Shown here: in pieces, positions 1 through 34,259 of the stretch
Layout: each line of letters opens with the position of its first letter
Numbering within the stretch: the stretch's first letter is position 1
DNA from: a virus
IMG/VR virus record: IMGVR_UViG_3300044957_000484
Location: 1-34,259 of that record
Direction: 5' to 3' (one strand)
Length of the DNA: 34,259 bases
Notes under the pieces: generated by a model
The model's database searches: none
What the model saw: the letters and a program-made list of their open reading frames with translations, nothing else
What the model was told of the DNA's origin: nothing
Made by a program: the position numbers and the translations under genes

Positions 1-67
1 CTGCGCCCGATCCATAAAACTCTTTAAATAGCGCATTTTCCATGTTTACTGCTCTAGGCTGTGCCAT
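1..67 (-). CDS. N-terminus of probable major capsid protein (partial, cut by window edge)
   Basis: An ATG at position 67 opens a frame that stays open to the left edge (22 codons). It is preceded by an AAAGGA ribosome-binding site about 7 bases upstream. The visible N-terminus starts MAQPRAVNMENALFKEFYGS. I infer the major capsid protein from position: it lies directly after the scaffold-like gene on the same strand, where coat genes usually sit, and no other gene in the window looks like a coat protein. The N-terminal pattern (short polar start, then a helix ending FKEFYG) is compatible with phage coat proteins but too short to prove it. The alternative, a small membrane protein joined across the window ends, is discussed in the findings. 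Confidence 0.5.
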   Translation of the reverse strand, partial: MAQPRAVNMENALFKEFYGSGA

Positions 68-85
68 AAAATTCCTTTCTTATGT

Positions 86-856
86 TTATGCTCTACCGGC
101 TAGACGCTTTACATCTTCTAGTGTCATTCCTTTACCGCTCGATGTACTCGAAGGGGGAGGAGTGATTACCGGAGAGCGTTTCTTGTTTTCTTCCAGCTTG
201 GTTTCAATTCTTTTTTGCTTTTCTTGTGTTTCGGATCGGAGATCTTGAGCAGCAAGAAATGCAACGTCCTCAAGGGAGACATCAAGGCCATTATTTAAAG
301 CCCTTCTGTATTCATCTCTTACAAACGTCTTAAACAGTTTAGAGTTAAAATCGGGATACTTTTCAATAGCAGCATTGAGCTCCTGCTCAATGGCTTGTTT
401 CTCCCGTTCAATATCTTCCCGCTCTAATCTATCTTTGATTTGAGCGAGTTCATGTCTTGTCGTTTGTAGTTCTAAGTCCCTTGGATCAATTTCTTGCGCC
501 TGGGTATCCTGAGGAGCCGCTGTGCGCTTTTGACCTGTGATAACTTCCAGGAAGCCGTCGGGGTCTCGCATCGCAGCTTCTCTCATCTGCGTATAGATTT
601 CCCGTTGTTTCTTTTCGAGGGAAGCGGCCTTTTGCATGGCTTGTTGGCCAGCTTTGCCTAGTTGGGCGTACCGTTTTGTGGTGTCCCAGTCCCACTCTTC
701 CTCAACCCCATTGATCTTGAACTTTTCTTTTCCAGACGCAAAGGGAGAGTATTTTTCTTCCTGCTGCTGTGGAGCCTCATGCGTTGTTTCTTGTAGAGTC
801 GATTGCTCGGTGTCTACTGTTGTTCCTGCTGTGGTATCTACAACTTCATTTTCCAT
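86..856 (-). CDS. Probable capsid scaffolding protein
   Basis: This 256-aa acidic and Gln/Glu/Lys-rich protein starts with a disordered Thr/Gln-rich N-terminus. A short segment with FKINGVEEEWDWDTTKRYAQ follows, then long charged helices predicted to form coiled coils. That layout is typical of scaffolding proteins, which template procapsid assembly and leave or are cleaved afterwards. I chose the ATG at 856 because AAAGGA lies upstream; an in-frame TTG at 883 has no ribosome-binding site. It lies between terL and the cut capsid gene, which supports the role. The family is recognised by composition and context, not by a catalytic motif. Some phages carry a protease fused to the scaffold; I see no such domain here. 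Confidence 0.62.
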   Translation of the reverse strand: MENEVVDTTAGTTVDTEQSTLQETTHEAPQQQEEKYSPFASGKEKFKINGVEEEWDWDTTKRYAQLGKAGQQAMQKAASLEKKQREIYTQMREAAMRDPDGFLEVITGQKRTAAPQDTQAQEIDPRDLELQTTRHELAQIKDRLEREDIEREKQAIEQELNAAIEKYPDFNSKLFKTFVRDEYRRALNNGLDVSLEDVAFLAAQDLRSETQEKQKRIETKLEENKKRSPVITPPPSSTSSGKGMTLEDVKRLAGRA

Positions 857-935
857 TGTTCCGTCATCCTTTTCTATTGTCAAGCGTGATTGCTTGAGTG
901 ACTATATATTAGCTAATCGTTTTTCTGCTTTGTTG

Positions 936-960
936 AGGCCGGAGCTCCTTACTCCGGCTT
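936..960 (-). terminator. GC-rich hairpin between terL and the scaffold gene
   Basis: GCCGGAG (938-944) and CTCCGGC (952-958) form a perfect 7-bp stem with a 7-base loop. One wobble pair and one A-T pair extend it at the base. It sits 8 bases past the terL stop on the minus strand. There is no clear T-run after it in either direction, so it is at best a weak terminator. It could instead be an RNA-processing or mRNA-stabilising hairpin that raises scaffold and capsid expression relative to terminase. Confidence 0.45.
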
Positions 961-967
961 CAAACCT

Positions 968-2215
968 TTACCCGAAATCCTGTGAGTAAGTGTCGTATCG
1001 ATTAGGTCTGTATTCCTCCTCATCGTCCTTTTTCTTCATTTCAATCTTGTTGTTGTTATAGGCGTATAAGAGAGCGTCGATTAAGTGATCGTTTCCATCT
1101 TGCTCCCACTCGTAAGCGGCCATTTCTTTTAGGAGCATTTTGCAGTTGTCGGCAATCTTAAGCCGTCCTGCTTTGAGCGCGTTTACTAGGAGCAGGAGCC
1201 TAGCCTGTTTGTCGTACTTGCCCGCTGGGGTCATTGAGAGCCCAATGTTATCGTACTCTGCGATAACTTGCGGGTCGATGTCAGCGATTGTCTCGTTAAT
1301 GATAAACGGCTCTTGTTTGGTGATGATTTCTTTGTGTTGGTGAATGAGTAGCTTTGTTTGCTTGTACTCGGAATAAAGGAGCCAGTAGCCTTTCCTATCG
1401 TTGTAGGCAAGCCACACGCAAGCCGTTGGGTCTGGGGAAAAGCCGTGGTCTACTCCGCGAATGTGGTAGGAGTGATCTAGATCCGCTTGGTCCCAGCGCT
1501 TTGTTGTGTAGGATTCAGCAGGGAGAGCGAACACCATACCCTGGAAAGTGACCCACTCGTTTTTGATCTCTTGCCGGTAGAGGGGATCGTCCTCTGATTC
1601 ATACTCTTTAAGTATTCTTTGTTTACCCTTTTCCGAGATGTAAGGGTTATCGAAGATTGTGAACTCTTGAACCAGGTAATCGTCCTCGTTTCTCTTTGCT
1701 CGCTCGACTAGCTCGAAGAAATGGTTTTTCCCACGCTTAGAGGAGCCGAACATTATTTGCCCGTTGTAGTCGGCAATCATCGGCACTAGGATTTGTTTAA
1801 CTGTGAGCTCCGGGTCTCTCTTCCAGAGAGCGTACTCATCGGCAACAACCACTCGATATGCTTTACCTGCTAAGTTATCGACTTTCTCTACTCCGCGGAT
1901 ACGGATCACGGCCTTACTTCTAAGGTGCTCGGCTTCCATCTTTGACTCGTTAATCTTCCAGTTCCTATTGTTTAGTATGCGAGCGTATAGCTTGGGCCAC
2001 ATGATTTCCCTGGCTGATTCTTGAGTGGAGGCTAAGTACAGGCATGGCTTTTTATACTTCTCAACGTCTTCAATGAGGATTTCAGCAAAGAAGTCTGATT
2101 TCCCTGCGCGCCTTCCAGCTGGGAGAATAACAGTAAGCCCGGCCTTATATCCAAGATAAGCTAGGCACTGTTTATAATGAAATCGACCGCCTAAGGCATC
2201 AACCAGTTTTTGCAC
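968..2215 (-). CDS. terL: Terminase large subunit (ATPase-nuclease)
   Basis: This 415-aa protein is the motor that cuts concatemeric DNA and pumps it through the portal. A deviant Walker A (GRRAGKS, residues 34-40) and a Walker B (VVVADE, 122-127) mark the N-terminal ATPase. The C-terminal RNase H-like nuclease shows its acidic residues at D256 (RGVDHGFSPDP), D312/D314 (IADID) and D376/D380 (NDHLID). Length and motif order fit the large terminase family. The start is a GTG at 2215, overlapping the end of terS by 17 bases, so the two are probably translationally coupled. A stable hairpin follows the stop. High confidence in function; the packaging type (cos, pac or terminal repeats) cannot be read from this. 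Confidence 0.95.
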   Translation of the reverse strand: MQKLVDALGGRFHYKQCLAYLGYKAGLTVILPAGRRAGKSDFFAEILIEDVEKYKKPCLYLASTQESAREIMWPKLYARILNNRNWKINESKMEAEHLRSKAVIRIRGVEKVDNLAGKAYRVVVADEYALWKRDPELTVKQILVPMIADYNGQIMFGSSKRGKNHFFELVERAKRNEDDYLVQEFTIFDNPYISEKGKQRILKEYESEDDPLYRQEIKNEWVTFQGMVFALPAESYTTKRWDQADLDHSYHIRGVDHGFSPDPTACVWLAYNDRKGYWLLYSEYKQTKLLIHQHKEIITKQEPFIINETIADIDPQVIAEYDNIGLSMTPAGKYDKQARLLLLVNALKAGRLKIADNCKMLLKEMAAYEWEQDGNDHLIDALLYAYNNNKIEMKKKDDEEEYRPNRYDTYSQDFG

Positions 2216-2606
2216 GGAGCTCTTTCAGTAGTTCTTTTGCAGTTTCTTCGGTAATCACTTCAGCTTTAGGCTTTTCCTCGACTACAGGAGCGGGCGCCTC
2301 TGACATCTTTAGTTTAGCCTTAAGCATAAACATAACTAATTGACGATCTTTCTCTCTAAGGGCGAGCTCCATGCCTGTGTGTCGCAGTTGTTCGTCTAGC
2401 TGCATATCAGCAATCTTGTCTATTTTTGTCCGAATGTCAGGATATTTGTCGAAGTATTCGTAAAAGGTTGAACGTGAAATCTTTAGTGTTATCGCTATGT
2501 TACGCCAGGAAGTGCCGAAAGTTCGCTGTTCTATGAGCCATTCAGCAAAGGCGTCATGGTCTTCGATGGGCCAAGAGGGAATTTTTGCTTTGTCAACTGG
2601 TTCCAT
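2199..2606 (-). CDS. terS: Terminase small subunit
   Basis: This 135-aa DNA-recognition subunit of the packaging motor has an N-terminal helix-turn-helix (residues about 30-55, with TSWRNIAITLKISRSTFYEY). A central helical segment, probably the oligomerisation region, follows. The acidic/Pro-rich C-terminus (PAPVVEEKPKAE) would contact TerL. A strong AAGGAG ribosome-binding site precedes the ATG. It is the first gene of the leftward packaging/head operon, and the region just upstream is the likely promoter for it. The immediate overlap with terL makes the assignment secure, although TerS sequences are poorly conserved. Confidence 0.85.
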   Translation of the reverse strand: MEPVDKAKIPSWPIEDHDAFAEWLIEQRTFGTSWRNIAITLKISRSTFYEYFDKYPDIRTKIDKIADMQLDEQLRHTGMELALREKDRQLVMFMLKAKLKMSEAPAPVVEEKPKAEVITEETAKELLKELRAKTG

Positions 2607-2759
2607 GCGTCTCCTTTCCTTGAGATAGCACTAAATACAGTTTATTTATGGTTAACGTGTAACCTGTTTTCTGTAGCTTTTCTAATCTTTGAACGCACCG
2701 AGCCTTGCGTCAAGTAAAAATGTTAACTTTTCCTCTAATTGTTTGCTACTTTTAACGAT
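2607..2759. promoter_or_regulatory. Divergent intergenic region between terS and the RusA-like gene
   Basis: About 150 AT-rich bases separate the starts of two genes transcribed away from each other, so promoters for both should lie here. GTTAAC occurs twice (2651-2656 and 2722-2727), a spacing that could reflect regulator sites. I see no convincing -35/-10 pair and do not assign exact promoters. Confidence 0.4.
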
Positions 2760-3239
2760 ATGGACAAAACCATTCTCATTCAATCTTTCCCGTTTCCGCC
2801 TAGCATCAATGAGGCGTATAGGAACGTGCCTAAAGTTGGGCGCGTTAGTTCAGCCGTTTTGAAGGAATACAAGGCGGAGGTTGAGAGATGGCGCCTGGCT
2901 AATTTAACGGGCCTAGAAGCCTATAAGCAAATGATAGCCGCGGAGTGGGGGGAAAGCCCTTCCTTTCAGATCGACGCCTTTCTAGTGTGCAAGCCTGAGC
3001 GCATATGGACGAAGCAGAATAAGCCTAAGCGCTTCGACGTTTCAAACCGTATTAAATGCTTTGAGGACCAATTCTGTCCCCTATTTGGCTTTGACGATAG
3101 AGACGTTTGGTCTATCTCTATGAGCAAGGTTATGGGAGAGCGTGAGTGCGTCATTGTCATGCTCAGTGCAACGGTTCCCCAGACAGCCGTTGAGGTCCTG
3201 GACGTGCTCTCTGTTGGCTCGCCCAAGAAAGTTCAATAG
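2760..3239 (+). CDS. rusA: RusA-like Holliday junction resolvase
   Basis: This 159-aa protein matches the RusA endonuclease layout. It has an N-terminal strand with FPFPPSINEAYRN, a central basic stretch, and the signature region KRFDVSNRIKCFEDQFCPLF followed by GFDDRDVWS. RusA enzymes cut four-way junctions and so trim branched DNA before packaging. The second Asp of the usual D-x-D-N motif is Ser here, while the first Asp and the downstream Asp pair remain. I prefer the ATG at 2760 over an upstream in-frame TTG at 2739; neither has a clear ribosome-binding site. It stands alone on the plus strand, converging with the next gene and overlapping its end by 7 bases. Confidence 0.8.
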   Translation: MDKTILIQSFPFPPSINEAYRNVPKVGRVSSAVLKEYKAEVERWRLANLTGLEAYKQMIAAEWGESPSFQIDAFLVCKPERIWTKQNKPKRFDVSNRIKCFEDQFCPLFGFDDRDVWSISMSKVMGERECVIVMLSATVPQTAVEVLDVLSVGSPKKVQ

Positions 3240-3430
3240 CCTTTCCTGAACCCGAAGAGATCTAGCTGCTCTTCGGCGGGCGGGGATGGTTTCTTTCCTT
3301 GCTGAACCTTACTGTCACTTTTGGCCAGCTGCGACTTGGCCTCGCTTGCTGCGCCAAATATCTCTTCGCACATTTGCAGCGCCCGAATGAGCGCGGGCGG
3401 GAGTCTTTTGCTTACGCTTGCCTTTTTCAT
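3233..3430 (-). CDS. Small protein with a C-terminal sliding-clamp-binding motif
   Basis: This 65-aa basic protein has a short helical N-terminus (residues 10-30), a Lys/Ser/Gln-rich disordered linker, and a tail containing EEQLDLFGF. QLDLF (residues 55-59) matches the bacterial beta-clamp-binding pentapeptide consensus QL(S/D)LF, used by polymerases, MutS and phage clamp-hijacking peptides to dock on DnaN. I infer that it recruits the host clamp to phage DNA or interferes with it. It sits just downstream of the iteron region and antisense to the end of the resolvase gene. Its ribosome-binding site is poor. The family is not recognised beyond the motif. Confidence 0.6.
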   Translation of the reverse strand: MKKASVSKRLPPALIRALQMCEEIFGAASEAKSQLAKSDSKVQQGKKPSPPAEEQLDLFGFRKGY

Positions 3431-3444
3431 TTGTCGCTTTTTTT

Positions 3445-3469
3445 CAGCAAGTGTTCACACCACTTGCTG
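3445..3469. repeat. Perfect inverted repeat, operator candidate
   Basis: CAGCAAGTG and CACTTGCTG form a perfect 9-bp inverted repeat around a 7-base spacer. It lies 15-39 bases upstream of the minus-strand gene starting at 3430. There is no T-run on the 3' side in either direction, so an operator or regulatory hairpin is more likely than a terminator. Confidence 0.55.
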
Positions 3470-3497
3470 TAAATGTTTAATTTTATTAAGTAAACTG

Positions 3498-3517
3498 GTG
3501 TTTAGTACCCTAAACAC
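3498..3517. repeat. Perfect inverted repeat, operator candidate
   Basis: GTGTTTAG and CTAAACAC form a perfect 8-bp inverted repeat with a 4-base TACC spacer. Part of it (ACCCTAAA) recurs at 3536-3543, where it joins a second palindrome, ACCCT-AA-AGGGT (3536-3547). Repeated half-sites of this kind suggest binding by a dimeric regulator such as the Cro-like protein at 6056-6244. Confidence 0.5.
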
Positions 3518-3630
3518 AAAAGCACGCACATGTGAACCCTAAAGGGTATCACTAGAGGTATAAGGGTTTGAGGGACGGATGTAAAGGGGAAAAGTGATAA
3601 CGCGGTGTTTATTGTTTTAGGGGAAAAGGG

Positions 3631-3761
3631 ATATATATATTACCGACACCAAATTCACCGACACATGTTTTTTTTGGTCTGTAAGGTTATGATATGATTA
3701 CGTTTACACGCCGCGCATTGCGTCGGTTTTTGCTCACCGACACGTTCACCGACACCGACAC
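3631..3761. repeat. Iteron cluster with AT tract, candidate replication origin
   Basis: ACCGACAC occurs at 3642-3649, 3657-3664, 3736-3743, 3748-3755 and 3754-3761. All copies are in the same orientation and the last two overlap. An alternating AT run lies at 3631-3640. Direct iterons beside an AT-rich melting zone are characteristic of theta-type origins, and the primase-helicase gene is directly adjacent. Origin function is inferred. Confidence 0.5.
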
Positions 3762-3766
3762 ACGTT

Positions 3767-5983
3767 TTAATGATCCTGACTTAGAACAAGCAATTCCTGG
3801 GTTTTTCCCTTATTTTCGCTTTGCGCAAGGGTTATGGTTCCGCGTTCCAGCATTGTTGAGACCAACTCTTTCATCTCGCTGGCTCGAAGATTTAAGTCTC
3901 TGCATATTTGTCGCTTCGGTAGGGTATGGCCGGGCGACTTCTTTAGCTTTTCAAGTATTTTGATAATCTTTCTCTCTCCGCCGTCCGAGCTAGATTGCGC
4001 TAACAGGGATCTAGATTGCTCATTTGCCGTGAATACAATCTCCTTTGCCAGGCTTACATGCTCTTCCGTAATGGTGCGCTCGCCGTTACAAGCGGCTATT
4101 ATGTAAGTAATCCGCTCAATCATCATTCCGGCACGCGACAAAATTGTCGCTTGGATCACGTCTCCGCCTTTAGTGAGCTCCTTTTCCTTTGTATAGTTAT
4201 CGCGGTCTATATCCTCTAGGAGTTGCTCCGCCTTAGGCGAGAGGGTAAGAGGAGATCTAACCGGCTTGTGCAGCCCTGTGTCTTCAATAGGCTTTCCGAA
4301 GATGTCCTTACCTACCATTGAATAAGCTGGCAAAACTTCGTTTATGCTCTTTGTTATATAGTCCATTGCGTAGGTTAGGTCGTATCGCTGATTGCCTAGG
4401 TACTCAGCCGCCGGGTCCCCCACAAAATACATAAAGCGGCCCATAAAGCCGGAGTACAGGGTTTCCGGGCTTGCGTACTTAATCATGATCTCATTCTGAA
4501 TTGAGGCCAGGATTGTAATAGACGGATCATAGCAAGCGCCCTTTAAGCCGGTCGTTTTAGTATAGTGCCCGCCGTACCAGCCTCTTGTGGTGTATAGCTT
4601 GTTTAAGCAGCCCTCAACCCTAGACTTCACGTCCGAGTTCTTACTGTTAAAAGCCCTGAACATTTCACCAAATTCATCAATGAGATCAATTCTTGTGCGC
4701 TGCTCTCCTAGTGACTCAACTATTGCCGCATCGGAGGAGTAATTGCTTAAGCCAAGGAAGTTATTCTCTCCCAAACCCTCTTTGCCGAATAGCTTATATA
4801 TAAAGACGTATGGAGCATTTTTGCCAATGCCTGAATTTCCAACGTTTAGAGTGTAAAGGCTTGTCTGTACAGCACTCCCGTTTAGAGAAAAGCGGTTTGC
4901 ACATAGAACGCTTCCAATGCTTAGAGCTCCGCCAAGGGCCAGGGCGTCCTGCTTTGTTCTACTGATAGAAATGATCGCATCTTTGAACAGTTTTAAAATG
5001 CCCCCAACTTCCGGGAAACTCTTTGGGGGCAAAATAATTGCCTCTTTCTCTACTTTTCCTGTAAACTCCACGACCGGAAGAGCCGTCGGTATCTCAACGG
5101 GCTCCCTTTTCCTAGAATGATTTCTGTTTACCGTCTCAAGTAGGTTTGCATAGAACTTGAGCGCATTTGAGTATGGATCTGCTTTACAGTCCGATCTTGT
5201 TTTATCTTCGAAGTAAGAAATGCCTAGGTGATTTTTCTTATCGTAATCCAGTAATTTCTCAACTGCCTGGTTAATGCTCGTTTTTCCCGCAATTAAGCCC
5301 ATGGCAAGGGTCTTCAGCCTATTCTGCGAGCCGTGTGCGCAGCGTGTTTTATCCGTTTGAGGGAATGGGCCCCCAGTAAGGGGGGAAGTCGTTACGCTTG
5401 CGTTTGTTATTCCCTCTCCAGAAATAAAACTAAATGCGTTTAGGTCTTCAATTGTGAAGTCCGGTATATCGGACAGATCAAAGGATTCAATTGAGGGGCC
5501 TCTCCACTTGTAGGGCTCTTTTGAGTCGGGGTGAATACTGGGAGGAATAACTAGATATTGACCAACGGCTCTTAATTCAATTCCCTCGATTGGTTTCTTG
5601 GAGGGATCAATAGAAAGACTCTTATTTTGCCTCTCCCTTGCTGTATTAGTTAATCCATCTTTATTTATAAACACGGCTCCCCAGCCTCTTACGCCGATTC
5701 TCTCTAAGGGGGAACGTCTAGCCGCCTTTTGTATGTCCTCGCTGATTGAATCTATATCTAAAAGAATAATGTTATTTGAAGCGGGTCCAGCCACCAGGCC
5801 GATACCATATTCTGGAAATTTATATTTATTGAAAAACTCTTCGGCTTTCCCTTCGGGCATCCCATCAATTGCCCAATGATTAAAGTCCTTTACAAACGTT
5901 GCCTTTCCCTTAACCGGGATCACAACATAGCCCATTTCGCTCAGTTCTATGAAAGGGAGGTGTTTACTTTTGTCAAATGCCAT
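3767..5983 (-). CDS. Primase-polymerase / helicase replication protein
   Basis: This 738-aa protein probably starts phage DNA synthesis. Residues 1-185 look like a Prim-Pol (archaeo-eukaryotic primase) domain: a D-x-D pair at D76/D78 (LLDIDS), GVRGWGAVF (97-105), and the strand with GQYLVIPPSIHPD containing H151. After a linker, residues about 320-650 form a P-loop ATPase of the DUF3987 helicase-like type. It has Walker A GNSGIGKN (382-389) and Walker B DLIDEF (433-438). The C-terminal 80 residues look like a winged helix, possibly for origin binding. The ribosome-binding site is AGGT before the ATG. The iteron region begins immediately past its stop. No separate DNA polymerase is visible, so the phage probably uses the host replisome. 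Confidence 0.85.
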   Translation of the reverse strand: MAFDKSKHLPFIELSEMGYVVIPVKGKATFVKDFNHWAIDGMPEGKAEEFFNKYKFPEYGIGLVAGPASNNIILLDIDSISEDIQKAARRSPLERIGVRGWGAVFINKDGLTNTARERQNKSLSIDPSKKPIEGIELRAVGQYLVIPPSIHPDSKEPYKWRGPSIESFDLSDIPDFTIEDLNAFSFISGEGITNASVTTSPLTGGPFPQTDKTRCAHGSQNRLKTLAMGLIAGKTSINQAVEKLLDYDKKNHLGISYFEDKTRSDCKADPYSNALKFYANLLETVNRNHSRKREPVEIPTALPVVEFTGKVEKEAIILPPKSFPEVGGILKLFKDAIISISRTKQDALALGGALSIGSVLCANRFSLNGSAVQTSLYTLNVGNSGIGKNAPYVFIYKLFGKEGLGENNFLGLSNYSSDAAIVESLGEQRTRIDLIDEFGEMFRAFNSKNSDVKSRVEGCLNKLYTTRGWYGGHYTKTTGLKGACYDPSITILASIQNEIMIKYASPETLYSGFMGRFMYFVGDPAAEYLGNQRYDLTYAMDYITKSINEVLPAYSMVGKDIFGKPIEDTGLHKPVRSPLTLSPKAEQLLEDIDRDNYTKEKELTKGGDVIQATILSRAGMMIERITYIIAACNGERTITEEHVSLAKEIVFTANEQSRSLLAQSSSDGGERKIIKILEKLKKSPGHTLPKRQICRDLNLRASEMKELVSTMLERGTITLAQSENKGKTQELLVLSQDH

Positions 5984-6016
5984 GTTACCTGCTTTTTATT
6001 AAGTATTCTCTGTTGC

Positions 6017-6057
6017 AACCGCTGGGTTATTATCTGTCATAGCCCGGCGGTTTTTTT
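6017..6057 (+). terminator. Rho-independent terminator pointing rightward
   Basis: A 14-bp stem (6017-6030 with 6039-6052, two G-T wobbles) with an 8-base loop is followed by seven Ts (6051-6057). The T-run lies on the plus-strand side, so it works for rightward transcripts. The flanking genes are on the minus strand, where no T-run follows the stem. It would stop antisense RNA coming from the primase side before it enters the early operon at 6297. Confidence 0.75.
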
Positions 6058-6244
6058 ATTTAACCCAGGAATACAAGTCTACTTCGCCCTTGGTATACTT
6101 CTCAATCTTGTAAGCATTGGCAAGGCTTGGCTTTGTCTTTCCAGTCATCCAACTATATACAGCATTTGGAGACACTCCAGCTTCTACTGCAAAGCGGTAA
6201 TGAAGTTTTTTGTTCTTTTTCAAATAAGCGTTTAGCTTTTTCAT
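6056..6244 (-). CDS. Cro-like helix-turn-helix repressor
   Basis: This 62-aa basic protein consists essentially of one helix-turn-helix of the XRE/Cro type. The recognition region is AVEAGVSPNAVYSWMTGKTK (about residues 19-38), followed by PSLANAYKIEKYTKGEVDL. The last part, with the TKGEV turn, is typical of phage Cro and YdaS-like repressors. AAAGGA precedes the ATG. It is divergent from the early plus-strand operon, with only 52 bases between the two starts, and lies directly upstream of the primase gene. I infer that it controls the early promoter in that gap and perhaps the inverted repeats near 3500. It is the only clear DNA-binding regulator in the window, and no CI-type repressor or integrase accompanies it. 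Confidence 0.8.
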   Translation of the reverse strand: MKKLNAYLKKNKKLHYRFAVEAGVSPNAVYSWMTGKTKPSLANAYKIEKYTKGEVDLYSWVK

Positions 6245-6296
6245 TTGATTTTTTCCTTTATTGTTTTATGTTTTTGGGACAGGAGAAAACTTAAGC
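6245..6296. promoter_or_regulatory. Divergent promoter region, early switch
   Basis: Only 52 bases separate the starts of the Cro-like gene (minus) and the first early gene (plus). A TTGATT at 6246-6251 and AT-rich bases near 6262-6270 could form a poor rightward -35/-10 pair, but I cannot fix the boundaries. AGGAG at 6281-6285 is the ribosome-binding site of the plus gene. Confidence 0.4.
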
Positions 6297-7028
6297 ATGA
6301 AAGTTCAATCAACTCAACAAATAAACTCGCACAAAATTAAACTTGCCGTGTATGGGCAATCAGGCGCGGGGAAAACAACCGCTGTTGCTGGCCTTCTCGC
6401 AGCTGGTTATAAACCAATTGTTGCCAGCTTCGAGGGAGGTCTTCTCTCTCTGCATAATCACAATATTCCTTTCATCGACGGAACACGCGACGATAACGAT
6501 ATTGAGATTGCCAAAGAGAGCCGAGCCGAAAGACTAAAGGAAATATTTAAGTTCCTGCGAACGGACGAAGCTAAAAAGCAATATGACACAATTGTTTTAG
6601 ATTCGCTTACTGAAATAAGCCAGTGTCTATATGACAAGCTAAAAATGAAATATCCAGACCGGAAAGACTCTTTGGTTTTGTTCGGCGAACTTGGGCAAGC
6701 GACAAGAGACGTGGTTAAGATCTTTAGAGACCTAGATTACCACGTTGTCTTTACCATTCTAAGCAAGATCGAAAAAGACGACTCAGGCCGAAGGTTTGTA
6801 GGCTTTGACCTAATCGGAGGCATTTCCGATAAACTTCCACAGTTTCTAGATATTGTTACTTACTTAAAAGTAGATAACGACGGCAAGCGCAGTTTTATCT
6901 GCGCACCAACGGACGCAATTCTAGCTAAGGATAGATCCGGCAAGCTAGACGCGGTTGAATATGATTTGGGCACTATGTTCAATAAAATAAACAAAAAAGG
7001 AGAAAATAATAATGTTCGATCTAAGTGA
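6297..7028 (+). CDS. Sak4-like / AAA_24 recombination ATPase
   Basis: This 243-aa RecA-core ATPase has Walker A GQSGAGKTT (residues 20-28) and Walker B TIVLDS (98-103). A later conserved stretch reads GFDLIGGISDKLPQFLD. Such proteins are annotated as phage nucleotide-binding or Sak4 proteins and promote single-strand annealing or strand exchange. The next two genes encode a DUF669 ssDNA-binding protein and a YqaJ exonuclease, the classic partners. I chose the ATG at 6297, with AGGAG upstream, over an in-frame TTG at 6261. It is the first gene of the plus-strand operon and overlaps the next gene by 17 bases. The link to recombination is family knowledge plus context. Confidence 0.8.
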   Translation: MKVQSTQQINSHKIKLAVYGQSGAGKTTAVAGLLAAGYKPIVASFEGGLLSLHNHNIPFIDGTRDDNDIEIAKESRAERLKEIFKFLRTDEAKKQYDTIVLDSLTEISQCLYDKLKMKYPDRKDSLVLFGELGQATRDVVKIFRDLDYHVVFTILSKIEKDDSGRRFVGFDLIGGISDKLPQFLDIVTYLKVDNDGKRSFICAPTDAILAKDRSGKLDAVEYDLGTMFNKINKKGENNNVRSK

Positions 7029-7437
7029 AGTTGAATCAGTAACAAATGAAGTTATCCCGGTAGGCAAGTATATTTGCACGGTGTCTGACGCCATTGTGAA
7101 GGACACGAAGGACAGGACGGGAGAATATATTGCTGTTAGCCTCAGGGTAGCCCACGGAGGTTATGCTGGCCGAGTTATTTTTCATAACTTTCATATTAAA
7201 AACACAAATCCAAAGGCCACGGGGATTGGGTTAGGACAGTTGAAAACAATGTTGGAAAAAATGGGGATGGGGCTAACGTTTGAAACTCCTTTCGACTGCT
7301 GTGAAGCCATTTTTGGAAAAAGTGTTGGGGTGCGTACAAAGATTAGGCGGGATGAAACCTACGGAGATAAGGCCGAGGTTAGTAGCTTTTTCCCAGTAAC
7401 AGAAACAGCAGAAGAAGAAGAAGAAGTTTCTTTTTAA
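7012..7437 (+). CDS. DUF669-family single-strand DNA-binding protein
   Basis: This 141-aa protein has the DUF669 pattern: an N-terminal beta-rich half (GKYICTVSDAIVKDTKDRTG) with a central GLGQLKTMLEKMGM segment. The family is predicted to have an OB fold and to bind ssDNA beside Sak4-type ATPases. The C-terminus is a run of Glu ending EEEVSF. It resembles the acidic tip of bacterial SSB, which ends in Pro-Phe and recruits repair proteins. AAGGAG lies 9 bases before the ATG, inside the preceding gene. The role in annealing or in protecting resected ends is inferred from neighbours. Confidence 0.75.
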   Translation: MFDLSEVESVTNEVIPVGKYICTVSDAIVKDTKDRTGEYIAVSLRVAHGGYAGRVIFHNFHIKNTNPKATGIGLGQLKTMLEKMGMGLTFETPFDCCEAIFGKSVGVRTKIRRDETYGDKAEVSSFFPVTETAEEEEEVSF

Positions 7438-7451
7438 TTTTAGGTGGGAAT

Positions 7452-8318
7452 ATGAACTGGTTACTAGACGAAGATAAAAACGCTCAAGTACAAAGATCAA
7501 GTGAATGGCATGAATTTCGCCGCAAGCATATTGGAGCAAGCGACGTTCCGGCCATCATGAATGAATGCGACTTTAAAAAGCCGCTAGATTTGTGGCTTGT
7601 AAAAACGAAGCGCAAAGAGCCGTTTGCCGGGAACTTTGCAACTCAACGCGGTATCGACGCCGAACCAGCTATTAGAAAACTATATGAGGAGCTCATGGGC
7701 GTTCCCCTTGAGGCTCCCGTTTTAGAGTTTAAGGAATGGCCAGTTCTTTCCGCCTCCCTGGACGGACTAAATAGAGAGGCTGAGATAGTAGTAGAGTTTA
7801 AGTATCCCAGCGCGGAAAAACATAAACAAGCCGTATTAGGCAAAGTTCCCAAAACATACGCCGCCCAGCTTCAGGCTCAAATGTTAGTTACGGGCTACGA
7901 CACCGCCCACTATGTTTCCTATGATGGCACTGACATTGCCGTTGTTGTTGTTAAAGAGGATAAGGAGTATCAGGCCAGGATTCTGGAAGAGTGTAAGAAG
8001 TTTTGGAACTACGTCGAGACGGATACCGAGCCGCCTAGCGAGTATATTGAGCTAACCGGAGCCGATCTTGAGCTAATGGCGAAAGAATACATTAGCGTTG
8101 TTTCAACTATCAACGAACTAAAAGAAAAGCAGGATGAACTAAAAAAGGCGATACTTGCCAAAACGGAAGCGAGTAAGGCAAAATTTTATGGCTTGCGCTT
8201 GCTCCGCACAAGCCGTAAGGGAGCGGTTGACTATTCTAAAGTGAAAGAGCTCAGCGGAGTTGACTTAGAAGTGTACAGAAAGCCGTCTATCACTGTTGAG
8301 ACTCTAGAGGTTCTATGA
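7452..8318 (+). CDS. YqaJ-type viral recombinase exonuclease
   Basis: This 288-aa protein is a lambda Exo/YqaJ-family 5'-3' exonuclease. The motifs run in order: RSSEWHEFRRKHIGASD (about residues 15-31), a helix with GIDAEPAIR (67-75), SLDG with catalytic D104, the E-x-K pair E115/K117 (VEFKYP), and the Gln-rich helix AAQLQAQM (137-144). It would resect double-stranded ends to give 3' overhangs for the annealing proteins encoded just upstream. The ribosome-binding site is AGGTGGG. Its last bases form an ATGA overlap with a 36-aa gene. Length and motif spacing are normal for the family. Confidence 0.9.
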   Translation: MNWLLDEDKNAQVQRSSEWHEFRRKHIGASDVPAIMNECDFKKPLDLWLVKTKRKEPFAGNFATQRGIDAEPAIRKLYEELMGVPLEAPVLEFKEWPVLSASLDGLNREAEIVVEFKYPSAEKHKQAVLGKVPKTYAAQLQAQMLVTGYDTAHYVSYDGTDIAVVVVKEDKEYQARILEECKKFWNYVETDTEPPSEYIELTGADLELMAKEYISVVSTINELKEKQDELKKAILAKTEASKAKFYGLRLLRTSRKGAVDYSKVKELSGVDLEVYRKPSITVETLEVL

Positions 8319-8425
8319 CCTGGCAAAACTTGGCGATCTATTACATTGTCGGCGGGATCATGTTTGTCAATATTGTTATAATTATTTGTGCCGTTAGTGA
8401 CTATTTTTGGAGGGGAAAAAAATGA
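8315..8425 (+). CDS. 36-aa single-span membrane peptide
   Basis: The ATG overlaps the YqaJ stop as ATGA, and its own TGA overlaps the start of the next gene as ATGA, so it is coupled on both sides. The peptide reads MTWQNLAIYY, then a hydrophobic span (about residues 8-27, rich in Ile and Val), then a basic tail WRGKK. This gives an N-out, C-in single-pass topology. Its position directly before a peptidoglycan-cleaving lipoprotein suggests a pinholin-like or export-helper role, but this is inference. It could equally be an early host-membrane toxin or a superinfection factor. No family is recognised. Confidence 0.6.
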   Translation: MTWQNLAIYYIVGGIMFVNIVIIICAVSDYFWRGKK

Positions 8426-9015
8426 AAAACGTATCAATTGGAGCGGTAATAGGGAGCATTTTAACTTACACGTTGCTAAGTTGCACAACGGTCCCCCCTC
8501 CCACGCCGCAAGAGGTTAAGAAGTCGTACCCCGCTCTCGAAGGATGGAAGCCCGAATGGTCGCCCATTGTAGTTGACGCCCTTGAAACTTATGGCAAAGA
8601 GCTCCTAGCCTTTAATCCAAGAGATAGATTGGAGTGGTGTTTTGGGGAAGACAATAAGCTGAACTATTTGCGGCTAATACAGGCCATTGCAAAATTTGAA
8701 TCTAACTTTGATCCCTCTACAACCTATAGAGAGACCTTCCATGACCGCCAAGGGCGAAATGTTATTTCCACTGGAATCATGCAAGTCTCTGCTGAATCCT
8801 GCAACGGCTACGGTATGAGTAAGAAACTCACACGGTATGAGGAGCTCCTAGACGTTCACGCAAACATGGAGTGTACAGTGCGGATTATGAATAAATGGAT
8901 TCGTGAGCATGGCGTGATTGCCCAAGAGCCCAAAAGGGGAACGGCAATCTATTGGAGCGTGATGCGCGAGAGCGGCAAACGAAAGTTTGTTAAGCAAATA
9001 ATGTGTAATAAATAA
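8422..9015 (+). CDS. Lipoprotein lytic transglycosylase (SLT domain)
   Basis: This 197-aa protein begins with a short basic-hydrophobic signal ending in the lipobox LLSC, with C21 as the lipidation site, so it should be exported and membrane anchored. A Pro-rich linker leads to an SLT fold: AIAKFESNFDP with catalytic E93, followed by TGIMQVSAES and a Cys-containing helical tail. It cleaves the MurNAc-GlcNAc bond of peptidoglycan. GGAGG precedes the ATG at 8422; a TTG at 8407 is rejected. It sits in the early plus-strand operon, far from the late lysis cassette. It may therefore act in wall remodelling or superinfection control rather than final lysis. Confidence 0.85.
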   Translation: MKNVSIGAVIGSILTYTLLSCTTVPPPTPQEVKKSYPALEGWKPEWSPIVVDALETYGKELLAFNPRDRLEWCFGEDNKLNYLRLIQAIAKFESNFDPSTTYRETFHDRQGRNVISTGIMQVSAESCNGYGMSKKLTRYEELLDVHANMECTVRIMNKWIREHGVIAQEPKRGTAIYWSVMRESGKRKFVKQIMCNK

Positions 9016-9024
9016 GGAGAGAAA

Positions 9025-9249
9025 ATGGAAAATACTAATGAATTAAACGTAAGGCCTGAGTTTGCAGTACATATGCTCAATCAAGAGGGCAAAGAAAAAG
9101 CCGCTAAAATTGCAATTGCGTTTCACAATCTTTTAGAGGAAATCTCGTCAATTTGTCCAGAAGGCAGAGAAATGTCTATTGTAAAAACAAAACTTGAGGA
9201 GGCTTCGTTTTTTGCCAAAAAAGCCATGGCAAAAAATAACTGCCAATAA
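9025..9249 (+). CDS. Probable Acb2/Tad1-type cyclic-nucleotide sponge (anti-CBASS)
   Basis: This 74-aa all-helical protein has two amphipathic helices joined by a turn containing CPEGRE, then MSIVKTKLEEASFFAKKAMA. This pattern (P-x-G-R-E, then a T-K-L-E-E-A helix with aromatic and K-A-x-A residues) matches what I know of the Acb2/Tad1 hairpin family. Those proteins form hexamers and sequester cyclic oligonucleotides made by CBASS, or signalling molecules of Thoeris, and so protect the phage. AAGGAG precedes the ATG. It follows the transglycosylase in a run of small early genes, a usual place for anti-defence genes. Family assignment is by eye; ligand specificity cannot be read. Confidence 0.65.
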   Translation: MENTNELNVRPEFAVHMLNQEGKEKAAKIAIAFHNLLEEISSICPEGREMSIVKTKLEEASFFAKKAMAKNNCQ

Positions 9250-9318
9250 TTTCCAGAGGGTTTTACCCAAGCAAGTCGGATATATTTGAGCAGACTTATG
9301 AAGTTGTGAGGAAGTAAA

Positions 9319-9504
9319 ATGAAAGAGATGACACGGGAAGAGTTATTGGAGGAGATAAAAATCCTCCAACAAAATTATCTAGGCTCAGAGGTAGATCGGA
9401 AATACTTCGAGCATGAACTTGTTCCCCAACTTCTTAAGGAGATTGAGGAGTTAAAGGAACAACTTAAAAAATATAATGAATTCCGACAAGAGACAAACTA
9501 TTAA
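9319..9504 (+). CDS. Small coiled-coil protein
   Basis: This 61-aa protein is highly charged and almost entirely helical. Leu/Ile heptads in EELLEEIKILQQNYLG and in LVPQLLKEIEELKEQLKKYN suggest a dimeric coiled coil. GAGGAAG lies upstream of the ATG. It shows no catalytic or membrane features. It belongs to the string of small early genes and I do not recognise a family; an adaptor or regulator that binds another protein is plausible. Confidence 0.6.
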   Translation: MKEMTREELLEEIKILQQNYLGSEVDRKYFEHELVPQLLKEIEELKEQLKKYNEFRQETNY

Positions 9505-9582
9505 GATTAAACAAGATTTTACCTGGTAAGGGGCTGTTTTATAATGAATAAGGAGAGCAATTTATAAAGGGAGAGGAACAAC

Positions 9583-9984
9583 GTGGGTGATTACGTTAAA
9601 AACTATGAATCAGAAGCAAAGTTTTCTGACCTCAAGGGCCAAACAATTATTGAATTAGATGGATTACAGAAAGATTCAGATTACGTTTCTGTGAAAACAA
9701 AAGAGGGGAAAGAATATCAATGGTGTTATCACGACGATTGCTGTGCAAAATGCAGCATAGAGGATATTACTGGAGACGTTGAAGACGTTATTGGAAGCGA
9801 AATTCTTTTAGCAGAAGAGGTTTCGCAAAAAGAGCTTAAAGAAAGTGACGAAGGAAGTTTTACTTGGACGTTTTATAAGCTGAGTACAATCAAGGGGTCG
9901 ATCACAGTTAGATGGTATGGGTCATCTAATGGTTACTATTCTGAATCGGTCTCGTTTGAGGATATGCCAATTATTGAGGAATAA
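9583..9984 (+). CDS. DUF7448-like conserved phage protein
   Basis: This 133-aa protein starts at GTG 9583 behind GGGAGAGG. Its core is recognisable: a beta-rich start with DLKGQTIIELDGLQ, then YQWCYHDDCCAKCSIEDITG and DVIGSEILLAEEVS. The His-Asp-Asp-Cys-Cys stretch and the I-E-D-I-x-G-D motif are hallmarks of a family common in phages and plasmids, listed as DUF7448. Its function is unknown to me; the conserved Cys and His suggest metal binding or a redox role. A beta-rich C-terminal half ends with an acidic tail. The next gene starts immediately after its stop. Confidence 0.7.
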   Translation: MGDYVKNYESEAKFSDLKGQTIIELDGLQKDSDYVSVKTKEGKEYQWCYHDDCCAKCSIEDITGDVEDVIGSEILLAEEVSQKELKESDEGSFTWTFYKLSTIKGSITVRWYGSSNGYYSESVSFEDMPIIEE

Positions 9985-10155
9985 ATGAATAAAGAAACAG
10001 TAGAAACAATTAGAGACATTCTTTTATGGGTGCAACTAGCAATATCTGTTGTTGCCGTTTTCTTCGCGACTCGATTTGTAATAGAAGCACACGGGTTTAA
10101 AAAGGCGGTTAAGAATTTAAAGGGCGTAAAAGATGAATCATCGCGAACCAATTGA
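9985..10155 (+). CDS. 56-aa single-span membrane protein
   Basis: The ATG at 9985 follows the previous TAA directly, with GAGGA five bases upstream, and the frame ends at TGA 10153-10155. The peptide has an acidic N-terminus, one hydrophobic span (ILLWVQLAISVVAVFFATRF, about residues 12-31) and a basic C-terminal helix (GFKKAVKNLKGVK). It overlaps the next gene by 23 bases. The family is not recognised. The coupling and codon pattern support a real gene. Confidence 0.6.
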   Translation: MNKETVETIRDILLWVQLAISVVAVFFATRFVIEAHGFKKAVKNLKGVKDESSRTN

Positions 10156-10342
10156 TTATGTGCTTGTTATTGGTTTTGCAATACTGTTTTTAGTAGCTGT
10201 TACGATGATTTTATCAATAGTCATTTCTGCATATTCAAGATACTCATACTGCAAATCGAAAGGCGTTCCTTACGGTATTTGCAGCGAATACATAAGGGAA
10301 GAATTTGCAACACAGAATATTAAGTTGAGGGTGAAAGAATGA
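10133..10342 (+). CDS. 69-aa membrane protein
   Basis: This protein has one long hydrophobic segment (about residues 10-33, VLVIGFAILFLVAVTMILSI) and then a cytoplasmic-looking tail with two Cys and a basic end. The ATG at 10133 lies within the preceding gene, with AAGGG upstream. Its last bases form an ATGA overlap with the next start. Two consecutive small membrane genes in an early operon suggest host-envelope modification, but no function can be assigned. Confidence 0.6.
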   Translation: MNHREPIDYVLVIGFAILFLVAVTMILSIVISAYSRYSYCKSKGVPYGICSEYIREEFATQNIKLRVKE

Positions 10343-10572
10343 ACGAGCAAACTCCATTCTTATGGAAGCAAACAAGAAACAGTTGGGAATACTTCCTTGA
10401 AGAGTCACATGACTTTGACGGTTGCTTGAATTATGACGTGAAGACACAACTAAATGAATTAGGGAGCAAAGGGTGGGAATTGGTTTCTACTGAAGTAAAA
10501 GAATATCACACGATTGGCAGGAGTGTACCAGTTCGGAACATGGTTATGTTTTTCAAAAGGGTAAAGGAATGA
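10339..10572 (+). CDS. DUF4177-like small protein
   Basis: This 77-aa protein has the DUF4177 pattern: an aromatic N-terminal strand (NSWEYFLEES), then the signature LNELGSKGWELVSTEV, and a final strand MVMFFKRVKE. DUF4177 proteins are small alpha/beta proteins of unknown function that are common in phages. It starts by ATGA overlap with the previous gene and ends by ATGA overlap with the next. The N-terminal half is longer than the minimal domain. Confidence 0.65.
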   Translation: MNEQTPFLWKQTRNSWEYFLEESHDFDGCLNYDVKTQLNELGSKGWELVSTEVKEYHTIGRSVPVRNMVMFFKRVKE

Positions 10573-10808
10573 TTAGGGACCACAAAATCAAGGTCATTAG
10601 CAACTGGGGAAAAGAAACGGTATATCTTTGTTTTGAAGAGCCGCAAAAAGAAATACAACTGGAACCAGAGCAGGACTTTACTTTCTGTGAGACGTGCTAT
10701 GATAAACCCATTTCGTATTATTGCCCGACTGGTAAAGGGGAAGTAAGAATAATGGAGTACGTTTCCTACAATTGTGGCGGGGTTTACAAGGTAGGTAAAA
10801 AGGAATGA
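10569..10808 (+). CDS. 79-aa hypothetical protein, Cys-containing
   Basis: This protein has a beta-rich start (KIKVISNWGKETVYLCF), a middle with FCETCYDKPISYYC, and a Gly-rich end YNCGGVYKVGK. Five Cys residues, three of them in the C-E-T-C...C stretch, suggest possible metal binding. ATGA overlaps on both sides place it firmly in the coupled operon, and AAAGGA precedes the ATG. No family is recognised. Confidence 0.6.
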   Translation: MIRDHKIKVISNWGKETVYLCFEEPQKEIQLEPEQDFTFCETCYDKPISYYCPTGKGEVRIMEYVSYNCGGVYKVGKKE

Positions 10809-10909
10809 GCAACGAATCACTAATCTATAAAGCCATTTGCTGGCTAATCGAAAAGAGTAAGTATCTTAATCCTGAAATTTTAATACGAGAATGGATAGAG
10901 AAGAAATGA
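10805..10909 (+). CDS. 34-aa micro-protein
   Basis: The ATG overlaps the previous stop as ATGA and its TGA overlaps the next start as ATGA. The peptide is one or two amphipathic helices (MSNESLIYKAICWLIEKS, then NPEILIREWIEKK). AAGGA lies just upstream. It is not recognised. Its reality rests on the perfect overlap on both sides, which continues the pattern of the neighbours. Confidence 0.5.
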   Translation: MSNESLIYKAICWLIEKSKYLNPEILIREWIEKK

Positions 10910-11187
10910 ACGAGCAATCAATCGGTGAAAATTTAATAAAGTGCGCCCATTGCGGGATTCTATATTCCTCCAGAGAAAACCATTCTATGTGCACCGGCAC
11001 TGGAACATTTCTCCAAATAGACACTGAAAGCAGACTCCTCTGTGAGTGCCCAAAGTGCGGGATACAATTTGAAAAAGATCTAGGAGATCCAGACTTAGAA
11101 AACTGCACCATTCGAGAACTAGAAATGTTCAAGATCGGATTTGAGCATGGAAGGAGAGTAGCAAATGGAAAAAACACAAATAATTAA
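10906..11187 (+). CDS. Small zinc-binding protein
   Basis: This 93-aa protein has two CxxC knuckles: C13-A-H-C16 (IKCAHCGILYSS) and C48-P-K-C51 (CECPKCGIQFEKD), with C29 and C46 between. A helical tail follows (TIRELEMFKIGFEHGRR). This looks like a double zinc ribbon that may bind nucleic acid or protein. I take the ATG at 10906 (ATGA overlap) instead of an in-frame ATG at 10891 that lacks a ribosome-binding site. It overlaps the following small membrane gene by 23 bases. No named family. Confidence 0.6.
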   Translation: MNEQSIGENLIKCAHCGILYSSRENHSMCTGTGTFLQIDTESRLLCECPKCGIQFEKDLGDPDLENCTIRELEMFKIGFEHGRRVANGKNTNN

Positions 11188-11302
11188 CATCATAGGGTCA
11201 ATGTTTTTCTTTGCAATGCTGATATTTGGAGAGTTAAAAACTAAACTAGCTATATTCATGACGATTTTGTTTGCGCTAATGTTTCTTTGGGGTGCGCTAT
11301 GA
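11165..11302 (+). CDS. 45-aa two-span membrane peptide
   Basis: The ATG at 11165 follows GGAGAGTAGCAA in the end of the preceding gene, and the TGA overlaps the next start as ATGA. The peptide has two hydrophobic helices (about residues 6-22 and 28-44) separated by GELKTK, giving a hairpin with a short charged loop. That topology occurs in small holins and antiholins, but this gene is early and away from the late lysis cassette. No family is recognised. Confidence 0.55.
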   Translation: MEKTQIINIIGSMFFFAMLIFGELKTKLAIFMTILFALMFLWGAL

Positions 11303-11490
11303 AAGCAACAATTAGTTTCAACTTACCTGAAGATCGGGAAGACTTTGACTTTGCCTTAAATGGAGTCGAATACTACCTTACAATCAAGGAATTGGATGAC
11401 TGGCTTAGAGGCTTAGCAAAATACGAAAATAAAGAAACAGTCAAAATTCATGAAGTAAGAGCAAGGCTCAGGGAACGTGTGTCTTTTTGA
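11299..11490 (+). CDS. 63-aa conserved-looking phage protein
   Basis: The peptide starts MKATISFNLPEDREDFDFAL and continues with GVEYYLTIKELDDWLRGLAK and an Arg-rich end. The order (FNLPE, then a helix, then L-D-x-W-L-R) recurs in small proteins of many unrelated phages, none with a function known to me. I chose the ATG at 11299, overlapping the previous stop as ATGA, over an in-frame ATG at 11287. It is the last gene of the coupled chain. Confidence 0.6.
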   Translation: MKATISFNLPEDREDFDFALNGVEYYLTIKELDDWLRGLAKYENKETVKIHEVRARLRERVSF

Positions 11491-11520
11491 TAGCCTAAAG
11501 CGTGTATAAACACAACCAGT

Positions 11521-11551
11521 TTGCCATGGATTTGGTCTACCATGCTATAAT
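11521..11551 (+). promoter_or_regulatory. Sigma-70-like promoter candidate
   Basis: A perfect TATAAT lies at 11546-11551, with TTGCCA at 11521-11526, a 19-base spacer (slightly long). Around it TTTGCCATGGAT and TTTGCCCATGGAT form a near-direct repeat. The predicted start site, about 7 bases past TATAAT, falls on or next to the ATG at 11558. It would drive the basic peptide and the nuclease gene, separate from the early operon. Confidence 0.5.
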
Positions 11552-11557
11552 TTGCCC

Positions 11558-11662
11558 ATGGATGAGACAGATCTTTGCGGCATCATGAAATCGGAGCTCG
11601 CCAAGCTAAAACGCGGTCGACACCGCCGAAAGCGATCTTTTCATAAAAAAAGAAGAAAATAA
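11558..11662 (+). CDS. 34-aa Arg/Lys-rich peptide
   Basis: The ATG at 11558 opens a peptide MDETDLCGIMKSELAKLKRG followed by a C-terminus that is almost all Arg, Lys and His, ending at TAA 11660-11662. The acidic start and very basic end suggest nucleic-acid binding. There is no ribosome-binding site, and the ATG lies where the TATAAT promoter would start transcription, so translation may be leaderless. It may be a chance frame; evidence is limited to position and composition. Confidence 0.4.
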   Translation: MDETDLCGIMKSELAKLKRGRHRRKRSFHKKRRK

Positions 11663-11698
11663 TTATTATTTGTCATTGATTTCCATCACTATTATGGA

Positions 11699-12487
11699 AT
11701 GGCGCCAAAGAATGGACCCAAAATCCTGCTTGTCGACATTGAGGTTATGCCTATGGAGGTCTTTTGCTTTGACCTCTATGACCCAAAATTAAACCACAAG
11801 AATATTGTTAAAGATTGGTCAATCATTTCATACGCGGCCCAATGGGTAGGCGAAAGTAAGGTATATTATCAAGATCAACGTAACGCCAAAGACTTAAGGG
11901 ACGAAAAGAAAATACTGCAAGAGATTTGGGATCTAATAAATGAGTGCGACATTTTCTTAGGCCACAACTCCCAAGGCTTTGACTTTCCAAAACTTAACAC
12001 CCGCTTTATTAAACACGGCTTTAAACCAATTAAGCCAGACAAGCACATTGATACGCTAAAGATGGCTAAGAAACATTTTAAAGTCTCCTCAAACTCCCTC
12101 GAATATCTCCTAGAGTTTCTAGAGTGTAAAAACCGCAAAACAAAGCATGAGAAATACCCTGGAATGTCCCTTTTTCACGCTTTAAGAAGTGGAGAAAAGG
12201 GCGCTTGGGAAGAGCTCAAAAAGTACAATATCAATGACATTGCAGCGACAAGGGAGCTCTATGAGCGGATCTATCCGTGGTCTAATCACATTAACTTCAA
12301 CCTGTACACTAAAGAGCTAGACATTGTTTGCAGCTGTGGATCCACTGAGTTTGTTAAAAACGGCTTTACTTGGAAAGAAAGCGGCAAGTACCAGGTTTAT
12401 ATTTGCGTAAGCTGTGGAGCCCGTGAGAGGGGAAGAGTTAACCTTATCTCTGCAACTAAGAAGGATACGCTAAGAAAGCGCGTTTAA
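11699..12487 (+). CDS. DEDD-family 3'-5' exonuclease (RNase H-like) with C-terminal zinc ribbon
   Basis: This 262-aa protein resembles the YprB/RNase_H_2 exonuclease group. Exo I is VDIEV with D13 and E15, Exo II is LGHNSQGFDFPKL, an IDTL segment follows, and Exo III is KYNINDIAATRELYER (Y-x-x-x-D). The last 60 residues carry two CxxC pairs (CSCGS and CVSCGA) that form a zinc ribbon likely to grip nucleic acid. It could proofread, degrade host DNA or process RNA. It starts at ATG 11699 without a clear ribosome-binding site. It is the last plus-strand gene and converges with the M15 peptidase gene with four bases between the stops. Confidence 0.8.
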   Translation: MAPKNGPKILLVDIEVMPMEVFCFDLYDPKLNHKNIVKDWSIISYAAQWVGESKVYYQDQRNAKDLRDEKKILQEIWDLINECDIFLGHNSQGFDFPKLNTRFIKHGFKPIKPDKHIDTLKMAKKHFKVSSNSLEYLLEFLECKNRKTKHEKYPGMSLFHALRSGEKGAWEELKKYNINDIAATRELYERIYPWSNHINFNLYTKELDIVCSCGSTEFVKNGFTWKESGKYQVYICVSCGARERGRVNLISATKKDTLRKRV

Positions 12488-12491
12488 CACT

Positions 12492-12932
12492 TCACCTAGC
12501 CTCATCAACAATAGTAAAATGCATTGGATCTGGACGGCGATAGTCACCTCCCCAATAAAATCCTGCGTCTTTAAAGCACTTAACAAAGAGCCTGGAAAGT
12601 GTACTTTGAGCCCCCAGCGGATTTCTAGAGCCGTTTACATCAATAGCTAGGCCCCATGAGTGCACCGACATAAGGCCAGGCACTCCTCTAACTGAGCGAA
12701 TATTGAAGCATCCGTTAAACTCATCTAGTTCATGGGCAATGTTAAATACTCTTAGGTTATTGAGAGCGGCGTCCATATTTAAGAACATGGCTCTATTCAT
12801 GTAAATGTTCTTTTTTCCCATATTTATAAAATTGGGAACTTGGTAGGCGGCCATCCATAGCCTTTCATCCGGCCATTCCTGGCCGGTTATCTTTCCGAAC
12901 TTTTCTGGAAGCTGTGAGCGTTTGATTGTCAT
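12492..12932 (-). CDS. M15-family peptidase endolysin (L-Ala-D-Glu or D-Ala-D-Ala type)
   Basis: This 146-aa enzyme cleaves peptidoglycan peptide stems. The zinc site is clear: SVHSWGLAIDVN gives H91 and D98, and PDPMHF gives catalytic D135 and H138, the arrangement of phage endopeptidases such as Ply500 and VanY-like enzymes. There is no signal peptide, so it needs the holin for release. It is the last gene of the late minus-strand operon, well away from the holin/spanin cassette at 24.2-24.9 kb. The ribosome-binding site is weak. Function is secure; the exact bond is not. Confidence 0.85.
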   Translation of the reverse strand: MTIKRSQLPEKFGKITGQEWPDERLWMAAYQVPNFINMGKKNIYMNRAMFLNMDAALNNLRVFNIAHELDEFNGCFNIRSVRGVPGLMSVHSWGLAIDVNGSRNPLGAQSTLSRLFVKCFKDAGFYWGGDYRRPDPMHFTIVDEAR

Positions 12933-12935
12933 TTT

Positions 12936-13868
12936 TTATTCTTTTAATCCTAATTCTTTAAGCGCCTTTATTAGCGCACTCATAGATGGCTTTTGTAATT
13001 CAATTGAATTAAAGGCATTGCTTTCTGGATTAAACGTATCTAGAAAAAATGGATCTCCCCTGTGAAGCGTATTATGTTTTGGAATTATGCGCCTTATTTG
13101 AATTTCTGTTGGCGCTCTCATTGTCTCCATTCCAACGCCAGGATAATTTCTTATGATTTTACCGCCGTACATAAAGAGCCTTTTTAATGGGTCATCTCCA
13201 AGCAATCTTGAGGTCTCTTCATTGTAGATCAATTCCTCTGGGATCTCGTTTTTTATAATATCAATTGCTGCGTCTGGAATTTCTGAGTGATCTACCATTC
13301 TTTGATTATAAAATTGAGAGGGAAATCTAGCCGCTTCCTCTCTATTCCAATGCCTACCACTTAAATCATAATAGTCGCCAGCGTGTCCTACATATCCAGC
13401 TTCGTTAAAATTTGACGTTTTTCCGTAAAAGTCTTTGGCGGCCTTGTTTAAGGCAAACTTTACATTTTCATTTTCTAGTTTTTTCAATCCAGAAAGTATT
13501 TTAAGCGGCTCAAGGTCAATCCCACCTGCTTGGTTTAACGCTTTAATCCGCTTTATCGCTTGAGGGCCAAGTTTTGCCGCTCCACTAGCAGCCCCAAAAA
13601 TAGAAGTTGGATCCAAAGCAATGTTTTCCAAGGTTCCAAAGTCTGGAGCCAATTCTGGGTCCTCTCCAAACTGTCTTTGCATCGCTGGCAAGATGGGCTC
13701 ATTTGTAATAGCCGCGCCTATTCCAGCGCGGATAGGTGCGTTTACTAAAGATTCGTAAATATTCACTGGTATCTGAGCGATGTCTAAAGGAGACAATACA
13801 TTAGCGACATCTTCGGGCTCATAGCCCATGATTTTATTGAGCGCCTGTAATCTCTTTTCGTTTCTCAT
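12936..13868 (-). CDS. Probable internal/ejected virion protein
   Basis: This 310-aa protein begins with a helical segment containing NAPIRAGIGAA and QFGEDPELAP, similar to a segment of the 601-aa protein encoded at 16070-17875. The middle has a motif like those of phage polyvalent-type proteins: GYVGHAGDYYDLSGRHWNRE, then NQRMVDHSEI. The rest is alpha/beta with no catalytic signature I can name. GGGGGA precedes the ATG. It lies between portal and endolysin, and the shared module suggests it is packaged or ejected with the DNA. Function is inferred from position only. Confidence 0.55.
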   Translation of the reverse strand: MRNEKRLQALNKIMGYEPEDVANVLSPLDIAQIPVNIYESLVNAPIRAGIGAAITNEPILPAMQRQFGEDPELAPDFGTLENIALDPTSIFGAASGAAKLGPQAIKRIKALNQAGGIDLEPLKILSGLKKLENENVKFALNKAAKDFYGKTSNFNEAGYVGHAGDYYDLSGRHWNREEAARFPSQFYNQRMVDHSEIPDAAIDIIKNEIPEELIYNEETSRLLGDDPLKRLFMYGGKIIRNYPGVGMETMRAPTEIQIRRIIPKHNTLHRGDPFFLDTFNPESNAFNSIELQKPSMSALIKALKELGLKE

Positions 13869-15752
13869 CTATCCCCCAATGAGCTCCTCTATTTTTGCCT
13901 CAGGAGGTGCAAGTTGCTCGGATAGATCTAGCTTTTGTGGGCTAGATACCTGATCCGGCGGAACTGGTTGTTGCGGCAATCTCGATTTATGAATGTTTAT
14001 GTGATCTTCAAATAGCTTTTTAATAAACGGCGGAAAGCTCTTGTATTCCACGGTCATCATTTCAACGGCGTGCTCGTTAATGTGAATTGGGTCAATATCT
14101 TCGCTCTCAACCTCAACAAATATCCCCTTTTTAAGCAGTTCATTCTCTTTTTGAGCCGTTGCTCTAGCAATGGTTTGCTCTTTGTATGCAGAATTTGGAT
14201 TGTTTAGCTTTAACATCTCTAGCACTTGATCGTTATCTTTTAGGACTCCAGCCTGTACTAAGTTTTGTACGGCTTCGATTCGACCGCTTGCCGTCCAGCC
14301 TAATGGATTAGTGTCCTCTAGCCAAACGTCTAGCTCAGAGGGGACCATTCCGCCGTGGAAAGTAGCGGTTTCAAACCTATTCAGCTTTTCAACTTTAATC
14401 ACTCGCGGATCGTCTTCTGTGAAGTATTGAGCCGCAATATCTAGTATCCCTCGGTTTGTTTCCTGAATTGAACGATAGAATAGCTTAACAAATGGAGCCC
14501 ATTGCGATCTATCTTGCTCAAGTACAAGCTGCAACGCTAAAGCCGTCTTGGTAGCCGCTGGGATCTCTCCTCTGGAGGCTGAGCTCATACCAGAAACTTG
14601 CTGTAAAGCCGCTCTCACGTCCGCCTTGTGGTTTGCGAGCTCCGTAAAGTTAAAGTTTGGAACATAAAACTCTGGCTTTCCGCCCGATTGCTTATAGCGG
14701 ATAATATCACCAGGACGATCTGAAAACGCTTGGCCTGGTATCTTTGCCTCTTCCGACACTAAAACCCGCGGGCGAGCAATAAGGTTTCTGGCTTCAATAA
14801 TCATCGAAGCGGCCCTATTTACTTGCTCTTGCAAATCCATTACTTGATCTATAGTTGATAAGCCCCAAAAGCACATGGGAGGCTTGTCAAATGACAAATG
14901 CTCAATTGGAAGGGAGTGCGACTTGTATGGCCAGGTCATTCCCTTTAGAACCTTTTTGCCAGCATAACAAACATAGATTCCCTCATCGCACCAACTCGTA
15001 GGCTTATGATAATAGTGGTGTACTTGTATTAAATCATCGTCCGTTCGGAGTTGCCCATTGTAAGCATTGATAGCAACAACGGATTCAGAATCTATAGATC
15101 CATGTTCCGCCTCTAGCTCAGACTTGTTTGCTGGAACGGATCTAAAAAAGTCGTACATATCAGACATTTCATCTATTCCAAGCCGTACAGCAATGCGGAA
15201 TGGATCGTCGATCTCAATCTTAACATCGCCGCGCCATTTCTTTATTTTATTCTCTCCGCCCTCATCTTCGCTTAATAGCATTGATCCGCCCGCATAAGGG
15301 TCGTATTGCCTAAACAAAAAAGCATTTCCGAAAATGGTGCAACTCTTTACGAACTTCGCGTACTTGTTTTCTAGGTCTTTTGTTTTGTAAAAATACTTGA
15401 TGTAAGATTCGCAGTTTTCAGCATCCTTTACGTCCTTAGATGAATCCGAAGCAGGAAAAACCCTAGTGATCGGCATGTTTTGAACAAATACAGAGACCAT
15501 TCGCTGTACAATGTTATTGGTATGGTTTTCTTTTAACTCGACCCTGTACTGGTTCCCTGTCCTAGAGAAGTTTCTAATGTTATGATGGCCAGCATAGAAC
15601 GCTAGAGATTGACGCCACCTTTGATCGTGCTCATTTTGCCTTTGCTGTGTCCAATTACTTCTCATCTTTTCTAGACAAGAAATCAAATCAGAGGCGCTAA
15701 GATCGGGATCTTTTAAGTAGGCATTAAAGTGGTCGTAAACGGTTTTTTTCAT
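13869..15752 (-). CDS. Portal protein
   Basis: This 627-aa protein fits the portal family of short-tailed phages in length. It has an N-terminal wing start (RSNWTQQRQNEHDQRWRQSL, AFYAGHH), the segment FVQNMPITRVFPASDSSKDV, a stretch with CTIFGNAFLFRQYDPYAG, then PIEHLSFDKPPMCFWGLSTI and a helical stem with QEQVNRAASMIIEARNLIAR. A Pro-rich C-terminus follows. The dodecameric portal is the DNA entrance at one head vertex and docks TerL. Its gene lies far from the terminase genes, at the far end of the late operon. Its start overlaps the preceding gene's stop as ATGA. Confidence 0.88.
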   Translation of the reverse strand: MKKTVYDHFNAYLKDPDLSASDLISCLEKMRSNWTQQRQNEHDQRWRQSLAFYAGHHNIRNFSRTGNQYRVELKENHTNNIVQRMVSVFVQNMPITRVFPASDSSKDVKDAENCESYIKYFYKTKDLENKYAKFVKSCTIFGNAFLFRQYDPYAGGSMLLSEDEGGENKIKKWRGDVKIEIDDPFRIAVRLGIDEMSDMYDFFRSVPANKSELEAEHGSIDSESVVAINAYNGQLRTDDDLIQVHHYYHKPTSWCDEGIYVCYAGKKVLKGMTWPYKSHSLPIEHLSFDKPPMCFWGLSTIDQVMDLQEQVNRAASMIIEARNLIARPRVLVSEEAKIPGQAFSDRPGDIIRYKQSGGKPEFYVPNFNFTELANHKADVRAALQQVSGMSSASRGEIPAATKTALALQLVLEQDRSQWAPFVKLFYRSIQETNRGILDIAAQYFTEDDPRVIKVEKLNRFETATFHGGMVPSELDVWLEDTNPLGWTASGRIEAVQNLVQAGVLKDNDQVLEMLKLNNPNSAYKEQTIARATAQKENELLKKGIFVEVESEDIDPIHINEHAVEMMTVEYKSFPPFIKKLFEDHINIHKSRLPQQPVPPDQVSSPQKLDLSEQLAPPEAKIEELIGG

Positions 15753-16069
15753 AAGCCCTCAACGTAGTCAAATTTTCCGCCTTTTCTATCATAGCCAAGG
15801 GGGACTCCATTAACTTCATACTCTTTTACAATTGTTCCCAAATCCGTGTGGGCCTTAAGTATGAACTCGCTTTGAGCGTTCAATGACTCTTGAATTAGAA
15901 TTTGCCCGTCTTTTATCTCTTTTGTACATTTCAAAAAGTCGATTATCGCCTCATGAAGCGCTCTAATGTTCGCATCATTTATCTTGTTTTGCTTTTGCAC
16001 CTGATAAGACTTCCACTCTATCCAGCCGACAATGAGTGCAAAGAAAATAGTGATTGATATAAATTCCAT
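15749..16069 (-). CDS. Membrane-anchored coiled-coil protein
   Basis: This 106-aa protein has an N-terminal membrane span (residues 3-18, FISITIFFALIVGWIE). A long helical region (about 25-80) with heptads follows, then a beta-like tail (GVPLGYDRKGGKFDYVEG). Such an N-in anchor plus periplasmic coiled coil resembles an inner-membrane spanin. However, its neighbours are portal and ejection genes, so it may be an ejection or scaffold-helper protein instead. AGAGGA precedes the ATG and its stop overlaps the portal start. Confidence 0.6.
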   Translation of the reverse strand: MEFISITIFFALIVGWIEWKSYQVQKQNKINDANIRALHEAIIDFLKCTKEIKDGQILIQESLNAQSEFILKAHTDLGTIVKEYEVNGVPLGYDRKGGKFDYVEGL

Positions 16070-17875
16070 TTATTCCTCTAATGCTTTGATTCTATTGTTT
16101 TTAACTTTGTTTTCTTCTGTTAATCCTACTTTGGCCCTAGTAGCGCCAAGAGAAACCATACCAGGCTTTTTGCCTTTTTCTGCTATTTTTTGAGCCATAT
16201 TAAAAGCATCCTCATAGGTCGTTGCCTTGCCGGATAGATATAGCCTAAGCGCCGCATCTCGAATGTTTGTAGTAGCAGCGGCAAATGGATTTCTGAAGAA
16301 AGAGAGATATTCTTGAGCAATTGCCGTCTTAGACGGATTCAAGTGCGGCGGCATTGAATATAGGTATTTTCCCATATCTTCTAGCTTGTTCAATTCACTA
16401 GCATTGAACATCATTTCTTTTATCTCTTTTGGAATATTATTAACTTCCTTAATAAGTCTCTTAATATTTATCTCATCTCCAGTTGTAACCTTTTTCAAAA
16501 TTTCTGACTTTTGTAATTGAAATATTGAATTTAATTGCTCTGGGTGCTTTCCTTTTAAAAATTGCATAAACTCAACGTTGTTTTTCTGAAACAATCTGTT
16601 GGCTATTTTTTCAGAATCCAATCCGCTTATGAACCGGATTGCATCGTCTGAAGATTTAATTTTAGATTTTCCCATTCCCTTAGACAGTTTACTAAGGCCA
16701 TCCATAAACTCTCTATATTGGGCATCCGTTGCTCTTCTTGTGTCTATAAGAGACAATATCATCTGCTTTACAGCTGGGTCTTTTGTATCTCTAGCCATTA
16801 TTTCAGCGGCCCTGATTACGGTTCCTTCTTCTAGGGCTTTTAGTCTTCTAGAAATGTCTCCTACTGCGCTGTATTCAGCGCGACTGGCTGTTTGAGAAAG
16901 AGCTCGATTTAACTCTGTTCTAAGTAGTTTAATATCATCAACGGTCTGTATTTTGTTAATGTCTCCTGCTACTTTTTCGATTAGTGATTTTGCTGGAGAT
17001 AAATCAAATTTTGTGCCTGGTAATCTAGAGACATTTCTTGAAATAGCTTTGCGTGATCTTTCTGAAACGGGAATGTGTTGAGTTGATTCTCTTATTGTTT
17101 CATATAATTTCGAAAACAAGGCTTTCTGTTCGTTAGCTTGTTTTAGCATGGCCTCTTTTGCCCCAGATCCGGCCTCGTATGCAGTAACTCCAGAGGGGGG
17201 GACAATACTTCTAGCTTGATCTTGTAAAGACTCTAGTGCGCGTAATAATTTATTTTGTCTTGATCTAGCAAGATGTGACGGAGAGGTTTGCAATACACCC
17301 TCCGCGGCCTGAGTGAAAAGATCTTTATATAATTGGCCCTCAAACACAGGGACGTTGAGCCGTTTTGCGACTTCTTTGATTTCCGGCGCAGATTCTCGAA
17401 CAACCTGTGCAGCCTGGGCCGTTTCTGCTCCCTGTTTAAGTGTTTTTCCTCCAAGAGCGCCGGATTGAGAAAGTTTACCAATATTTTTTGCCCCCCGAAG
17501 CGCCGGGCCAACAAGAGGAATTAAATTTGTCCAATCCGCTACCATAGAAACAGGAATAGCCGCCATTTCAGCCGGAGAAACCTTAACCGGCGGAGCGTCT
17601 TCAAATCCTATCGTTTTTGGTAGTTCAATGGGCTCTGTAGAAAATCCCAAACTAGCCGCGGTCTCTTCAGCGCTTGGAGCTCCCTTTGGGTTTCTACCAA
17701 ATTGCGAGAAAAATGCTTTTGGACCATGAACTATTCCGGCTCTAGTTGGAGCTCCAGAAACCGAATCAATAAAATCAAGGAATTTGAAAAAAGCATTTTG
17801 GTCATTGTCTGCCTGTGGCTCTTCAGCGAAGCCGAGATCACTTTCTTCAACAAAACCAACGTCGTTGTGTTTCAT
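16070..17875 (-). CDS. Internal virion / DNA-ejection protein
   Basis: This 601-aa mostly helical protein has an acidic start with repeated VGFVEESDLGFAEEPQ. Next comes a segment with SGAPTRAGIVHGPKAFFSQF, a small hydrophobic Gly/Ala region (about residues 108-135, IPLVGPALRGAKNIG), and long helices rich in Lys, Glu, Leu and Gln. This architecture resembles ejection proteins of podoviruses that leave the head and build a conduit across the envelope. It starts by TAATG overlap with the preceding gene and lies between two other coiled-coil genes. There is no transglycosylase motif. Role inferred from composition and context. Confidence 0.65.
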   Translation of the reverse strand: MKHNDVGFVEESDLGFAEEPQADNDQNAFFKFLDFIDSVSGAPTRAGIVHGPKAFFSQFGRNPKGAPSAEETAASLGFSTEPIELPKTIGFEDAPPVKVSPAEMAAIPVSMVADWTNLIPLVGPALRGAKNIGKLSQSGALGGKTLKQGAETAQAAQVVRESAPEIKEVAKRLNVPVFEGQLYKDLFTQAAEGVLQTSPSHLARSRQNKLLRALESLQDQARSIVPPSGVTAYEAGSGAKEAMLKQANEQKALFSKLYETIRESTQHIPVSERSRKAISRNVSRLPGTKFDLSPAKSLIEKVAGDINKIQTVDDIKLLRTELNRALSQTASRAEYSAVGDISRRLKALEEGTVIRAAEIMARDTKDPAVKQMILSLIDTRRATDAQYREFMDGLSKLSKGMGKSKIKSSDDAIRFISGLDSEKIANRLFQKNNVEFMQFLKGKHPEQLNSIFQLQKSEILKKVTTGDEINIKRLIKEVNNIPKEIKEMMFNASELNKLEDMGKYLYSMPPHLNPSKTAIAQEYLSFFRNPFAAATTNIRDAALRLYLSGKATTYEDAFNMAQKIAEKGKKPGMVSLGATRAKVGLTEENKVKNNRIKALEE

Positions 17876-18933
17876 TATTCAACCACCCTGTATCCTTGAG
17901 TTAGTGCTTTTTTAAGATTTTCCTTTGGTATTCTGCCTATTTTACCCTCTGGAGAAACCACCCTTACTGTGTTTTCGAACTCAATTCCAGAAACGCCTAT
18001 TTTACTAAGAACACTTGGAGTTGCTCCATATACACTGAGTTTATTCATAAACTCTTTTCTAAGATTTGCTAGCTTTCTGCGAGCATCAACGTCACTGTCG
18101 CCGGATCTCGGTAACATTTGCAAAAATCTAGCTTCCTCGTCTTGAGTAACAGCACCGCCGGATCTCATCCTTCCAATGTCATCAACTAATTTTGTTGTCG
18201 CCTCATCAATCGGAGAGGAGCTAATAAAAGAGCCAATTCCCCATGTGTCAGGATTTATTCTACCCCTCCGGCCACCTCTATCAAAAGCGGCCTCATAATC
18301 AGTTAGAGACCTAAGCGCATCGGAAAGAGCAGCGACTTTTTCCTTTGAACCTTGAGCAATTCCTCCGTCATCTTTTCCTTTTCCTCCGCCTGCTGCTTTT
18401 TGCTTTTTAACCTTCAAGTTTTCGTTGAACTGCCTGATTTTTTCTTGAAACTCTCTTTCTTTTTGCTCAAGTTCTTTTTCTTTTTGCTCTCTTAATTGCT
18501 GCGCCTTTTGTGACTCAACGCCTAGCTGAGCTCTCTTTATCTCTCCAGTTTGTTCCATCATTGCTTTTCTATATTCAGCCATAATCTCAGCGTTTTTGCG
18601 CCTTGTGGCTTCAGCTTCTAATGTTTTAAGCATAGCGCCTTGATCTAGGGCTCTTTGTCTATTTGCGTTTTGAATTGCTGCAAATTCTTCTCTTGCGTTT
18701 GTTGTGTACCCTGGAGAGGACGAAATTCCGGTAAGAATTTCCATGGGCCTTCTGTTCGCATAGTATCTTGAAAGCGTATCAATACCGCCTCCAGCTAACT
18801 TGATTGCCATGTTAGCCATAGGGTTATTTGATTGCTCTAATGAGCTCAAATATTGCTGCCTTAGTTTTCTTCTAAGAGCGAGATCCTCTAGTGGGTCATC
18901 ATAACTTAGCTCGTTTTGATCTAATTCTTCCAT
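17875..18933 (-). CDS. Internal virion coiled-coil protein
   Basis: This 352-aa protein has a long charged coiled coil (about residues 90-200, rich in Glu, Lys and Gln). A Gly/Lys-rich hinge follows (AAGGGKGKDDGG), then a folded helical domain with DEATTKLVDDIGRM. The short C-terminal motif VVSPEGKIGRIPKENLKKAL ending in GYRVVE occurs at the ends of many phage internal and membrane-piercing proteins. AGGGAGA precedes the ATG. It is the second of three internal-protein genes and its stop overlaps the next start. I infer an ejection or inner-core role. Confidence 0.6.
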   Translation of the reverse strand: MEELDQNELSYDDPLEDLALRRKLRQQYLSSLEQSNNPMANMAIKLAGGGIDTLSRYYANRRPMEILTGISSSPGYTTNAREEFAAIQNANRQRALDQGAMLKTLEAEATRRKNAEIMAEYRKAMMEQTGEIKRAQLGVESQKAQQLREQKEKELEQKEREFQEKIRQFNENLKVKKQKAAGGGKGKDDGGIAQGSKEKVAALSDALRSLTDYEAAFDRGGRRGRINPDTWGIGSFISSSPIDEATTKLVDDIGRMRSGGAVTQDEEARFLQMLPRSGDSDVDARRKLANLRKEFMNKLSVYGATPSVLSKIGVSGIEFENTVRVVSPEGKIGRIPKENLKKALTQGYRVVE

Positions 18934-18942
18934 AATTCTCCC

Positions 18943-19767
18943 TTAACGGTATTGGTAAGAAGGTTTGTATCCGCCAGCGGAAACGCCTGGCCCAAAGCCT
19001 CCAGCGCCAGCAACGGACCCAGACGGAGAGCCGTATTGATAGCCGCCATAAGTCTTTCCGCCAGCCGAAGAAATGTTATCAACTCCAGCCTTAGCTGTTC
19101 CTGGGCTTCCTGCAAATGCACCAACTCCAGTTTGGATTCCTCCCAACAGTAATTGCTGCGATCTTGCTCTAATTGCGTCTTTTGCAGCATACGCTTGGTT
19201 TAGGGCCGCCATCATTGCTTGCGTGTCTCCAGCTTCAATTGCCGCCTCTGCGTCTTTTAGTGAGTTTTCATAAGCAATTTGGGCGTCCGCTATGTCCTGT
19301 CTAGCCGCTGCTGCTATGTCTCTCTTTTGCTCTTTCATTACCTGTTGTTTTTGTCCTAGGTCTGCTAGCTGAACGCCCAAACGGTCGTAAACGTCCGAGA
19401 TCGAACCAACGTTAGAAAAGCCCCCGCGGGCTCCACTTGCAAGCTGTTCGTTTTGAATACCAGAAAGGGCCTGAGCTCCGCCTACTGTTGCCCGCCTATA
19501 GTCCGCTTGCACGTTTGGATCTAGGTGAAACGGCAATTTGGACTCATCTTCCAATGCCTTAATTCTAGCTTCCATTTGTGGAGTAACAACAGGGCCTCTT
19601 TTGGATCTTAATAGCTCAAGCTGCCTTCGCTTTCCTTGAGTGCGCAAGTCCGCTTGTCTTCTTTGAAGTTCGTCGGCTTCAGATCTTGCCCGGTCTCCAA
19701 ACAAGTCAAACTCTTTTGCAACTAATCCGGCTGGAGTATATCCAAAGACTTTTTTAATAAATCCCAT
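18943..19767 (-). CDS. Internal virion protein with Gly/Tyr-rich tail
   Basis: This 274-aa protein starts MGFIKKVFGYTPAGLVAKEF. Helical repeats rich in Arg, Gln and Glu follow, then Ala-rich helices (AAARQDIADAQIAYENSLKD). The low-complexity C-terminus of Gly, Ser, Tyr and Pro (TYGGYQYGSPSGSVAG) suggests flexibility or phase behaviour. Similar proteins lie beside tail genes in many podoviruses and are thought to be ejected. GGAGAG precedes the ATG. It is first in the set of three core genes. Confidence 0.6.
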   Translation of the reverse strand: MGFIKKVFGYTPAGLVAKEFDLFGDRARSEADELQRRQADLRTQGKRRQLELLRSKRGPVVTPQMEARIKALEDESKLPFHLDPNVQADYRRATVGGAQALSGIQNEQLASGARGGFSNVGSISDVYDRLGVQLADLGQKQQVMKEQKRDIAAAARQDIADAQIAYENSLKDAEAAIEAGDTQAMMAALNQAYAAKDAIRARSQQLLLGGIQTGVGAFAGSPGTAKAGVDNISSAGGKTYGGYQYGSPSGSVAGAGGFGPGVSAGGYKPSYQYR

Positions 19768-19777
19768 TTTTCTCTCC

Positions 19778-20074
19778 CTAGAAAATCAATAGTGTTATTT
19801 TACCAGCAACACGCTGTTTTATAAACAATTTCTGGTTTGTCGGTTCCTGCGTCCATGACATTTCTGTAATGTTGTTCGGGTATTGCAAAATTGGTATAAT
19901 TCCACGGGGAACACGTCCAAGCGTATGGTCAACAACGGTTTCAGTAGTAGCAACGTTCACGCTTAGAATAATACAGTCAAGATTATCATCAATGGAAATC
20001 TTTTTGCGAGACCATTCCAAGATCTGCTGAAACCAAGAGCGGTTTTGATCGTCTCCATAATCAAATAGCTTCAA
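19778..20074 (-). CDS. Small beta-rich virion protein (tail-associated)
   Basis: This 98-aa beta-rich protein has the recurrent stretch VDHTLGRVPRGIIPILQYPN and a C-terminus with LFIKQRVAGKITLLIF. Proteins with this HxLGRxPxG pattern are frequent near tail and fibre genes, where they are thought to be receptor or plug components. It starts at TTG, which overlaps the preceding stop as TTGA, with AGGAG six bases upstream. It is therefore translationally coupled to the large tail protein gene. Function unproven. Confidence 0.6.
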   Translation of the reverse strand: MKLFDYGDDQNRSWFQQILEWSRKKISIDDNLDCIILSVNVATTETVVDHTLGRVPRGIIPILQYPNNITEMSWTQEPTNQKLFIKQRVAGKITLLIF

Positions 20075-22263
20075 CCGAACTCTCCTCTGTTTCTTATGAG
20101 GTCATAGCCTAGAGCTAGACCTTTCAAGTTAAAATCCTGATTAAGTGTATTGTTTGAAAACTTATAGCGAATGGATCGGCACTTTCTTCTAGCGATTGCA
20201 ATGTTCCTTGGCGTGGCATTGGATCCAGCCGCCCAAATAAAGTCGCCCCAATTATTGTCACCCCATAAATGATTAGAGGTAACAGAGATCACATGCGGGT
20301 CAAAAAAACTCTCATACCAATCAACCGCGATAGTCATATCTAGGTTAATTAAAGACGCCGAGGCGTTAAGTAGTACCATTGGCTTTTGTAGCTTTTTAAC
20401 CTTGGAGACAGTATTGAAGTTGATCCAGTTCGTTGAATAAAAGGCACTTATTGCCTGTTTAGAAACTAGCGTGTGCGTTCCAGTTCCCTGGCTTGTGATA
20501 TTTATCGCTATTCCATTTGTTGCGTTAGCTGAAGAAGTAGCCAGCTTAATTACGGTTGAAGAGACACGGATCACAAACAGGTTACTATTTGCAGTTAAGC
20601 CGCCTGGAATTGTTCCGGTTGTTCTTATCGTTATTTCATCTCCAGTTTGATAAGAGGTCGCAACAGTTATTTGGTCGCTTCCAGTGTTGATTGACGCCGC
20701 TGCAATATATTCTGTTCTTATATCGGAGAAATCTGAAGCAGTGCCGGAAGTTCTTTCAACGGCACAAAATCCAGTATTATTTCCAAATATATATTTATCA
20801 TCGTCCCAATGAATACACGTTGGATTTATATTAACTACATTAAACCAGCCGACTTTTGTTTGCTTATCCTTTGTAACGTCTAGAATCCAGCCGTCTTTAC
20901 TGGAAGCGGTTCCTACAAAGCAGTAATAGAAGCCGTCTCTTGCGTGGTAAAAAGAGACCGATAGCCTTTTATTAGAGAGAGAAACCGGGACAACCTGAGT
21001 TTCAATATCTTCTCCTATTCGAAGCGGAGTATCTCCATTCGAAGCATAAAACCCCTGGTTTGAAAGCCATACAAGGTAATTGTTTGTGGTTTCATCGTCT
21101 CCGACTACCTGAATCGACTTCCCGGCAACGCATCCAATCCCATTTGTTTCTATTCTTCTAAATGTGAAAGCGTTGTTTGCGGTATCATCCGGCCCGACGC
21201 CTCCAAACGCTGCTAGCTTTGTGTCTTTAAACACATAAAGGGACTCTTTATAAGACTTGCAAACTGTTATGTTTTCGCCGTCTCCAGTAAAAAAACCATA
21301 TGTAAATGCCTCCCTTAACGCCGAATCAGATGGCCATGAATCTGAGTTTGTAACCTTAGAGCAAAATACAGAGGAGCCTTTCCATCCGACTAAACGGCCA
21401 TAATGCGCCGTGATCCCTGTTAAAGCTGTTGGTGCGCTTGTGTTAATTGCTACTCCAAGATCGGTGTATAAAACTATAGAATCTTCCGTTAGTGCAATTG
21501 TGCTTATTTCATAGGGAGGTGTCGCTGTTGAGGTTATTGTTGCGTATCCTCCAGAGGCATCGCTCGAAAAGGAGAGCTCAGCCGTTGAACCACTTGTAGG
21601 TGTTACGTTTCTCCATTGAGCCACGGTTGACGTTGGCTTAGAATATACCCTTATTCTATCTCCAATTTGCAAAGTTTGCGGGCCGGTGTTTGCTGGAATG
21701 GTAGCAACAATAGTTGCGCCTTGATTTAAGGGAAAGTTATTCGTATTTATCGGAGATTCACCAAGCCCATTGTCTACTGTGTAGGAATAATCAAATCCGG
21801 TTCCGCCGGACGATGTCATTGTGACAGTTGGTCTCTGGTAAATCAGGCTAGTTTTTATTGTTGTTCCGTCAAAGAACTTTAAGGCACTAGTTCCATCAAC
21901 AAAATACAATTTATTGTTTAGCGTTGCCCAATATATATCGCCGGAAGCCGCGACCGCGCTTGCAATCTCAGTGGTTACAGCCGTTGAATCTGAGGCTGTA
22001 GCGTGAAAGAAGGAAGTTCCGATAAACTTAAAGTAGAACTTTGTTCCGTTTATTATACAAGATCCAATTTCTCGGACAGGACTAGAGGACGTGTGATCTT
22101 TCTCAAAAGCAACAGAGTTTCCCCGTCTCTTTGCTATTACACCAATATTATTTTGAAAAACATTCTCGCACCCAAGGGAAAAGCCATCTGTAACGTCAAC
22201 AACGTTTGTTTTCAGGTCTAAACCATACAATCTAGGAATTGATAGTGTACTCCATGAAAACAC
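20071..22263 (-). CDS. Large beta-rich tail nozzle/stabilisation-type protein
   Basis: This 730-aa protein consists of short beta strands with repeated aromatic and Gly patterns (DIYWATLNNKLYFVDGTSAL, ESLYVFKDTKLAAF, NNYLVWLSNQGFYAS). These resemble propeller blades, with an inserted all-beta domain rich in Thr and Ser. Proteins of this kind form the nozzle or tail-hub of podoviruses, directly below the adaptor ring, whose gene lies immediately upstream (stop-start overlap TAGTG). The start is GTG at 22263 behind GGAGGGAG. The assignment is by fold pattern and position; no enzymatic motif is visible. Confidence 0.65.
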   Translation of the reverse strand: MFSWSTLSIPRLYGLDLKTNVVDVTDGFSLGCENVFQNNIGVIAKRRGNSVAFEKDHTSSSPVREIGSCIINGTKFYFKFIGTSFFHATASDSTAVTTEIASAVAASGDIYWATLNNKLYFVDGTSALKFFDGTTIKTSLIYQRPTVTMTSSGGTGFDYSYTVDNGLGESPINTNNFPLNQGATIVATIPANTGPQTLQIGDRIRVYSKPTSTVAQWRNVTPTSGSTAELSFSSDASGGYATITSTATPPYEISTIALTEDSIVLYTDLGVAINTSAPTALTGITAHYGRLVGWKGSSVFCSKVTNSDSWPSDSALREAFTYGFFTGDGENITVCKSYKESLYVFKDTKLAAFGGVGPDDTANNAFTFRRIETNGIGCVAGKSIQVVGDDETTNNYLVWLSNQGFYASNGDTPLRIGEDIETQVVPVSLSNKRLSVSFYHARDGFYYCFVGTASSKDGWILDVTKDKQTKVGWFNVVNINPTCIHWDDDKYIFGNNTGFCAVERTSGTASDFSDIRTEYIAAASINTGSDQITVATSYQTGDEITIRTTGTIPGGLTANSNLFVIRVSSTVIKLATSSANATNGIAINITSQGTGTHTLVSKQAISAFYSTNWINFNTVSKVKKLQKPMVLLNASASLINLDMTIAVDWYESFFDPHVISVTSNHLWGDNNWGDFIWAAGSNATPRNIAIARRKCRSIRYKFSNNTLNQDFNLKGLALGYDLIRNRGEFG

Positions 22264-22958
22264 TAATAGCTCCCTCCAGTGTAATAATCTGAATCATCTG
22301 TAACAATCATCTGTTCAGGTGAGTGCACACGGTGCAAGGAAGATGAAATAAGATTTTCTAGATCAATTTGGAAGTGTTCCATGTTTTCACGCCAAATTGA
22401 TTCGCCTGATTTCTTTAAGCACATAATAGAGGCATAAGAGGCGATCAACTCATGGTATTCAACCGGAATAGACGGCTCATCCGTTGTTGCTGTTAACTCT
22501 GTTAGCCTTGGAATAAACCAAAGTCTTAAGTGAAAACCACTAGAAGGCACTGGCCTTAAAAAGATCTTGTTTCCAGCAATAAAATAACCAAAGCCAAGAT
22601 CTCGACCCTCTCTTACAGGGTAATAGTCATTCATTTGGTCATTGCCAATATTGTTTCTCTCTAGGATTCTCCAATTGTTTTCATTGGTATCATTTGAATC
22701 CCGTCGCTCAACTCGCACTAGCTTTTGGTGAGTAGTTGGCAAGCTATACTCGTTTGTACCGGAAACAACCGTTATGAGCCCGCCGTTTCCAACGGTCCCC
22801 TTAACAATGAAATAATCCTGAAACTGAGTGATTAGCTTGGAATATACATAGCGAAACCCGCGGTTAATGAACGTGTCGAGCTCAGCGTCTCCAATGAAGC
22901 CAGTACTTTGCTCATCCGCCTCCGCTCTTGCCATTGCTCTTAATTGGCTTAAGTTCAT
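22263..22958 (-). CDS. Head-to-tail adaptor protein
   Basis: This 231-aa protein fits phage adaptor (gatekeeper) proteins. It has an N-terminal helix LSQLRAMARAEADEQSTGFI, then the signature FINRGFRYVYSKLITQFQDY. A beta core ends in FLRPVPSSGFHLRLWFIPRL, and the C-terminal helix has YASIMCLKKSGE. Such rings bind the portal and connect it to the tail. A good AGGGG site precedes the ATG. The following gene encodes the nozzle-like protein, which is the expected partner. Confidence 0.75.
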   Translation of the reverse strand: MNLSQLRAMARAEADEQSTGFIGDAELDTFINRGFRYVYSKLITQFQDYFIVKGTVGNGGLITVVSGTNEYSLPTTHQKLVRVERRDSNDTNENNWRILERNNIGNDQMNDYYPVREGRDLGFGYFIAGNKIFLRPVPSSGFHLRLWFIPRLTELTATTDEPSIPVEYHELIASYASIMCLKKSGESIWRENMEHFQIDLENLISSSLHRVHSPEQMIVTDDSDYYTGGSY

Positions 22959-22967
22959 TTTTTCCCC

Positions 22968-23303
22968 TTAAAAATATTTTAATGCTCTTAATCTTCTTCC
23001 CCTGAAAATATAGTCTTTTTGCCATTCCGGCATAAATCTTGGGTGCCATTTTGATAGAGATTCCATCTCCTCCTTTGTTGGCATCCTCTGTTCCCTCGCA
23101 GGACCGGTCGGCAGTATTGTTTGATTAGAAACCAACCTACTATTAAAATTCATATTTTGCGGAGGCAAAGCGGGCATTGGCTGGACTTGAGGAGGCTGGA
23201 CGTTTTGGCCCTCCTCTAGTGCTCTAATCCTAACCGTATTTTCGGTATTTTCGATCGGTCTATACTGTCTTATTATTCCCTGAAACCGAGGATTAAGGCC
23301 CAT
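22968..23303 (-). CDS. Pro/Arg-rich virion-cluster protein
   Basis: This 111-aa protein has a basic N-terminus, a Pro/Gln-rich middle (VQPPQVQPMPALPPQNMNF) and an aromatic, Arg-rich C-terminus (MPEWQKDYIFRGRRLRALKY). It is probably disordered except for a C-terminal helix, which may bind the adaptor or head. GGAG precedes the ATG. It sits between the methionine-rich gene and the adaptor gene. No family is recognised. Confidence 0.55.
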   Translation of the reverse strand: MGLNPRFQGIIRQYRPIENTENTVRIRALEEGQNVQPPQVQPMPALPPQNMNFNSRLVSNQTILPTGPAREQRMPTKEEMESLSKWHPRFMPEWQKDYIFRGRRLRALKYF

Positions 23304-23558
23304 TTAATACTCCTTCATTCCTTTTTTCATCATGGGAATTTTTTCTTCCATGGAATCGTCTTCCATTTCTTCCTCTTCTTCTCCACGCATTTCAAGAATC
23401 ATTTTCTTCTCTTCGGGAGTAACCATCATGGATACAAAGCCCTTGCCTTCTTCCATTTCATCCATTTTGCTCATTTTGCCCATTTTTAGCTTGGAATAAT
23501 CCAGCATAGGCTTTTCTTTTCCCATCATTTTCATGGCCATCATTTTTTTGTTCATCAT
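23304..23558 (-). CDS. Methionine-rich low-complexity protein
   Basis: This 84-aa protein has 21 methionines (25%), and most other residues are Lys and Glu. It has no Cys, His or Trp. It begins MMNKKMMAMKMMGKEKPM; a central stretch has VSMMVTPEEKKMILEMR, then a Glu run and MMKKGMKEY. AGGGGGG lies upstream of the ATG, and the spacing with its neighbours is tight. Small Met-rich proteins occur near tail genes in some marine and environmental phages, but no function is known to me. Metal (copper) binding, oxidation sensing or membrane-surface contact are possible. Confidence 0.65.
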   Translation of the reverse strand: MMNKKMMAMKMMGKEKPMLDYSKLKMGKMSKMDEMEEGKGFVSMMVTPEEKKMILEMRGEEEEEMEDDSMEEKIPMMKKGMKEY

Positions 23559-23572
23559 TTTAACGTTCCCCC

Positions 23573-24217
23573 CTATAATTCGTAAGCCGCTAAGCGTACA
23601 TCATTGATTGCGTATGCTTGACCCGAAGCTGTATTGGCCACGGCTCTAATTTTGTAAGTGTAAGTTCCAGCCGCTATTGGATCAATATGAATAATTGAGG
23701 GTAACATTGTTACTGAATGACCTGTTGACCCAGTATGAGAGGCCACCCAAATAGCAATGTCTGTTGCTCCTCTGGTTAATGTGATTGTCATAGACGTGTT
23801 ACTTGCAGCATTTGAGGACATGATAAAATTACCAGAAACGCCAGCTAAATTAGTTGGAATTAAGAAAATCATTACTGGTCGTCCAGTAGTTGTAATGTTT
23901 ATAGAAAGATTGGTTACGTCAGCCAGTGTTGTGACAGAGTGCGATCCACTAGAAGATGATATTTGTTGACCAACAGATTCTAGCTTTGCTCTTGTAACGT
24001 TGGCGTCTGTTATCTTTGTCGTGATAACTGCGCCAGCTGCTAACTTTGCCGAAGTCACAGCCAAATCGGTGATTCCGCCCGTTATGATTTGCGTTCCCTT
24101 ACCGCTTGAGTGATCGTGGTTATCAACGTTTGTGAAGGAGGTTGAAACAGAGGTGGCATAGTCGCTCTCTCCAGCGAGAGGGATCTTAAGATCCATGTTT
24201 GAGGTACTTGTAGGCAT
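23573..24217 (-). CDS. Tail fibre / adhesin protein
   Basis: This 214-aa protein has the usual short-fibre head: MDLKIPLAGESDYATSVST, then VDNHDHSSGKG. A chain of short repeats follows (ITDLAVTSAKLAAGAV, ITDANVTRAKLESV) that typically forms a trimeric triple-beta stalk. The C-terminal 110 residues are a beta sandwich, likely the receptor-contact domain. GGAGAG precedes the ATG. The DNHDH...G start is very common in fibres of phages infecting Gram-negative bacteria. Confidence 0.75.
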   Translation of the reverse strand: MPTSTSNMDLKIPLAGESDYATSVSTSFTNVDNHDHSSGKGTQIITGGITDLAVTSAKLAAGAVITTKITDANVTRAKLESVGQQISSSSGSHSVTTLADVTNLSINITTTGRPVMIFLIPTNLAGVSGNFIMSSNAASNTSMTITLTRGATDIAIWVASHTGSTGHSVTMLPSIIHIDPIAAGTYTYKIRAVANTASGQAYAINDVRLAAYEL

Positions 24218-24511
24218 TTAACGTCTCTCCTTCACAACCAAAACGAAGCCAATATCAATAAGTTTATTATTAACACTAGGGTCTTTAAGATCATAAAAAT
24301 CTTTTTTCATTTTGTACTCTGTACACCAAATAAAATGAGCAACACATACACGGTACTGGTACTCAGCAAATCCTGGTTTTTCACGGCTTAGGCGGAGTGT
24401 TCTTTTCTCCAACGCGGGCACTGAAGCTATCACTGAGGAGGCGCAGCTCGAAATATAAATTATCGAGCACACTGTCATCAATATCAGCGGGATTTTTATT
24501 TTCTTCCTCAT
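24218..24511 (-). CDS. Outer-membrane spanin-like lipoprotein
   Basis: This 97-aa protein starts MRKKIKIPLILMTVCSIIYI and has a lipobox ISSC with C23 as the lipidation site. A periplasmic domain with several aromatics follows. A strong GGCGGAGG site precedes the ATG at 24511, which lies inside the i-spanin-like gene in another frame (131-base overlap). An overlapping inner/outer pair is the hallmark of two-component spanins such as Rz/Rz1, which fuse the two membranes at lysis. The domain is longer and less Pro-rich than Rz1, so this is a good but not certain call. Confidence 0.65.
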   Translation of the reverse strand: MRKKIKIPLILMTVCSIIYISSCASSVIASVPALEKRTLRLSREKPGFAEYQYRVCVAHFIWCTEYKMKKDFYDLKDPSVNNKLIDIGFVLVVKERR

Positions 24512-24617
24512 ATATCCTCCGCCTAAGTTCGATATACCTGTCTTGGTACTTACTTTTTTCTTTGTTATCCCAAAGAGAAAGGCCCGCTCCCAATAGGTTA
24601 ATGATTGAACCAATCAC
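24381..24617 (-). CDS. Inner-membrane spanin-like protein
   Basis: This 78-aa protein has a short N-terminal hydrophobic segment (residues 2-15, IGSIINLLGAGLSL) and then a charged helical region (KEKSKYQDRYIELRRRIYEE) ending in a Pro-containing tail. An anchor plus coiled coil fits an i-spanin. The start is GTG at 24617, overlapping the holin stop as GTGA. The lipoprotein gene is nested in its 3' part. The membrane segment is shorter than usual for a spanin. Confidence 0.6.
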   Translation of the reverse strand: MIGSIINLLGAGLSLWDNKEKSKYQDRYIELRRRIYEEENKNPADIDDSVLDNLYFELRLLSDSFSARVGEKNTPPKP

Positions 24618-24811
24618 AGTACAACGTTTGACTTAAATAGACGCAAAACGATATTGATTAGCGCCCATCCGATTGCCGCCTCTGTTCCAAGGTATTGCTT
24701 AAGCACTTCAGCTAGCTCTGGGCTAAACTGAGAGACCATCATAACCATACCCATCACAAGGTTTACAAGTACGACTTTCGACTGATACCACGGCTTTTGT
24801 TCTATAGGCAT
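24614..24811 (-). CDS. Probable holin
   Basis: This 65-aa protein has a short hydrophilic start with Trp-Tyr (PWYQSKVVLVNLVMGM) and two hydrophobic helices (about residues 13-28 and 42-58). Between them is a charged/amphipathic loop (SPELAEVLKQYLGTE), and the tail is basic (RLFKSN). The topology and size fit small class II-like holins. A strong AGGGGGG site lies upstream of the ATG. It is followed directly by the spanin-like pair, which supports the call. Confidence 0.65.
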   Translation of the reverse strand: MPIEQKPWYQSKVVLVNLVMGMVMMVSQFSPELAEVLKQYLGTEAAIGWALINIVLRLFKSNVVL

Positions 24812-24820
24812 ATTCCCCCC

Positions 24821-24940
24821 TTATGGTTTTTCACAAACGTAAAATTCCCCGTCTACGTTTTTGCAATTCTTCATTATCTTTTTCGATGCGCAAGACGTGA
24901 GCACAAAAAATAAACTCAAGATAAGCAAACATCTAATCAT
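24821..24940 (-). CDS. 39-aa lipoprotein (second small lysis-type lipoprotein)
   Basis: The ATG at 24940 forms an ATGA overlap with the preceding gene and follows GGGGGAGG. The peptide is MIRCLLILSLFFVLTSCASK and a 19-residue tail with two more Cys. The lipobox LTSC puts the lipidation site at C17. After processing only about 23 residues remain, comparable to the smallest Rz1-like proteins. It is directly before the holin gene. It may be an additional outer-membrane lipoprotein for lysis, or an entry-exclusion (superinfection) lipoprotein like those that block receptors. Confidence 0.6.
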   Translation of the reverse strand: MIRCLLILSLFFVLTSCASKKIMKNCKNVDGEFYVCEKP

Positions 24941-25620
24941 AGCCTCCCCCTCATGCGTTTAGCAAATAAATGATCTTTGCTGTAATAAATGCCAAATACG
25001 CTTCCCATTAAATCAGGATAGCCCTCTTTTATTGCTTTTTCAAAGCGGGCAACGGCCCAATCCAAAATCTTGTACCTGTATGGCTGAGTTTGATACAAAT
25101 CAACCATTACAAACGAAAGCTGTTTCCCGCTCTCGGATCCGCTAAAGGAAACACGCAAGAACCAATAAATTTGGTCAAATATATTTAATTTAATTCTACA
25201 ACCCAGCTTAACATGCGCAATGAATCCTGGCATCCTACCAAAGAAAGCCTTGTTCCATGTGGCATCCGCCGTGTAAAAAAACCAATTGTGCTTTTTCCCG
25301 TATTCGCAAATGTCTAAAGCAGCTGTAAACTCTCCAGTGATATGCGAGCTATACACAAGCCCGATATAGTCATCATGAGCCTGCCTGTCTTTCTTCTTAT
25401 GAGAGCCGCGGGATATAAGGCCAGGCTCTAGCATGGCGTCCTGGTATGTGTCCCTGACCCAAAACTTGTCATGATCGAAATCAGTTTCAAAGCGCCTCTT
25501 TATGGCCAAGTACACGGCTTGGTAAAGGATGGGATTGCCGTCGGGTTGTTCCCCGATCTTATTAGAAACGTAAGGATAACGAACAATGTAAGGCTTAATT
25601 TCATCGCTTATCAATGGCAT
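24937..25620 (-). CDS. Hypothetical protein of the lysis/tail cluster
   Basis: This 227-aa mixed alpha/beta protein is rich in aromatics. A segment with DRQAHDDYIGLVYSSHITGE and a Trp/Phe-rich middle (KHNWFFYTADATWNKAFFGR) stand out; the end is very basic (FAKRMRGRL). No signal peptide or membrane span is clear. GCGGAGG precedes the ATG. Proteins with a similar H-D-D/E-Y-I-G stretch occur among tail genes of other phages, but I know no function for them. Its stop overlaps the small lipoprotein start, so it is co-translated with the lysis genes. Confidence 0.6.
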   Translation of the reverse strand: MPLISDEIKPYIVRYPYVSNKIGEQPDGNPILYQAVYLAIKRRFETDFDHDKFWVRDTYQDAMLEPGLISRGSHKKKDRQAHDDYIGLVYSSHITGEFTAALDICEYGKKHNWFFYTADATWNKAFFGRMPGFIAHVKLGCRIKLNIFDQIYWFLRVSFSGSESGKQLSFVMVDLYQTQPYRYKILDWAVARFEKAIKEGYPDLMGSVFGIYYSKDHLFAKRMRGRL

Positions 25621-25807
25621 TTAACCTCCGCTTTATTTCAGAGATCTCATCTTTAAATGCGTTTGACTGATATGCTAGAACAGCAACGTTTCTATTGAGC
25701 TCATTTATAGAAACTCCCATGTGTTTCATGGTAGTAGATAGATCATAAGCAAAATATGATAGCATTGCGAAAAAAGCCCAATTGACTACTTTGTTCCAAG
25801 CTATCAT
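25601..25807 (-). CDS. Membrane-anchored coiled-coil small protein
   Basis: I start this 68-aa protein at the ATG at 25807, because a GGGGGA site lies just before it; the ATG at 25819 has none. It has one membrane span (residues about 5-21, NKVVNWAFFAMLSYFAYDL) and then a helix with heptads (SINELNRNVAVLAYQSNAF, EISEIKRRLNAIDKR). The pattern resembles small holin-associated or spanin-like proteins. It overlaps the next gene by 20 bases. No family is recognised. Confidence 0.55.
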   Translation of the reverse strand: MIAWNKVVNWAFFAMLSYFAYDLSTTMKHMGVSINELNRNVAVLAYQSNAFKDEISEIKRRLNAIDKR

Positions 25808-25844
25808 TTGTTCCCCCATTGCTTTTTATATCATGCTCATAAAT

Positions 25845-26801
25845 CTAGTTTGTCACCTTAGTTATTGTAAAAGATGTTCTCGCTGCGTTTGATCCATCTG
25901 TATTTCCTTGGTGATGGGCTCTAATAACGTCGTTTGCTGCTAGTATTCCGGTCCATGCAACGTGTCCAGGGTTTCCGTCTCCGTCGCTTGTTGAATAGGC
26001 CAAGCGTTCGTTAACACTGAGAGAGGACAAAGCATTAGAAGGTGTTGCAGCGTTCAGTGATAACCCCATTGCAGCCGCGGTGTTTTGGTTTAAACTAAAA
26101 GATATGGCATAAACACCGGCTTCATTTATTGTAAATGTTGCACCGAGCGTTGCTGAATCGGTATAAGTAATTGCGCTTCCTGTGTTTGTATTTGTATTCA
26201 AAAATCTTTGCACCGTGGTGTTGGTTGCTCCTGAACCATTGCCCGTGTTTAGTCTTACCATTGATCTAGGGCCAGTACTCCCTGAACCTCCAGCCGTAAA
26301 ACCAGTAATAGGAACAGAAAAAGACAAAGTTATATTACACTGACCCGCCACAAAGGAGCCGGGCTCAGTTGGTCCTATTTGGTCAAACACAGATAATCTG
26401 GAAGAAGAAATATAGTAAACGTTTGCTCGAACCTTGTTACTGTCTGAGGTTATGTAAGTGGGAGAAATAAAAACGTGATCGCTGCCAGCGAAGTTTTGCA
26501 TTATACCAAATCCAATTGGCCTATTGTTTGTGGTATTTAGTTTTGATTCATTTATAGTCAATCCACTTGGAATAGTGAATTGCCATTTGCCTGTTCCAGC
26601 TGTGCTTGTGCTCCCAGAGACGAACTTAATAATGACGTCTATGGAGTCGCCAACTCGCCTATATTGGCCTGTTATCGTTCCGTTTCCTAGCGTCGGAGCC
26701 GTTCCGGTAGAGGTCCACGTTGGCGTATATGATAACCAATCACTTCCAGCCATTCCTCCGCCAATGCCTAAGCTAGTGAAATTTATGTTTGAAGTCGGCA
26801 T
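25845..26801 (-). CDS. Tail fibre / receptor-binding protein with C1q-like domain
   Basis: This 318-aa all-beta protein has two parts. Residues about 20-175 (starting SDWLSYTPTWTSTGTAP, with GQYRRVGDSIDVIIKF) resemble the C-terminal domain of the 336-aa protein encoded next to it. Residues about 180-318 form a jelly-roll like C1q/TNF domains (TFTINEAGVYAISFSLNQNT, ARTSFTITKV). Such proteins are trimeric adhesins. AGGAG precedes the ATG. Receptor binding is inferred. Confidence 0.7.
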   Translation of the reverse strand: MPTSNINFTSLGIGGGMAGSDWLSYTPTWTSTGTAPTLGNGTITGQYRRVGDSIDVIIKFVSGSTSTAGTGKWQFTIPSGLTINESKLNTTNNRPIGFGIMQNFAGSDHVFISPTYITSDSNKVRANVYYISSSRLSVFDQIGPTEPGSFVAGQCNITLSFSVPITGFTAGGSGSTGPRSMVRLNTGNGSGATNTTVQRFLNTNTNTGSAITYTDSATLGATFTINEAGVYAISFSLNQNTAAAMGLSLNAATPSNALSSLSVNERLAYSTSDGDGNPGHVAWTGILAANDVIRAHHQGNTDGSNAARTSFTITKVTN

Positions 26802-26813
26802 AATATCTCCTAA

Positions 26814-27824
26814 TTAAAGTCCTGTGATTGGTATGGTCACGCAAATAGATAACACGCTTCCTGAAGCTGCAATATTGTTTGCTGTTTCTGCTGCTAGGGT
26901 GTCGGTATTTGTGCCACTAAAACCGTTCGAGTTACTGAGGTTAATAAAAGAGTTACCTCCGTTAATCAAAACAGATCCTCCTTTAAATGAAACAGAGCTA
27001 CCTCCAAGAAAGTAAAATCCGCCTGCTCTTATTGCTGGAACTTTTGTCGAACTAACTGTGCTGCTTGGTAAGGTTATCTGTGCCTGTGTTGCAGTGGTGG
27101 AGCCTGAAGTAAATTTACCTTGAATTTCGTAAGAGTCTCCAATTTGTCTAAACCAAAATGATTGAGTGGAGACTGTACCAAATCCTGTAAACGTCGGAGT
27201 GTATTGACTCCAGCTTGTTATTGTTGCTCCCCCACCGCCTCCAATTACAGCCCCACGGAACTGTACAACGTAAGCCGTTGTTGTTGATTCAGCCACAAGA
27301 ATAGGCTTAGAGATTTGGCCGGAAGTTGTTGGTTCCGTCAAGGTAATGGCACCAGCTGTTGTTGGCGATAGGAAGTAAGTGCCGCCAGCTGTTAGGCCAG
27401 AAAGCCCGGTAATTCTTCCGGTCATCGTCATGGAAAAGCTGTTTGCATTTGGTACAGAGTGGACAACGCCGATCACTTCAGAAGTTGAATCTGCATCCGC
27501 CTTGGCTTTTGCAAAGGTATTTGCGGCGCTCAAGAAAACAACGTCGCCAACTGCAAAGCCGTGTGCTACTTGTGAAACTGTTCTAGTCGTTGCAGAAACC
27601 GAAGGAGTTCCAGAGGTTAATTGGCTCCAGTTTGTGCTCGATCCAGCGTCCTGTTTTAAGTATGCGCTTCCATTTGATTCATTTAAAAGCAAAGAGCCAA
27701 TGCTAGCAGATACGGCCACAGAAGTTGGATCTGTGGTTGAGGATATAATGTCAACCCCACCGTTCAGGCCAAAGATCTTTTTTAGTGCCTTTACTCTTGG
27801 ACCATTAAAAATTGTTGCGCCCAC
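26814..27824 (-). CDS. Tail fibre / adhesin protein
   Basis: This 336-aa all-beta protein starts with a short fibre-attachment region (residues 1-70, with KKIFGLNGGVDIISSTTDP). A repeat-like central part follows, containing VSQVAHGFAVGDVVFLSAA and GLTAGGTYFLSPTTAG, the latter common in phage fibre stalks. The C-terminal domain (about 203-336) starts TSWSQYTPTFTGFGTV and shares layout with the N-terminal domain of the neighbouring 318-aa protein. The start is GTG at 27824 behind AAGGAG. Confidence 0.7.
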   Translation of the reverse strand: MGATIFNGPRVKALKKIFGLNGGVDIISSTTDPTSVAVSASIGSLLLNESNGSAYLKQDAGSSTNWSQLTSGTPSVSATTRTVSQVAHGFAVGDVVFLSAANTFAKAKADADSTSEVIGVVHSVPNANSFSMTMTGRITGLSGLTAGGTYFLSPTTAGAITLTEPTTSGQISKPILVAESTTTAYVVQFRGAVIGGGGGATITSWSQYTPTFTGFGTVSTQSFWFRQIGDSYEIQGKFTSGSTTATQAQITLPSSTVSSTKVPAIRAGGFYFLGGSSVSFKGGSVLINGGNSFINLSNSNGFSGTNTDTLAAETANNIAASGSVLSICVTIPITGL

Positions 27825-27834
27825 AAGTTTCTCC

Positions 27835-29541
27835 TTATCCCATAAAGTTCATCGTTACGTTACCCGACGAAATTGCGGTTGTTGTTAGCGATCTAAGAGA
27901 AATCAACGTACCAGCGGCGATTGAAACATCTACAGTTTCATTTGAACCAGGGCCAACAACGGCAACAAGCGTCGGCGAAGATACTGCGCCAGTGAATATT
28001 CCAAAGAACTCGCCAGTCGTATCGAAAACTTGAATCTTTCTAACGGCGGAGGCAAGGGAAGCGATTACCTGCAACGAGTTTGCAGCGCTTCCAGGAATAT
28101 TTGTTGAACTTGCGTCCAAAAGCGGAGTATCGAAGAAATCAACAGTGCTTAATGCCTTTTCAACCGTTCTAAGAGCTCCACTTGAATCTGTAGAAAACGG
28201 AATATATTCACCGTTTGCCGCAAGAGCAGTTCCCGCATCATTACGCACAGCTAGTGACATTACTCCGACATCGCCCGAAGAATGAGTTGCGCTTTCTGCC
28301 TTACCGAGGCTAGTTGCGCTAGTGCCAGGAACTATTGAAAGAACATCAACGTCTCCTATATTATTCGTTCCAGCGGGCAAGGAAGCAGTAACGGCGACCT
28401 CAAGTTGATTTGCCGCTGTGACATTAGCTAAGTCTACACCGTCGCCAATGCGGATTGAGTCGGTTGTATGGGATCTCGCAGGTTGAGAGAGAACATCAAC
28501 GTCACCGATATTGTTGGTTCCCGATGGGAGTGCCGCCGTTACTGCAACTTCGAGTTGGTTCGCCGCCGTTACGTTTGCCAGGTCCGTACCGTCTCCGATG
28601 CGGATAGAATCGACCGTATGCGACCTTGCTGGCTGAGATAGAACGTCAACGTCCCCAATATTGTTTGTTCCGGCCGGAAGAGCCGCAGTCACGGCAACTT
28701 CAAGCTGATTTGAAGCCGTAACGTTTGCGATCTCTACTCCGTCGCCTATTCTAATAGAATCCGTTGTATGAGATCTTGCTGGTTGAGTAAGCACATCAAC
28801 CTGGAGCTCTCCGGCAACGTCCGTTTTAATAACTTGCACGTTTGTACCGTCAAAACCGGAAACAACCTTTGTGAGTGCTGGAAGAGCTCCGCCATCCGCG
28901 GCTGTTGCAACTTCTGTTGCCGCTGTGCTAGTAACTCGCAACTCTCCAGAGGAGTTAACGGAAAACGGGATATATTCCCCATCCGCAGCCATGAGTGACC
29001 CGGCATCGTTACGAACTGCAAGGCACATAATTCCGGTGTCGCCAGAGGAATGAGTAGCGCTCTCGGCTTTTCCTAAGTTTGTGGCGCCGGTTCCTGGAAC
29101 AACGCTTAATACATCTACATCGCCTATGTTATTGGTTCCAGCTGGAAGAGCAGCAGTAACAGCCACCTCCATTTGGTTTGCCGCGGTAATGCTAACTGTC
29201 TCTGTTCCATCTCCTATTCTTACTGAATCGGGATTTGCTCCTGAATGGCTAAGCTGAACCTCTAGATTGCTGGCTGTAATTGTAACGGCGCCGGAGGCGT
29301 CAATCAGCTTTACGGGAAGCGGTCGGTTGTTTGCTGGTGTTGTTGTATCTTCTGTTACGACTTGATCTGAGCCGTTCCTTGTAAACTTTAATGGACCAAC
29401 GGCAACAGGCGCAAGCGAATCGTTTTGAATGAAAACGTCTAAACACGCATGATCTTCACCTGAAACCGTCTTTACAGTTCCAGTTGCAATAGGCCTTTGG
29501 TCATCCTTCTTTAGGTTTGGAAAATAGATAGTGTTTGCCAT
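27835..29541 (-). CDS. Repeat-containing virion fibre or decoration protein
   Basis: This 568-aa beta-rich protein is built from repeats. Four copies of a unit with SIRIGDG and QLEVAVTAALPAGTNNIGDV are present; three stand in tandem at an exact 50-residue period. A second unit (LGKAESATHSSGD, then LAVRNDAG and GEYIPFS) occurs twice, near each end of the repeat region. The last 100 residues form a separate beta domain. Such repeats form extended trimeric stalks or head fibres. GGGAG precedes the ATG, and a hairpin region lies upstream. The receptor or structural role is not determined. Confidence 0.7.
   Translation of the reverse strand: MANTIYFPNLKKDDQRPIATGTVKTVSGEDHACLDVFIQNDSLAPVAVGPLKFTRNGSDQVVTEDTTTPANNRPLPVKLIDASGAVTITASNLEVQLSHSGANPDSVRIGDGTETVSITAANQMEVAVTAALPAGTNNIGDVDVLSVVPGTGATNLGKAESATHSSGDTGIMCLAVRNDAGSLMAADGEYIPFSVNSSGELRVTSTAATEVATAADGGALPALTKVVSGFDGTNVQVIKTDVAGELQVDVLTQPARSHTTDSIRIGDGVEIANVTASNQLEVAVTAALPAGTNNIGDVDVLSQPARSHTVDSIRIGDGTDLANVTAANQLEVAVTAALPSGTNNIGDVDVLSQPARSHTTDSIRIGDGVDLANVTAANQLEVAVTASLPAGTNNIGDVDVLSIVPGTSATSLGKAESATHSSGDVGVMSLAVRNDAGTALAANGEYIPFSTDSSGALRTVEKALSTVDFFDTPLLDASSTNIPGSAANSLQVIASLASAVRKIQVFDTTGEFFGIFTGAVSSPTLVAVVGPGSNETVDVSIAAGTLISLRSLTTTAISSGNVTMNFMG
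28341..28790 (-). repeat. Three tandem 150-bp coding repeats
   Basis: Units at 28341-28490, 28491-28640 and 28641-28790 each encode the same 50-residue module. Each begins on the plus strand with GAACATCAACGTC or GAACGTCAACGTC. The protein units are about 92% identical between the first two by hand count, while the DNA is only about 71% identical. Confidence 0.8.
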
Positions 29542-29562
29542 CTTTTTATTTACTCCCTCAAA

Positions 29563-29597
29563 ACTTAGTCTTTCGATCTAAGTGCCCGTCATTGGGC
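29563..29597 (-). terminator. Tandem hairpins before the repeat-fibre gene
   Basis: On the minus strand GCCC-AATGAC-GGGC is followed at once by ACTTAG-ATCGAAAGA-CTAAGT and then TTTTG. The second stem with its short T-run could act as a weak intrinsic terminator between the NlpC-like gene (stop at 29611) and the fibre gene (start at 29541). Partial read-through or a processing role is also possible. Confidence 0.4.
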
Positions 29598-29610
29598 TGA
29601 TTTTAAAAAT

Positions 29611-30195
29611 CTATGCGCTCATAGTTTTCAATAAATAATTATCCCTTGGGTAATCTTTCTTGTCTATAAATTGCCATAAATCGAGCCTGTTTCTTATGAC
29701 TAAATATAACTCGTCCGAGTCAACTTCGTTTTCAGACAAGTGGCTAACGCTTTGAGAATATTCTCCGCCTAATTCTCTAATGTAAAGATAAAGGGCTTCG
29801 CTGCAAATAATACCGTGTGGCCAAAAGTTTTTGCGCTTACTTCTGAAACCAATCTTGTTTAGAGCCCAGTCAATAATGAACCAATACCGTTGAAATACGC
29901 CATAGATCACTCCAGAGGCGTTGTTGAGCATAAAAAGGTTTGCTCTATCTATATCGGCTTTTGAAGCCTTAATTGGCCTATATATTTCCCAAACGTCCGT
30001 TGTCTTTGCGTATGTTTCTATTGAGAGGATACTTACGGTCATATTTGACTCAATAAGCGTCTTTTGACCAGCTACTTCCTGAAAGAAGCTAAAACAGTGA
30101 GACCAAGGGCCACCAGTAAAGAACCTGACTAACTTTGACCAAAATGATTCTGGGTTATAAGAAAAACAAATATCACCGTTTTGAGAGTTAATCAT
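29611..30195 (-). CDS. Permuted NlpC/P60 (YiiX-like) papain-fold hydrolase
   Basis: This 194-aa protein has the layout of the YiiX/YebB group. It starts with GDICFSYNPES, then FFTGGPWSHCFSFF with H33, a following strand with E49 (TLIESN), and late in the chain HGIICSEALYLY with Cys131. In this circularly permuted papain fold the His comes before the Cys. Family members cleave peptide, amide or lipid bonds. Here it sits between fibre genes, so it may modify the wall or surface during entry. It starts with an ATGA overlap and AAGGTGG. The fold call is good; the substrate is unknown. Confidence 0.65.
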   Translation of the reverse strand: MINSQNGDICFSYNPESFWSKLVRFFTGGPWSHCFSFFQEVAGQKTLIESNMTVSILSIETYAKTTDVWEIYRPIKASKADIDRANLFMLNNASGVIYGVFQRYWFIIDWALNKIGFRSKRKNFWPHGIICSEALYLYIRELGGEYSQSVSHLSENEVDSDELYLVIRNRLDLWQFIDKKDYPRDNYLLKTMSA

Positions 30196-30860
30196 GCCAC
30201 CTTACCTAAAAATAAATTACAATAAACAGTTGTGGCGGTGCTACCTTGCGCCATCTTGAACTTCATTTCTACAAAAAAACCAGATTTGATATTACCATAA
30301 TATCCCATTAAGTTTTGCTCGACCTCTATTTCTCCACCAACTTGTGGAGATGGCCAAAAGTACCAGCCTGAGTTTTCGCTATCTGCATCAACATCATGAT
30401 AAGTTCCCAGTACAGTTTCCGCGCCGTAACCAGCTATATTATCCACATCAACAACGTTAATCTCCGTTACAGCGTCACCAAAAGTAAATACGTCGGTAAA
30501 AGCATAACCCCCAGCTATATACCTAGAATCTTGACCTACAATCCCTGGCACCCTTATCCGAATTACGGCCTCGCCATTTTGGTTAATGATTGCTTTAGCT
30601 TTAGCAATTTGAAGTCTAATATCTTCGCGCTCGAACTGTGTGCGGGCATTATCTGTAACGATATTACCTATGCTATTCTTGTAGTTGTTTTCAAAGTCTA
30701 GCTGATCTGCTCCGCTATCTTTATGCATTTTACAAACAACAGTAAACTGATTTTGTTTTGCATAAATAAAATAGTGATTTGCTAATTCAAAATAAAGTAT
30801 GCTCCACTGAACTCCGCCTAGGACCTGATTTTTAAACTCCGCCCATGGTAATTCGATCAT
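30192..30860 (-). CDS. Putative virion/tail protein
   Basis: I start this 222-aa protein at the ATG at 30860, which overlaps the preceding stop as ATGA and has GGAGG seven bases upstream; an in-frame GTG or ATG further up is rejected. The N-terminal 60 residues (MIELPWAEFKNQVLGGVQWS) with a D-Q-L-D-F-E-N-N-Y-K segment are a pattern I associate with small tail or baseplate proteins of many phages. The rest is beta-rich with a Trp-Tyr-Phe-Trp stretch (NSGWYFWPSPQ). Function unassigned. Confidence 0.6.
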   Translation of the reverse strand: MIELPWAEFKNQVLGGVQWSILYFELANHYFIYAKQNQFTVVCKMHKDSGADQLDFENNYKNSIGNIVTDNARTQFEREDIRLQIAKAKAIINQNGEAVIRIRVPGIVGQDSRYIAGGYAFTDVFTFGDAVTEINVVDVDNIAGYGAETVLGTYHDVDADSENSGWYFWPSPQVGGEIEVEQNLMGYYGNIKSGFFVEMKFKMAQGSTATTVYCNLFLGKVA

Positions 30861-31789
30861 GTTGTGGCCTCCGTGAAAACACAAATCACGTCAAACGTTC
30901 CAGACGTGGAGTTGACCGTTTGCTTTAACGTAAGCCCCTCGCCCGCTCTAATTGTAATCGCTTTTTCATTCATTTGCGGCGCATATAGCGGAATAAGATT
31001 TTGCAATCCATGGTCTGCGCTATCGGCGTCTGCTGCACCAGTCGACCATTCATCGCTACCCCATATCCATCTATAAAGCGCGGGTGTTGCCTCACCAGCT
31101 ATTGTTGCTCCAGTTCTTGCCGTTACATTTACGCTTAGCGTGTCAGCTGTGTCATGGGTTTGTGGAGTGATTGAGGTTCCCACAGAGTGGCCGGTCATTC
31201 TAAACAAGCTAAAATCTGCATTGATACCAGTTACAGCGGCGTTTTGTGTGTTGATTAAATAAATCTTTTGTATGCGAACGACAACGCCAGAGCCACCAGC
31301 ATTAAGGAGCGAAAACATTGATTTGTTGTTTCCCAAAGCAGCCGCTTGTGCTCTTGCTACAAATGTTTTTCTTGTGTCTGCACCAACTGCGATAGAGGAA
31401 ACGCTAACAGGAATTGTCGATTGATCGCTTGCCATTGTAACCGGCATTGAGTTTGCCATTGTCGTTTGACCTAATGCTGCTGGAATACCAGCGTCAATAG
31501 ATGCGAGAGAGGCATTTGTTGTTGCTTGATTTGCAGCGGTAGCTGCACCAGTTGGTAATGGCAAACTTGCAGCTGAAATTGGTACAGCAGATTGATTTGA
31601 TGCAATTACAACCGGCTGGGAAGCAGCCATAGTCGTTTGGCCCAAGGGCGGCGTCTTTGTGTCAATGGACGATAAAGAAGTATTGCCAGTTGTTTGTAGC
31701 GCTGAAGTTGATGCGCCAGTAGGTAATGGCAAGGAAGCGGCGCTTATCGCCTGCGTGCCATCCGCTGAATCTAAGTCATTAACTGCCAC
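30857..31789 (-). CDS. Fibre protein with repeats
   Basis: This 310-aa protein has an N-terminal half of two repeats: ISAASLPLPTGA, then a helix with SLSSID or SLASID, then LGQTTMA and a strand ending SNQSAVP or SDQSTIP. The PLPTGA...LGQTTMANSMPV pattern is common in phage head or tail fibres and probably forms an elongated trimer. Residues about 130-310 form a globular beta domain with an unusual Trp pair (YRWIWGSDEWS). The start is GTG at 31789 behind AGAGGA, overlapping the previous gene. Confidence 0.65.
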   Translation of the reverse strand: MAVNDLDSADGTQAISAASLPLPTGASTSALQTTGNTSLSSIDTKTPPLGQTTMAASQPVVIASNQSAVPISAASLPLPTGAATAANQATTNASLASIDAGIPAALGQTTMANSMPVTMASDQSTIPVSVSSIAVGADTRKTFVARAQAAALGNNKSMFSLLNAGGSGVVVRIQKIYLINTQNAAVTGINADFSLFRMTGHSVGTSITPQTHDTADTLSVNVTARTGATIAGEATPALYRWIWGSDEWSTGAADADSADHGLQNLIPLYAPQMNEKAITIRAGEGLTLKQTVNSTSGTFDVICVFTEATT

Positions 31790-32015
31790 TTGATTCCTCT
31801 ACCCCGTCTAGATCTTTTCTAATTGTTTCAGGAGGCGGAGCCTCCAATGTTTTCTCGATTCTCTTATCTAATTCCAGAAACCATTTGAAAAGGGAGCCGC
31901 AATGCGTAATTGCGTCCCCCTTTATCTCGAACTTTCCTTGCTTTATGAGGTTCTGAAAAGCCCTGCATATTTCAACATCTTTTTTCTCTAACTTTGTGTA
32001 CACAGGGCTTAGCAT
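31779..32015 (-). CDS. 78-aa hypothetical virion-cluster protein
   Basis: This small helical protein starts MLSPVYTKLEKKDVEICRAF; a middle GDAITHCGSLFKWFLELDKR and an acidic Ser/Gly tail follow. GAGGTGAG precedes the ATG. There is no membrane span. It lies between fibre genes and overlaps the next start by 11 bases. The family is not recognised; an assembly factor is possible. Confidence 0.55.
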   Translation of the reverse strand: MLSPVYTKLEKKDVEICRAFQNLIKQGKFEIKGDAITHCGSLFKWFLELDKRIEKTLEAPPPETIRKDLDGVEESSGS

Positions 32016-32028
32016 TATCTCACCTCAA

Positions 32029-32868
32029 TTACGCAGCGTATTCAGCCACTCGAACGTCGGTAGAACCGGCGCCGGTAACATAGAAGATTGCCGCACCGTT
32101 ATCTAGGGCCTGCTCGTAAGAAGAACCTTTTGGGATCTTCAATCCGTTTGCAGAGGTAACTCCAGTAACGTGGCGAATATAAAGGTCTTGGCTACCCAAA
32201 TTTTGGATTTCTACCCGGAGGCGATTTGCAAAACTTGTGATAGAACCTTCGGTAGTATTTGCAGTAAAATTGCTTACTTGCCAGCTGCTATAGCCAGACT
32301 CAGTAAACTGTGCGTTGAGAGATCCATCTGCGTTAATAGCTAGTTGATCCCCAGCGCCATCAAACAGACCCACCTTTAACGCGCCCAAAGAGTTAACTTG
32401 GAGCGGTGCATAGTCACCATCCGCGCTTACAAGCGAAGTATTGGCATCCCTACGCACTGATAAAATTTGAACCCCAATATCGGCCGACACATGGGCGGAA
32501 TCTTCGGCATAAAATCCAGCCAAAGTACCGTCAACAGTGATGGATCCACCGCCGTCGCCGATAACCCATGGAGAGGTTGACTGAGTAACAGCAACGGTTC
32601 CAGTGATTGACACGGAGCCATCAACAGTAATTGAGTTACCGCCGTCCTGAATATTTACAGCGCTCGCGCCACCCGGATTCTGCACCGTGATCGACTCAAG
32701 AGCAGCAAGAGACGCCGCACCAAGTTCCACTGTACCGTCAACAGTTAACGACCCGCCGTTATCTGTTACCGCAATGCTACCGTCCGCCGCTATTGCAAGA
32801 GCATCTCCCGCGCTATCAATAATAGCAATGCTATGATTTAAGTGACTAATTGAATCAATAGTTATCAT
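32029..32868 (-). CDS. Fibre protein with beta repeats
   Basis: This 279-aa protein has a repeated beta pattern (GSIAVTDNGGSLTVDGTVEL, GGNSITVDGSVSITGTVAV, GGSITVDGTLAG) often seen in phage fibres and decoration proteins. The middle has a stretch similar to the 568-aa protein (ILSVRRDANTSLVSADGDYA). The C-terminal 75 residues (RLRVEIQNLGSQDLYIRHVT...) form a small beta domain that recurs in two neighbours. AGGGGG precedes the ATG. Confidence 0.65.
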   Translation of the reverse strand: MITIDSISHLNHSIAIIDSAGDALAIAADGSIAVTDNGGSLTVDGTVELGAASLAALESITVQNPGGASAVNIQDGGNSITVDGSVSITGTVAVTQSTSPWVIGDGGGSITVDGTLAGFYAEDSAHVSADIGVQILSVRRDANTSLVSADGDYAPLQVNSLGALKVGLFDGAGDQLAINADGSLNAQFTESGYSSWQVSNFTANTTEGSITSFANRLRVEIQNLGSQDLYIRHVTGVTSANGLKIPKGSSYEQALDNGAAIFYVTGAGSTDVRVAEYAA

Positions 32869-32882
32869 TTATTCCCCCTTTT

Positions 32883-33197
32883 TTACGTCCATTCAAGTAT
32901 TTCAGCAATTTGTGACCCGACATCACTCCTTAGATAAACCGTTGTTGTTGATAGATCTAAGTTATCATCTGAGTATACAGCACCGGCTTCTATCGTAAAA
33001 TAAAGAATTGCAGTATCTCCAGAAACAAAAGCAACACGGCACTTACCTTTAGTCCGCATCCTAATCATGAGCCTTTTTGTTGAGTTATTCAAAACTTGTG
33101 AATACTCATTGTTCGCCGTGGGCATTGAAAGATTGTATATCGTCGGGTTAGTCGCAAGTATCGGTTTGACTCTGGCTGTTTGTGTTTGATTACTCAT
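32883..33197 (-). CDS. 104-aa small beta-rich virion protein
   Basis: This all-beta protein has a basic N-terminus, RLMIRMRTKGKCRVAFVS as a central strand pair, and an ending TTVYLRSDVGSQIAEILEW. It resembles the repeated small beta domain of its neighbours, most clearly in its ending (VYLRSDVG...E). It begins next to the stop of the preceding gene with a weak GGAAG. Probably a capsid decoration or fibre part; the role is unproven. Confidence 0.5.
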   Translation of the reverse strand: MSNQTQTARVKPILATNPTIYNLSMPTANNEYSQVLNNSTKRLMIRMRTKGKCRVAFVSGDTAILYFTIEAGAVYSDDNLDLSTTTVYLRSDVGSQIAEILEWT

Positions 33198-33565
33198 TAG
33201 GCGACTTCCATAACCTTAATTTTTATCGTTTTACCTGTTTCAGCTATTCCGAATAAAACTATAGCATCCGTAATGTTAATATTGAAAGACTCTAAGGGTC
33301 CAATTTCATGACCCGCGGTTGTTCCATTTACTCTATTTGCGGCTACGCTCGCGGAGCTCGAAATAAAAAGGGTTTCTGTAGTCGATAGGTTTGAAATGGT
33401 TATAGAGTTTCTATCGGCTAACGCAACAAGCGGCAATGCGGACGCAACGTCTGTCACGTCTTTAGTAGTAACAACCATTGCAGTAAATAAACCAGAAACG
33501 ACTACTGTTGAGCCGTCCGCTAAGGTTACTGTACTCCGCCCTGGTCCGCCGCCTAGCCTAGACAT
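33197..33565 (-). CDS. 122-aa small beta-rich virion protein
   Basis: An N-terminal beta pair (RSTVTLADGSTVVVSG) leads into a small beta domain: ITISNLSTTETLFISSSASV, then GHEIGPLESFNINI and FGIAETGKTIKIKVMEV. This layout (strand with N-L-S, strand with LFIS, a G-P-x-E-S turn, final strand with V-x-E) recurs in two neighbours. The ribosome-binding site is weak. It follows the 40-aa membrane gene directly. Probably a decoration or fibre component. Confidence 0.55.
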   Translation of the reverse strand: MSRLGGGPGRSTVTLADGSTVVVSGLFTAMVVTTKDVTDVASALPLVALADRNSITISNLSTTETLFISSSASVAANRVNGTTAGHEIGPLESFNINITDAIVLFGIAETGKTIKIKVMEVA

Positions 33566-33688
33566 TTAAACTAACCTACCAAGAGCAAAGCCAATGATTA
33601 AAGATATTATGCAGCAAATAGGAATTAGGCTTTGAGCCTTTTTCCATCTTCTGTAAAAAATATCTTGAGGAGCTCTAATCCCGCCCAT
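33566..33688 (-). CDS. 40-aa single-span membrane peptide
   Basis: I start at the ATG at 33688, which shares its A with the preceding stop (TAATG) and has AGGGAG upstream. The peptide is MGGIRAPQDIFYRRWKKAQS followed by a hydrophobic span rich in Ile, Cys and Leu and the end GRLV. The basic N-terminus should stay inside. No family is recognised. Confidence 0.5.
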   Translation of the reverse strand: MGGIRAPQDIFYRRWKKAQSLIPICCIISLIIGFALGRLV

Positions 33689-33981
33689 TATCTCCACTCC
33701 CTTATGAGTAGTTTCTTGTTCCCCGTCCCACCGTGAATTGCAAAAACATCGCCTAACCAAAGGTTAGCAAAGTCTATCTCGTAGGAAAAGCCGTCCGCGG
33801 ATATTCTCACCCCATCGTCCACGGCTGCGGCGCTTCCGAAGGATAGGAAGATATTTTCATCTGAATTGTTTATAAACTCAGCAAATTTTCTTTGCTCATT
33901 TGCAGCTAATACAAGCTGAGAGGTTGTTGTTACGTTAAACGGCGCACTTAGAATCGTTCTAATCGGTCTATGACCAAACAT
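33688..33981 (-). CDS. 97-aa small beta-rich virion protein
   Basis: Most of this protein is one copy of the small beta domain seen in two neighbours: FAEFINNSDENIFLSFGSAA, then DGVRISADGFSYEIDFANL and VFAIHGGTGNKKLLIREW. AAAGG precedes the ATG. Proteins of this type lie beside capsid genes in several phages, where head decoration is suspected. It shares one base with the following membrane peptide gene. Confidence 0.55.
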   Translation of the reverse strand: MFGHRPIRTILSAPFNVTTTSQLVLAANEQRKFAEFINNSDENIFLSFGSAAAVDDGVRISADGFSYEIDFANLWLGDVFAIHGGTGNKKLLIREWR

Positions 33982-33993
33982 GTTTAGCCTTTC

Positions 33994-34259
33994 TTAAAAG
34001 AAAGGGTAACCGATAAGCCTTTCAATTACGAAAGTGCTAAGCGCTCCGACCGTGTATGCTATTAAACAAAAACAAACGAGTTTCTTTTTATCAAGAGTCT
34101 TTACCTGAACCTCTTTGACGACTTCTTTTATAACTTCCTTAACTACAGGATCACTCGGCTTTGCATTTGCTAGATATACAACCTTGCCCGATTGCTGTTT
34201 AAGTTCCCCTAATTCTTTTAGTGTCTGGTTTAATCTTGCAATCAAAGAGGGATCGTCTT
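33994..34259 (-). CDS. C-terminal part of a membrane protein (5' end beyond the window)
   Basis: The frame is open to the right edge: upstream of an internal TTG at 34245 it reads Asp-Asp-Pro-Ser without a stop, so the true start lies outside. The visible part has a helical start with LIARLNQTLKELGELKQQ, a Val/Lys/Glu-rich stretch (VVKEVIKEVVKEVQVK), and a C-terminal membrane span (about 20 residues, CLIAYTVGALSTFVIE). No family is recognised; it follows the capsid-side genes of the late operon. Confidence 0.55.
   Translation of the reverse strand, partial: DDPSLIARLNQTLKELGELKQQSGKVVYLANAKPSDPVVKEVIKEVVKEVQVKTLDKKKLVCFCLIAYTVGALSTFVIERLIGYPFF

Follow-up and report, generated by a model that had tools for sequence, protein, structure and literature searches.

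The 34,259-base virus record IMGVR_UViG_3300044957_000484, analysed over its whole length and called the window here, carries a gene in which consecutive 150-bp units encode almost the same 50 residues in clearly different DNA. We asked how such units come to keep their protein and lose their DNA likeness. A sequence-only reading of the locus had offered two answers, namely old repeats under strong protein constraint with saturated synonymous change, or selection that prevents recombination between the units by the phage's own recombinase.

Layout of the repeat gene and divergence of its units

The following parts of the gene were distinguished:

27835-29541, minus strand: repeat-protein gene, 568 aa with an ATG start (ORF list and 257 tblastn relatives)
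29104-29253, minus strand: fourth, more diverged unit U0 at residues 97-146 (66-68% of residues shared with U1-U3)
28930-29118, minus strand: copy of the second, 63-aa repeat that follows U0, beginning with VDVLSVVPGT
28636-28785, minus strand: repeat unit U1, residues 253-302 (unit comparison)
28486-28635, minus strand: repeat unit U2, residues 303-352 (unit comparison)
28336-28485, minus strand: repeat unit U3, residues 353-402 (unit comparison)
28162-28350, minus strand: copy of the second, 63-aa repeat that follows U3, beginning with VDVLSIVPGT
27838-28104, minus strand: C-terminal beta domain, about residues 480-568 (mean pLDDT 83-92 per ten-residue block from residue 481)

Three tandem 150-bp units are present as described earlier; the array, previously placed at 28341-28790, spans 28336-28785 (residues 253-402) and had thus been set 5 bases off. 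It was recovered independently by TRF (period 150, 3.1 copies, 73% matches), and this detection together with the unit identities rules out a chance likeness. Within the 568-aa protein, internal repeats occur at offsets of 50, 100, 156, 206 and 256 residues. The copies of the 63-aa block, whose coordinates were derived from residue numbers, overlap the last five residues of U0 and of U3, respectively. As this block is itself repeated after U0 and U3, the gene contains duplications at two scales.

Comparison of the units revealed a kept protein and a diverged DNA. U3 and U2 share 71.3% of bases and 92% of residues, which reproduces the hand count of about 71% and 92% for the first two units; the corresponding values are 74.0% and 88% for U1/U2 and 74.7% and 92% for U1/U3. 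Nei-Gojobori counts for U3/U2, U1/U2 and U1/U3 gave pS values of 0.90, 0.73 and 0.80 and pN values of 0.065, 0.089 and 0.059, and dS was infinite for two of the three pairs and 2.7 for U1/U2. Each pair differs at 31-35 third codon positions, 5-6 first positions and 0-2 second positions. The earlier claim of a conserved protein with diverged synonymous sites is therefore borne out for U1-U3 (pS 0.73-0.90 versus pN 0.06-0.09), and the dN/dS-type check that it had proposed shows unequal divergence, with synonymous change far above nonsynonymous change. Residue conservation with saturated synonymous sites is thus a property of the window gene. The distant unit U0 shares 57-60% of bases with U1-U3, and the two 63-aa block copies have 48 of 63 residues in common, with 33 of those 48 codons differing and 63% of bases equal.

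Codon choice in the units and the nearest relative

Codon choice was compared with a simulation in which the protein was held fixed and codons were drawn independently from the usage of the phage or of the gene. Summed over the three U1-U3 pairs, 87 codon differences were observed, and 89.3 ± 5.5 (phage codon usage) or 86.1 ± 5.8 (the gene's own usage) were expected. The longest exact in-register match was 14 bases (simulated mean, 13.7-14.5), and the summed longest exact runs amounted to 30 (simulated, 33.2-34.9). Neither this simulation nor the 88 ORFs described below showed an excess of codon differences, or a shortening of exact matches, relative to random synonymous choice. The synonymous sites of U1-U3 are saturated and over-divergence is absent, with all shared codon memory lost.

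The nearest relative found in the first IMG/VR scan (257 tblastn relatives among stretches matching a peptide pattern, 78 loci kept) was phage L002, which at positions 6124-7023 encodes six 50-aa units belonging to two subtypes that are interleaved (the ANVTAANQLEVAVTA and LSITAAGEALVSLTT types). Its third and fourth units share 92-96% of residues and 69-73% of bases with U2 and U3, the pair of U2 and the third unit having 96% and 69%, respectively. Over all pairs of U1-U3 with the six units, residue identity ranges from 52 to 96% and base identity from 51 to 73%; in part of the L002 array, conservation therefore does not exceed that of the gene elsewhere, and since the second subtype reaches only 52-72% residue identity to U1-U3, constraint on the units is not uniform. 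The best-matching units (U2-U3 versus the third and fourth) are 94% identical, compared to 58% for the block before the repeats and 49% for the C-terminal domain, and have changed far less in protein than that domain. Between the window and L002, pS is 0.77-0.85 in the paired units, the C-terminal domain and the pre-repeat block alike, so that, judged by synonymous sites, the paired units are as old as the divergence of these phages. Only two or three shared residues suggest that U2 and U3 are orthologous by position to the third and fourth units. Besides the window and L002, a strict pattern picked up the 50-aa unit only in a single unit of L007/L213; a later scan added weaker matches with at most 62% identity over most of the unit.

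Copies of the core motif in 88 ORFs

A scan with the 10-residue pattern GTNNIGDVDV yielded at least 120 stretches in viral contigs and seven in GTDB genomes. From 275 loci, including the window's own (L001) and the seven from GTDB, removal of duplicates left 167 ORFs with 472 copies of the LPAGTNNIGDVDV core. An ORF counted as a duplicate, and was dropped, when it had a 99-base block around a copy in common with one listed before it; copies with fewer than 9 and pairs with fewer than 11 of 13 identical residues were dropped too. The resulting 88 ORFs, nearly all from viral contigs, each hold at least one pair with at least 11 of 13 residues identical. Because this sample was gathered by the motif itself, conservation of the motif across phages is partly so by construction.

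With position-specific codon bias included, the codon difference within genes had a median of 0.978 and a mean of 0.931 of the random value in the 88 ORFs, compared to 0.971 and 0.976 between phages, where GC-matched other ORFs served as the control. No difference between within-gene and between-phage copies was detected (paired Wilcoxon p = 0.43, 44 of 88 positive; median difference within minus between 0.003, mean -0.044), and the lower within-gene mean is owed to a minority of arrays. Without the position-specific term, the pooled values were 0.530 observed versus 0.592 expected within genes and 0.559 versus 0.609 between phages. Exact runs of at least 20 of the 39 bases were commoner within genes than between phages (0.086 versus 0.030; 0.067 within genes once L063 and L038 are left out). 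The spacing of the copies had no clear effect, with 0.90, 0.85, 0.88, 0.93 and 0.92 of expectation from the nearest to the farthest class. Even where all 13 residues are identical, 169 of 211 pairs differ in at least five codons.

Concerted evolution by gene conversion or unequal crossing-over was not supported, as units are not more alike within a genome, either in the comparison of the window with L002 or in the 88 ORFs; the exceptions are single arrays such as L063 and L038. We also dropped the idea that the pattern is unique to the LPAGTNNIGDVDV family. In a control of other internally repetitive ORFs (354 loci; those beyond the 275 entered only this control), 13 of 24 reached a ratio of at least 0.75, compared to 91 of 113 family ORFs, and the pattern is therefore not peculiar to this motif. 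In our judgement, based on composition, at least three of the low-ratio other ORFs look like wrong reading frames. A different repeat, SPVSVVGGFTDWVQIS, in ORFs of L168, L034 and L106 is codon-saturated in a similar way (ratios 0.72-0.93).

Recent copies were also found. At least one pair with no more than two codon differences occurs in 12 of the 88 ORFs (39 of 589 pairs), and L063 is the sole six-copy array seen with DNA-identical cores. Among the seven GTDB matches, only that of Calothrix sp. NIES-4101 is titled complete; its element is the same as L059, and all 13 core copies were found in the genome, saturated ones together with three recent ones (residues 257, 318 and 336; 1-2 of 13 codons differ). 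The identical cores of L063 and the recent Calothrix copies indicate that repeat births continue.

Taken together, the unit, simulation, 88-ORF and L002 comparisons back the first answer, and we consider it probable that the array is an old repeat set under purifying selection on the protein and at synonymous equilibrium, within a virion protein that is modular and probably rich in beta structure. Duplication would have given rise to the units, probably before the window phage and L002 separated. Purifying selection would since have purged most amino acid changes, with synonymous sites drifting to equilibrium until the codons of one unit no longer predicted those of its neighbour. Exact in-register matches have shrunk to 8-14 bases, which would leave hardly any scope for homologous recombination between units, and these would therefore be neither homogenised nor deleted. 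Saturation and lack of homogenisation are what the units display. The mechanism is ordinary, and the finding is real and widespread.

The second answer, that synonymous differences were favoured because they stop Sak4/RecE recombination from deleting units, is very improbable. Its premise is sound, as both kinds of gene lie in the same genome:

6261-7028, plus strand: Sak4-like ssDNA annealing protein gene (phrog_124, E 2.6e-36)
7452-8318, plus strand: RecE-like recombination exonuclease gene (phrog_434, E 3.5e-54)

The 14-base limit on exact matches in U1-U3 also agrees with it, but this length is the one simulated under random synonymous choice, which the codon differences do not exceed either. 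Moreover, copies in one gene differ no more than those of separate phages do, and they share long exact runs somewhat more often. Import of already diverged units from other phages by recombination would fit the L002 units that are 92-96% residue-identical to U2 and U3, as well as the interleaved subtypes; we regard it as unlikely, given that none of the six L002 units qualifies as a donor (none exceeds 73% of bases with U1-U3) and that so few sequences match the strict pattern. A stronger candidate, plausible if somewhat short of probable, is survivorship, in which arrays born DNA-identical mostly vanish, through natural recombination or through collapse and breakage in short-read assembly, and old scrambled ones remain. 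The position of the L063 array at a contig end and the mixture of recent and saturated copies in the finished Calothrix genome speak for it, and metagenome short-read assemblies may hide or lose DNA-identical arrays. Exact repeats in runs of two or three copies spaced by 17-19 residues should, however, be short enough for common assembly k-mers, and only 3 of 61 adjacent pairs in such runs had no more than two codon differences; nor was there a clear excess of low-ratio ORFs at locus ends (3 of 12 versus 14 of 76). Survivorship requires no codon-level selection and supplements the reading as old repeats under purifying selection instead of replacing it; identical arrays may be purged passively or fail to survive assembly, and both effects may contribute to the pattern across the family.

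Nature of the protein, known systems and genome context

The full-length structure model had a mean pLDDT of 50.0, with high confidence confined to a C-terminal beta domain some 90 residues long; the array modelled alone reached 40.1, with nearly all of it below 50. The alignment for modelling comprised 20 sequences chosen from 79 loci. By eye, each 50-aa unit contains three strand-like stretches (DSIRIGDG, NQLEVAVTA and NNIGDVDVL) about 16-17 residues apart, a recurrence that would suit a beta-solenoid or an intertwined trimeric shaft. A beta-rich virion protein is likely, and our best guess is a virion appendage or head decoration. Foldseek against the PDB gave as best match for the full-length model a clostridial enterotoxin C-terminal domain (E 1.7e-4, target TM 0.43), followed by nucleoplasmin-like structures. 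The best VIA matches were a GH43 enzyme domain and CBM6 (Z 6.7), and a phage cement protein reached Z 6.1; many beta sandwiches lie within 1 of the best Z, so these matches are generic, none stands out and we derive no function from them. The best match in a viral structure library (E 1.0e-6) was discarded as meaningless, with a TM of 0.11 and an rmsd of 67. In sequence searches, the best Pfam match, P2_C, scored 22.6 bits, below the cut-off of 25, NCBIfam matches were far below the curated cut-off, and the PDB contained no match to the repeat protein. PHROGs returned phrog_9224 (E 3.3e-9, residues 283-312) and then phrog_31545, both families of unknown function.

In its repeat-rich, variable middle, its conserved C-terminal beta domain and its place in a run of minus-strand late-type genes, the protein resembles the general class of modular phage fibre and decoration proteins; the searches linked it to no characterised fibre family, its Pfam and NCBIfam matches being below cut-off and its PHROGs matches of unknown function. 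Uncharacterised phage repeat proteins (MW202554.1 and MW202601.1/MW202604.1) have a repeat stretch in common with it at 46-47% identity, in matches that cover only 17-31% of the query. Two of the four matched proteins, in distinct records, are named "glycoprotein repeat domain-containing protein", and in MW202554.1 the repeat-protein gene comes after the portal gene.

The nearest known case is that of the polyubiquitin genes, the subject of a debate on birth-and-death versus concerted evolution. In these genes, too, strong purifying selection acts on tandem, near-identical protein units that differ at many synonymous sites (PMC10457151). Polyubiquitin copies are reported to be more alike within than between species (PMC10457151), whereas in our 88 ORFs the within-gene and between-phage medians are the same. 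With its conserved residues and saturated synonymous sites, the window array falls among tandem protein repeats shaped by purifying selection. A broader reading, which we hold to be rather unlikely, is that LPAGTNNIGDVDV with its 50-aa extension is a phage-wide structural module under near-ubiquitin-like constraint, with phage recombinases purging DNA-identical arrays and so leaving mainly codon-scrambled ones; this would act as a lineage-level filter for DNA heterogeneity without codon-level selection. In the part of the literature surveyed, we noticed no mention of the window repeat, nor of codon scrambling among repeats of phages. No anti-recombination selection on codons is needed to account for repeats that stay nearly identical in protein while their DNA is scrambled, and the 88 ORFs are a natural data set for measuring how old protein repeats are, how they are born and how far they are homogenised. 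They also point to a peptide module that is strongly conserved in many uncultured phages.

The genome also encodes terminase, portal- or adaptor-like and primase proteins. By eye, some of the minus-strand genes around the repeat gene have similar repetitive segments, and the neighbours at 30857-31789 and 32029-32868 (both minus strand) contain other repeat modules (LPLPTGA... and SITVDG...). In the former, two ungapped 52-residue copies share 26 residues, 16 of which are encoded by different codons. An 84-residue ORF at 23304-23558 (minus strand) is extremely skewed in composition, with 21 Met, 16 Lys and 16 Glu; it had no Pfam match and is accompanied by a 15-bp tandem repeat at 23522-23568. 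At 2739-3239 (plus strand), a RusA-like endodeoxyribonuclease scored just below the Pfam cut-off (21.9 versus 22.8 bits), and short 21-bp tandem repeats lie inside genes at 26940-27005 and 18439-18489.
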